From Liolophura sinensis (taxonomy: Eukaryota; Mollusca; Polyplacophora; Chitonida; Chitonidae): a DNA stretch of 64,000 nt. Of this stretch, positions 1 to 64,000 are shown in pieces. A model generated the notes under the pieces. The model was not told the DNA's origin. It was given only the letters and a program-made list of their open reading frames with translations, and ran no database searches. Location of the stretch: the NCBI RefSeq assembly GCF_032854445.1, contig NC_088303.1:31131501-31195500 (forward strand), in the 5' to 3' direction. Every line of letters begins with the position of its first letter. Position 1 is the first letter of the stretch. Both the position numbers and the translations under genes were made by a program.

Positions 1-1085
1 CAACGTTGTATGTATGTGGCCTGCACATCCACATGTAGTATATGATACACCCATCTTAATCCTAAAATACCAATGGCTTGGGAGAAAACTATTCGTTGTT
101 AGATTTCCATGACGTGCAAAGCAGCATTGCGTTAATAGAAGACTTGGCTTTCGTGTATAACTAAATACCAAAATAACTAGGTTGTCGTTTCCATTAAACA
201 GGGGTTTGATTTCAGGGTGGATGTGAACGGAATAAGATGACTGTAATCCAAACAAACAGATGTAAGAAACACAGACGTTTAGACGACAAAAGAAATCCAC
301 TACTCACCTAAAACAATAAACCAAGTCACAGGCCAGCACGTGAAATGGTTAACCCTTAGACGTCTTCAAAGAAAGATAACGTTAGTAACGTGATAAATTG
401 CAAAGCGTGCTGTTATTTTAACCCTCATGGCATCGGGATAAGACGAATTTAATTGTGTAAAACACATCGATTCAGTGGTTTGCGCGGTTTGGGCACTGCA
501 AATTTTCATACTAACCAATAGCTTCTAGAATAGTATGATCATATTGCTTATACCAGGCTCACTTACTAATTGTGATTATATGCTTATAACGTGACTGTTT
601 AATTGGTAAACCTTAATACGGCCGAATTCAGTGCCAACTTACTATTGAGATGTAATGCTTTATTTTCACTCCAGATGAACAACAGATGTCTATTAGCGAT
701 TACAGTTTGGGCTGTTTGTCATAAATTTCAGATCAAGAAAAGTGAACCGACTACGTCTAATGACTATCGTGGCTGTGGTGTTAGTGGAAAAGTACAAAAA
801 GCAGAATCAGTTGTAGATTCAAATGGCACCGTGAAGTAGAGGCGCTGTGATAGATAATGACTTCCCTAAACGTGACAGAACTTGGCAAACGTCCAGCTAT
901 GTCACTTAACCGTCGGAGTTGCTCCCCTTCACGCTAACTTTGGTGATGGATTTATGACAATTGCTCTTGCAATGGAATGTGGTATTATGATTGTATTCTT
1001 GATTATAATGTTCATGCGTTTAAGTCAATACAAGTCAGTTGCTTTCGATTCACAGACCATACAGTTATTTTATATATTTATCTAC
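1..1085. other. No recognisable gene
   Basis: AT-rich DNA with only short open frames (up to about 78 codons) that lack splice context or any recognisable protein motif. I see no RNA gene or repeat that I can name here. Confidence 0.5.
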
Positions 1086-1130
1086 ATGATTGGAGATTGA
1101 CGCCGTACTCAAGAATATTTCACTTATACA
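1086..1130 (-). mobile_element. SINE-A 3' end fragment
   Basis: Short remnant of the main SINE family of this window, read on the minus strand. It keeps the conserved tail block (plus strand: GCCGTACTCAAGAATATTTC then ACTTATAC) and little else. It supplies the end of one open frame and the start of another, so neither is evidence for a gene. Confidence 0.8.
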
Positions 1131-1169
1131 GTACTGTGCATTCTTAACGATATGCTCTAAGCATATCAA

Positions 1170-1285
1170 GCATCCATCCTTTGACGGATCCTACGCGGAT
1201 CATACTGCCATGATGGGCGGCCCATGCGCGGATGTTGGCACCATCCTGCACGGATGTTGGCACCTCATACGCGCATCTTGATCGG
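1170..1285. repeat. Degenerate GGATCC/GCGGAT-rich repeat
   Basis: Irregular repetition of GGATCCTACGCGGATCAT-like and GCACGGATGTTGGCACC-like words. The words resemble the unit of the regular 22-bp array about 600 bp downstream, so this may be an older outlier of that array. The resemblance is by eye only. Confidence 0.45.
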
Positions 1286-1797
1286 CCGGTACATATAGTC
1301 TCGTTTAGACGGCACATCAGCCTTTACCCACGCGCTAGCTGTAAACATGACACGAGGTATTTTCAGTTTGCTGGTAAGGCAGGCGTGGTGACGAGAAAAG
1401 TATTACTGAATGGTTTATCATTTGCATAACTCTCACTCATTCGAGCCAGTAAAAAGTTGAACTTGTTCAAAGCACGACTTTTGAGTTTCGCTTTCCCGTT
1501 TCTCCACGAAGTTTATTAGTGTCAGTGGAAATGTAAAATCGTTAGCACATTCAGGTACCTAAATTATCATGTATAATTTATGTATTCCCCATACCATATT
1601 TAGCACTTAATAGCGAATAATTGCAGAAACAGCCAAAACTCGATGTGTGTATTATTATGATGATGTGCGAAGTAGTAACGTCGGGAACTGCGCCGTTGTG
1701 AATGTTTTATAACAACGTTCATGCTGAACAACGTGACATTTGTTGTAAGTTAGATGAGTATATGTGTGAACGTTAGCGTATGTCTTAAAACACTAGG

Positions 1798-2127
1798 CGG
1801 ATGATTGTTGCATCTTACGCTCATCATATGCGGATCCCATAACCATCAAATGCGGATTCTACGCCCATAATATGCGGATCCCACGCCCATCACACGCGGA
1901 TTCTACGCCCATCATATGCGGATCCTACGCCCATCACACGCGGATTCTACGCCCATCATATGCGGATCCTACGCCCATCATACTCGGATCCTACGTCCAT
2001 CATATGCGGATCCTATGCCCATCAAACGCGGATTCTACGGCCATCATATGCGGATCCTACGCCCATCACACGCGGATTCTACGCCCATCATATGCGGATC
2101 CTACGCACATCAAACGCCAATGGTCCT
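1798..2127. repeat. 22-bp minisatellite, about 15 copies
   Basis: Tandem array with two alternating unit types, GCGGATCCTACGCCCATCAT and GCGGATTCTACGCCCATCAC (plus two bases each), which makes a 44-bp higher-order period. Each unit carries GCGGATYCTACG, often with a BamHI-like GGATCC. Because 22 is not a multiple of three, all three plus frames stay open and give a 22-residue repeating peptide. I therefore read the three overlapping ORFs of 98-107 codons here as products of the repeat and not as genes. Confidence 0.9.
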
Positions 2128-2189
2128 TTCTACGCGGGTGTTCCGACCCACATCTGTACCAGATATATTGTTAGGATCAAGCAATACGG

Positions 2190-2217
2190 TACGACGGCGG
2201 CCAGCATTATAATGGGG
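2190..2217 (-). mobile_element. SINE-A internal fragment
   Basis: About 28 bp matching only the internal part of the SINE (plus strand: ACGACGGCGGCCAGCATTAT), with neither tail nor tRNA-like head. It lies about 60 bp after the 22-bp minisatellite. Confidence 0.6.
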
Positions 2218-5200
2218 TATACAGTTATGAAAAACAAAAAGAATTATAACTCTGTGAGTGAAAAAGAAAAAGAAAAGATTTAATTTAGAAATCAAATGTG
2301 GAGGTTTCACCGTTACCCTAAAAGGGGAAACAAGGCGGTCATAAAAAAGCTTGAATGTCATCTTTTCGATGACAAAAGGGTGAATCCTACTTTAGGATAT
2401 AAAGATGTGCTACCTCTCATACACCGCCAAAATAGGATTTAGGCGTCTAACCAGGCCTTAATATATCAGCCATCAAGAAAATGGAGGTCCCAGGTCAGTA
2501 ATTGCAAGGCCAATTCTCAACATAATGTTCAGTTCAAAGCACCAAAGAACTATGAAAGTATATAAAATACGATACTAAGACGGATTCATGCCAGGAGAAG
2601 CAGCCAACCGTTTTCAGTAATGTTGGAAAGATGCAAAAAATGTTCTCGGCGAATGAACGAAATCAGTATCCGAGTCGTGTACATAAACCATGTTATGTAT
2701 TTATTTTATCTCCTTTCTCTACTCAAACCCATACACAAAAAAACGAGAAAATCCAGTGCTTAATTCATGAAGAAAATCTCTCAATGATTACACACGGTCT
2801 ATCATAATCATGGAAGCCACATTACATGTATACATTTAGGTTTTTCATACACCAGACTAACAGTTAAACAAATATGTACAAAAATATAATCAGTTATTAA
2901 AGTTCCCTAGGAAAGATTAAAACCAAATCTGATTAAATTTGGTCAAGCAGTTAGGGAGATATGTGGCAGAAAACAGTGGACAGTCAGAATTGCTGAAACA
3001 GAAAAAAAAACAGACAGACACTAAAATCAAGTTAAGGGCTTCATAAGATAGTTAAAAAGCCACAATGGATTCAGTTCGAAGTACCTCCAGATTAGCCAAT
3101 CAAAATGGCTAAAACAAAGTCAAGCGGACAAAAAAATCAACAAACAGTCCTCAACATATAAGAACCACCCAAGCAAAGCAAGAAACTAAACTTGATTAAA
3201 TTCCACCCAGAAGATTTGAAAATTCTTGCAAACAAGTTTGTGTAACAGATGGGTGGTAAATGCCAAGTGCATGATGGACAGCACGTTGTGCCGGCCCTTC
3301 CCCCTTACCAAAGATGGGGGAGACAATCATGTATAGTATTCTATCTTTTCATCGTTAATCATGTCAATTCTGGACATACCATGCTTCGTTTCCAAAATCC
3401 CAACAGATTCGATTTTTCATGGAAACGTGCACATGTATCAGGACGTTTGTTGAACCAAATGAATACCACGGGAAAATATTAGGCTTCCTGTCCCACTTTA
3501 TGACTCATCTAAGTAATTAGTAAATTGTGACCTTACGCTTAATCTGACGCCTCATTTAACGCACAACCGCCAATAATTTATTTGTGTATTTGACTGAAGA
3601 TCAAGGCCATATACTCAAGACTTTTTTACTTGTCTGTTATGGCGGTCAGTTTTATGGGTGGAGTGAACGTTAATGTCAGACATAAACCACTGACCTTTGG
3701 CAATTTACTGATAAACTTGTTAACATGTGATGTAGAGATTTGCACACCACAGAGTTTGGTGGATCAGAAATAGTCTTCAAAGAACTTTAGACTGCGCAAG
3801 CGATCGCACATGCGCGGAAATCTACAACTTCTCCGTCGAAGGATAGGTAAGCTCCAATAATTAAATATCGATCTATTTTTGGCACAATATTTTGCACTTT
3901 AAATACATATATAGGTCTGATTAACATTGGGACATAATTGAGAACACATAATCCGAATGTAATAATTAAGCCAACGCAGCGATGCACCAATTACAGTATT
4001 ATAAGACATAGGGCAACTCTCTTCATCCACTATGGGACAGCCTAAATTAACCCCGTGTGTCGGTTGTAATACGCCAATCCAGATCATAGCGACGTGACGA
4101 CATTCAACATAATTCTGGATATGACATTTCCTCGATGACTCGTTCGTGTACATAAACGTTCACTGGAATGTCAGGCGGTATTCTCATGTTGTTTATATAC
4201 GTGAAAAGTTGTACTAGATGGCCAATTCCTTTAAAGTGCACTTTACGGTTTTTTGACAAGAAGTATTTGGCATCGCATTACACAAGGAGTAATAGCAGTG
4301 AGGTACCTGTTTGTATTTGTGCCAAACTCTTGGGCTGTCAAGCATTTCTTAAGGAACTTAAGGAACGAAGTAGCTTTTCTTTAACTTACTGAAACGTCCC
4401 TGAGCAATCGTTAGAAGTAAATAAGAAGTAATTGTCAGAAAAGTTCGTACCTAGCATATTGATATCCACTGCTGACAAGGGACTAGATTTATCACGTCAC
4501 TTATGACGTGAATCCAAATGTCATGGTAGACGATCATTATGACTGGAAAGACTGAAATCAACATAATTTCAATTAGCGTCACATCATCGCAGATCCCACG
4601 TGATCTATGTGCATGGTCAGCCTAGCTAGCCATACTGTCTGCCTCCACAGGCACACAATGAAGGCCTAAATCCTGAAAAAAGCGCTTAAAGGAACCGAAA
4701 AATATCCTTATTACTTTTTGGGCCAGGGCCCAAAATTTCACATATTGGTACCGCACAGGGTGGACAAATCTCCTTGCTATTTTTAAGTTGGAACATGTCT
4801 TTACTTCATGTTTTGATATAAAAGCCCTCGCAGATTAACATACTTATTGTTTCATGTACTCACGCATATACTGTCCACAGGCATACTCTAAGAGCATTTT
4901 TTGAGCCCCCAGTCAATTCACGAAAAGAGTGTCTACCTTTAGGAATACTTCCTTAACAAATTTAAGCTAATCCTCTCAAACATAATGGCGGATCTGTCGA
5001 TGAAAGATGACATTTTAGCCCTCTCTGAGTTGGGAGAGTGCTGAGCTACAGGGACGAGAAGCACTGCGTCGGCAGCTTTCTTTGTTGCCAGAAAACAACA
5101 GACCACATAAAAGTTTATGTTTTGTAACATTTTAGAGCATTCTGTGGTGGTCATGTTAAAAATTAACTGTTGACTTGAAGTCTAAATATCCAAGGGGTAA

Positions 5201-7225
5201 ATTCCAAATGACACACAGTAGGGGTCTTTCCATGACCCCAAACACCAAAGGAAACTGCAAGGCTTTTGATTCTTTCAGAGTGACATTCACACTCATTTAT
5301 CTGTCAGCATTTTGCTCCTTGCTTTGATGTCTTAATTGCATGGTGGCTTTAATTACAGAACCCTGGGTGTTGGCAGTCATTGGTTTGTTGTATAGTCAAG
5401 CTGTCTGGAGAAAAAAAAGGAGAAGATTTCTCTTCTAATCCGAATAACGAAGTAAACTGAGTCATCCAACTCACTCTGAAACATGATTGTTTGTGGGTGT
5501 TTTTACGTGGATGTTAAATCTGTCAAGCGTAGCACTTTTTAATTGAGGAGAAGAACATTCCTCATAAGAGGAGTTTTTCATTGTATGTTTCCATTAACTC
5601 CTACGGTGTGTTTCTGTTCCTGCCTTGCGCCACTTCTGGGGGGAATAAATGAATGATTAAGGATTAGCACCGTTAGGGGGACAACTTCTGTTTGTGTACA
5701 CTCTAGGGCTTCTAATGCACGACTGGAGCACCGACGTCCGTCTTGTGCAGGGCAAAGATTCTTTGATTATGTTTTTGGAATCCTGTTCTGAATCTGCTAC
5801 CATCTGAACCAAACTAAACAAACTGCATACGAGGCTCGTTTGTTTTAGTCCATTAGAGAACAACTGCTTCTTTAAGATAATCCTTGAAGCAACTTTATCT
5901 CCTTTACTGCTGGGAGAGAGTACGGACACAATGTCATCTCTAAAGGGATAGAAAATCTACAGTTAGGGATTAATCACAAGCACTTTGGGATGGCACAGTC
6001 AAGTCTTTGTCATGGGGAAAATGCTACAGAACTAAAAGTCATGTTACATTTTTGAAGAAATTTTTTTGTAGAATATTCCACGAACCTATTCTTCTCGCTA
6101 TATCAAGAATTCAGCCATCATCAAAACAATGAATGATTCCTGGCTGCTTCATTTGGACATTAGTACCTCCATCACCGAATGTATATCCATTAAGAAGTAA
6201 TTTGCTGTAGGGTTCATTCAATTAATGAATTTGATGCTCTATACACGTATGTCTGTGGCTAAAACCTTATGTGACGTCACTGTTCACGACATGGTCAGAA
6301 AAGTCCACTCAAGTACCTAGTGCTTTAAAGGCAATTTACCAAGTTGTAAAAGTTTGTGAAACATACACTTCATAATAGTCTTGTTTTCTTTCTTTTTTTT
6401 TTTTGGTTGTTTTTTAACTTCAAAGTAGACAATTACACCCTTCATGAGTATTACGGAATGATTTAGCCCTTAATTTTAGTGTTTGGCGGAACTTTTAATT
6501 ACCAGTATTTTTCATGGAAAGTCAAAAAATCTGATCAAAGGTTTGCTCTGACATTGTAGTTTTACGATTGTAGATCACAGGCAGATCATCAGTTGAACTG
6601 TTATCAAACCAGCTGAAAGCCTTGTAAATCTTACAAGTAAACGTACAAGCCAACCTAATATATAGGTAAAAGCATACATGAAATGTAGACAAAATGTGGC
6701 CTGCTAAATTTTCTTTGCTTCTTTTACAACACCCCCACCCCCCTATCGCCTTTAAATTGGTCTTCTTATATTGTTAACTACGAGCCCACGATATTTTGAC
6801 GTGTCTGTTGCTTTTTCTAATTTTCGCATCGCCATATAAGGTGATTTTTCATTTCATCAAATTGTGTGAAAAGGCTACAATTGCAGAAAGGTTATCATGT
6901 CTTCATTTTCTTCTACTGCCCACTATAAACTACCAGTTTAGTACCAGTTAGGATTGGCCACCTCATGTGGTACCAATATCATGTCTGGCCCAAGGACTAT
7001 ATATCTTGATGTCTCCATCAAGATATATATTATTATGAAGCGCATGTGACTGCAAGCTGTTGAGGACGACGTCCATTAGTCCATTATGAAGCGCATGTGT
7101 TCTCTGTCAAATTAAATCTAGCCTAAAGCTTATGTGAAGAAGACAGAGAAGCCACGTAGCTTATAGAGAGTATGAATATAACACAAAAAACCTGTGCTTG
7201 TGTGTGTGATTGCGCGTGCGTGTTT
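2218..7225. other. No recognisable gene
   Basis: No exon with acceptor, open frame and donor stands out on either strand, and the short ORFs (up to 90 codons) match nothing I recognise. A degenerate SINE-like segment lies at about 3609-3722. A perfect 14-bp hairpin lies at 6998-7029, followed by a 17-bp direct repeat (ATTATGAAGCGCATGTG at 7032 and 7083). Confidence 0.5.
3609..3722 (-). mobile_element. Degenerate Meta-type SINE fragment
   Basis: Shares the order of blocks seen in the window's SINEs (plus strand: CATATACTCAAGACTTTTTT, then GGCGGTCAGTTTTATGGGTG, then ACCACTGACCTTTGGCAA). The internal part differs from SINE-A. Two similar remnants lie near 33838 and 39320, which suggests a sister subfamily. 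Confidence 0.5.
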
Positions 7226-7320
7226 GTATGTATGTATGTATGCTTGAGTTTTTTCGTCGTACTTAACAATTTTCCAGTCATGCGACGACTCCATGTGCTT
7301 TAGAATGTAGCTTTATGGTC
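7226..7320 (-). mobile_element. SINE-B 3' end fragment
   Basis: Contains the conserved SINE-B end (plus strand: GTCGTACTTAACAATTTTCC, then AGTCATGCGACGA), preceded by a (TATG)n run that forms the simple-sequence tail. Confidence 0.65.
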
Positions 7321-7349
7321 AGATTCGGATTAAACACTATTTTAGGCTG

Positions 7350-7612
7350 GGGGCCTCCATGGCTCAGTCTGTTAGCGCGCTAGCGCGGCGTAGTCACCCA
7401 GAAGGCTCTCACCAATGCGGTCGCCGTGAGTTCAAGTCCAGCTCATACTAGCTTCCTCTCCGGCCTTACCTGGGAAGGTCTGCCAGTAACCTGCGGATGG
7501 TCGTGGGTTTCCCCCGGGCTCTGCCCGGTTTCCACCCACCATAATACTGGCCGCCGTCGTATAAGTGAAATATTCTTGAGTACGGCATAAAACATCAATC
7601 AAATAAATAAAT
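7350..7612 (+). mobile_element. Full-length SINE-A copy
   Basis: tRNA-like head beginning GGGCCTCCATGGCTCAGTCT and GTTAGCGCGC (box A region), then GAGTTCAAGTCC (box B-like). The body carries GGTCTGCCAGTAACCTGCGG and CTCTGCCCGGTTTCC, and the copy ends GTATAAGTGAAATATTCTTG, AGTACGGCATAAAACATCAA and (AAATA)n. It is one of the best-preserved copies and useful as a family reference. Confidence 0.93.
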
Positions 7613-9612
7613 TTCAGTGAAAATTCATCTTGTGTAAATATCATAAACAATTAAAGATAATTTACATGCAATATTTATGTCAACAGTCAGAATGCCATCT
7701 TCTATTCCACAGCTTGGGTCGGAAATTTTTACAGGAGCCGTGACACTGATAGTTAAGGACTGAATAATTTAAGTTTGGAATACCTTGGAAATCGTTATCA
7801 CGCTACAGGATGCCATTTGCCAGGTGTCAATTTAACCGAGGGTCCATTTATCGATGAGATTTTTGTTGAAAAAAACGCATATCACTTACAGCACATGCGC
7901 CACTTTGTGCGTTCACTTTACATCACTGCCACCATTAGACAAGCTTGACCTTTGAAGTCTGTGCGATTCACGTAGACTTTTTTTGTCATGGCCTCACCAC
8001 TGGTGTCCTCACTCGAGACTATTTGATCAGGATTCAGATTGTTTCAGATGTTGGTTATAACCATATTAGATACAGAGAATGCAAATGGGGAAAGTATTAA
8101 AAGAAACGGATGAGAAAGAGTTTTAGTGTTTTATGAGATAGTTCTCTGCCTTATCACCGTGACCCCAGTGATCTCGCTGTTGTTCAAGATTTCTGTACGA
8201 AATTTGCTTGTGATGGCAGTGATGTAAAGCGAACATAGTGAGCGGCACCTGCGCATTAGGGAGTGTGTAACAATAGCGCTCAAACCTGAATAACAAGTCT
8301 ATTATGCTTATGTTCTTTTTTGAATTGCGTTTATAAGGTTTGTTATTTTTCAATCTTTGGTGATATGTACCGGAGTCTTTTTCTTATAGTAATGCTTAAA
8401 AGAAAAGAAAAGAAAGCAGATAATATAACCTAAGTTATTCGGATGGAAACAATCATATAAGTTTTTTTCCGTATGTGCTTGGTAACCTGAGAAATCAATT
8501 TTCAATCTGGAATTATTACCAGGTCATGGGATGCGCCATGTTAAAGCAACCGGAAACACAATTTTGCATCATTCGTACCTCATGCACACATGGTTAAATG
8601 AAAAACCAGGGCTCTGGGACCGATTCCGCGAAGTTTTTTTGTGATTTAAATCAAAACGCAAAACACCTTCACAGTGCGTAGTTCTTGGTACTGGGAATTA
8701 AAATTTGGATACACTTGTCTTAGGACAGAACTGATGAGGTGAACAAAAATTTTAACTTCTAAATCTGAAAAAACAAATGGGTTTTAAATTCGTTTTTCAA
8801 ATTTTTGACTTAAGTCAGTGGTGGCGTAATCGGCACAGCTGTGTTCTCGGGTTGTAGAAATAACTCGATCAAAACCGATCAAATATCGGCGATTAGAATT
8901 GTCTCAGTGTGGAGATTTCGCTTATTTTGCAGTGCGATATATCGGTAATGCAACATCACATACACAGAAATTCATGTTTTTTTCTTGTGGTAGATTTCAT
9001 CGACGCATATATCATCTGGTCTAGTGTTGTCTTTTCTTTTAACTTTCAACTATATAAAGTCTGTTTGGCTTTCCTCTAAGGATTTGGCCATTTAAATCAC
9101 GTTCATGTTTCACTGCAGAATTATTTAAACCGAAACTGACCATACAGTTCCGACAACTGAAATGACACAATACTGATGGTAAGTTATAGGCATCCCCACT
9201 CCTCTTTGAAAGTGACAATATCTTCCAGGAAAAATACATCATGTAATACTGTACTGTGCAGTTCCTATGGTCTCGGAAATGCTGACTGTATAGGGGTGAG
9301 ACGGGACAGAAGGCATGAGGTGGAAAAAATCCTTGTGGCCTTTATAAAACGTTACAGATATACATTAGACTGCATTATCTATCATTTACATGGATATGTT
9401 TTCTCCAAAGGATTCTTGGCTCTTCGTAACAAATAGCACCCCATGCCAATCTCACGCACTCACTATCAAAGCATGACATTAATGCAGTCTGTAAGTTTAA
9501 ATCAAGATAATAGTTTGTTCATGTTTCCCTCGGTATAACAATTCAGTATACCAACTGATTTGCTACAAAAATAGTATAACCATTTTAACAACGAAGAATA
9601 CATTTTACTTAC
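7613..9612. other. Non-coding, with an unnamed dispersed repeat
   Basis: No gene recognised. The stretch 8525-8900 resembles 60325-60500 (shared words include GCAAYCGGAAACAC and ACAGCTG). An inner part, about 8625-8760, instead resembles 26935-27050 in the ARL2BP 3' UTR (GTGATTTAAATCAAAA / GTGACTCAAGTCAAAA, then CTTGGTACTGG / ATGGTACTGA). This looks like one old element inserted into another. Confidence 0.5.
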
Positions 9613-9677
9613 GTGATTAAAGGAAGCTCGCCATTTTTGGCAAACGGCTTGTCCCGGAAAGCATCCAAAGCGGCCAT
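9613..9677 (-). CDS. Candidate first coding exon of an unidentified gene
   Basis: On the minus strand an ATG in excellent Kozak context (CAACATGG) opens 21 codons, MAALDAFRDKPFAKNGELPL then I-T. It ends exactly at a perfect donor (AC|GTAAGT, phase 2). The residue mix looks coding. I do not recognise the protein and found no convincing second exon to the left, where the rest should lie, possibly beyond the window edge. The promoter would lie at about 9680-9900. The joint occurrence of Kozak site, open frame and consensus donor is the only evidence. Confidence 0.45.
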
Positions 9678-10584
9678 GTTGCCAGTGTGAAGAGTGAGTC
9701 GGTAATCGTCACTTGTTTTCCAGCGTTAGATTCTGTCTGGCCTGACTACCTTTGTTCACAGCAAAGGTTTACCTAACGACGACATTAGTTACACATAGAT
9801 GTAATCTGCTAATGAGAAGACCGACTTAATTATACATTACGAGGTCACAGGCAAATTCTTGGATGATGCTGTATACGGACAATCATCTCGCCGATTACAC
9901 AGTATAATCTTACAGAACTCCAGCCCTTGCGAAACGTTTAGCAGCCAATCTGTCTAGCGCCTCTGTCATTTACCCATTTGGGCGAGATCCATTATCCTAC
10001 AATGTACATTTTATGTACTGACCATCCAAACGTAGTTCCAAGCACCAGTCCACGTCATCCCGTGAGATATAAGGATATATACCAGCCTCAGGAATTATAC
10101 ACTAGTACGTGTATATCCCTCAGCGTTACATAAGCCCTGGAGATAAAATTATGTTCACGAGTATCTAGACCCTCGTTAAGAATTTGATGGGCTCAACGCT
10201 TCCCATCAACTTATATTTTACAGGGTAATAAATATTTATAAGTAAATCATTTAAGTGTTGCCAGCTTCTCCCGTTCTCGGAAATTCCCTTTCAGATGCCA
10301 TGTTTTATTTGGCCAAAGATCTTGCCTATTCTCAGAAGTGGAAATTGGCACGGCAGACAAACCCGATTCTGGAGGCGCCTTAAACCGGCTCTTCGTCCCA
10401 ATGCGGATATTGTATACACAGAAGCTGCTTGTTGGCATGCCAAGTTTTTCACGTTTCACAAGATTGCAAAAGGCAATGAGAATGGGTTACAATATAAAGA
10501 AGTCACCATTATCAGTACATCTGTATACCGATATTAATAGTGTCCTATAACCAGAATAATAATACATTATTTTTCTTCTTTTAG

Positions 10585-10651
10585 CTCGACCTAAAATTTC
10601 TGATAGCATGAGATTTTCATGTCAAATTCACTACTCGGAAGAAAAAGGAAG
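10585..10651 (+). CDS. Candidate internal exon, unidentified
   Basis: A strong acceptor (TTTTTCTTCTTTTAG|C) and a consensus donor (GGAAG|GTAAGA) bound 67 bp. One frame is open across it: RPKISDSMRFSCQIHYSEEK then G, with two bases left over at each end. The other two frames contain stops. I do not recognise the peptide and see no partner exon nearby, so this may be chance. It is on the opposite strand from the candidate exon about 900 bp to the left. Confidence 0.3.
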
Positions 10652-12654
10652 GTAAGACTGTTCGTTGCTTACCAAGTTTTTCCTGGAAGCATTTAATCGC
10701 TCCACTATAACCCTTGTCAGTATGTGATGACTTTGACACAAGACCCACTTAACGATGGTATTTACAGTAGTTCATTGTGAATGTCTGATAAAATATTGAC
10801 TCTTGTATTTGCAAGTAGATTATCCTATAGAATGCATTAGTAAGTACAGCCGCTCAGAATTATTCAATAGCCCTGTTTGAGAAAAAGATGTTAAACGATT
10901 AACAGCTGTTTAAGTTATGAATTTTAAGTTAGTATTGGGTAGACAATATCATTCCCGTTCTTCAATGCTGTGAACAAAAGCCCAGTATGCTATTGCGACA
11001 AAGGTATGAGAGATTGGTAACAAACTGACTTGCAGGTAAGGACATAGATTTCGTTCAGTTTTACTGAAGCATATGAACGGATCTAGACCTGTGACAATTC
11101 GAGTTCGACAAAAACAGTTGGGGATATCATACTTATGTTAAGCAATATGCCTTTGCGATTTCCTGTGTGCTAAGATGTTTGCTCTTGGAAACAATATGCT
11201 ACATGTATAATTCTATGTCTGTCCAGAAATGTCTTGGGAGCTACAAACTTCATCATGGTCGTTATGTAAGCGTTTCATGCCCAAAAACCGTTTCCGTCAA
11301 GTTCCCTGCTGTCTTTCTCCGTCAGCTTCTGTTCTTTTTTCACATTACTTATCTATGTCTTATCTATGTTATCAAATTGTCGAGAAAAAAAATCCCCATG
11401 CTCTATGAAACCAGAAAACATTTGCCAGATACGGCAGAAATGCGTATATAATTGAACGCTATTAAGTTAAAGAAAAGTCGCCTATAAGGTGGGCCTGTAC
11501 TCGGAAGGTTTCTTATGAGTGAGTGAGTGAGTGTTTAGGGTTTAACGTCGTACTTAACAATTGTTTAGCCATATGACAGCGTAAGAGTCCTCAGAGTGCA
11601 TGTAGTGTTCCTCCTTGTTGCCCGACAAAGAACGATTCCCACCGCTGTTTTATTTAGCGAAGTTTCTTATATTTATTTTAGCCTTGCGAAACAACACATT
11701 ATTCAAGAAACCATCTCTAGCACATGGAGGGGTCATGGAAGACTATGGGCCCTGTAATACGCAACAGAGGCTTTATCCTGTATATTGGCAAAAACTATCA
11801 ACTTTATGGCCAAAACTAGTGATAACAAACGGTCAATATAGGCCTGAGGCAGCGGGGGATGGATTGAAACTGGAGATATCAATTAAATTCTTTTTTGTCT
11901 TTTCTCAAGTCCTGATCTGGGCCAGTAAACGACATTAATGTACAATATTAAATAAAATCTTACAACTGAAGAACGGGTTGTTTTCACAAAAACATAACTA
12001 TACTGATACCATATCTGCGTTAAAGATTAGATTTTAACTAAACTGATTTCTAAACATTGCAAAATAGAAGATAAACAGAAAATTCCTCCAAAAACCAGAG
12101 TAAGGTAAAACCTGTAAAAAGTAAGAATTCAATGGGATATGACATGACTGCAGTCGGATTCGATTCAATTCAATTACAATACTCCCGGTAAGAAGACAAT
12201 ATCCAGAAAGACATATAGCCAATAAAACATCACCTTGGTTATACATATTTATACCGTCGCACCACACAATAGGTACGCTCCGACATTGAACTGGCAGGCA
12301 TCTTCAGTCCCGATCATGTCTGGTATAGTCTCAGTACGAAAAGATCTGCAAAAATCTCAACAAGACTTTCGGTCGATATACATGTAGATATTTTAATTTT
12401 GCTTTTGGAGAGCGTTAATATTAAAACATAATTTGCTCTTTCTGGATGACTCCAAGTATAGTAGCTTTATTCCAGAACAATTTCGCAAGGTATGGCTTCC
12501 TTGAACAGCTTATCAGCAAGTTAACTACCACGTGTACCCACATGAAGAAGTAGCCATTCAGACTTTTGCAGATACCTACCCCATTCGGGACCTTTCCCGC
12601 GTAAAACAATTCGGGCGCAAGACGTGTGGTCTATTATTTCTTCCTTTCACTTAC
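10652..12654. other. No recognisable gene
   Basis: Apart from the SINE-B remnant at 11514-11680, nothing here could be named on either strand. The ORFs (up to 107 codons) have no splice context or recognisable motif. Confidence 0.45.
11514..11680 (-). mobile_element. SINE-B copy, 5'-truncated
   Basis: Begins with a (GTGA)n tail and the conserved end (plus strand: GTTTAGGGTTTAACGTCGTA, then CTTAACAATTG), followed by GAGTGCATGTAGTGTTCCTCC. It shares this variant body with the copy at 34727. Confidence 0.7.
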
Positions 12655-12825
12655 CGTGCTGTTGAGCAACACAATGACCCAGGAGCCTCTCACCAATGTG
12701 GTGGCTGTGAGTTCAAGACCATCTCATGCTGCCTTCCTTTCAAGGCTGCCAGCAACCTGTGGAAGGCCCTGGCTTTCCCCGGTTTTCCCTGCCACGATAA
12801 TGCTGGTCGTAATAGCCACTGCGTA
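12655..12825 (+). mobile_element. Degenerate SINE-A copy
   Basis: Recognisable blocks in order are CAATGACCCAGGAGCCTCTC, GCTGTGAGTTCAAGACC, CTGCCAGCAACCTGTGGAAG and ATAATGCTGG. The usual GTACGGCGTAAAACACC tail is missing, so the 3' end is lost or decayed. Confidence 0.8.
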
Positions 12826-13854
12826 TACAGGAATAAAGTAGGCAATTTTGTATTACTCTGTGCTCAACAGCACACAGCCTAGAAATCTTGATATCCTTAG
12901 CCCTTGTCATTATTGAATAGATCAAGACTATTGGCTTAGCAAGAAACAGATGTTTTCTCTGTTTTCTAGTTTTAAAATTTTTTTAAATTTTAGTTTTTTA
13001 AATTACAGCTTCAGACGAACTAAGTCCCATATATTGTTCCAATGAGAAACGTCATTCAGGCCCTGTTGAGCATACTTCTCAGTAACATTTAAAGTCTTGC
13101 AGCTACACCTAAACATATGCAAACAATAAACAGCCCAAGTTGGGTTTTATTGTAGATGCCAGATCATTAATTGCTTTGTTAACCAAGGTGATGGATAAGG
13201 CAGTCCCTGGGGGTTGCCTTTTTGTCTTAATTTATGGTTATACCTTGCTTCCAATTCCAACTTGGAAGCCACGGTCGGATAAAAATACCCATCGCAATGT
13301 CATCTTCCCAACCCCATGTTGTCATATATATTTTCATAAAGAGATCTCTACCTCCTCAATAGCATATTGTAACATTTCTCAACATTAAAAACATATTGAT
13401 ACGGGGCTGGGGGATGTATGCGTTTTCATCCTTATCCTTCATATGATGGTCTTATGAACCGCAATTAGATCGTGACTGTGATACCTATGTTTGTATTTGA
13501 CCTGGAAATGATTCACCGACTACGAGGTTGAAATTTGAATAGAATGTCACGCAAGGAATATCGACTCTCTTCCTAGTCTAGTAACTGCTTTTTTATTACA
13601 TGCTATCAGCGTTATGTACCATTTATATAACATCTCTCACATATTCCTCAAGGGATTATGTGTTTTAGCTTGTTTTGGAAATGGGTCTTGCGAGTATTGA
13701 CTATGAACTCTTCATGGTTTACAAATTGTATACGAGTATCGGATCCAAAACGTCCTTAATGATTGACGGATGGTATACGAATGTCTCTTTCGACGCATAG
13801 ATTCGCTTAGATTTATGACCTTCTCTTTATTCATATACTCTAAAATAAGCGAAA

Positions 13855-14123
13855 GGTCCTCCGTGGCTCAGTTGGTTAGCGCGCTAGAGCAGTGTAGTGA
13901 CCCAGAAGCCTCTCGCCAATGCGGTCGCTGTGAGTTCAAGTTCAGCTCATACTGGCTTCTTCTCCGGCCGTACTTTTTAAGGTCTGCCAGCAACCTGCGA
14001 ATGGTCGTAGGTTTCCCCGGGCTGTGCCCGGTTTCAACCCACCATAATACTGGCTGCCGTCGTATAAGTGAAATATTCTTGAGTACGGCCTAAAACATCA
14101 ATCAAATAAATAAATAAATAAAT
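13855..14123 (+). mobile_element. Full-length SINE-A copy
   Basis: Complete from the tRNA-like head (GGTCCTCCGTGGCTCAGTTG, then GTTAGCGCGC; box B-like GAGTTCAAGTTC) through CTGTGCCCGGTTTCAACCC to the tail AGTACGGCCTAAAACATCAA with (AAATA)n. It shows only small differences from the copy at 7350. Confidence 0.93.
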
Positions 14124-17100
14124 CTAAAATATGCGCTTATAGCCAACCGTTCCCTTTCGTTGGTAAAGGTAAAAAAATGTCCCTATTGTATAATACCGCC
14201 TGTCAGAATTGTTACGCAATTATTTTTTGATTACATTGAAATAGACGTCTGAAAAAAATGTACAAAACGTTTTTTTTTTCGAGTAGATGAATGATGAAGA
14301 AAAATTAAGGAGCTGAACGTTTTTGCACGTAAGAGGCTCCAGAAGGAGATAGGTGTCATTCGTTTTTTCGGGACACGACGAGATGATCGGTAAATTAATG
14401 CCAACTAAAGCCGCAAAGAATTTTAGAAACGTCACATAATCCAGTAAGACGTTTTTCACCATTAGAGATAAAACAGATGGATCTCAAAACTCCTCTAGTT
14501 CCATAATAGCAAAATCCTCATTTATTGACACATCAAAACTGGATGTTAACCAAATTGTGCTTTTGCTTCATGCCTGTTTATGTGAGGAAAAAGTCATAGT
14601 TCTCTTAACTCGAGAAAAGGATAAAATTTCCACGAGAACATCGCATTTTTCAGCTTTTGCTACTCACCTAGATTCATCAAGTATTATTATGAGTTCCCAC
14701 TAACTTGTCAGCTTTCATGCGGATTATCTGTGTAATTTGTCGGGTGGGGGTCAATCCAAAGGAGGCATTAATTGGGATATCGTGAACAGGGACAGACTAT
14801 CATTACTCCAAGCACTGGCGACACTAAAGTCCCGCTGGAACACAGGGTACAACTATTCCTGCCAGGTTACTTCTACGAATGTACATTGTATACATCCGAT
14901 TCCCAGGCCCAGCATTTAATCACTACTAAGTTCTAACCGACCATAAGGTCATGAAACATATTACCAATATAGTTATCCCCCTTAGGGAGTCTATAGGCCA
15001 GCATCAAAATCACCACAACCAATATCCAGTATAGGGTTCCATTCCCTGCATAATTGCCCCGTGTCCTTAGCACTGAGTATGTTATACAACCTGGCTGTTC
15101 ATTTTTGCTGGACGACTGTCCATTCTGGCCACCTGAAACAATGGACATTTAACCAAATTTAGCCTGGGCAACTTAACTCCTCAAAAAGGAAATGCCATCT
15201 AAAATGAACATTGCCGACCCGCCATCTTTGCATCCGAGCCCTTCTACGCGATAGATGGGAATGTAAAACCAAGTTGAGGCTCTTGAAAGGATTCCTGAAT
15301 ACATGTCCCATATACATATATACATATACATTATTTAAACTCTTGGAAATGAACCAAGGAGCCGTAAAACTGACATGGTGAAAAAACGAAAATTTGGAGA
15401 AAAAACAAATGTTAACAGAGAAAATCTGTTTCTATCCCTGAGATATAAAGCTGGGAAGTTGGGGCCCCGAGACAAAAAATCGAAAACTGAGTAAAGCCTA
15501 CCAATCTATAGTTTATACATAAATGTTAGCGCTACCTAACACGTAGAAAATTTTTTCGTATCAAAGTATAGCAGCATACATGAAGATGTGTCTTCCATTA
15601 AACGCTTGAAATCTTTCCTGGTTTCAGTACTGCCAAAATATCTCCCTCTGTCACCTCGTTTTTCGGTCTCAGCCATTGGTAAGGTTTAAAAAACATCTAG
15701 GTCTGGTCTTCGTAGTATACATATGCAAACATGGTCTTGTAGTACTTCTTGGGCTTATCAGAAAGACAGTGTCCTAAAGGCTGTTTCTTGGTTCACGTGT
15801 TGAGGTACTCGGTATCTTCCGGACAATTACATAAAACCTATTGACTATCCTCCATCGTCTACACATTCCTTAGAGAACAGATGACATCTGATAGGAGCAT
15901 GTGCTGGTCTTCAGCTGGGAATATTTGGTCCCTTTGCATTGTTTTAATGTGATTGTATGTTAACTATGATGACAACTGCACAGCATTGTGTGTATTTATA
16001 GATCAGTGACGTCTAATAAATTGCAATTAACAATAATACATATTTTTTTACCTAATTTTGGTTAAGCCATGGTGCTAGAGTGCGTGTTAATAGCTACTAT
16101 TTATCACTTATATGAAACCCTGACTGAGGTTAATTTGACAAGAGGTCGTATTTCACTGGTTACGTGTGACCATTTGCCAGCTATCACACTGTCGTCGCTG
16201 CTCTGGTCTTACTCACTACGTTGTACGTCTTAATAATATCTTTAACTCCTGCGGAGTTTTTCATAGGCTGTCGTCGTGGGCAAAGATTAGTTTTGCAAGA
16301 TTCACAAAGAAGGGCTTCTTTCAATTGCATGTGACAAAACCCATGGAGGAGTCAATGCCCATGCAGTGTCCGTCCAGAAATATCCCCATTAAAAGTTAGG
16401 CCAAAACTTTCAAAAAAATGCCATACCCTCTGACAGGAGTGCGTACATCGTAAGGCACAAAGATTTAACATCAAGCATAGTGGACTGAACGTCATTCTTT
16501 AAGAAGGCCCTGGGAATTCGTTCTCGCTTTGGCGAAAACTTGAACACCTGTACAGGTTTTAAAAGATTGCTGCAAAAACACGGTTCTTTGTTTCTTTTCA
16601 GTCTGCCACCAAAATGATCAGCGTTTAAGTAAAGTTTGTATGTTAATTCGGATGACGATATCGAGAATTTTAATGCTTTTGAAAGCTTTCGTGACTCTTT
16701 TTCCAAATAATGTACATAAAGACTTGTAGTTAGCCAGTTATACCAGACCAGCGACGGCAGCGTGGTAGCGTATCCAGAGAAATATTGTCTATTTACCGGT
16801 TAGGGTTAGGCCTATATTCGAACTATAAAAAAAGACTGCAGCAATGTTAACTGCAATTAATTAGACGTGACTGGTCAAGAATAAAAACGGTGTGTTGGCA
16901 TGGAGTTTAACATACAATAACACTAAAACAATGCACAGAGACCAGGCCTCGGAGATGCTTTGTCCACCAGGCACGTACGCATTTCATTAGTACTGTCTCG
17001 GCAGTCTGTTGGACATAGTTCACCCATGGATGTATACGAATTAGACCAGTTGCGTTGGAATATTTCTCTTGCATTCTAATTGTCTGTCTTTGAAATGGGA

Positions 17101-17402
17101 GTAAGGAGCCAACTGGGACTATTTTTAAGAGAAGACGCGGGTCAGCTAGTGGTGGCTGTTCTCAAGTCATTAATACAAGTACCACTGTTTAACGGCACTA
17201 CAATCTACACAAACGTGTGTGGGCCTACACATGTACAGCTTCACCTACCAGAGTTGTATAGCGCCTACATCATGGCATATAAATCTACACGTGTACTGAC
17301 TTCAAAAACATCCATTATGGTCCTATGTACAAGCACGATTTGCTGGGTCGTCTTTGGCAGACAGTCTCGCAAGTGAGGCACGCGTTCGTCTAATTTGAGA
17401 CT
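14124..17402. other. No recognisable gene
   Basis: Short ORFs only. One minus-strand patch at 15006-15029 reads LDIGCGDF, like methyltransferase motif I, but stops follow at once (see rejected items). I see no repeat of note. Confidence 0.45.
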
Positions 17403-17652
17403 TTGGCCCCTTTACGCCATATGCTCAAGAAGTTTCTCATGATTGTCGGAGGAAACCGGGCACAGCCATTAGGAAACCCACGATGACGAGCGGGTTGTTT
17501 GCAGACCTTCTGACATGTGACCAGAGAGGAAGCCATGCAGTTTGAGATGGACTTCAACTTAACTAAACTCACAGCAATCACATCGCATGTGAGAAGCTCT
17601 TGAGTTTCTGTGCTGCGCTCGCACGATAACCACTGGGCCACAGAGGGCTCCA
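17403..17652 (-). mobile_element. Degenerate near-full-length SINE-A
   Basis: Reads on the minus strand from the tRNA-like head (plus-strand end: CACTGGGCCACAGAGGGCTC) to the tail (plus strand: TTTACGCCATATGCTCAAGA). Many substitutions mark it as an old copy. Confidence 0.8.
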
Positions 17653-18096
17653 GCACTTACTAAGGAATACAGCAATAAGCCTTTCTACAAGTTAAACTCG
17701 ATTTCGTATTGGATGTAGAATAGATACAAACGTCAATATGATGATTTGTAGGATTTGTAAGCTTTGGATAAACGGTTTATGTATATGCAAAATTCTTTTC
17801 TACATATGTACCATAGATTTGTATACATATTCAGGCCAACATACAAGGATATGCAAATAAAAATTTACTTCATGTATGTACAAAAAAAATTGGACATTTC
17901 ACTTCAAGCGGTGACTTGACTCTAGAACACTGCATTCACTGTGTTTCAGGACCATACTTTGATCTATACAACAATGCTGAAGTAAGCCCACAGTTCGTCT
18001 GTGTGTGACAACAGAGCTGTCATAATATATTATTTGCTTATTTGAAACATTTAGTTCAGGCATCTGGGAAAAACCGTTTTTAAACAAACAAAGAAT

Positions 18097-18101
18097 AAAA
18101 A
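18097..18101 (-). terminator. Pol III terminator of tRNA-Gly
   Basis: Run of five T on the minus strand, three bases after the 3' end of the tRNA. This is the usual RNA polymerase III stop signal. Confidence 0.8.
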
Positions 18102-18104
18102 CTG

Positions 18105-18176
18105 TGCGTCGGCCGGGAATCGAACCCGGATCGACTGCTTGGAAGGCAACCATGCTGACCATTACACCACCGACGC
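18105..18176 (-). tRNA. tRNA-Gly (anticodon UCC)
   Basis: A 72-nt cloverleaf on the minus strand. The acceptor stem GCGTCGG pairs with CCGACGC. Box A reads TGGTGTAATGG and box B GGTTCGATTCC. The anticodon loop CTTCCAA holds TCC. The sequence is very close to the animal tRNA-Gly(UCC) consensus. There is no intron and CCA is not encoded, as normal for eukaryotes. It decodes GGA (and GGG by wobble). A T5 terminator follows, and the gene lies about 690 bp upstream of ARL2BP on the opposite strand. Its intact stems and promoter boxes argue for a working gene and not a SINE head. Confidence 0.97.
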
Positions 18177-18679
18177 ACCTGAGAACAAGCTGCTAAATAA
18201 AGCTTTTATTCGATAGCTGCTTATATTAGGCCCTCTATTGAGCAAAGGGAGGTAAATTTGTTGCCACTAGTGTAAACTATCATGGCTTCCAATGACTGTC
18301 ATGAAGGTAAAATTTGCATGAAACAATGGTATAAATTAACAAGAGGCACTGTCATTGACTGAATAGAGTACAAGTTACGTATAGAAACTGTCAAAGTCTA
18401 GTTATGGATAGACAAAATTTCAGTGGTGATTCAAAATATGTCAAACAAAACAGTTCAAACATGTTTTAGAAACATTATTGTTCCCGAATTTCAGTAAGTA
18501 ATCACCAAAGTTCATGTTCAGACTTAAATAGTCACAAATCTTCAGACGATTCGTTCCTCACAGAGACATGATATCTTAGTGGATCTTTGTTTTCCAATGT
18601 TTTCGCCAGCCATGCTTTTGTTTTCCTCGCTGTCAGAGCAGAGTTTGTGGCACCCCAGGTTGGTTTGTTACGTTGATCC

Positions 18680-18693
18680 GCATGACGTCATGC
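18680..18693. promoter_or_regulatory. Palindromic CRE/ATF site upstream of ARL2BP
   Basis: GCATGACGTCATGC is a perfect 14-bp palindrome around the full CREB/ATF consensus TGACGTCA (18683-18690). It lies about 170 bp before the first in-frame ATG of ARL2BP and about 65 bp before a TATA-like element. Its position suggests a promoter element, but function is inferred. Confidence 0.6.
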
Positions 18694-18756
18694 AGTGGTC
18701 AGTTTATCGGCCCGCTGTTTAGCCGATTTGTTCGGGCACGTGGTTTTGTATGTTCT

Positions 18757-18764
18757 TTTATAAA
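18757..18764 (+). promoter_or_regulatory. TATA-like box of ARL2BP
   Basis: TTTATAAA followed about 20-25 bp later by CTCTCAGTACTGG, which contains an initiator-like TCAGT near 18783. The spacing fits a TATA-driven start site about 80 bp before the exon 1 ATG. Confidence 0.45.
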
Positions 18765-18862
18765 CGCCAGTCTGATTTCCTCTCAGTACTGGGATTTCAC
18801 CTGTGAACACACGCTATCATTTCACTTCTAGTTACTTCCACCAACTGTCTCCAACTTTCAAG

Positions 18863-21800
18863 ATGTCCACGCTTGGCTTAGTTTACTGTAAGTATTTGCT
18901 ATGTTTGACCGAGATTACACTCAAGCCCCCCGAGAAAGACTTTTTCACAAAATATTCGTTTATTGGTGCATTTAGGGGCAAGTAATTTAAACACTATTTC
19001 GAAGTTTGAAGGGTCTGCAGAAATAAGGTGAAGGACCAATGCTTTCTCAGATCTTAATTTATTGACCCCTAGTATGATAGCAATGGTGTTGTTATGACAT
19101 TGTAGGGCCTACAATGAAACCATCTTTAGTGTTATAGGTCTGCGGTGTCCTGTATATTAATAGGTATAACTGTATAGTTTAAATGTTTCAGACGTTGAAC
19201 CAATGGAGTTGATGGAAGCCATACCAGATGAAGATTTTGCAACTTCATGGTAAAGTTACTGGATTGAATTTTTGAATAGATTTTTCATGTGGACGAAAAA
19301 TCCAAACCTACATCCATGATTTAATGATGTCAGCTTTATAACTTAAAAGGTAGATGTGTATATAAAATAGCTTATTAAAGCTAAGAGCAAAGAAGTAAGC
19401 AAGCTTTAGTTTTTTCATAAACCAATAGGGTATAATGAGCATTAGAATTCAGAGTTTAATTGATTCCCCCCCCCCCCAAAAATTGTCTTTGTATATACAA
19501 TTTACACGTATTTTTCTTTCTCATAAATCACATTATTTCATGTTGTTAATATGATCTTGCTTTATTATAAGTTACCGATATATCACGTACATGCAGTGAG
19601 AATTTGAATTGTTTTGTGCATGCACTGCATATAATAATCACCAGGCATTTGTTTTGTTTTGTTTTTTTGTCTATAACAACACCTCCCACTCTCCAGTAAA
19701 CAAGTAACAGAGATTAGGGACTATTTTTACACATAGTCAGTTAGGCATTGCATTGGGTGCAGATTATAATCCACAAATACTGTATGGTATTTTCTTGCAG
19801 GTAGTGTGAAATACATGTCATAATAACATGTACTTACAGCTTTACTTGGCATGTTTCATAGGTGCAGAATTAATAATTCTTTGTTTCCATTAAGGCCTTG
19901 AAATTAGAAAGGTACACCCTGTTTGTGCACATAGAGGTTTAAGCCAACAGTGATGGCTAAACAATATATCACTGTGTATGATTGAGAAATTTAAATGACA
20001 TTTAACTGTTCCTTTATAAGCAGATGTGCATTATAAAGTGGTTTGTAGACACCAGGTCTCCAAGCAGTAAATCTTTAGTGAACTCCGTATGTCATATGCA
20101 GTAATCACAGCAAATAAATCCCAGTTAATCTGCTAATCTTGGATTATGCACAAAGATTAATCTTTTCTTAGCAGATAGGATTATGTATGCGTTTTATGAG
20201 AGTATTTTGATCCAGTAAATATGGAGAGAATGTACATAGGTTTGCAGTTTGAGTATTAATCAGATCTGTGGTTATGTAATCTGTGATGTAAGTTTTCCAA
20301 AAATTTACATTCCTTTGGTTTAGATAGGTTTAATTTTTAATACCTAAGCCATTCAGTGACATAATCTAAAGAAGAGAGAATAAAACAACAGCAACAAAAA
20401 CGACGATCCTGTTGAGTGCAATATAATATGAATCCTGTAAGGTCATAATTAACTCTTCTAAACCAAGCTCAGTCATGCCAGTCAAACTAAGCCCTCTTAG
20501 CAGTTAGGTTTATGTGTTGCAGATTGTATTATGACAAATGAACGCTTCAGAACTCTGCACTGTTTTGCAAATGAACCATGGAATTGTTTTGTTTTTCTTG
20601 CGGAGATTAGTAATTTGGTATCACATTTCTACACATGTGTACATGCATGCATCATCGTTGCACCATGTAGTTACTTCTGATATACTTGCACATTTATGTT
20701 ATCGTACCATACAGGTTCTAATTAACATCTCCATGTGGTATATTAAGGAATGAAATAATCTGTGAAATCTTCCTCTATTCAGTTCCAGTGATGTGGACAC
20801 AACCTTCGACATGACGATTGGCCATATAGAGGACATCATTATGGGTAAAAACCATTATACTTAATTTTTTGAAAGCAGTACTTATACAGTATTTGAACCA
20901 CTTCCCCCTTGTTTCATATGTGTGAAAAATTTCTTTGTCTTGTTCTGATACAGCACATATCAATACTTGGTTTATATAATTAATTCTCTTTTACACATGA
21001 CTAGCCCTTACTTGCTCCGTAGCTCTAGCCAGTGAGGTCTTGTGTTTAAGTCTCCCTCTTAGTGCCATATGTTTGGATGTTGTCAGGTATATTTACCACA
21101 TGAAAGCCTTGTGAAATCCATGTTTTTTCCTGGTTGCTGCCCCAATAAATATAATTAATTCTCTTTTTACACATGACTAGCCTTACTTGCTCCGTAGCTC
21201 TAGCTAGTGAGGTCTTGTGTTTAAGTCTCCCTCTTGGTGCCATATGTTTGGATGTTGTCAGGTATATTTACCACATGAAAGCCTTGTGAAATCCATGTTT
21301 TTCCGGGTTGCTGCCCCAATAAATTTTTTGGTATAAATTTTAAAATCTTTGTTTTTATGTTGCTTAAGACTATTCAAAGAATATGTGTATGAAAATCAGT
21401 AATACACAAAATTTACATGTGTGCAAGACCACATGACATCTGTTTTAAGCTGATCTGTTTGTACAGTATAACATTGCCACTGAATGTAGTACGGTACAAT
21501 CTAGAACTACATGTATATCTACAGCACTTGAAGTACTTTTGATTCTCCTTTGATTCACATGACGGAAAAACTACACTTTTGCGTAGCAAAAAGAAACCTT
21601 TGTGATTCACATCAGGAAAAGTAAATTTTTGCTGAAAAAATACTCTTGATTCTCATGTGATTCAACAGAATCATCAGAAAATGTACATTTTTGCTTGATT
21701 GTTGCTTTTATTTGTTTTAGACGAGGAGTTCCAAGCGATGCAAACAGACTTCATGGAGAAGTATTATCAAAACTTTGTTGACACAGAGGAAAATAAATTC

Positions 21801-24412
21801 ATTTACACAGATATTCAGAAGGAATACGTAAGGAAACTTTCTCATATTTGGTGATCATAGTATATCTTTTTCTGTAGCTAATTGTTTTTTGTTTGTTTTT
21901 TTTTTTATCCACAAGCATATGTTAACAGATGTGAAAAAAAAAAGAGAAAAAAGCAAGGGGAGCTGATGACGAAATTAATTGATCACTTGTGCAGACTGTA
22001 AGAGATATAACTATTTGTCTTCTAACTTTTAACCGGTCCTTGCTGCTCATTTGAAAAAGTGTTATTCAAGGATTGTTGACTCAGTTGGTTCAAGGATCAC
22101 ATTGGTTTCCTTCAACCGTGAAAATTGACCTGAGTCATGTACTGCACATCACTTAAAGTTTGGCCTGTAGACATGAATGTTCAGAAGAACAGAGAGGGCA
22201 TTAAAATGATTGTGTACATGTATTGTTGTGAAACCAATTCACAAGTTTTTCTGACCAGAAATTTTTCAAACTTTTCAAAATGTCTTAAGCGGCCCAAAGT
22301 AAGGATATATCAATCAGAATCAAGCAAAATGTGTTACTCAAAGTTTAAAGAGCTAAACATAGGTGATTTTACTTTAAGTGAAGAATTCCAGAGTACATTC
22401 ACACAAGCACCAATGGACAAAAATAAATGAAATTTTGTAACTCAATGTCGTAAAAAAAATACATATGTATTCAAGCTCACTTTGCATGTCCCCCTACCTG
22501 GGCTTCAAACTCAGGTAAGATAAGTGCTTTAGAAAACGACTGACGTTTTTTTATGACTCCAGGTAGAAGGCTGTACTTGGCATCACTCTTGCAATTAGTC
22601 ATGATGGACCATTAATTAGCTGGGACTTTGTTGTTGTGTTTTCAGACTCAGCTAATTGAGAGGAGACTGGAACAGGAGTTACTACAGAGGATACCAGGTT
22701 TTAACATGGCTGAGTTTACTAGGCAGTTGATGTAAGTTTTAATTGAGCTGTCGAAAAGATTGAACCATTGTCAAAAATATGTCTGTTGGGAGTAACCCGG
22801 CTTACCCTCCAACAGGTCTGAAAAATGAACCAACAATTAAAGTTATTATTAGGCTATTGATGAATATTTTTCCATATTTCTTCTCTCAATGTTAAGTTTT
22901 TTTAAAATCACTGTCTCTATTAGCCAGAGCACAAAGAGAATTTCTTTACCAACTTGCCCTGTTTTTATTTCTGATAGAGTTGGGTTACCCCCAGCAAAGA
23001 ACTTTTAATGATTTCCTTGTGTAAAACTGCCTTTAACGAGCATGTTAATGAGTGCAATTATGGTCAATGAACTTCACTAGATTAAGGTGAATGTGTTAAA
23101 ATTTTAGTCACACTTCATCAAACTTTATCAAACAACAAAAACTGGTCTGAAGCTTTCCCTTACTGAGACCACATTTTCTTCACAAATGAAGACTGTGCAA
23201 GCTTCTGCACAGACTCTGCAGTGATTTGCATATGCTGTCGTACTTGTGGAATTTTTCTTAGTATACTCTGCTTTTCATTCGACAACAACGGTCACGTGAG
23301 GTACAGATATATTCTCAAATCCTGCAGAAGACATGAAATGTGTCTGCTGACTAGGTTACCTCCCTTTGTTTGTGTCCAAAAACGGTCACATCGCTGAAGC
23401 AATTCATCAATACAGGATAAATTCGTTCCATGGTCACTCAGTTATAGGATACACAAATATATGGTGTCAGTAATCTTCATATTAATCTTCATAATTACTG
23501 ACGCCATATATTTGCGCATCCTATCACAGAGTCACCATGTAACTAATAATACACAAATAAAACGTAACGTGTAAGGAATTGACATGTACAGCTTCCTTTG
23601 CACATTTAGTTTGTGAGATATGCTTTTTTCAAAGGTGTTCTGATTTATATTGGATATTTCTTTACAGAACCAGAAAGAATGAGCTTGAAGGAGAAATCTT
23701 TGAGATTTTGCTAACTTTCACAGACTTTATGGCATTCAAGGAAATGTTTTTGGATTACAAAGCAGTAAGTAACTTACCCACATTAATATATGCTATTTAA
23801 TGCATACATCCACTTAATGATTGAAAGAAAAGCATTGATTCACTGAATGACATGACATGGACATGAAAGAGAAATATTCTGTTTTATAAGCCTACAAACG
23901 CTTAACGATGGCAAGAAAAGCACGCATTGATTCACTAAAAGACATTACATATGAAAGAGAAATATTCTGTTTTATCAGCATACACTCGCTTAATGATGGA
24001 AAGAAAAGCACGCATTGATTTACTGAATGACGTCACATATCGACATGAAAGAGAAATATTCTGTTTTGTAAGCATACACCCGCTTAATGATGGAAAGAAA
24101 AGCACGCATTGATTCACTGAATGACGTGACATATGGACATGAAACAGAAATATTCTGTTTTATAAGCATACTCCACATACACCAGGAATATTCTGGTTTA
24201 CTCTCAATGTGGAGTAGCCTTTCCAGGTGACTCACACTTTTCACCTGGAATATAAACTTTGTTCTATTTCTGGTTTTCAGGAGAAAGAGGGCCGTGTTGT
24301 AGACTTCAGTGATGGAATTCTCGTTACACCATTAGCCAAAGACTCTGCCTCAGACCTTGTGTTAGACAGTGCTCCCTTGTCTCTCTCCGGTCATCCATTT
24401 ATCTCACAGTAA
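18863..24412 (+). CDS. ARL2BP: ARL2-binding protein (BART), complete, 7 coding exons
   Basis: Effector that binds GTP-loaded ARL2 and ARL3. It is known from cilia and basal bodies, mitochondria and STAT3 retention in the nucleus. Coding exons: 18863-18887, 19192-19249, 20783-20844, 21721-21827, 22646-22731, 23668-23764, 24281-24412. All introns are GT-AG and the phases fit, giving 188 aa against 163 in human. The BART domain (PF11527) spans about residues 37-150. Diagnostic stretches are EDIIMDEEFQ (about 44), MEKYYQNFVDTEENKFIY (about 60), QELLQRIPGFNMAEF (about 94) and LLTFTDFMAFKEMFLDYKA (127-145). The C-terminal tail is longer than in human and not conserved. The start at 18863 has A at -3 (AAGATGT). 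An in-frame Met at residue 13 (exon 2) matches the human N-terminus better and could be the real start. The gene converges with NUP93. Confidence 0.96.
19466..19478. repeat. Poly-C run in ARL2BP intron 2
   Basis: Homopolymer of about a dozen C between GATT and AAAAATTG, in the intron between exons 2 and 3. Its length is likely to be variable or prone to sequencing error. Confidence 0.6.
20975..21322. repeat. 175-bp tandem duplication in ARL2BP intron 3
   Basis: Two direct copies, 20975-21149 and 21150-21322. Each starts TATAATTAATTCTCTTTT and runs through CTTGCTCCGTAGCTCTAGC and GTTTGGATGTTGTCAGGTAT to TTGCTGCCCCAATAAAT. Only a few substitutions separate the copies, so the duplication is recent. 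The unit looks like a dispersed repeat, but I cannot name it. Confidence 0.9.
23430..23538. repeat. 45-bp imperfect inverted repeat (foldback) in ARL2BP intron 5
   Basis: Arms 23430-23474 and 23494-23538 are reverse complements at about 38 of 45 positions, with a 19-base loop. Both arms share ATAGGAT and CAAATATATGG before GTCAGTAAT. A stem this long is unlikely by chance. It could be a small foldback MITE or a structured RNA hairpin within the intron. Confidence 0.85.
23802..24165. repeat. 88-94-bp tandem repeat in ARL2BP intron 6
   Basis: Four copies start at 23802, 23890, 23978 and 24072 (periods 88, 88, 94, 94). Shared words are GAAAGAAAAGCACGCATTGA, CATGAAAGAGAAATATTCTG and TTTATAAGCATACA. 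The array begins 38 bp after the donor of exon 6 and fills much of the intron. Minus-strand ORFs over it are repeat products. Confidence 0.9.
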
Positions 24413-26611
24413 TCTCGCCATGGTGCCTCTCCCCAGTTAACCCCGTCCAGTCCGCGCTCCTACCTTGTGTGCATTGTCATGTGGGAACCAAAGGGTCCAA
24501 ACTCTATCACAGATGTCTCAACATGTCATTTTGTGAGAAACCAAAGGGCCTACCCAATCAGTGAAATTTGTGAAATATTGGAATATACTCTTGTGGTTAT
24601 GGATTTGTCAGAAGGTATACAAGACTTGATCTGCTGCATGTGTTTTTGAGAGAAACTGACCTTTTGGTTTCACGGAGTATGTACGCACACTCAGGTCTTC
24701 CCTTAACCTGCCTGCTTGTATAAATATGCTGATTATATGACACTGTAAACCCTGTTGCTGAAGCACCAACTTGTAATCTCTGTAACATCATTAACATAAC
24801 CTGTCTGTATTATATACACTCTTCTTGGGTTCTTTAAAAGAAGTCCTCAAAAATCATTTGGGTGAATATCAGAAGGAGGCAAAGCAAATTTTATCTTTTC
24901 AACATCAGGCTTTTATTATTTTGATTTACCAGTTTTGGAGAAGCCATTCAGATATAAATTTTACATTTTTCCTGTGTGAAATCATTGCAGAATAGTTCAA
25001 GGAATCTACAACATTTTACTGTCATTTTATTTCCAAACACTATACAAAAAAATGTGGAGTTTACCCTGCCCATTTCTAATTGAAGATCATAATCTGAGGT
25101 TACATTTCGTATTCGCTGTAGAATGTGTCTTATTAAAGTATTAAATGTTTGACACGTTTGATACAATTTCCAGTGTCATGAAATTGTTTGTTGAAATGGT
25201 AACATTTGAATTAGGAGTGTGTTAATTTTTACAATGTGTGTATAATGATCGCATAAATTGAGGTCCCAAAATGTCACCAGATTTAGCTGTAAAGTGAAGT
25301 GTGAAGATTGTGTTCTCTAATTTCTAATGTAGGTCCTATTGCCGGAGCATAATTAGTGCCAAGAGTGTTTTTTTATTTATTTGTTTATTTCATGTTAATA
25401 GATGTATGTTTTAGATCTTTGACCAGTATGGGTAGATGTCATTAGGCCTTACTGGGAACTCTGCCTGCCCTGTCATAATATTATCCTCTACTGTGTAAAA
25501 ACATGTTGTTCTTAGCTCTAATGCAGCATTACTTGTGTAACAAACACTGTCCTACCTCTGTGAAGCAGTCAGCGTAATTTGGGATTATTTTTGTGTTGAG
25601 GCAGGCAGAGTTTTCCATGTTACCCTGATATGCTTGAAAATGTGATGGTTAGCTTGACTGTACCACTGCTGATTGCAGGCCATAAACGAGTACTGTTTAT
25701 AATGATGTGATTGGTTATGTAGTGTTCTGTCCCAGTTAAGATATTCTGCTCTGCTGTGCATCAATTGCTGTGTGAAAAACGTGAATGTGGTACCTGTTGC
25801 CACTTAAAATGTGTGGTACAGGTTGCTACCTAAAATATGTGGTACATATTTTGTCCAGTGCTCCATGCCCTGTATATAACCGTCTCAATGCTGAAGCATT
25901 TGTATTCTCCGTCCACTTTCTGTAGTGTAAGTTGTAACATGAAGATATTGTATATTTTAAATCTCACGTTAAATTGCACTGTGTTTGAAAGACTCCTGTC
26001 TGTCTTGTACAGGTATTGCCATGGTCATTGTTGGTTTGCAGGACATTTAGAACGTGTAGAAAGCTAAATTTTCTTTTCAGGTGTATTGTCAGTAATGTCA
26101 GTGCAAGGTAACATCTTTGTGATGGTTAGTATCTGTCGTAACCTTAGACATTTGTCTAATGCTTTAGTTTGTCGTAGGTTTTTGTGGGTTTTGTTTTTTT
26201 TCAAACATGACGTATTGTAATTTATATGTACTTTTCTGTGTTTAACTTATGCTGTTTAATCATAATTTAACGAGATATGTTCACTAATGTGGCGGTTACA
26301 AACATAATTCTCATCAGTAAAGGAAGATTTCTCATTGTATGGATGGTAGAATGTGTTCGAATCTTGCTTTGTATCATGCCTTTAGAACAAAACTGGAACG
26401 CTTTGGTCCGAAGACTCCAGGAATACATTTATCCATAGCAACTAAAACTTGTGCCAAATGCTTCCCTCAATCCAACATTTCCACTGAAATGCAGGAAAGC
26501 AAAATTGCTTGTAGACTAGATGTATTGATTTATTTACAGGGCAGAAAATGCCAGATGTGGGAACACTTACAGCCAAAGTAGTGTGCTCAAGCAAAACATT
26601 TATTCAGTTGT

Positions 26612-26785
26612 GTGATTGGTGTTTTACGCCATACCCCAAGAATATTTCACTTGCCACATACGATGGCAGTCAGCATAAGGTGGTGAGAAGAAACTCATGA
26701 CCATCCACAGGTTGCTGGAACACCTTTCCATGTAAGACCGGACAGGAAACCAGCAGCCCCTGGATTTGAACTCTAAGCAAGTGAA
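26612..26785 (-). mobile_element. SINE-A copy, 5'-truncated
   Basis: Plus strand begins with the reversed tail TGATTGGTGTTTTACGCCAT and keeps AGAATATTTCACTTG and CCATCCACAGGTTGCTGG. The tRNA-like head is lost. It lies inside the presumed 3' UTR of ARL2BP. Confidence 0.85.
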
Positions 26786-27576
26786 ACATTTCAATTTTAT
26801 CTCATCCTTGCATTAAAGTCAGATTTGATATGAATGCCCATATAAACCGAAGGCTGTTTATCCATGTGTAAAGTAACTGCTGCTTGTGCTCCTCTCATGT
26901 CCTTTTACTTAATCTAGAACTAGACCAAAGCTTACTTCCAGATTCCAAAAAGCTGTTTGTGACTCAAGTCAAAATTTAAAACCTCTTCACAATGCTCATT
27001 TTATGGTACTGAAAGTTGAAATTTAGACACACTTGCCCCAGAGCTGTTTCACAAGTAGGTAGTGAACAGCCAACCAAAATACAGGAAGAATTCCTTTGTG
27101 TGATCATCCTTGGAACAAGTTTCACTTTACATCGGATAAGCTACGAGCCCAGGTTGGGAGGATTTGACTTTGAAAGTCTGACCAGTTGTGGAGCTCTCAC
27201 TATTGAGATCTTCATGACACGTGCACATGAACAGCTTTTATATCTGTTTGGAGACACAGTTTTTGTTTGATCACTTCAAAGTCAAGATGGCATGGATTCC
27301 TTCACACAAAAACACACACACACATATTTGTAACTTTATATAAATCACTACAATAAATCAAATTTATAATCGTTTTACAACACCTACATTGTTCGTTTTT
27401 GGAAATCTGTTGTCAGCTAGTAAGGCCCAAACCTCCACACATATCTAAGTTTACAACAGTGCTGTGTAAGGTCATTAATTCTTCTGTAGTTTCCCCATAA
27501 TATGACGTTTTCTGTACAGCTGTAATGTATTAATATCTTGTTTTGTACTTGTATGTAGTTCTTTATAGCCTTGGAC

Positions 27577-27582
27577 AATAAA
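27577..27582 (+). promoter_or_regulatory. Poly(A) signal for ARL2BP
   Basis: AATAAA with a downstream T/G-rich element within 20-40 bp. A minus-strand AATAAA sits only 31 bp further right (27613-27618), so convergent transcripts could end over the same stretch. Confidence 0.55.
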
Positions 27583-27612
27583 TTCACATGAGTTTAACAG
27601 TATGTTGCGTTT

Positions 27613-27618
27613 TTTATT
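27613..27618 (-). promoter_or_regulatory. Possible minus-strand poly(A) signal
   Basis: AATAAA on the minus strand, downstream of NUP93 by about 3.3 kb. It could end a long NUP93 3' UTR. Weaker ATTAAA hexamers occur closer to the stop, near 29033 and 29155. The choice cannot be made from sequence. Confidence 0.3.
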
Positions 27619-27651
27619 ACTGACCATCTGTCATTCTCCTGTTCTCTGATG

Positions 27652-27892
27652 CCAGAGCCTCTGTGCCCTAGAGGCTGGCGTGAGTAAAGCACCATGACCC
27701 AGGAGCATCTCACCTATGAGATTGCTGTGAGTTCAAGTCCAGCTCATGCTGGCTTCTATTTGTAAATGGGAAGGTCTGGCAGCACCCTGCAAATGATCGT
27801 GGGTTTCCCCATCATAATGCTGGTTGCCGTAGTATTTATACTACAGTAATTACCATTGAAATTTTCTAGAGTACGGCATAAAACTCCACTCC
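27652..27892 (+). mobile_element. SINE-A copy, diverged
   Basis: Order of blocks preserved: AGAGCCTCTGTGCCCTAGAG, ACCATGACCCAGGAGCATCT, GTGAGTTCAAGTCC, AAATGATCGTGGGTTTCCCC and AGAGTACGGCATAAAACTCC. A short duplication of ATTTATACTACAG-like sequence interrupts the tail domain. Confidence 0.88.
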
Positions 27893-29518
27893 ACCCAGAA
27901 AGCAGTACATTTATGACAGTTATGGAGTGATTGTTAATTCAGTATGAGTTTTCTTGAGTCATCTCCAAAAAGGACATACACCAGTTTTACCTTCATTTCT
28001 CAAAATTGGCAAGTTGTGTGATCTTGTTGGCTTATTGTTGACATGTATAATGAACGGAGAATTCTAAACCAACATGTAATCACACTATCCGTGGGCCCAT
28101 TCCATTCACTACCCGGTGGCCACTGGAGGACTGGAGTGACCAGTGACATGTTATTCCATTGGCCACTGCAGGAGGCCAGTATCGCCACTGCCGCCACCCA
28201 GCCTGACTTCGGTGGAGTCGTTGGCATGTAGTTTCACGTGATATGATGCGACTTGCGGAACATTGGGACGTCACACTGTATCCTCTGGGTAACCACTGAA
28301 TCTGCCACCAGTGGCTGTCAGATCGAAGAATGGAACGCGCCCCATGTACTCTGAACGTTTCACACTCGTTAAGAGCTGTGTCAGATACCTGTGATGGCCG
28401 GGTGGTAAATATGTTTTTCTCACAGTCACTGCGCCACTAGGAGCTGGTTCAGTCCCACCCTCAGACATAGCATTGTCTAGATTCCCCAACCCCGAGGGTA
28501 TTGTGGACCTAGGTTACAATATGAAGAACTCAATTGCACCCAATAGGCTTTATGTGGTCTTGCAGGATGTTTGCATTCCACAAATATCAAGTACACTTTG
28601 CAGTGAAAATATCTGTCACGTGCAGGAAAAAGGTAAGGAATGTTTCATGATAGAAGCGGGTGTTCATTCAGCTTCCTCCAACCAGGAATTAGTTTGTGTT
28701 CCACTGATGCAGGAAAGCTAATATATATGTTGGTTGTTGTATTAAAAATGCAGACACTGCTGGTTCACAAACGGTAAAATGACAGCATACAACTCTTATA
28801 CCACAGTGAATAATTCAAGAGCACGATACACAGCAATTTAAATTAACAAATAAATACAAAAACCTAAGTTGCAAAACACCTGCAAAGTTCAGCCAGCTCT
28901 TGTAAGCCAAAACGATAAAAATTAATTTTCCATAAAAACCATACTAGGTATAAGACCTGTGACCAAATTAAGAGATCAAGTACAAAGCTAGACGTCAATA
29001 CTGGAATATCTGCAAAAAGCAGGCTCACAAACAATTTAATTTCTTTTGTGTGTGCATTGTACCTCTATGCAAAATTTTTCACATCTCTTTTCTAAAAACA
29101 GTTACAAGTACATACATTTAAGCAGTGATAAGTCTTCCATAACGTGATGAAAACTTTAATTTTCAGATGTTGGCATTTTTGGGTAATTATTTCTCATTCT
29201 GTACAAAAATAAATGTGCATTAAGTCTTTGATGACCCTAACCCGGGTCTCCAAACTCAAAATTCAACGAGGATGCTGGAACCATTAGGCGACAGAAGCAG
29301 TCTCATAGTTACAAGAAGACATTGATTTGAAGTGTCCGAATGTTTTCGTCTCCCCACCCACCCAGTTAACCATGCCTTCAATTACTTTTCAACCTCTCTT
29401 CATCTTGCATGAACACAATCTGTATTTTGATGGTTGGACATGTCAAAGGGTGTGATTCTCCTCAGCACTGTTTATCACTGTAAGTTGTGTCATAGTTTCT
29501 GAATCGTTCAATAACCTG
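27893..29518. other. Intergenic or NUP93 3' UTR, nothing named
   Basis: A comparatively GC-rich island at about 28000-28500 carries overlapping open frames of 60-82 codons on both strands. I recognise none of them and none has splice context. The stretch may be a decayed coding fragment or part of the NUP93 3' UTR. From 28740 to 29400 the DNA is AT-rich with no features. Confidence 0.4.
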
Positions 29519-29684
29519 GACTCCGGCCGTAAGTGGGAAGGTCTGCCAGCAACCTGCGGATGGTCGTGGGTTTCCCCCGGGCTCTGCCCGGTTTCCACCC
29601 ACCATAATGCTGGCCGCCGTCGTATAAGTGAAATATTCTTGAGTACGGCGTAAAACACCAATCAGAAAAAAAAAAAAAAAAAAA
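29519..29684 (+). mobile_element. SINE-A copy, 5'-truncated, poly-A tail
   Basis: Starts inside the body (ACTCCGGCCGTAAGTGGGAA) and runs to a near-perfect tail GAGTACGGCGTAAAACACCA then ATCAG. It ends in about 20 A and not in the usual (AAATA)n. The close match to consensus makes it one of the younger copies. Confidence 0.92.
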
Positions 29685-29865
29685 ATAACCTGGACCTCTG
29701 TCTATACCAGGCTAGTCTTCGTATCACTAGATACCTGAGCACATAGGGAGATTTATGCACAATGGTTCACAAGGACTTGTAGCACCCTCTGACATGTCCA
29801 ACCATCAAACCAGTCTAACTTTGTTATCATTTCCAGATGTGCTTCCCACAATCATTCAGTTTATG

Positions 29866-30950
29866 AGTTCATGAGGACTTCAATCTGAACCAGTCTAGCA
29901 TTGGTATCCCCTGATGAAAATTCCTACACACATCAGCTCATGAGGACTTCAATCTGTACCAGTCTAGCATTGGTATCCCCTGATGAAAATTCCCACACAC
30001 ATCAGTTCACGATGACTTCAATCTGTACCAGTCTAGCACATATATCCCCTGATGAAAATTCCTAAACACATCAGTTCACAATGACTTCAATCTGTACCAG
30101 TCTAGCATTGGTATACCCCGATGAAAATTCCCACACACATCAGTTCATGAGGACTTCAATCTGTACCAGTCTAGCATTGGTATCACCTGATGAAAATTCC
30201 TACACACATCAGTTCATGAGGACTTCAATCTGTACCAGTCTAGCATTGGTATCCCCTGATGAAAATTCCCATACACATAAGTTCACAATGCCTTCAATCT
30301 GTACCAGTCTAGCATTGGTATTCCCTGATGAAAATTCCCATACACATAAGCTCACGATGACTTCAATCTGTACCAGTCTAGCATTGGTATCCCCTGAAGA
30401 AAATTCCCACACACATCAGTTCACGATGACTTCAATCTGTACCAGTCTAGCATTGGTATCCCCTGAAGAAAATTCCCACACACATCAGTTCACGATGACT
30501 TCAATCTGTAACAGTCTAGCATTGGTATCCCCTGATGAAAATTCCACACACATCAGTTCATGAGGACTTCAATCTGAACCAGTCTAGCATTTGTATCACC
30601 CGATGAAAATTCCCATACACATCAGTTCACGATGACTTCAATCTGTACCAGTCTAGCATTGGTATCTCCTGATGAAAATTCCCACACACATCAGCTCATG
30701 AGGACTTCAATCTGTACCAGTCTAGCATTGGTATCCCCTGATGAAAATTCCCACACACATCAGTTCATGAGGACTTCGATCTGTACCAGTCTAGCATTGG
30801 TATCCCCTGATGAAAATTCCACACACATCAGTTCATGAGGACTTCAATCTGTACCAGTCTAGCATTGGTATCCCCTGATGAAAATTCCCACACACATCAG
30901 TTCATGAGGACTTCGATCTGTACCAGTCTAGCATTGGTATCCCCAGGCAT
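29866..30950 (-). repeat. 69-bp minisatellite made from the NUP93 last exon, 16 units
   Basis: The word TCTAGCATTGG (or close variants) recurs 16 times from 29894 to 30927 with spacing 69 (twice 68). On the minus strand each unit reads [11 protein letters not shown] followed by V-L-M-N or a variant, a stop (TGA in most), then 21 bases ending AATTTTCATCAG. The rightmost unit is the true 3' end of NUP93. The other fifteen are downstream copies, in what should be the 3' UTR. Units decay further left, to about 29690. In two units the TGA is altered and the frame runs on (30209-30412). Since 69 is a multiple of three, long plus-strand ORFs also appear (30081-30563), and these are not genes. Confidence 0.95.
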
Positions 30951-31016
30951 CCGGTACGGTAGCATCCCAGTAAACATGATCAACGCCCGAGCCTGACTCC
31001 TCAGATAGTTTAGGTA
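30897..31016 (-). CDS. NUP93: NUP93 terminal coding exon (exon 23)
   Basis: Follows an acceptor ATTAACAG preceded by a long T tract. It encodes the last 39 residues, including [20 protein letters not shown] and then [15 protein letters not shown], with the stop at 30897-30899. The end matches the human C-terminus [16 protein letters not shown] almost residue for residue. Its last 48 bases are the parent unit of the adjoining 69-bp array. Exon 22 ends in phase 0, so this exon starts on a codon boundary. Confidence 0.95.
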
Positions 31017-34000
31017 CTGTTAATAAAAAAAAAAACTTCCTGTGAGTTATTAAATTCACATCTACAAATTACTATTCATCAATTACATTAACACACATTC
31101 TTCTAAATTATTATGCTGCACCCAAGACTAAAATGTCTCTTTTTCTTTTTCACAGGGACTACCACACTTTTTAAGGTAAGCACATGAGGTAAGAAACAAC
31201 TAATACAGCTGTGGACCCAGATTCACAAAGATGTCGTACAAGTACGATAATCGCACATATAGGACAATGGTACAGTAATAGTGATGTACAAAATATTATA
31301 CAACAAATATATGATAAAAAATGTCATACGCCACTTTGTGAAACTGGGCCTAGGTTTCTTACTGTTGATCAAACTGACATGAGAGCAAAGATATTTCATG
31401 GTTGAAGCAAAACGTTTCACGTTTAAAGCCGTAAATTTCAGCAAATTTCAGTTTTACAAGTTTAAGATTACAATGATACAGTAGTCTGTCGACTCTTTAC
31501 CAGTCAGCTTACTTGCTGGAATCTAGTACTCTCCGGTAAGAAAGCCATTGTGTCAGGAACCTGGAGAGGATGATGGTTTTCCCTGAGCTCTATTAAGTTT
31601 TCACCAATAATAAACCTATCTTATTTATTCATTTATTTATTTATTTATTTATTAGGCCAAATTTCAATGGAGCAGCCCTTTCAGCGTTAAATTAAATGCT
31701 ATTATATGAAACCCCTGAATAAGTTCCAGAGTAAGGCATATTTCAGAATTCAAAACAAAAGACTCAAGGATATCTGAACAAGGGTATCGGAAGAAGAGAC
31801 CTAATGACACACACCTTCCAATGAAAGATCCAGGCAAAATAGAAGTTTGCATGAAACACACTGCTGAATTTGATGACTCTGGCCTCCATGGCCCGAGAAT
31901 AGTTTGCATTAACTAGCAAGTATACTTGTTTTGATTTCTGTCTTACCGTTTCTTTTCCGCCATCTGCTGCACCAAATAGTCTGCCCCCTGGACTCTGTAA
32001 AGACGTGTTTCTGAAAAAAAAAATATTGGTGTACATGCTTTTCTATTTCCAACATTACAGGTCCGTTTATAGGATCCCCTAACACAATTGCTAAAACTTG
32101 TTAAGGCAATCCCCTAACTTTTATAAGATTACTAAAACCTGTTAAGGCAATCCCCTTACTTTTATAGGATTGCTAAAACCTGCTGAGGCAATCCCCTAAC
32201 TTTTATAGGATTGCTAAAACTTGTTATGGCAATCTCTTAACTTTTATAGGTTTGCTAAAGCCTGTTAAGGCAATCCCCTTACTTTTATAGGATTGCTAAA
32301 ACCTGCTGAGGCAATCCCCTAACTTTTATAGGATTGCTAAAACAGGTTATGGCAACCCCCTAACTTTTATAGGATTGCTATAACATGTTACCACAATCCC
32401 CTAACTTTTATAGGATTGCTATAACATGTTAGGGCAATCTCCTAACTTTTATAGGATTGCTAAAACCTGTTAAGTCAACCCCCTAACTTTTATAGGATTG
32501 CTAAAACCTGATATGGCAACCCCCTAACTTTTATAGGATTGCTAAAACTTGTTAAGGCAACCCCCTAACTTTTATAAGATTGCTAAAACCTGTTAAGGCA
32601 ACCCCCTAACTTTTATAGGATTGCTAAAACCTGTTAAGGTAACCCCCCAACTTTTATAAGATTGCTAAAACCTGTTAAGGTAATCCCCCAACTTTTACAG
32701 GATTGCTAAAACCTGTTAAGGCAATCCCCTAACTTTTATAAGATTGCTAAAACCTGTCACGGCAATCCCCTAACTTTTATAGGATTGCTAAAACCTGTTA
32801 AGGTAATCCCCCAACTTTTATAGGATTGCTAAAACCTGTCAAGGGAATCCTCTAACTTTTATAGGATTACTAAAACCTGTCGAGGCAACCCCCTAACTTT
32901 TATAGGATTGCTATACCATTTTGAGGTGGACCATTACATAAACATACATGAATATGCCCATTCAATACCTACAGTTACTGATTATTGTAATCAATGGTGG
33001 ATACTGCTTTCTGCTTTGAAGCACACATCTTGCACAATTGTATGTGGTTAAGCTGCTGTTGAAAGAATACCCCCAAATAAAGTAAATCATCAATGGAAAC
33101 AAAACAGATTTTATTGATTTCTCTCTGTGTTTTAATGTTGAAATAGCTCTTTTTTGTGCATGGGTAGACATTAGGCTATTGAACATCAAGATAATTTTTT
33201 ACAAAAGTAAAAATAAAAAAAAAAATTATCTCATTTTCACATCATAAAAGTATTTAACTGCATTTCATTCTGTTAAAAATACATATAAAATATGTAGGCA
33301 GTTATAAATATTGGTTCTTTCCAATAACATTTTACCAACTTTAGGTTATTCTTTTACATTAAAGCTTCTACTTACTTGGCATTCTTGTATTTATTGAGGA
33401 CGATATTCATGGTGGCCAGCAGAATGTCAGGTAAACACTTCCTCACCTGTCAGCACAATGTACACACGCACAAAATGTATATTTAAGTTTTACTTGCTTC
33501 AGCTTCTCTTTCACTTTCAAAATTACATTGTCATTGCACGCCTTGAAACAGCTCTGCGTACCTGTTAACCTATGCCACATCTCACACATCAATATCATGT
33601 TGTTTGTCCTTGATCACTGTTTTTATATTCTCTAACTAAAAACATTTCCATGTGAAGAAAAGTTTACATTTCCCCATATACAAGTAACTACCCTTAACTA
33701 AAATTTAACATTTTCACATGATTCTGACTAAACACAGATTCGGATGTTTTCAACATATTAAAAACTTGCTTTCATGGCTTTTCGATAAAGAGTCATTTTC
33801 ATTTCTTGAACTGGCTCCCCAATGAATTATGAGTGATTGGTGTATAAACAATATGCTCAAGAACTTTCTCTCACATGTATATAGGACAGTTGTACAATTT
33901 CTAGGTGGAGTAAACCACCAACCTCTGGCAAGTTACTGACAAACTTTTTGACAGTTCTCAAGACATTGTCCTCCAGGAAATCTGATATTCTTCAGACAAC

Positions 34001-37000
34001 ATACAGGTAGTGTAGCAATTTGATATCCTGAAGTAACAGAATATCCTTTAGGTATCCTGTGGTATTCTTAAACAGCACAGTATTCTTAAAGCAACATGAT
34101 TTCCTCAAGGACATTTAGTATCCTTAAGCAACGCAATATTTTCAAGGCAACATGGTATCCTCACGCAATGTTCACTGTATCCTCAAGGCCAGGCCCTATC
34201 CCTAAACCACAAGATACCCTGAAGGCAACAAAAAATCCTTCAGGCAACATGAAATTCTTTACGGCAACATGAAGCACTCAAGGCAACATAATATCTTCTC
34301 TGTACAAATAGAGGGTTACTAGCAAAAGTACCTCTAGTAATCGCCTTACCTCAACAGTGTAATGTTTGAAGTCATTAACCTTCCCTTCCACCAGGTCTGT
34401 AGTGAGGGGAAGAAGCTTTAGTTCCTGCATCACCTGTAACACGCAGACAGACAGACAGATTTATTTATTTATTTATTTGATTGGTGTCAAGAATATGTCA
34501 CATACATGACAATAACCAGCATTATTGTGGTAGGAAACTGGGCGGAGTCCTTGAGATAACCCACAAACATTCGAAGGTTGGAAGACCGTTCCATGTAGGG
34601 AAGGAGAGGAAGCCAGCATTAGCGTATTTTCATCCATGCAGATGAGAACAACTGAATACCAAAGTAATCTAATAGCACAATTTGAAAGCAGTACATACAT
34701 GTACATGCATATTCACACATTTGTGAGTGAGTGAGTGCTTGGGGTTTAATGTCATACTTAACAATTTTTCAGTCATATGACTACGAAGGAATCCTTAGAG
34801 TGCATGTAATGTGCCTCCTTCTTGAAGGACGGATATCACCACTCTTTTATATAGTGCTGCTTCACTGAGACGTCTTACCGAAGTCAAGTAAGGGGTAATT
34901 AATTAATATATGCACTGCATTTGAATTATGGTTCCAAAAGGGTGACAATTCAGGATAGCTATTCATACACAAAATAACGTTTCCAGATAACTGAAATATC
35001 ACAAAAACCCTGAGATTTGAGTTCACATATACATGACTTGAAATAGGTCATCATCAAGAGAACAATGTAAATAGAAAAAGTTGATTATTTGTTTTAAGAA
35101 GTTAAAAATGGAGAAGAATTTTACCTCGATTGCTTGATCATAATTTCCCGAATTGTACAGGTCAAAAAAGGTCACTAAGTCAAGGAGGAGATAGAAGGTT
35201 ACACTGTTGCTTTGGTTACCATCGTGCCCAGTAGCTCTGTATCTGTTCAAATATAACAAAATGACTTCTAATATGATGATGATAACATGTAGTAAAGTTT
35301 TCTGACAATTCAAACTTCAACAAAGGGCATCAATGAGGTGGTCATCTTCTGTCTAAAACTCTCTCTACCCTATTAACAAGGCATGTTTACCATTGTTGAA
35401 TATCCACTGAACATATGTACACCTCCCTGGGTTTTAACGTTACACTTAACATTTTTTCAGTCACATGATGACAAAGATTCATTAGCTGTGTGTACATATA
35501 CTGGGCTGTTTTCTGGCAGGGCGAGTCCATGCTGCCTCCAGTGAACTATCATGCAGAAGACACCAGACATGACAACCCACACAGTCACATTATACTGACA
35601 CCAGGCCTACCAGTCCTGTCTCCTTGCTTTAACATCTCCATTTTTAAAAAACTTTAAAAGATTCATTAGCTGTGTGTACATATACTGGGCCGTTTTCTGG
35701 CAGGGCGAGTCCATGCTGCCTCCAGTGAACTATCATGCAGAAAACACCAGACATGACAACCCACACAGTCACATTATACTGACACCAGGCCTACCAGTCC
35801 TGTCTCCTTGCTTTAACATCTCCATTTTTAAAAAACTTTAAAAGATTCATTAGCTGTGTGTACATATACTGGGCCGTTTTCTGGCAGGGCGAGTCCATGC
35901 TGCCTCCAGTGAACTATCATGCAGAAGACACCAGACATGACAACCCACACAGTCACATTATACTGACACCAGGCCTACCAGTCCTGTCTCCTTGCTTTAA
36001 CATCTCCATTTTTAAAAAACATTGGTATGACCAAACCTAGGTTTGATCCCAGAGCTCCTGACTTCGAGGTGGACAATCTAAATACCAGGCCACTGAAGCG
36101 TTTGCTACCAGACAATCTGCTTGACCTAAAGGCAAAGCGGAAACAGCAATAGCTTGATTCAAACCAAGCTCATTGGTCATGGGCCTGATAGTCGTAATAA
36201 GCCACTGCTTTTATCATTCGAGCCAGCGTGGCCCCATACATCAACCCTACTTCAAAGTCCTATCCTGAGCTCTTTGACCACTGGTGCGTTTAGCTGCGAC
36301 TGTTTAGAGGTTTTATACCCGTACCTTTGTGCCACACTGACAGCCAGGTTCTTCACTCGGTCTCTTGAGGATTGGGCGGAGCTTGGCTGGGAGACCACCT
36401 GGCCTAACAGCTTGTTCAACAACTCCAACACCTTGTCATGTTTCTGCAAAACAAGCCGGATAAAGTCTCACTGCCACTTTAAATACATGTTACAAGAGCC
36501 TTCTTTTGAATTTATTTATTTATTTTATTAGTATTTTACTTAAGAAAATTTCACTTATACCATGGCAGCCAGCATTATGATGGGAGGAAACAATGAAGAG
36601 CCCGAGAGGAAACCCACGACAATCCGCAGGCTGCTGGAAGACACCTTCTTTTACACACAACATTTCTAAATGTCTGCAGTTTTGTTGTGTTTCTCCTTAA
36701 AAAGACATTAACTTTTGTCTAAAAGTGAAATAATTTATTTTCTATTCATTTAGACTGTTAACAAAATCAATACAGTTTCATGAGCAGGGGATAACTGTAA
36801 TAAACCGCTCAATCTTAAAGAGGTGGCAAAAACCCGTGGTAACGGCACAGAAGAGTACTTAACCCAATTCTCTCTATAAAAGCTATTCTGGAAGTACTAT
36901 ATGTCCCCTACCCCATTGAGCTGTTGGAATAATACTGATGTCGAACCTACAGTAGTACTGTCAGGGGATGTTTTTTGTGTGTAATATAGAGACATACTTG

Positions 37001-40000
37001 TCCAAAACATGTTAAAAACAGTCCTCCGCTCTTTTATATAGTGCTCCTTCACTGAGATGCCTTACCAAAGGCAAGTAAGCAACCCCACCCAAGCCGTTAT
37101 ACTGATACGGGTCAACCAGTCATTGCACTATCCCCTTAATACTGAACACCAAACGAGGAAGTTACCACTTCCTCTTTTATGGTCTTAGGCATGACCTGAC
37201 CCTGTCGTGTCATATGGAGATGACATCATGTCACCAAGTGGCATCACTAATGTATCATCTCGAAACTTGTGTATTCACACGCATACCACGTTAGAGAACA
37301 AAACACTTACCCCTGCTAAGTCATACAACTTGATGGAATCTTCCAACAGCCCTTTCACTTCTGTATCCTTGGCAACCAATTCTATTATTTTCTGGGTGTC
37401 ACCATGGAATTTATCAATCACTCCAGGCTGTCAACATAGCAGAAAAGGCATTGCAACATTGTTGACTATAAGCCTATGGAAATGATTAACTAATAAAAAC
37501 AAAAACTCAACAAAACAAATAGGTTAACCTAACGTCCAAACCACTGACATGCTGAGCAATGCTGAAAATGAGCAGAAATGTAACGGCGTAATATTAATTA
37601 AACTACTCTCAGCAATCCAGACGACACAATATGAAATTAATTCAATGATAAATATTATATTCTTAAAAGCAAACTATTAAAAATGTGCCTGCTTTGACAT
37701 ATTGACATTCCTCACCCTTCTTGTACCATCTGCCTCCAGCCTGCCAAGGAGCATGTCAAACTGAAAAAAGAGACAGAGAGGGAGGACATTTCAATGACAT
37801 GCATACACGTATTTGTCTGGTGGCGTACAAGCATGGCATTATCCAACAACTTATCTTCTCATTCTTGAGGCAATATTTACAGAAAACAAAATTTGTTTCA
37901 AAAAGCTCTAAATACACCTATATATCCAAGATAATAAACAACACTGAGTGGGTAATAATGGCCATTGTCTTCTGTTTACGTTTCCTGCATGCATTATTCA
38001 TAATTATTCATTATCCATAGTTATTATTATTATAGCTAGGGCTATTTCCATATTTAAGTTATATATTAAAGTTTGGTACATAAAAATGTATTCAAAATCA
38101 CATAAAGACATTAAAATGACACTTCTGCTGACAAAACTCAAGTTCTCCTGATAAGAAATTACTTAAACTTCATTTAAAATGGCTCTAGAAACTGAAAGAA
38201 TCAATCAGAATCAAGCCCACTGAGTGACCTGAAATATGCTACTTTAGGTGAAACACTGTGTTGTTTATGAAGTATACTGTCCTCTGACACCAGATAACCT
38301 TGACCTCTTGACCTCACCTCTCTGGTCTCCTGAACAAGCTCACTGATGCAGGACATGAAAAGGTTCTCCCCTTGACTGGTACGCAAACCTCTGCACAACA
38401 GTCATCATAAAAGAAAAATATTTCAGAATCTATCTACATTCACAACGGTGTCTTTATTGTTATGAGTGTTTTGTGCAGCACTAATTCTTTTACAGTGAGC
38501 ACTACTTCTGTCCCAAAAGAAACCAGGGGGATATATATATATATTAAAATGATACGAAGGATACCCTCTGGAATAAAGCTAACACCAGCACTCACAAGGA
38601 TTTAGGATGAATAACGGTATTTTGTCTCCAATGATTTATTTATTTATTTGATTGGTGTTTTACGCCGTACTCAAGAATATTTCACTTATACGACGGCGAC
38701 CAGCATGATGGTGGGTGAAAACCGGGCAGAGCCCGGGGGAAACCCATGACCATCCGCCGGTTGCTGCCAGACCTTCCCATGTACGGCCGGAGAGGAAGCC
38801 AGCATGAGCTGGACTTGAACTCACAGCAACCCGCATTGGTGAGAGGCTTCTGGGTCATTGCGCTGCGCTAGCGCGCTAACCGACTGAGCCACGGAGGCCC
38901 CTATATATATATATATTAAAATCATACGAAGGATACCCTCTGGAATAAAGCTAACACCAGCACTCACAAGGATTTAGGATGAATAACGGTATTTTGTCTC
39001 TAATGACGTGGCATGATAATATTTATGTGAAGACGAATCAGGCAGATATGACCTCGAATATTAAAGGCAGTTATTTTGGAATGATGTCATAAAGGTTTGA
39101 AAGGTGATGCCGTGATTTTGGAAATGACAGAAAACTTTTGCTTTCGTACTATCATAACTATGCCTGAAACATACATCAGTGCAATTAGTACAATGCCATT
39201 TTTTTGTTACAATGTCATTTAGAACAGCCATTCAGATTAACTTGATCCTTATCATTTAACCCTGCTATTAAGATATACACATCTTGACACCGGAGTAGCT
39301 CAATGACGTCTAATTTATGGCATATACTTCTGAATATGTTCCACTTAAACAACGAGAGTCAGGTTTATGGGTGGAGGAAGTATTTCGGTGAATCACCACC
39401 TTTTGACAGGTACATTGTACTAGACAAACCTCTGAACTTACAGCTACCACCCCAAAACAAGCAGTATATATGTATGTATGCTTGGGGTTTAATGGCATAT
39501 TTAAATATTTTTCAGTCATACGAGGACGGGGAGTAATTAGGTTTGTGTACATATACTGTGTCTTCTTGTGGTAGCGCACGCGCTGCCCTCACTGAAGTAT
39601 CATACCAAGGACACCAGACACCCCACCCAGTCATATCATACTGACACCCAACCATGCTCTAACCTCTAATACCACGGTCTACAGTACATGTAGCTGGTGA
39701 AAATCAAGTGAAATCTAACACGACAAAGAAGACAAACGGCCACAGGAACGCCATCCACATCACAACACTGTCTAAGGGTACAAGTACATGTACAACATGA
39801 GCAGAGAAATACATCAAATTCCCTGCATGAATCCAGGATTGAACCTGTGCCCTCTGTATCTCGTTGCTAAGGCCGTACAGCTTAGCACCGAGGCACAGCC
39901 TTGTCCCCAGTTTGGATATTTATAAATCAACACTTGAACAATCATTACGTTCACCGACCTGAGGAAGTAGAAATACTGTAAGGCTTCCCGAGGGTCAGTG

Positions 40001-43000
40001 GCCTCGAACTTCCGAGTGTACATCATGATAAGTCGGGCGATATTCAAACGTCGGAGGGGATCGGGATCACTAGAGTCTTTGCTCACTGAGAAATCAATAC
40101 AATATGGAGAAAAAAACCTCAAAAATGAGTCACAAACAACAGAGACACTACACATTTTTTTTTTCTTTTTCAAATATAAAGCAAGTTTTGTGGCATGTGG
40201 GACAAAAACAGTCGTGAAAAGTACATTCTGCGATGTTCATCCTTCAAACACAAATGTAAATAAATCATGCCACAGTCTTTTAATTTTACGGAGGTAATAC
40301 TCCGTAGAATAAAATTCAACATGTGTAACCGAATATTTATGCTATTAAAGAAAACAATGATCTAGATTATACAACCTCTTCATGCACAGCAGTATTAAAG
40401 CTGCAGCCACAAAACCCTGTGCATGTATGTAAAATATAACACTTTTACCACAGGAAAGATAGGGGTCTGCGGACGTTCAACTTCAACTTACTTTCATGAG
40501 AAATAATCAACCAGGTTATGAGGTAAAATCTACAACTTTATATGTGACCTTATGTGGACCATTTAGAATACCATACCATAAAATATGATTAAAGAAATGG
40601 CTCTAAACACCTGTGAGCCTGACATCCATGGACTTACACATCTGCGCCTGTATTGTGTGGGGGGTGTGGAGGATGTGGAGCTCATGCAGGGCTAGGGCCA
40701 CATGGACAGCGTGGGAGCGGAGCTTCTCAATGCGGGACAGGAACTCCAAGGCAGCCTCAAACTGAGCTGTTAACCAGAGCACCTGGAAGTACAGGTGGGG
40801 CTGGTGGTACGCATTGAAATGGCTCTCACCTGAAACATGCAGAAAGATAAAGGCATGTGTAAAAGTGTACCATTTGTCTGTTAATTATTTCATTGGTCTT
40901 ATGTGCCACATCAGAGACTTTATTCCATGTGTGCCACATGTAGTTAGGTTTGTGTCTGACAGAGACCAAGTAAGACTCAAGAATATTTCACTTATACTGC
41001 AACCACCAGGATTATGGTGGGAGGAAACCGGGCACAGCCCAGGGAATATCCACGACCAACCGCAGACCTTCCCACACTTTACAGTTGTTGAGATACATGT
41101 AGCAGAAGACACTGCTGAAGTGCAAAAGTGACAAAATTTTCAATAGGTTGCTTTCTCTAACTTGTGAAATCTCCCATCATGCCCCACACAGCATTAAATG
41201 CATAGACTGGGCCACAGAGAAGAACAATGAGGCTAAAGAACACAAAAATAACAACCTACTCAACAGACTTGAAGGCCAGAGGATAACAAACAATGATCTA
41301 AATTATTTTTTATTTAATTTATTGCTATCTTATGCTGTACTCAAGAATATTTTCACTTTTTTTATGGTGGCCAGCATCATGGTGGGAGGAAAGCCATGAC
41401 CATAAACAGGTTGCTGCCAGGCCATTCCCCTGCACTACCAAGCCGGTACCTAGGCCACGGAGGTCCAAATGATATAAAATTACCGTAGTCCTCATAAAGT
41501 ATAGACTGTAGTCGCTGTAAGGTGAAGGTCTCTGACCCCATGTCATTCGTCTCTGGATGGATGTGGCAAAGTTTCACCCATAGGTAGTCGTCAATCTTGT
41601 CAGCGACTTCTGTGTGGTCCTCGCTGAAGTCACACTGTCCAATCACGCAGTACACAGCCCTGTAAACACACAAACACACCAGGAGTCAAAACACACACTT
41701 TAGTAAGCATCAGTGGTGGGTTGTTTTTTTTTTTTTTAAGTCACCTTTAGAAAAGATCAGAGATATTCTTGACATGTTACTTTTTAAGGTCACTAATGTT
41801 TCTGAGGGATGTTTTCACTAATGGTAATGGTCGTTAGACATTTCTGTTGGATGAAAAATGTTGTAAGGATCACTGCTCATTTAGACAGAGAATGTTTGAA
41901 AGTTTTCTAAAAATCATTTCTACTTTAACGAGAAATGTATTTTACCTTTTGTTTTAACACTGTCATGTTAGTTGAGGAATATTTTTCTTTTTGTAGGGAT
42001 ATTTGCTCTTTAGGATCAGGACTATTTTTACCTTTTGTAAGCATTACAGATGTGTTTGCTGAGGATTTTTTAACCTTTTGTAAACATCACAGGTGCGTTT
42101 GCCGAGGATTGTTTTTACCTTTTGTAAACATCACGGGTGCGTTTGCCGAGGATTGTTTTCACCTTTTGTAAACATCATGGGTGTGTTTGCTGAGGATTGT
42201 TTTTACCTTTTGTAAACACAACAGGTGTGTTTGCCAAGGATTGTTTTTACCTTTTGTAAACACAACAGGTGCGTTTGCCGAGGATTGTTTTTACCTTCCA
42301 TAAGCATCACAGGTGTGTTTGCTGAGGATTGTTTTTACCTTCAGTAAACATCACAGGTGTGTTTGCTGACGATTGTTTTTACCTTCTGTAAGCATTACAG
42401 ATGTGTTTGCCGAGGATTGTTTTAATCTTTTGTAAACGTCACAGGTGCGTTTGCCGAGGATTGTTTTTACCTTCTGTAAGCATTACAGATGTGTTTGCTG
42501 AGGATTGTTTTTACCTTCTGTAAGCATTACAGATGTGTTTGCTGAGGATTGTTTTTACCTTCTGTAAGCATTACAGATGTGTTTGCCAAGGATTGTTTTT
42601 ACCTTCTGTAAGCATTACAGATGTGTTTGCCGAGGATTGTTTTTACCTTCTGTAAGCATTACAGATGTGTTTGCCGAGGATTGTTTTAATCTTTTGTAAA
42701 CACAACAGGTGCGTTTGCCGAGGATTGTTTTTACCTTTTGTAAGCATCACAGGTGCATTTGCTGAGGATTGTTTTTACCTTTTGTAAGCATAACAGGTGC
42801 ATTTGCTGAGGATTGTTTTTACCTTCCGTAAGCATCACAGGTGTGTTTGCTGAGGATTGTTTTTACCTTTTGTAAGCATTACAGATGTGTTTGCCGAGGA
42901 TTGTTTTTACCTTTTGTAAACATCACAGGTGCATTTGCTGAGGATTGTTTTTACCTTCCGTAAGCATCACAGGTGTGTTTGCTGAGGATTGTTTTTACCT

Positions 43001-45966
43001 TTTGTAAGCATCACAGGTGTGTTTGCTGAGGATTGTTTTTACCTCTTGTAAACATCACAGGTGTGTTTGCTGAGGACTGTTTTTACCTTCCGTAAGCATC
43101 ACAGGTGCGTTTGCTGAGGATTGTTTTTACCTTCTGTAAGCATTACAGATGTGTTTGCTGAGGATTGTTTTTACCTTTTGTAAGCATCACCACTGTCTTT
43201 GCTCAGGGCTGTTGTTACTTGTTGTAAGAATCAGTTCAGTGTTTTATGAGGAAGGCCTTTACCCTTTGTAAGAACCACTGACATGTTTCTGGGGGAATAT
43301 ATATTACCTTTTGTAAGGATCACTGCTGTTTTTGATCGCTCTTCTGTACTGTAACCTGATCATTGTTTCATTACTAGGGCTCAATCTGAAACATAAAAAA
43401 CATAAAGGCTACAGGGTGTGTGTCAAAACTTTACATTACCCGCCTGGGAATAACTATCTTAATAATACATCATACATAAATCTCTGCAGATAATTTCTCA
43501 ACAACATAAAATCCTTATTCTTTCCGCTGATTTCAAAATACAATCACTGTCAAATATGACAACTAAGATTCCAATGTTTGTCACAGTCTCCAACAAAGGC
43601 AGGTTTACAACACTTTCCTGTACTTAATCAAATTTGAAAATTTTCCATGTAATCTGAAAATCTTAAAGGCTAACAGAGTAATATGTATATTGAAAACAGG
43701 CACATGTTTACTCACCTATGTCCTTCATAGCTGCTATATTCTTGAAGAAAATTCGGGAAGTGTTCTCCAAGATTGTGTCTGAAAAAGCCAACAGTCAAAC
43801 AGGAAATTTCAAAATTTAATGCTTATTTGTCTTTTTTTATCAAGTACAATATAAACCCAACCTCAATTGCATGCAAATCTCCATGCAGCAATCTAAATCA
43901 GAAGTAAGAGTATCACTGAAGCACTAAACTCTTCTCCAAATATCTGTCTATTACCATGTCTTACAGCTCTTCAAATCTTAGCACTAAATTATATCTATTT
44001 CTGGCTAAGTAGGCCTCCGTGGCCTAGTGGTTAGCTCATGCTGGCTTCCTCTCCTGTCATATGTATAAGGTCTGTCAGCAACCTGCAGATGGTGGTGGGT
44101 TTCCCCAGTTTCCTCCTAGGGCTGGCTGCCGATGAATGAAGTGAAATATTCTTGAGTATGCTGTAAAACACCATTCAAATAAACAAAAATCTTTAGCTAA
44201 GGATTATCTACCCTTAACCCTTCTCGCTAAATAAAAACTATAAAAGCTTATTGATGACTTACGGGGCTTTGTCAACAACCTGTTGAGCGGCTTTAAGGTC
44301 TCCACAGCGTAAGCAGTAATACAGCATGGCCCACACAGGATGTCCTTCAACTGTACCATCCTAGAACAACAACAACAAGCACTGCTTTAGCAACCATACA
44401 AATCAATGGGACACCAGAAAAAGTCTGAAGTGGCACGTATTATATCATTTCAGTGATGCTGCACATTCCACTGCAGCGTCAACAGTGAGACGTCACAGTG
44501 GGTGGACCAATTATGTCACAGATGAAACCGCAGCATGCAACATGTTTGGGATCACACAACAAAAGACTTGTGACATGCAAGACCTAATTCACACCACCGC
44601 TACTTTTTGTGAGAGGAAAATTTGCTGATACCCCATGTACATTTGTTGGTTTGCTTCCTTCTTAGACTAGACTGTGGATAAATCTTGATTCAGTATACGT
44701 TACATCAGTCACATCATAATTGCTGGCTGTCACTGCTTCCTGACAAGACTAACCTATGCTAAATCACCTGGAGTCAGGATATTCATGTGTGCATGGGTTT
44801 TATCATTGTTCTTATCATTATTATAAACAATTTTTATGATTGAGTCCACAGCATTCTGTGTCTTGCTGTGACATTACACTGACACCGGGCCAACAAGTCC
44901 TGATTCCTTGCTTTAACCTAACAGTGCTGAGTGCTAAACAAGGCACCAACAAGAACCATTTTTCGGCATGACCTGACCCAGTTGATCACGTCTCCCGACT
45001 TTGAAGCGGACACTCTAGCCACAAGGCCACAAGGCCACAAGGAGTAAGTCTGGAAGTGCTGCTTCAAACATTTTGACTACGGTTAAAAATGTCTTTATCA
45101 ATAATGAACTACATGTATATGATGTCAGGTGCATGTTTCAAGTGATTTGTAAAAAAAAGAAGTCCCATGAAATAAAGCGCCACTGCATCCTGACACCAGG
45201 CCAACCAGTACATCGCCTATTCTACCACAAATAGTACAAAGGTCTTTCGACAGTCTCGGACGTGACTAAACTCAGGATTTATCACTGCAGTCTGAATAAT
45301 GCTCTAACCAGTAAGGCCAAATATATTCAAGACCTATTTGAACCAAATATCCTTTGGTTTTTTCAGGTAAATTCAGTTAATTCTTATATGTATGTTTGAG
45401 TTTCTAAGAGTATACATGTAAATATACTCAATTCTTTTAATGTCTTTAAATAATATATTATATATTATTTTAATAAGTGCTGATGGAATGACTGAAAACT
45501 TGCAAAAATGAAAATGTGCTAATACGGTGTAGCATCAAGCTTGGAAATATTTATTTATTTATTTGATTGGTGTTTTACGCCGTACTCAAGAGTGTTTCAC
45601 TTATACGACGGCAACCAGCATTATGGTGGGAGGAAACGGGCAGAGCCCTGGGGAAACCCACGACCATCCGCAGAATGCTGGCAGACCTACACACTTATGG
45701 CAGGAGCCTGGAAATAAGCAGCAGGATAAAGGACAATGTCCTGTACCAAATAGTAGTTTGACACGGTTTGGTACAGGACAAAAATGCCATGTAAATAACA
45801 TTGTCTGAAAAACTATTTCCAGACTAGCACACATACCTCAAGACCCCTCAGGTTCATCTGCTTCACATTCAGAAAGCTGCGCACCAAGTGATAGGTGCCT
45901 GGAATCCCGCCCAGCTGTGCTTGTTGCAGGTTGCCATATATGGTCGTGGTGATGTATTTCACATAG
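30897..45966 (-). CDS. NUP93: NUP93 alpha-solenoid, exons 8-23 (residues 267-823)
   Basis: Stacked helices of the ACE1-like nucleoporin fold. Landmarks: [19 protein letters not shown] (exon 8), [18 protein letters not shown] (exon 9), [13 protein letters not shown] and [13 protein letters not shown] (exon 12), [18 protein letters not shown] (exon 13), [18 protein letters not shown] (exon 14), [14 protein letters not shown] (exon 17), [15 protein letters not shown] (exon 19), [12 protein letters not shown] (exon 21). Exon 22 (64 bp) encodes a low-conservation linker ([16 protein letters not shown]), as in other NUP93 proteins. No frame break was seen. Confidence 0.95.
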
Positions 45967-48900
45967 CTAAAAACAAATCATGGACACATCTATGATGAAA
46001 CACACGCAAGTCCTGGCATTAGAGGACAAATGGAATATGTATGCACAGGTGGCTAAATCTGAGATATTTCTGGACACATTTTGCTTTTAGTTTGCTCAGC
46101 CTAAACGCAATTAAATAACACTGCTAGAAAGAAGAAATCTTGTAGCATGTATTTGTACTGACAGGTTAAATTCAAGATGAATATCACAGGAACAAATCTG
46201 ATATACTTAAGTCTGGTCCAGGAAATACTTCTGAAATTTCCTCAAAGAGTTGCATGTGATATGTAACTTTTATTTCCACCTGTCTGTCAGGTGGACACCT
46301 ATTATTTCAACCTTTGGCAGATTCACTGTCTCTACACCCCATTCTTCTAAGGGTCAGAGTCTTAATAATGTTACCTGGTGCCTAACAGGGTGATTTATTA
46401 CTGCTAGGTGCACTGCGCTTCCCACAGAATAAGTCTGAAACAGTGTCATGTCAGTTATGGCAGATAACAAGTGCTTTATCATGGCTTATTTATTTATTTA
46501 TTTGATTGGTGTTTTACACCGTACTCAAGAATATTTCACTTATACAGCCCCCAGCCAGCATTATGGTGGGAGGAGGTTATCTGCAGGTTGCTGGCAAAAC
46601 TTCCAACATACAGTCGGAGAAGAAGCCAGCATGAGCTGGAATTGAACTCACAGCGACCACATTGGTGAGAGGCTCCTGGGACATCATGCTGTGCTAGCAT
46701 GCTGACCAACTGAATCATGGGTTATAGTACATGCATTGCTAAAGTTATTGCACACTAGGACGTGTGATAATTTAGACATCAGTCAATTATTTCACTCGCA
46801 CGTAATTCAAAACAGCTTCCGTACACTTAATATGAATTAACAGTCCTTAGTTTGTACACTTATGTCCACTTGTGCTTTTAGAGAAGTCAGTTTTTAAAGA
46901 CAAAAACTCACATTTGTTTTCAAACGTATTAACTTACTTTTGCTCCAAATACTTTCGGGCCTGTCTGACAAATCCTTGCTGAGTTTTTCTGGAAGTTCTC
47001 GTGTTCTGAATGCTAGTGCCACTTGCCACGGGAACATCCACCATAAAACGCACCATTTCCCACAATTCAATGATATTCTGAAAACCAAACACATTGACAA
47101 AGTCTGAAGAGTTGTAAGTGAGGATACCTGATGCGCTGACTACATCAATAAGAACAGGTTTCCTTAAGAGCATGATTCGAAAGATGTTTTGTGTTTATTT
47201 ATTTGAGTGGTGTTTGACGCCATAATGTCAGTAAGCATTATGGTGGGAGGAAACTGGGCAGAGCTCCTGTGAAACCCACAACCATTCGCAGGTCTCTGGC
47301 AGACCTTCCCATGTACAACCATGTTTTGCGTTAACTGACTTAAAGGTTATAAGAAAAACATGAAAAAAATGGTTAGTGTACGTTTTCATCAATTATTTAG
47401 GCCAAAATGGAACTCATAATTAACTTAATACTGTCACCAATTATTTGGGCCACAAAAAATTAGACTCATTAATTTAATACCAGTCATATGTACCTTGTCA
47501 TCAATAATTTGGGCCACTTCAGAAAACATTTCCACCAAATTTGGCCGAAGTCCACCTTTGATTATTTGGTCATTGTAGGCAAAAACCTGAAAGGCAAAAA
47601 CAACTTAGTATTTTAAAATTGATGGAAACAATTATAAATTCTACTACGTTTACTCGTAAAATTAAACCTGAAAACAAATGAAACAATCTGACAAACAATA
47701 TTTTGTTATTTTTTTTAAACTTAAATCAGTAATAAACTTAATTTCTTGTAACTGTAAGCATTAGTTAAGTATCTTAACAAATTAAGGTTGTATTTCACAA
47801 ATGTAACTTTTATTGAACCCTAAGACAAACATTCAACATTTTCCCCTCCTACATGTCATTTAATTCTTATAATTTCAACATGACAACACAGTTTGAGTAT
47901 GTATTCCCTGCAATGTTATCCAGGTCCAATGTCACTCATCTGCGAGTCAACTTATCTCAAGTGAGATACAATGATCAATAAGCAGTTCTCCATATGGTGA
48001 CTTCTATTTCACAGGCATGGGAACTGATGGCCAGAAAAGAAAATTCTAAAAAAAGTCTGAAAAGTCCGAAGTGGGAAGTATTACACCATTCCAGTGCCGC
48101 TGGACATTCCACTGCAGCGTCAACAATGTGACGTCACAGTGGGTGGATCAAATACGTCACAGATGAAACCACAGGATGCAACATGTTTTGTGCTATGCAA
48201 TAAAAGACTTGTGATGTACTTGTGAAGTCCTACTTCACACTGGGGCCACCTTTTGTGAGAGGAACATCTGCCCGTATCCCATTGGCCGTCCTTTCACAAA
48301 CAAACAGACCACTCACTTGTCTGGCGTAGGCCATCTCCACATTGTCCAATGCACTGCGGCCATGCATGCTAATGCTCTCTCCTAGAATACTCTGCAAATT
48401 AAAAACATGAGAAAATGTTGCTAGGTTACGCGAGTATAAATTATACTTACGAGACAAGTTTCACATCCCCAAAGATGAGACTTATTGTTACACTGGGTTC
48501 TTAGGTTTGTGGATATATTTAAATATGTAATTATTGTTTTAACACCAGACTCAATTTTTCACTTGGCAAAAAATGACCAGTTGTATGGTTGTAGAGTGCC
48601 TGGGGTAAACCAGGTACAAATGTACCATCAAACTTCCCATGTGCGACATACATAATGTAAAGATATGCATACCACACTGGAGGAGGAGAAGTGGTATTCA
48701 ATGATCAGCCACACCAGTGCTATCTACTGCTTATTACCATCAAGGCCCCACAAACAGTGAGAGTGCAAAATGTACAAATTCCCTGTCCATGTTTGGGTCT
48801 GAACCCATGCCACCATATGATGAAAAGGCATCCACCGTAGGCCGTTCAGCATCTGCCCGCCTCCCTTTCTACATACATAATAGTCATCAAAATTACCTCA

Positions 48901-51900
48901 GATTCTGGTTGTAAGTCCAATTCCTGACCTGCTCCTATCAGAGCATTCAGGATTTTCTGTTTTTCTCGCTCCCATTCGTTTTCTGCGCATTCCCAGTGGC
49001 GTTTCTCTGCCTCTTCAAATGTCTATAATGGACACATGTAAAGGAATAAAACTATAAATGCTTACCATATTTACAGAGAAATAAACTTTATCATGGTGGT
49101 AAAAAACTGATGTATTTATTTGTTTCATTGGTGTTTTACGCCGTACTCAAGAAAATTTCATGTATATCACAGCAGCCAGCATTATGGTGGGTGGACACCG
49201 GGCAGAGCCCGGAGAGAAACCAACAACCATCTTCAAGTTGCCGACAGACCTTAGGACATACAGTGGGAGAGAAGCCACCATCAGCTGGACTTGAACTCAC
49301 AGCAACTGCATTGGTGGGAGGCTCCTGGGTCATTGCGCCGTGCTGGGGTGCTAATGCCCTCGGCCACTGAACATCTATTTCAGGTGATACGATGCAGTTA
49401 AACATGAACCACTGACAGATCACCTGGGTAGATACTCTTACACACACACTAATCTAATCAACTCCTCTCCTTCACCTAATGTTCAGTTTGTAAAAATGCA
49501 CTTTCATAACAAATAAAAGACTATAAAAGGACTATAAAATAACACTTCTGATCCCAACACTTGAGTTTTTCTGATAAGAAATTAATCAAACTTCACAAAA
49601 ACCTATTACATGTACTTGATTTATTTATCTGGCCGTTGTTTTACGCCGCACTCAAGAATATTTTACTTATACGACGGCCAGCATTATGGTGGGAGGAAAC
49701 TGGGCAGAGACCGGGGGAAACCCACGACCCCTATTACATGTAAGTAGCCCTATAAGGTGGATGAATGAATCAGTCATAATCAAGCAACTGAAATACAGCA
49801 TCAATACACCTCACTACATGTGTAAGGTGAAATACAGCATTAATATACCATATTACATGTGTAAAGTGAAATACAGTATTAATACACCACACTACATGTG
49901 TAAGGTAAAATACAATATGAATACACCACAATACATGTGTAAGGTGACCTACAACATTAATAATAAGGTGAAATACAGCATTAACACACCACACTACATG
50001 TGCAAAGTGAAATACAGCATTAATACACCTCACTACATGTATGTGTAAGGTGAAATACAACATTAATACACCACACTAAATGTGTAAGGCGAATACACCA
50101 CACTACACGTGTGAAGTGAAATACAGCATTAATACACCACACTACATGTGTAAGGTGAAATACAACATTAATACACCACACTACATGTGTAAGGCAAAAT
50201 ACAGCATTAATACACCACACTACATGTGTAAGGTGAAATACAGCATTAATACACCACACTACATGTGTATGGTGACCTACAGCATTAATACACCACACTA
50301 CATGTGTATGGTGACCTACAGCATTAATACACCTCACTACATGTGTAAAGTGAAATACAGCATTAATACATCACACTACATGTGTAAGGTGAAATACAGC
50401 ATTATTACATCACACTACATGTGTAAGGTGAAATATAGTATTAATACACCTCACTACTGGATGTGTAAGGTCAAATACAGCATTAACACACCACACTACA
50501 TCTGTAAGGTGACCTACAAACCAGAAAGATTTGCACTCACCCTGTTTCTGGTCTGCTCAATAACAGCAAGAACTGTGTTTTCACGTTCATTCCTCAAAAA
50601 ACCCTTCAAAATAGAAAAATTTTAAAAAAACATTAAATACACTTCAGAACAAAGAGACAGTAAAGAATAAAACATTGGAAAAATCAATATTCAGTTATCA
50701 CACTAATTTGCGGCTATATTTGGCATGTATTACTTTCATTTTAGCATGATAGTGCCATTCCTAGCCAGGGCCCACTTCCACACAGCTTCACAAGCTACAT
50801 TTCTTTTAACTGAATTTGTAAATCATGATGTCTAGGTCATAATGCTAGGCCATAAATGATTTCTGATGCCTAGTGGAAGTGGACCCTGTAACTTTAATAA
50901 ATCTATAACCTCAACTCTTTAAGCCGTCTTAGTCTTGTATTTACTGCAACTCTTCAACTCTTTTTAACCACTAAAGCACTTTTTTCAGTGGAATTTAAGC
51001 ATACAATTATTATCAAAAGGATGCTAAAATGATTTGTTTTTTGTGTCGCTAGATGTACAAGCTTCATAAAACTGTGCAAATTGGCTCTCTACACCCCATA
51101 AGTCTCTGAGAATGTTTCTGCAAAGGTGGCTGAAAAGGTTAAAGACTTAGGGTAGGCCTAGATACAGAGAATGTACAGCTCTTGACTGTTGTTATACCAG
51201 CTAACTTAACAAGAATTATCATATGGCTTTTGTACACATAGTAATGTAATTTCTCTGTTTCCGCAGTTATAATGTTGACATGAGGGATTTATTTATTTAT
51301 TTATTTATTTATTTGATTGGTGTTTTACTCCGTACTCAAGAATATTTCACTTATACCACGGCAGCCAGTCACGGCCGGAGAGGAAGCCAGCATGAACTGG
51401 ACTTGAAATCACAGTGACTGCTTTATTGAGAGGCTCCTGGGTCATTGTGCCGTGCTGGCTTGCTAACCAACTGAGCCCTGGGAGAGTATTAAGGGATTTG
51501 ATATGGGAGTAAGATGTCATTCCAGTGCATCTCCACTGTAGATCATTTCTTACAAGATACATGAAAAGGAGCTCGAAAACATAGATTATGGTTTTAAGGA
51601 AAATGAAATCATAACCATGAATATCAAAACAAAGTGCTTTCGAGGCATATCAAAACTCCAATTAAATAAATAAACAAATACATCACCACAGATTAAAAGC
51701 TCTTTAGGGTACTGACCTGTACGTCTGTATCAAGTATTGGTTCTAAAGGTTCAAACGTCTTGGCTGCACTGAGACCTTCTAACTTCTGTGAAATTCTGGG
51801 CACATCAAAGCCTTTGGAACCAAGCAAAATCGAGCTGAAAATAAAATATTTGTTACAATAATGAATTCCTCGTTTCCTCTGATGCAAACTAAAATGATAT

Positions 51901-52574
51901 TTTGAGTTAAGCAACAATTTTTAATAATACTTATAGCTTGCAAATGATTTCAGTCTTCTGAATCAAGATTTTTTATCTTGCAAAGTATATTAAAAACCTT
52001 AACCCCTATTAAATCACGATTTCATTTATATTTATTAACGTACGCTAAGTACGAGTCATTAACCCCACCTCCCCCTCCCCCTCCTCCTTCAGACTACAAG
52101 CTTGCGCCTGGCGGGTAAAACGTGTACATATTTGTACAGATGTATGTATGCTTGGAGTTTTACAATTTTTGCATGTACGTGTACTGTGTCTTACATATAC
52201 TGTAAGGTGATAACTGCTGCCAATGTGCTGCCGCCACTCATGTATTATATCGAAGTTAACAGACATGACACATTATACTGGACAGAGGTAGCAACAGATA
52301 AAATTTTTAGAGTCTTTGTTATGATTAGACCCAGGTTTGACCAGACTTTGATGTACTTAAATGGGATGTGATTGTCACTACTCCGGACTCACGCCTTGAC
52401 ATCTGTGGCATCTTGGCTTATCTGCGCCGTTCTTGTCCACAGTCTCTGGCCAGTCTCCAGGATTTGCTGTAAGTTTCTCTCCACTCTCGGCAGATCAGTA
52501 CCGCTGTCCATCTCAGCGGTCAACTGCTCCGCCTGATGGAGCAGATCTCCGAACCCATCTGTACCCAAGTCCAT
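30897..52574 (-). CDS. NUP93: Nucleoporin NUP93, complete, 23 coding exons
   Basis: Linker nucleoporin of the nuclear pore inner ring. Its N-terminal coiled coil anchors the NUP62-58-54 channel trimer, and its alpha-solenoid holds NUP205/188 and NUP35. Exons from 5' to 3': 52574-52393, 51834-51717, 50603-50541, 49022-48897, 48391-48317, 47586-47494, 47077-46938, 45966-45837, 44360-44263, 43778-43716, 43385-43308, 41659-41484, 40829-40638, 40085-39959, 38390-38318, 37760-37716, 37427-37311, 36443-36325, 35242-35125, 34433-34350, 33446-33376, 32010-31947, 31016-30897. All junctions are GT-AG and keep frame, giving 823 aa (human 819). The Nic96/Nup93 family (PF04097) match is clear throughout, for example [32 protein letters not shown] and [15 protein letters not shown]. 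Introns carry many SINEs and several exon-edge minisatellites. An AG at 52583-52584 suggests a non-coding first exon upstream. Confidence 0.97.
31213..31350. mobile_element. MITE-like foldback element in NUP93 intron 22
   Basis: About 138 bp with terminal inverted repeats of about 30 bp. The left end is GGACCCAGATTCACAAAGAT then GTCGTAC, and the right end reversed is GGCCCAGTTTCACAAAGTGG then CGTATGACAT. The centre is AT-rich and non-coding. No transposase is present, so it would be non-autonomous. I did not find a clear target-site duplication. Confidence 0.75.
32055..32925. repeat. 41-bp minisatellite, about 21 copies, NUP93 intron 21
   Basis: Unit (plus strand) CCCCTAACTTTTATAGGATT then GCTAAAACCTGTTAAGGCAAT, with spacing 41. 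On the minus strand every unit contains CCTTAACAG|GTTTTAG, an AG in acceptor-like context. The array ends about 45 bp before the real acceptor of exon 22. Confidence 0.92.
33838..33960 (-). mobile_element. Degenerate Meta-type SINE fragment
   Basis: Blocks ATATGCTCAAGAACTTTCTC, GGTGGAGTAAACCACCAACC and TCTGGCAAGTTACTGACAAA match those at 3609-3722. Tail and head are too decayed to bound precisely. Confidence 0.5.
34000..34300. repeat. Degenerate short-period tandem repeat, NUP93 intron 20
   Basis: Irregular repetition of AAGGCAACATGATATCCTC-like words at roughly 20-25 bp spacing. It is strongly diverged, so the copy number is uncertain. It ends about 50 bp downstream of the exon 20 donor. 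Confidence 0.6.
34459..34622 (-). mobile_element. SINE-A copy, 5'-truncated
   Basis: Starts with (ATTT)n and TGATTGGTGTCAAGAATATG (a short deletion removes the GTACGGC core), then CAGCATTATTGTGGTAGGAA and ATGTAGGGAAGGAGAGGAAG. It lies in NUP93 intron 19, just upstream of exon 20. Confidence 0.85.
34727..34895 (-). mobile_element. SINE-B copy
   Basis: Plus strand has (GTGA)n, then GCTTGGGGTTTAATGTCATA, CTTAACAATTTTTCAGTCAT and AGAGTGCATGTAATGTGCCTC. The body continues CTCTTTTATATAGTGCTGCTT, a variant also seen at 37018. Confidence 0.75.
35425..36096 (-). mobile_element. SINE-B copy with internal triplication
   Basis: The outer parts form a SINE-B: tail side (plus strand) GTTTTAACGTTACACTTAAC, and tRNA-like head side AGGTTTGATCCCAGAGCTCC and CAGGCCACTGAAG. 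The middle is present three times in tandem with a 184-bp period. It lies in NUP93 intron 18. Confidence 0.8.
35476..36023. repeat. 184-bp unit, three near-identical tandem copies
   Basis: Copies begin at 35476, 35660 and 35844 with GATTCATTAGCTGTGTGTAC and end with AACATCTCCATTTTTAAAAA. Only a handful of substitutions separate them (for example GGGCTGTTTTC against GGGCCGTTTTC), so the expansion is recent and probably variable in copy number. Confidence 0.95.
36508..36650 (-). mobile_element. SINE-A copy, 5'-truncated
   Basis: Tail (ATTT)n, then TTTTACTTAAGAAAATTTCA, GCCAGCATTATGATGGGAGG and AACCCACGACAATCCGCAGG. It lies in NUP93 intron 17, about 65 bp upstream of exon 18. Confidence 0.88.
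37018..37205 (-). mobile_element. SINE-B copy, partial
   Basis: Blocks CTCTTTTATATAGTGCTCCTT, CACTGAGATGCCTTACCAAA and GGTCAACCAGTCATTGCACT, then ATGACCTGACCCTGTCGTG. Both ends are eroded. Confidence 0.65.
38531..39006. repeat. 104-bp direct duplication flanking a SINE
   Basis: 38531-38634 and 38903-39006 are 104-bp direct copies with two differences. Both start (AT)n TTAAAAT and run through CGAAGGATACCCTCTGGAAT to AACGGTATTTTGTCTC. A full-length SINE-A fills the gap exactly. The flanks are far longer than a normal target-site duplication. Confidence 0.95.
38635..38902 (-). mobile_element. Full-length SINE-A copy between duplicated flanks
   Basis: Minus-strand element, complete from the head (plus-strand end: CGACTGAGCCACGGAGGCCC) with GCGCTAGCGCGCTAACC to the tail TTTACGCCGTACTCAAGAAT with (TTTA)n. 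It is close to consensus and so young. It lies in NUP93 intron 14. Confidence 0.95.
39320..39410 (-). mobile_element. Degenerate Meta-type SINE fragment
   Basis: CATATACTTCTGAATATGTT, AGTCAGGTTTATGGGTGGAGG and ATCACCACCTTTTGACAG repeat the block order seen at 3609 and 33838. Confidence 0.45.
39474..39690 (-). mobile_element. SINE-B copy
   Basis: Plus strand: (TATG)n, CTTGGGGTTTAATGGCATAT, TTTCAGTCATACGAGGACGG and GGACACCAGACACCCCACCC, then TCATACTGACACCCAACCATG. The head end is missing. Confidence 0.75.
40974..41080 (-). mobile_element. SINE-A internal fragment
   Basis: GACTCAAGAATATTTCACTT, then ATTATGGTGGGAGGAAACCG and GACCAACCGCAGACCTTCCC. It has neither tail nor head. It lies in NUP93 intron 12. 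Confidence 0.85.
41325..41467 (-). mobile_element. SINE-A copy with internal deletion
   Basis: Starts TATGCTGTACTCAAGAATAT, keeps GCCAGCATCATGGTGGGAGG and GGTTGCTGCCAGGCCATTCC, and ends at the head GGCCACGGAGGTCC. The part between is deleted. It ends 17 bp from exon 12, on the donor side. Confidence 0.85.
41770..43307 (-). repeat. 44-bp minisatellite made from the NUP93 exon 11 splice donor
   Basis: About 26 regular 44-bp units (roughly 42050-43200) with decayed units on both sides fill almost all of intron 11. On the minus strand a unit reads CAAACACACCTGTGATGCTT then ACAAAAG|GTAAAAACAATCCTCAG. The part GTGATGCTTACAAAAGGTAA matches the real end of exon 11, GTGATCCTTACAAAAG|GTAA, at 19 of 20 positions, so each unit carries a copy of the 5' splice site. 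Each also offers TCCTCAG followed by exactly 27 bases before the next GT. Confidence 0.93.
43308..43385 (-). CDS. NUP93: NUP93 exon 11
   Basis: Encodes [19 protein letters not shown] then NSSDPYK-R, matching human LSPATENKLRLHYRRALR then NNTDPYKR. It ends AAAAG|GTAATA in phase 2. Its last bases seed the neighbouring 44-bp array. Confidence 0.95.
44011..44186 (+). mobile_element. SINE-A copy with internal deletion
   Basis: Head GGCCTCCGTGGCCTAGTGGT runs straight to AGCTCATGCTGGCTTCCTCT, which removes the second half of the tRNA-like part. The tail is GAAATATTCTTGAGTATGCT then GTAAAACACC. It lies in NUP93 intron 9. Confidence 0.9.
44413..44640 (+). repeat. Unnamed interspersed repeat, copy 1
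   Basis: Similar over about 220 bp to 48030-48288. Shared words are CATTCCACTGCAGCGTCAAC, GACGTCACAGTGGGTGGA, GCAACATGTTT and TTTTGTGAGAGGAA. It contains a CRE-like GACGTCAC. I saw no terminal repeat or coding potential. It lies in NUP93 intron 8. Confidence 0.85.
44862..45042 (-). mobile_element. SINE-B head half
   Basis: Plus strand: ACATTACACTGACACCGGGC, CCTTGCTTTAACCTAACAGT, CATGACCTGACCCAGTTGAT, then CTCCCGACTTTGAAGCGGAC and CTAGCCACAAGGCCAC, the reversed tRNA-like head. Confidence 0.75.
45163..45330 (-). mobile_element. Degenerate SINE-B
   Basis: GCATCCTGACACCAGGCCAA, TCGGACGTGACTAAACTCAG and GCTCTAACCAGTAAGGCC preserve the SINE-B order. It is strongly decayed and adjacent to the previous copy. 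Confidence 0.5.
45549..45714 (-). mobile_element. SINE-A copy, 5'-truncated
   Basis: Near-consensus tail TTTGATTGGTGTTTTACGCC, GACGGCAACCAGCATTATGG and CACGACCATCCGCAGAATGC, truncated before the tRNA-like head. It lies in NUP93 intron 8, about 120 bp from exon 8. Confidence 0.92.
46484..46722 (-). mobile_element. SINE-A copy with internal deletion
   Basis: (TTTA)n, TGATTGGTGTTTTACACCGT, AGCCAGCATTATGGTGGGAG, then a gap (CGGGCAGAGCCC block lost) to GTTATCTGCAGGTTGCTGGC. The head end is CTAGCATGCTGACCAACTGA. It lies in NUP93 intron 7. Confidence 0.9.
46938..52574 (-). CDS. NUP93: NUP93 N-terminal part, exons 1-7 (residues 1-266)
   Basis: Exon 1 (52574-52393) encodes [18 protein letters not shown] and a heptad-rich stretch to DATDVKA, the helical region that in other animals recruits the NUP62 trimer. 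Exon 2 (51834-51717) carries [20 protein letters not shown]. Exon 3 is only 63 bp. Exon 4 is charged and helical ([19 protein letters not shown]). Exon 5 holds the family signature [13 protein letters not shown]. Exons 6-7 start the solenoid. In exon 7 a short insertion around [12 protein letters not shown] differs from human. Confidence 0.95.
47194..47322 (-). mobile_element. SINE-A copy, 5'-truncated and partly deleted
   Basis: TTTATTTGAGTGGTGTTTGA, AAGCATTATGGTGGGAGGAA and CAACCATTCGCAGGTCTCTG. The GTACTCAAGAATATTTC block is missing. It lies in NUP93 intron 6. Confidence 0.82.
48030..48288 (+). repeat. Unnamed interspersed repeat, copy 2
   Basis: Direct-orientation partner of 44413-44640, ending only about 28 bp from exon 5. 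It contains TGTGACGTCACA, a palindrome with a CRE-like core. Confidence 0.85.
49113..49372 (-). mobile_element. Full-length SINE-A copy, diverged
   Basis: Tail TTTCATTGGTGTTTTACGCC, body AGCCAGCATTATGGTGGGTG, and head-side AGGCTCCTGGGTCATTGCGC and GCTAATGCCCTCGGCCACTG. It lies in NUP93 intron 3, about 90 bp upstream of exon 4. Confidence 0.9.
49616..49731 (-). mobile_element. SINE-A copy, 5'-truncated
   Basis: TGTTTTACGCCGCACTCAAG, CGACGGCCAGCATTATGGTG and GACCGGGGGAAACCCACGAC, then an abrupt end. It lies just before the 39-bp array in NUP93 intron 3. Confidence 0.9.
49770..50520. repeat. 39-bp minisatellite, about 18 copies, NUP93 intron 3
   Basis: Unit AATACAGCATTAATACACCA then CACTACATGTGTAAGGTGA. 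The period 39 is a multiple of three, so both strands stay open: plus gives a 13-residue [13 protein letters not shown] repeat, minus a [13 protein letters not shown] repeat. The array stops about 20 bp from the exon 3 donor (50540). The long ORFs across it are not genes. Confidence 0.93.
51286..51484 (-). mobile_element. SINE-A copy with internal deletion
   Basis: Long (TTTA)n tail, TGATTGGTGTTTTACTCCGT, then CACGGCAGCCAG joined directly to TCACGGCCGGAGAGGAAGCC. The middle third is gone. The head end is GCTAACCAACTGAGCCCTGG. It lies in NUP93 intron 2. Confidence 0.9.
52136..52345 (-). mobile_element. Degenerate SINE-B
   Basis: TGTATGTATGCTTGGAGTTT, GTGTACTGTGTCTTACATAT, AACAGACATGACACATTATA and TTAGACCCAGGTTTGACC retain SINE-B order. 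It lies in NUP93 intron 1, about 50 bp downstream of exon 1. Confidence 0.6.
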
Positions 52575-55500
52575 CCTGGAATCTGGTAACAGCCTTTACA
52601 CCCAATAAAAATCAACCTGAAACATTAGAAACTACATTATTTAATTATTTCTTTGTTTAGCAATTGTCACCATACTCAAGAAAATTTGATTTTGATTGTT
52701 ACTGAAGTTTTTTCCATGACTATATGCTTTTTTGAACCTAGAAAGGTGTTTTGAGGTTTGTTTGGAAGGAAGGATTCTACCCCTACTGGACAAATACAAG
52801 CTTCAGCACAAATACTAATACCTTATGAAAGCCTCTAAAAATGCACGTTTTGAGGCAAATTCTTTAGGCTATATAGAGTACAAGATGGAAGTGAGGTTTA
52901 TGGATGAAGGAAAGCTAGAGTCTGGAAGGCCTGAACACCCCATCAACCTCCTTGGAAAACGGAAACTGCTAGCGCAAGGAGAATTTGATTCAAGCCTAAA
53001 ACAATGCATACATCATCATGTACAATAATCCTCATGTGTCCATGTAGAGCACCCAACTTAGATATCATAGGAAAATATCAGCGAAAGGTTATTTTGATGA
53101 GCTGGTTGTCTTCCTGTGTAAAATAAAGACAAAGACAAGAAAATATTTAAATTTTCTTTTCTTTTAAAATTTTGACATTCACCTTACTGCTGAGTGCATC
53201 ACTATCTCGGAAATCTGCAGTGATTTTTTGGAAAGATACGGATGGACTCAGTATTACGATGAATGTCAGAATTTTAAAATGTCACACTGAGTCCATCTAG
53301 ACGGACCAGGTCCACCATTGCTCTTACGTTAGATTTAGCAAAATTTTGTTCAGCTAAGGATGGCCCCAAACCAATGTCAGAGCACGCTTCATATAAAAAC
53401 CTGATGAAGTTACTGTGGCAGTTTGTCATTGTGTTCAAGGCCATCCCTGACGATACAAAATTTCGGCCTATACACTGCTCTGTCTATGCACAAAGCTGCC
53501 TGTTCGAGGAGCAAATAATTTTTCTCTTGTCAAAAGAAAATGCAACATTAAATTATCCTAACATTAAACAAGGCTATATGTTTAAAAACATTAGACTGGG
53601 TTATTGTTTAAATAGTTCGAATTTTCTTTAGTCAGAAGTCCCGATTTCAAAGGATGAAGAGTTTCAGTGTGGGACGCAGGTGCGTAAGCAGTCCGTGCAC
53701 ATACAATGGCAGGCACAAGTGAAAGTGTGAATGGAGAGAGTGGAGAAGAGGTGCCAAATACTTTGTTTGTCAAAATATTGTTCAAAATGAACATACTGTA
53801 CCTGGCATCAAACATATATGGTCATTCTCTCCTCTCGAAGAGAGAATGACCAAGTGCTTGGATGAAGGTGAAACAAGAAAATAACGTGGGTAATTTAGCG
53901 TTATCAACGTAGATTGGAAACTCTTAGTCCTTTTAACGGACCGACCTCTGACTAGAACCGCAGCACGCCGAAAGGCTCATCACAATATCTGGTACAGTAT
54001 CTCGTCAGAAAATTTAAGCCAATGTGTGAAGGCAGTGTTGTTGTTGTTTCGTCGCGTTTATTTTGTACCGACGCCTTCTTACTAGCCTACACTTTGGCGT
54101 TATCGCTACTGACTTTTACGTTGATAAACCTGATCACTACTTTCACGTCAACAATTAGTATGTGACTAAAATCAACAGTCACAGCCAACCTACTTGCCCT
54201 TTCTATACTTACAACGTGATAATGTGAGAAGTAACCGCCAATGCTATCGGATGTAAACGAAGCGCATGCTGGGAAGAAAGTCAGCGCTGTGAGGAGTATG
54301 ACAACCAAGAACCAAAAATATGACTCGCTTGTCTCCCGTGTTTTACTAAACCAAATATACTTTCTGATCGGTGTAAGTGGAGTTCATCGCGTCCTCCATC
54401 TTTAACACCTTGTAATTTATGCTGGTGGTGTGTTGCCTCTCAGCCAGTGAATTTCGTCTGGGAAAAGAGTTCTACCAGAAATGTACGAACTGCACTTCGG
54501 CGGTTTTCGATGGCAATTCTCCTCCTAACACAGAAGACTTAAGGACTAATTCTTAGGCAAGATGGAGTTACCCACAGCGGGTTTTGACGCTGACTTTATT
54601 TATAATTTATCAACATGAGGTACATATTAGATTTTTTTATGGCATGCACCTGCGAGGAAATACATACTCTTTTCAATGTTATTTGTTTGATATTTAAATT
54701 TCCTTCTCCTTTAAACTAACTGTACCGGTACTTATTATTCTTTTTTTTTTTAAAGTTTTTCCAAACTAGAATAATGCATTAAAATGCTTGAAAGTCTATT
54801 ACATAGCCCTACTTTTGCAGACCGGAGTCCTTCTTACCGTGCTTGGGTATAACATAAGTATAGTAGTGACACCTTGACAAACTTAAATAACTCCTCAAAG
54901 ACATTGGTCAACGTTCATGAACTAACCAGGACAGTGTACGTTGTAAGTGTAGTATAGAACAAGACTCACATGTATCACTAGGTGGACTCCAAGGGATGCT
55001 CACACCAGGGATAAATCCTATTTTAATCCAGCTGTGACAAACAATGTACCTTGTTTATTATTGTGGAGGGAGGTGATCCAAAATGGTTGAATGTTCGGCA
55101 GAATATTCTCTCCGATGGATATCCCAGGCTACCTCCCTGGAATCATCGATTTGCCAGCATGTATTCAAGTTACAACGTCAAAAAAATAACCGTAAAAATT
55201 ACTTGCTGGTCAATTTTTAATTCCTGAAACCTTGCTCTCCATATGCAAGGCAATGTTTTCATCTTTCCAGCCTTACCAGTCTTTATATACCCCATGAACT
55301 CTCTAAAAGAAGCAGTTATGACGTTCTGAGATTTCGATTGTCTCCCGTCTATAAATCAATTATAACATTGTTCGCAAGTGAACAGATCTGCTAACATTTC
55401 TCACTTTCCCTTAACTGTATGACCCACAAAAGGAGATCTAGATTTCTCAGGTCATGTGTGTTAATAATACAAAGGACACAACTGATGTGTTAAAAACATT

Positions 55501-55950
55501 ATCATACAATACTTTTTGTCCTACAGTGACCTTTGACAAAGGCCCTCCGTGTTTCTATATTTTTATTGTAACAGTTGATCTTTAAAATTTGTAATTTTCA
55601 TGATCGAGTCTTGTAGATGATGAATTTATTCTACACCCGAAAAAGTTTAGAAGCACCAAGGTTTGCGGATTTAGTATAGCAGGATCCTCTAAACAACTTG
55701 GGTTCACCACGGAAGACAACAATAACAAAAAGGATATGGCAGAAACCGCGAAAGCACCCATGTGTATCTTATTTTTTAAAACTCTCTTGAATGGAATTAA
55801 TTCCACTTAAATATTTGAATTCCAAGGTGAAATTTCGTCGACGATATTTGTATTGTTGGACTATAACTATGTCACAGGTAGTTTTTGTACTCTTAAGATC
55901 AGCTACTGACAAACTTCCCATGAAGTCCATTATGTCATGGACATTAATAC
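52575..55950. other. NUP93 upstream region, no further gene recognised
   Basis: An AG at 52583-52584 just before the start codon suggests a 5' UTR intron. The promoter may lie near 54.3-54.5 kb, where the sequence becomes more CpG-containing, but I cannot fix it. ORFs here (up to 85 codons) are unrecognised. A 13-bp perfect hairpin lies at 53819-53852. Confidence 0.4.
53819..53852. repeat. Perfect 13-bp inverted repeat
   Basis: TGGTCATTCTCTC and GAGAGAATGACCA around an 8-base loop (CTCTCGAA). No T run follows. It lies upstream of NUP93. Confidence 0.9.
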
Positions 55951-56043
55951 ATTTATTTATGTATTTGATTGGTATTTCACGCCGTACTAAAGAATATTTT
56001 ACTTATAAAATTTCGGCCAGCATTATGGTGGGTGGAAACTGGA
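55951..56043 (-). mobile_element. SINE-A 3' half
   Basis: TTTGATTGGTATTTCACGCC, then AAGAATATTTTACTTATAAA and GGCCAGCATTATGGTGGGTG. It is 5'-truncated. Confidence 0.88.
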
Positions 56044-56565
56044 ATTAAGACCAATGAATACATATAATAAACTATTCTGACCGTAAATGCAAGGTTTATA
56101 GCCGAAAAGAAAACTTGTGACGTTATCGGTGACAAATTAACACTATCACTATTGTCCATGACGCCCAGCTGAGAATTCCAATATTTGACTGCATTTAATT
56201 CTTGCGAAGAAAAGATTTTTCAAGTGAGTTAGAAGTTCTGGTACAATTAATGTATGATCTCGATGGTTTCAAGTTTTACGTTGTCTTTCTTTTTTTAACT
56301 TATTCAAAGGTAAGAGCGTGTAGGCCTAAGTACATTTATCATTGCTTGCGACATGTTTTCATGCAAGCATGGGTGTAAATACCATTGCGCCAGATACACG
56401 TTCAAGCAAAATATGTCCCATGCTGAGACAGTGATTGCCTTATATGAACTGAAATGCTACTGAAAAAGAATGTCATTGTTTACTGTGCCTGTTGGATGTA
56501 CAGTAGTACGCTTAATAAACTAGACCTATATACACATATATACATCAACGCATGCCTACTTTTGT

Positions 56566-56710
56566 CTGCAAAACCTGGTACACCTGCGGATTATCGTGAG
56601 TTTCTCCCAGGTTCTGCCCGGTTCCCTCTCACCATAATGGTGACCTCCGTCGTATAAGTGAAATAGTCTTGAGTACGGCATGAAACTCCACTCAAATAAA
56701 TAAATAAAAT
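56566..56710 (+). mobile_element. SINE-A copy, 5'-truncated
   Basis: CACCTGCGGATTATCGTGAG, GGTTCTGCCCGGTTCCCTCT, TCCGTCGTATAAGTGAAATA and GAGTACGGCATGAAACTCCA with (AAATA)n. Confidence 0.9.
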
Positions 56711-56711
56711 A

Positions 56712-57000
56712 ACTAACCTGGTCGGGTCATGACAAAAACTTCAAAAATGGTACTTGTTACTGCCTCGCTTGACGCTCAGCACTGGAAGGCTAGAGCAAGC
56801 AAACAGGACTGGTTGGCCCAGCGTCAGTATAATGTGACTGGGTGGGGTGTCATGTCTGGTGTTTTCGGCATGATACATTAGTGGCGTCAGCACTTTGGCG
56901 GCATGGATTTGCCCTACCTAAAGATGACACAGTATATTTACATATACACTTATAATGATTCCTTGTCGTTATGTGACTGAATAATTGTTACCACATAAAA
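56712..57000 (+). mobile_element. SINE-B copy, missing the extreme 5' end
   Basis: GGTCGGGTCATGACAAAAAC, GCTCAGCACTGGAAGGCTAG, GTATAATGTGACTGGGTGGG, GTCATGTCTGGTGTTTTCGG and TATGTGACTGAATAATTGTTA. The final ACGTTAAACCC tail is decayed. It is inserted immediately after a SINE-A. Confidence 0.75.
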
Positions 57001-57264
57001 CGTAAAGAATATACATGTACATACCCTTTACAGTATTCAATCGTTTATGTTTGTCAGTGGATCGTGCACTGCATCTGTATATGCATGATTTTGCGTCACA
57101 TGCTGTACGCGAAAGCTGTTGACTGCTTCAGTTTGCATGATTCAAACCTAATTTCGTGTTTTATATACTTTCTTAGTTCTTTGGTGGTTTGTTTTATGCG
57201 TCGTTGTGGAGATTGCGTCCATTCCATCCATTTCGGTAAACGAATTTATGTCCATTTCGACGCA

Positions 57265-57572
57265 TACTAGGTTAACAATTTAACAGTCATATGACGATAA
57301 GAAGTCATTCCGTGTGCGTATATATATACTGTCTGTATATTGCATATATATATATGCTGTGGCCCCCGGGAGAATCATGATAAAGACATAAGATATGACA
57401 CCCTGTCCAGTCACATTATACAAAAGGGCCAACCTGACCTGTTTCATTGCTCTAAACTCTCAGTGCTGAGAGCCAAGCGAGGTAGCAATGAGTACCATTT
57501 ACAAAGTCTTTAGAGGGACTCGACCTGGGTTTGACCCCGGGTCTCCCAACTCCGAGGCGTTGTAACTGCTGT
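57265..57572 (-). mobile_element. SINE-B copy, near full length
   Basis: Plus strand: GTTAACAATTTAACAGTCAT, GACACCCTGTCCAGTCACAT, CTCTCAGTGCTGAGAGCCAA and GACTCGACCTGGGTTTGACC, then CCGGGTCTCCCAACTCCGAG. The last part is the reversed box B side of the tRNA-like head (GGTCAAACCCAGG). It is opposite in orientation to the copy at 56712, so the pair could fold back. Confidence 0.8.
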
Positions 57573-57656
57573 GGTTAGTAATTAATCATTGTAGCCAAAT
57601 TGGGAACTTGTAAACACTGATGTATGCATGTCACCAACACCAACCCCAAACTATAT

Positions 57657-57764
57657 AGGTTTCACTTTGCACAGTTACAATTCTGGTTTGGCCTGGGAGG
57701 CTATACATGTAGGTTTCACTTTGCATAGTTACTATTCTGGTTTGGCCTGGGAGGCTATACATGT
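57657..57764. repeat. 54-bp tandem duplication
   Basis: AGGTTTCACTTTGCAYAGTT through CTGGTTTGGCCTGGGAGGCT and ATACATGT occurs at 57657 and again at 57711, with two differences. Confidence 0.92.
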
Positions 57765-59204
57765 ATGGTACCAGTGCCGAAAATGAGTTCCACGGAAAAG
57801 TCAGGAGCTGTCTAACCAAAGCGCGGAAATGTTGAACATTTTCTGTCACTCTAAGTGCATGCCCTTCCAGCACTAACTCACTGGCTGCAGAGTGGTCATA
57901 GCCTCTAAAGTTATCACCCCACAGGCTATAAACGCTGACCAGGCCTGCCCTACTTCTCGGGATCGGATAGTGAAGTTGTGGATCGTGGTTAGGTACAGAG
58001 GATTATGACAAGCGTGTGTGGCTGACTGGACAATGTCAGGGGTACGACGATAGGACAGGGGATGGTTTTAGACAGGCACGGGTGACCCCTGTCCATACCT
58101 GACATTCGGGAGAACCGCAAGTCATGGGACGGGTTGGGCACTGGATATAGGTACAGTGTTGAACGTGGTATTCCCTCACCCCACTCTCCCAACTTGCTAG
58201 CTACGCACCCTCGCCGTCCTCGCCATTTGTTCTGCGGTATTGCTAGACCTTGTACCTGTCTCACTGTCTAGTGCTTTTACGTGGAATGGAACAGCAAATT
58301 AAGTGACTTCGATTTCCACTCTCTGTTTGAGAGACCACGGTGTTATACTAACTTTACCCAAGAACTGAGAATTGAACTGAAATTTTCAAGGTAGGTTTGA
58401 GAAAACTTTTCACATAAAAGGTGTACATATGCCCCTATGATGTTTAGGTTTTTTTTTTACTGTGAAGATCGAGCAAGTTCTTGAAGTTCAGTCTTTTAAC
58501 TTTGGCCATTCAACATTTTGCAATTGTATCACTTTCTGTTTCATTCTAGATAAGATCCATTGGGTGAGTCACAGCTTGCGAAAAAAAAAAAACGGATGCT
58601 TGTAATTCGAGGCCAGTTGTCCACATTTACCCAAGGTTTAGTGGTAAAAGTCACGTAAACCTACACTCCTTAAACCTGTCATACGGCGCTTGAGCATTAG
58701 CTGTAGATTTTGCCAATGTGTGCATTGTTGTGAATGTTTTTCTCATGTGAAACTTTGCCCTTGCTGTTTCCCTTTGATGTTTTTAAATATATGATGCTGT
58801 CCGAAATGAACATTTTTGTTAGCACCGTATGCATTGTACATTTCGATGAACTTTGATCGCCGTAAGTACCATAAGGTTTAAAAATCATACTGAATGATAA
58901 GCTACATGAAATTGAACTCTGAAAGGAAGACATAGTTTTAAGGAGAATGAAGATGTTTATGCCATTCTTGAGGAATATTTTATGTGTTTTGATATTCCCT
59001 GTCTTTTTCTATAGGCCTATATTTCAAACTGCCATCCAATTACTGAAAAAAAAAAACACGCCCCGACGAATAGCGTGAAAGTATACTCGTCTCAGTAGCA
59101 CGAGTCAACGTTATACTGTACCTTAATTAATTGAGAAACTTTACCAAGCTGTAAACTTGTTAGAACTTGTTTGGGGTGATACTTACCGCGAGAGACAAGT
59201 CAGG
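57765..59204. other. No recognisable gene
   Basis: Short ORFs on both strands, none recognised. The minus ORF at 57989-58264 lies in a somewhat GC-rich stretch but has no splice context. I see no repeats I can name. Confidence 0.45.
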
Positions 59205-59362
59205 GGATAATGGTCAGAGCCTCCGCCTTGAAGTCGGGAGACCCGGGATCAAACCCAGTTAGGGTCATGTCAAAAACTGTGACTCGCCCTGCCACAGGAA
59301 CATACATGTATGACTGAACAGTTGTTAAGTACGACGTTAAACCCAAGCATACATAGATATAG
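59205..59362 (+). mobile_element. SINE-B copy with internal deletion
   Basis: Shows both diagnostic ends together. The tRNA-like head is AATGGTCAGAGCCTCCGCCT and GACCCGGGATCAAACCCAGT, and the tail is AGTTGTTAAGTACGACGTTA then AACCCAAGCATACATA. The head-to-tail distance is only about 150 bp, so most of the body is missing. It serves to define the family. Confidence 0.85.
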
Positions 59363-59576
59363 ACATACATAAGATCCAGGGACCTGCAAGGTTCAACTCT
59401 AGCTCAGCGTGCCTCTGAGCCAAGAGTTAAGGGTGTGTCACTTGGAATAGGAACGGAGAATACGAGTAAGGTCTGAGATGTTGATATTAAAGGACATGTA
59501 CGATTTATTAAAAATCCCATACTACACTCAACATGTATACATAACTCGTACCTACTGTCTGCTTTGACACATACAG

Positions 59577-59832
59577 GGGCCTCCGTGGCTCAGTTGGTTA
59601 GCGCGCTAGAGCAGCGTAATGACCAAGAAGCAGTCGCTGTGAGTTCAAGCCCAGCTTATGCTGGCCTCCTCTCCTCTCCTCTGGGAAGGTCATGCAGCAA
59701 CCTGCGGATGGTCGGTGGTTTCCCTCGGGCTCTGCCCGGTTTCCTCCCACCATAATGATGGCCGCCGTCGTACAAGTGAGATATTCTTAAGTACGGCGTA
59801 GAACACCAATCAAATAAATAAATAAATAAATA
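59577..59832 (+). mobile_element. Full-length SINE-A copy
   Basis: GGGGCCTCCGTGGCTCAGTT, GTTAGCGCGCTAGAGCAGCG, GTGAGTTCAAGCCCAGCTTA, GGGCTCTGCCCGGTTTCCTC, AAGTACGGCGTAGAACACCA and (AAATA)n. A small gap removes CCTCTCACCAATG in the head. Confidence 0.94.
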
Positions 59833-60324
59833 GACACATACATTAGCGGGTACAGAATTCTAATGCTATCACAGTGTAAACTCACGTGAATAATCTTTAC
59901 AACTAGATTAAACTCCTCACCATGTATGCTGATCTTTTTGACAAACATGGTGGAGTGTCCAAATAAAAACAAGAAGCTGGTGTATCAGTCGACGGGCCTT
60001 ACCTTGACTGACAGATAATGAAGAGCTTCGTATACCGGGTTTATGAATTTAGGGAATCCTATCTCTAAAGAAGTCAAGTGTGCTTGACAACAAGCCAGAA
60101 ATTCCATGCTGACACGACATGTACAATGCTAGATACAAATCTTTAAAAACAGGGTTCAAGAAAGCATGAAACAAAGCTAGATAAAATTCGGTTTAAATTC
60201 TATACAAGTAATAGAATTTGTTTTATTTAGGAAGAAGGGTAGAAACAGACCTAACCAGCAACAAACATTTTTTATGACTCTTGGTTACTGTAAATCACCT
60301 TGTAATCAAGAATTCTCACTAGAC

Positions 60325-60500
60325 CAATTGAGGTGCCATGTCAGAGCAATCGGAAACACGGTGTCGCGTCACTCGTACCCCACGTACATATATGGTGAAA
60401 GGACAAAGCAAGGTTCGGGTGACGTCAGTGAAAACAGCTGCGTATTCGGGTTAACTCAGGCCTCATTGGTTAAAACTGATAACATGAGCGCAATTTTTCT
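60325..60500 (+). repeat. Dispersed repeat shared with 8525-8900
   Basis: GCCATGTCAGAGCAATCGGA then AACACGGTG, and later ACAGCTGCGTATTCGGGTTA and TTGGTTAAAACTGAT, parallel the left-hand copy. The left copy has about 200 bp of other repeat inserted in the middle. The family is unnamed. Confidence 0.6.
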
Positions 60501-60688
60501 TTAAATGTAAATGCCTTTTGAAATTGAATCCAGGTGTGTTTATTCTCGTCAACAGTCGGACGAAAAGTGTCACGGCGTTATTGAAGATTTACAGTGATGT
60601 TTTGATGTTTCCAGCTGCGTCACTTCATACACATTGTTTATATCAAGTCATACACTCTGTAACACAGCCCAACACAATGCCTTGTATA

Positions 60689-60845
60689 TAACTATTTATT
60701 TGATTGGTGTTTTACGCCGTACTCAAACATGTTTCACTTACACGATGGCGACCAGCATTATGGTGGGAGGAATCCTGACAGAGCTCAGGAGAAAACTACA
60801 ACCTTCCGCAAATCGCTGGAAGGCCTTCCCACGCATTACTGTAAA
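60689..60845 (-). mobile_element. SINE-A copy, 5'-truncated
   Basis: TTTGATTGGTGTTTTACGCC, GATGGCGACCAGCATTATGG, ACAGAGCTCAGGAGAAAACT and TGGAAGGCCTTCCCACGC. Confidence 0.9.
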
Positions 60846-61360
60846 GCAGGGACTGTAAAACGAATAGTATGGTTTTAAAGAACACGAAATATGGTTTGCC
60901 AAAAAAAAGAAATAATAAGAATTTGTTTTCGCATTTTTGAGGCTTTTTTTGTATTTCTTTATAATCCCTTTTTATTGCGTATTTTCCGTGAATAGGCGGA
61001 AATTACGTCACTGATAAACATCCTAAGGATGCGGGACCAGCTTAGCGCCCACAATTAAATTGAGGCTCTCACCCTAATGCTGTTTTGACAGTTATCGGCA
61101 TTCACGTCACCAAAGCTAACTGATTTCCGGCCTGACCGCTGGGCCTTAAGAAAACTATAGTGAAAGGCCATTTTACGCCCCAAGAATAAAGCTTTTGTAC
61201 ATTATAGACAACGTATTAAGCAATAAAAATCAAGCATTTCATGTATCCTTTAACATGAGTAATGCCATGGGAATGTTGTTGAAATGTCGAATGATAAATG
61301 TAATTAGGGGGAAGTTTTTGCCACACAGACCTCTATAGTGCCTATTTTTCTTTTTGTCAG

Positions 61361-63614
61361 ATGACCTCGGTCACGTGGTTTAAGCTGGTGACTGTAGCTG
61401 GGTTGCTCGTGGGGCAGATTCTTTGTAAGCGACAGTACATCGAGATGACCCACGAAATTCACGACCGAGTTGTTACCTACCCAGGCATGCCCAAGTTTAA
61501 CTTCACTAACCTGGAAAGGGGAGACAAACGCGGCTTCTGGTGAGTTCTTGTGTCCCCCAAATATGGAAGATTGATGGATTGATTTGGTTGGTGTCAACGC
61601 CATCTTCCAGAACACTCAAGCCTTTTTCACTTGTATCACAGTGATATGGTTTACGGTTGAATGAGATTTGAAATTTTGACTTAAGTAGAAGATGGGTTCG
61701 TGATTCAGGGGCCAGAGTACTTGACAACTTAAAGTTGCAGCCGAAAATGCCAGAGCTGGATTCGAACTCGTGACCTCATCGGTCAAATTTCTGATAGCAA
61801 GGCTCCGGAACAAACAAATATATGCCGCGTAATAAACGCCATGCATACGTGTGTAGGAAGGATAGAGTGAGCTGACAGTTCATCAGTAGTAACCCCACAG
61901 TACTGCAAATAGAGTAGTCCAGAATGTTTTATGCAAGGATAAACAACATCGGGTGGCCTGCGTAATAACATCGCCTGCCCGGAATGCAAGAGAACCAGTC
62001 TGGAGTCCTCCCTTGTTCAAGCTTAACGAAGAGCATTGAATTTTTTCATTGCTAATATAGTAAAAATGGGTCATCTTCAATTCAAGAATTATGTATCCCC
62101 AAACGCTCGCTTGACTCTATTCTTTATCATCTCCTGCAGCTTGCAGCTTGATATAAAAAAATCACTTTAGACACAGTTTTTTTATGTTGCTGCTGAAAGT
62201 GAAGTAGCATGTTTATTGTGACTTTGGTAACCTCTAGGCAGATGGGTAGAAAGCGTTGGTAAAAAATTTCGGGCATGTGTAACAGACAAAATTTTAATTT
62301 TTTGTAACCAGATTAGAAAATTACAAAACAGAATTAGATAGTGTCCGACAGAAAAATCTCTGTGCCGCTATCATCCAATCAGTGCCACGGCAGCCTTCAA
62401 TTCGTTGTTTAATTCGTTGTTCAATTGCGAATGTGTAAGCTTTAACCTTTGAACCGACGTAGAAGCGGATAAGTGAAGTACATGTGTTCTACGCGAAAGG
62501 GATGGATCGTTACATGTTTATATATGTGGTGTCTTCGCCAAGGCGTGCCACTGAGACAGCACTATAAATATATGGGTCTGCAGTTGAACCGACGTACTAC
62601 GGGGAGATACGGTGGTGACAGGATGACAACAGATGTTAAATTATAAGACAGCAAGCAAAAGATATTCTCAAAATTACGCTTTCGAATTCAGCCGCCTTTG
62701 AAGGAAATAAGCTGTAAGTTTGGAAGTTTTATTCTGAACTAGCATTTGCCTTAGCAATAAATCTGTGTTGGCTAGGAGCTTACTGCTCATTCCTTGCAAA
62801 ATTACGGCGTAAAACATCAATCAAATAAATAAATCATTCCTTCCAACAGAACTCTGTTTAGAATCGCCGCCACTGCAGGCGTGATTGTTTCATATAAAAG
62901 CTGTTGTTTCCTGTTCTGTTCTTCAGGGTAGAGTATAATAAATTCCAGTTGTCCGAGCATGCAGGGACCCACATTGACGCCCCCATACACTTCAATCAGC
63001 ATGGTCGGTACCTACACGAGGTTCCTCTTGACAATCTCGTAGGACCAGGTGTCATTGTAGACATCACTCATCGAGCTAAAAGAGACCGGAGAGCCGAAGT
63101 CAACGTCGAAGACATTCTCCGATGGGAAGACACTCACGGGAAAATCCCTAAAGGATCATTTGTCATCATGAAATCTGGATGGTTTCGGAAGTATCCCGAC
63201 ACGACCCAAATCTTTGGGGTCGACGTTAATCGATTTCCGTCCACGGACTTCCGTTTTCCGGGAATTTCCCCTGCGGCTGCGCAGTGGCTGATTGACCACA
63301 GAGAGATCAATGGCGTTGGAGGCGACACACCTTCCCCAGATCGTGGAGGCGGGTCTCATATGCGAACACACCTAATCATCCTTGGCGCTAACAAAGTGAT
63401 CCTTGAGAACGTTGCGAACTTGGACAAAGTTCCACCGTCTGGTGCTACAATATATGCACTGCCTATAAACTTGCACCGTGGCAGCGGTGGGCCTCTCCGG
63501 ATCTTTGCTACCCTTAATGACGGCGAGGACTTTGACTACAGTGGTTCAGGGCGCTCTCTCCCACTTACTGGAGCAACCCTCTTTTGCGTGTTGTTCGTGA
63601 AATTAATGTACTGA
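61361..63614 (+). CDS. Secreted cyclase-family metal-dependent hydrolase (KynB/isatin hydrolase-like)
   Basis: Two coding exons, 61361-61539 and 62927-63614, joined by a GT-AG intron in phase 2, give 288 aa. Family PF04199 (cyclase; bacterial kynurenine formamidase KynB and isatin hydrolase belong here) is shown by the metal-binding block EHAGTHIDAPIHF (H71, H75, D77, H81). Further support comes from GVGGDTPSPDRG (189-200) and HLIILGANKVILENVANLDK (208-227). Residues 1-22 look like a signal peptide (hydrophobic TVAGLLVGQILC), so the enzyme is probably secreted or lumenal. The C-terminus ends in a hydrophobic stretch after SGSG (LTGATLFCVLFVKLMY), possibly a GPI-anchor signal. The ATG directly follows TTTTTGTCAG, an acceptor, so a 5' UTR exon is likely upstream. 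The true substrate is unknown. Confidence 0.92.
61569..61806 (-). mobile_element. SINE-C: a third tRNA-derived family
   Basis: Minus strand starts CCGGAGCCTTGCTATCAGAA and has a box B-like GAGTTCGAATCC. It contains GACTTAAGTCAAAATTTCAA-like sequence minus one base pair block, and ends GTTGACACCAACCAAATCAA. The end is parallel to the SINE-A tail (GTAAAACACCAATCAAAT) but the body is different. It lies in the intron of the cyclase gene. Confidence 0.6.
62801..62834 (+). mobile_element. SINE-A tail only
   Basis: TTACGGCGTAAAACATCAAT with CAAATAAATAAAT and nothing of the body. It lies in the cyclase intron about 95 bp before exon 2. Confidence 0.8.
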
Positions 63615-64000
63615 TTTAGAATTTTCAGTCCACTGAACTCATGCATGGATAGCCTTGGGTAATAAGCTACCTGTATCATGCAGGCATGCCTTCCACATAG
63701 GTTTTATGATTGTTTTCTTGCGGATTCATACTGTGTAATGGATGTTTCTACCGTTTCCGGTTGCCTGCAGACCAAGCATCCGAATGTGAAAGTGATTTCT
63801 TGCATATAGCTTCAAGAAAACCGATGTAAAACGTGAAGAAAAATGTATAAATATGCAAACGTTTATGTATTATTCTGTATAGATATATATCCCGTGCAAG
63901 TGGCCCAAAATAAGCCGAGTAAAACTGAACATCAAGCGGATACACAACAAAACACTCGAATTAGAGACATGGTGTTCCATGGATCATCATGTAAATTTTG
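63615..64000 (+). other. 3' flank of the cyclase gene
   Basis: Presumed 3' UTR and beyond. I see no canonical AATAAA after the stop before the window ends, so the poly(A) signal is either a variant or outside. Confidence 0.5.

Follow-up and report, generated by a model that had tools for sequence, protein, structure and literature searches.

The 3′ End of NUP93

The window analysed in this study is a stretch of 64,000 nucleotides from the genome of Liolophura sinensis, a species that was published as Liolophura japonica and renamed in a correction (PMC12441733). Two features on its minus strand define the end of a NUP93 gene:

32010-31947, minus strand: NUP93 exon 22, which ends in phase 0 at the donor ACG/GTAAGA.
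31016-30897, minus strand: terminal coding exon of NUP93, numbered exon 23 in the original prediction and assigned by its phase-0 join to exon 22 and by the match of its C-terminus to PDB Nup93 chains.

A poly-T/AACAG acceptor precedes exon 23, which runs from 31016, encodes 39 residues, and closes with a TGA whose last base is 30897. When joined, exons 21, 22, and 23 gave a continuous NUP93 C-terminal translation, indicating that exon 23 opens in phase 0 and confirming the predicted phase-0 end of exon 22. With an E cutoff of 1, nine distinct PDB sequences matched the NUP93 end, five of them named Nup93 (E-values of 4.5e-13 to 4.9e-11) and four named NIC96 (0.035-0.046). The C-terminal tail of the parent exon (14 residues) was common to the PDB chains named Nup93, and the identity of the gene as NUP93 holds. 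The genome gave 11 matches to the Nic96/Nup93 family, all of them inside this window, and a genome-wide search, which can miss weak matches, found no NUP93 paralogue.

A 69-bp Tandem Array Spanning the Stop Codon

The end of the gene is repeated in tandem. The array consists of the following parts:

30876-30944, minus strand: parent unit U0, 69 bp, containing the last 15 codons of NUP93, the stop codon, and 21 nt beyond it.
29866-30875, minus strand: tandem copies U1-U15, arranged head-to-tail after U0.

Tandem Repeats Finder placed the array at 29866-30944 with a period of 69, 15.7 copies including the parent unit, and 92% matches, in agreement with the predicted 69-bp array of about fifteen downstream copies of the NUP93 end. 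With head-to-tail units of more than 10 nt, it is a minisatellite. The array begins within the terminal coding exon, whose last 15 codons and stop fall within the parent unit; 14 full copies and a truncated fifteenth come after that unit. U1 and U5 are 68 bp long, with a 1-bp deletion each, and the other full copies are 69 bp long. In U15, array-like sequence covers the first 46 bases and has one difference. Copies U1-U15 were found to carry the 15-codon tail in exact or variant form, with a stop in most units, as had been proposed. The exact 15-residue tail with its stop in place was present in 5 of the 15 copies (U1, U2, U5, U10, and U11) and absent from 10. Of the 14 full copies, all but U8 and U9 (12 copies) retained a stop at the parent position; in the truncated U15 the stop falls one codon late. 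An LM-to-IV variant of the tail occurred in seven copies, five of which read exactly EVIVN.

U0 and U2 are identical, and both have a C that is found in no other copy, which suggests that recently the coding copy U0 either was duplicated or exchanged sequence with the array. The number of differences from U0 ranged from 0 to 8 among 14 copies and showed no steady rise with distance. The array mixes two interleaved variant classes, CTCATG and ATCGTG/ATTGTG, and most of its units differ from each other. Since the parent tail is common to the PDB Nup93 chains, the parent would have preceded the copies, and the direction of origin given in the original prediction stands. A genome match search, which skips common repeats and can therefore miss repeats, found no further occurrence of the array: none of the at least 42 other matches listed touches it (40 of 106 candidates were scored). 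On the plus strand, an open frame of 165 aa (30066-30560) spans the array; such a frame is favoured by the 69-bp (3 × 23) period.

Decay and a Probable Insertion at the Far End

The coordinates first assigned to the array were correct as given, but the sequence continues past 29866 as a decayed copy, which is followed by a probable insert:

29810-29865, minus strand: decayed array continuation, detected by local alignment to the unit and also belonging to a 20-nt repeat family.
29425-29809, no strand assigned: probable insert with 27-nt inverted ends, proposed from its inverted repeat and its joined flanks.
29522-29683, plus strand: SINE-like dispersed repeat nested in the insert, with limits deduced from the AATAACCTGGAC repeats on either side.

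The decayed copy aligned to the 69-bp unit over 59 columns. Its score was reached by 0 of 2000 first-order Markov shuffles under a 2/-3 scheme and by 6 of 2000 under a 1/-1 scheme, and by none of the 371 other minus-strand segments of the window (1/-1). The presence of a decayed copy beyond the array implies a greater age than its appearance suggests.

The inverted arms of the insert, at 29426-29452 and 29783-29809, are 27 nt long and 96% complementary. Removal of the insert places CAATCTGTA beside CCAGTCTAAC, in register with the unit, at a joined site that was read without a shuffle control. The insert probably split an old, decayed array copy, and it is this joined register that suggests a continuation of the array to the left of the insert. 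Taken alone, the left flank was rejected as an array remnant: for 29300-29427, the score was reached under the two schemes by 152 and 167 of 2000 shuffles and by 35 and 43 of the 1940 segments taken from elsewhere in the window, and the shorter segment 29360-29427 was not significant (196 and 260 of 2000 shuffles).

The insert has no obvious target duplication and carries the nested SINE-like repeat. Each of its two end pieces matched only itself in the genome. The SINE-like repeat is flanked by AATAACCTGGAC at 29510-29521 and 29684-29695 and had at least 42 other genomic matches, all in query bases 1-95, which correspond to window positions 29600-29694.

Origin and Maintenance of the Array

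The best explanation, to which we assign a probability of about 0.86, is that the array is a near-neutral minisatellite that spans the NUP93 stop codon, has been homogenised by exchange, and probably lies in the 3′ UTR. The last part follows from the distribution of poly(A) hexamers. None of 11 kinds occurred from the NUP93 stop to the array end (30897-29866), and candidates were found beyond the array (CATAAA at 29865; ATTAAA at 29160 and 29040), so the array is probably part of the NUP93 3′ UTR, which the original prediction had named as its alternative.

The founding event would have been a tandem duplication of a 69-bp segment across the stop codon. With its upstream context and its stop both retained, the first copy leaves the predicted NUP93 protein unchanged; the further copies would fall in the 3′ UTR or just downstream. 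Selection against such a duplication should be weak, since the first stop is left in place. Slippage or unequal exchange would then have expanded and homogenised the array with the coding copy still included, as argued by the identity of U0 and U2 and by the C unique to them, and the far end would have decayed meanwhile. Contractions that delete whole units in register should spare the end of the gene, because the tail and stop recur in every intact unit, and this may be the reason why the array is tolerated.

The same exchange could be given a function. The array might serve as a recombination buffer or donor bank, in which each exchange leaves a complete tail and stop and at times converts the C-terminus (LM to IV, for example), so that the end of an essential nucleoporin would co-evolve with its own 3′ UTR minisatellite; a minor part might also splice via the in-phase TAG/GAA sites. 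We regard this reading as unlikely.

Sequence Constraint and RNA Structure

It is unlikely that the array is a functional 3′ UTR element, in which repeated binding sites would regulate the level or location of NUP93 mRNA. The hexamer-free interval from the stop to the array end makes transcription of the array probable, and UTR repeats elsewhere can act via RNA-binding proteins (PMC3899988). However, no greater conservation was detected in the noncoding part of the unit than in the coding part, with 4 of 21 and 15 of 48 variable columns, respectively (Fisher P 0.39). Three units folded no better than shuffled sequences (z +1.1; 175 of 200 shuffles were at least as stable), and an Rfam search over 28900-31100 gave no match at E up to 1, which also argues against such an element.

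U1-U14 contain 17 distinct coding changes, namely, 10 nonsynonymous changes, 6 synonymous changes, and 1 stop loss, in a count that leaves out U15 and gap states and treats a four-base block change in U13 as four. No coding constraint on the copies was detected in this low-power comparison, as 6 of 17 changes were synonymous against an expected 22-27% (binomial P 0.15-0.33).

Splicing into the Array

The original prediction proposed that exon 22 could be spliced to the array units, which would act as back-up or alternative terminal exons and restore the conserved NUP93 tail in frame. In that proposal, AATTTTCATCAG was placed directly before GGG-GAT-ACC, with its AG in acceptor position. That reading contains one G too many. 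The unit boundary reads TTTTCATCAGGGGATACC, with four G's after CATCA, the first of which is used by the AG. On the minus strand, CATCAG is followed by GGGATACC, not by GGGGATACC, and GGG ATA CC remains after the AG. Because the AG takes the first of the four G's, the ends spliced at CATCAG are out of frame; phase-0 exon 22 would read on into GGG ATA CCA ATG CTA, which is translated as GIPML... and gives a GIPMLDWY-like end. An AG is indeed present at the boundary in 13 of 15 copies, whereas U5 and U12 have CGG in place of CAG. All 13 CATCAG/CTTCAG sites read a GIPML-type end or a variant of it. The C-terminal tail was restored in frame at none of them, and the proposed bank of in-frame terminal exons fails at this acceptor. 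The 24 residues that the splice was said to drop (785-808 in the earlier numbering) are present, but the splice itself would be off by one base. A phase-1 donor in exon 22 would fit the CATCAG frame; the cryptic donors of this kind were weak, scoring 0.4 and 2.7 compared with 5.9 for the real donor.

Other AGs fit the frame better. The array contains 65 AGs. Counted with the pattern EV(LM or IV)(N or S), which leaves out the U9 site (EGIVN), 17 of them lead in phase 0 to a tail-like end. These comprise three TAG/GAA and fourteen CAG/AT sites. At 30199, 30061, and 29923, the TAG/GAA sites read EFSS followed by a tail; only 30199 yields the exact tail with its stop, and the three units concerned carry a G-to-A change. 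The CAG/AT sites yield no more than roughly the last 6 residues (IEVLMN or variants), and the one at 30367 runs past a lost stop.

Acceptors and donors were compared using ad hoc, untrained scores of the pyrimidine-tract type, modelled on the general shape of the splice consensus. NUP93 exon acceptors scored 6.6-8.8 (n = 12), the CATCAG/CTTCAG sites 4.7-6.8 (n = 13), and the in-phase AGs 3.4-5.5 (n = 17); as this score had itself been used to pick 10 of the 12 exon acceptors, each as the best AG close to a family match, the comparison is tilted in favour of the exon acceptors. The remaining two, those of exons 22 and 23, were fixed by reading frame rather than by score, and the exon 23 acceptor was the strongest (8.8). 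The in-phase AGs in the array are weaker than the acceptors of NUP93 itself on this crude scale. A score at or above that of the common CATCAG site (6.2) was reached by 8.2% of the 3,747 minus-strand AGs in the window.

Several of these observations speak for use of the array as terminal exons: the CAG recurs at the unit boundary in 13 of 15 copies, two boundary sites (CTTCAG, 6.78) outscore the weakest of the NUP93 exon acceptors (6.61), and TAG/GAA stands in phase 0 in three units. Against them stand the out-of-frame ends at all 13 boundary sites, the lower scores of both the boundary and the in-phase sites, and the weak phase-1 donors. Rare splicing into array units may occur; as an explanation of the array, alternative terminal exons are very unlikely.

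Tandem Arrays in This Genome

That the copies were invented or miscounted by the assembler can practically be dismissed: although the assembly was made from about 14x HiFi coverage, the mean HiFi read of 8,347 bp (both values from PMC11068029) far exceeds the 1.1-kb array, most units are mutually distinct, and two carry a 1-bp deletion.

A near-neutral minisatellite at a stop codon fits a genome in which tandem arrays are abundant. We sampled fifteen 10-kb stretches on twelve contigs, picked by round coordinates. The sample contained 20 arrays of at least 150 bp, which covered 11.9% of the 150,000 bases; 8 of them had at least 10 copies and a length of at least 300 bp. Extrapolated to the genome, this corresponds to roughly 32,000 arrays of the latter class, and the genome has 28,010 protein-coding genes, as given in PMC11068029. 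With random placement and a 69-bp target per gene, rough arithmetic yields on the order of 100 founder units covering a stop codon, a figure that is an expectation and not a count of real cases. Since tandem arrays are so abundant, some are expected to span stop codons by chance.

NUP93 itself has two further arrays in its introns, one at 32087-32913 (41 bp, 20.2 copies) and one at 42018-43233 (44 bp, 27.7 copies). They resemble the 69-bp array in unit size, copy number, and matches (89% and 89% compared with 92%), whereas the 69-bp array starts in the terminal coding exon. Another NUP93 intron contains three copies of a 184-bp unit with 99% matches (35473-36020), which suggests a recent triplication. 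This array was rejected as a copied exon; it sits between the assigned exons 36443-36325 and 35242-35125.

Comparison with Known Systems

The human SLC6A3 3′ VNTR has 9-11 repeats of 40 bp (PMC6559656). Like the NUP93 array, whose placement in the mRNA is only probable, it has units of tens of bp after the stop in the last exon and leaves the protein unaffected. The founder unit of the NUP93 array includes the last codons and the stop. Units that include codons are also found in the coding minisatellites of the cell-surface genes FLO1 and FLO11 (PMC3899988); those repeats are translated, whereas the NUP93 copies come after the stop codon of the parent. No minisatellite that includes a stop codon or serves as terminal exons was recognised in the literature searched, a scope that left out most subscription journals.

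The array shows that a minisatellite can absorb the stop codon of a gene without cost to the protein. It is an anatomical curiosity with an ordinary explanation, and the proposed new splicing device fails at the acceptor named for it. A constrained coding parent together with many visible copies also provides a test bed for measuring exchange between an exon and a repeat.

Elsewhere in the window, the plus strand contains a 238-aa open frame (62898-63611) with a GTHIDAPIHF stretch, which we take to resemble a cyclase/kynurenine-formamidase-type protein.
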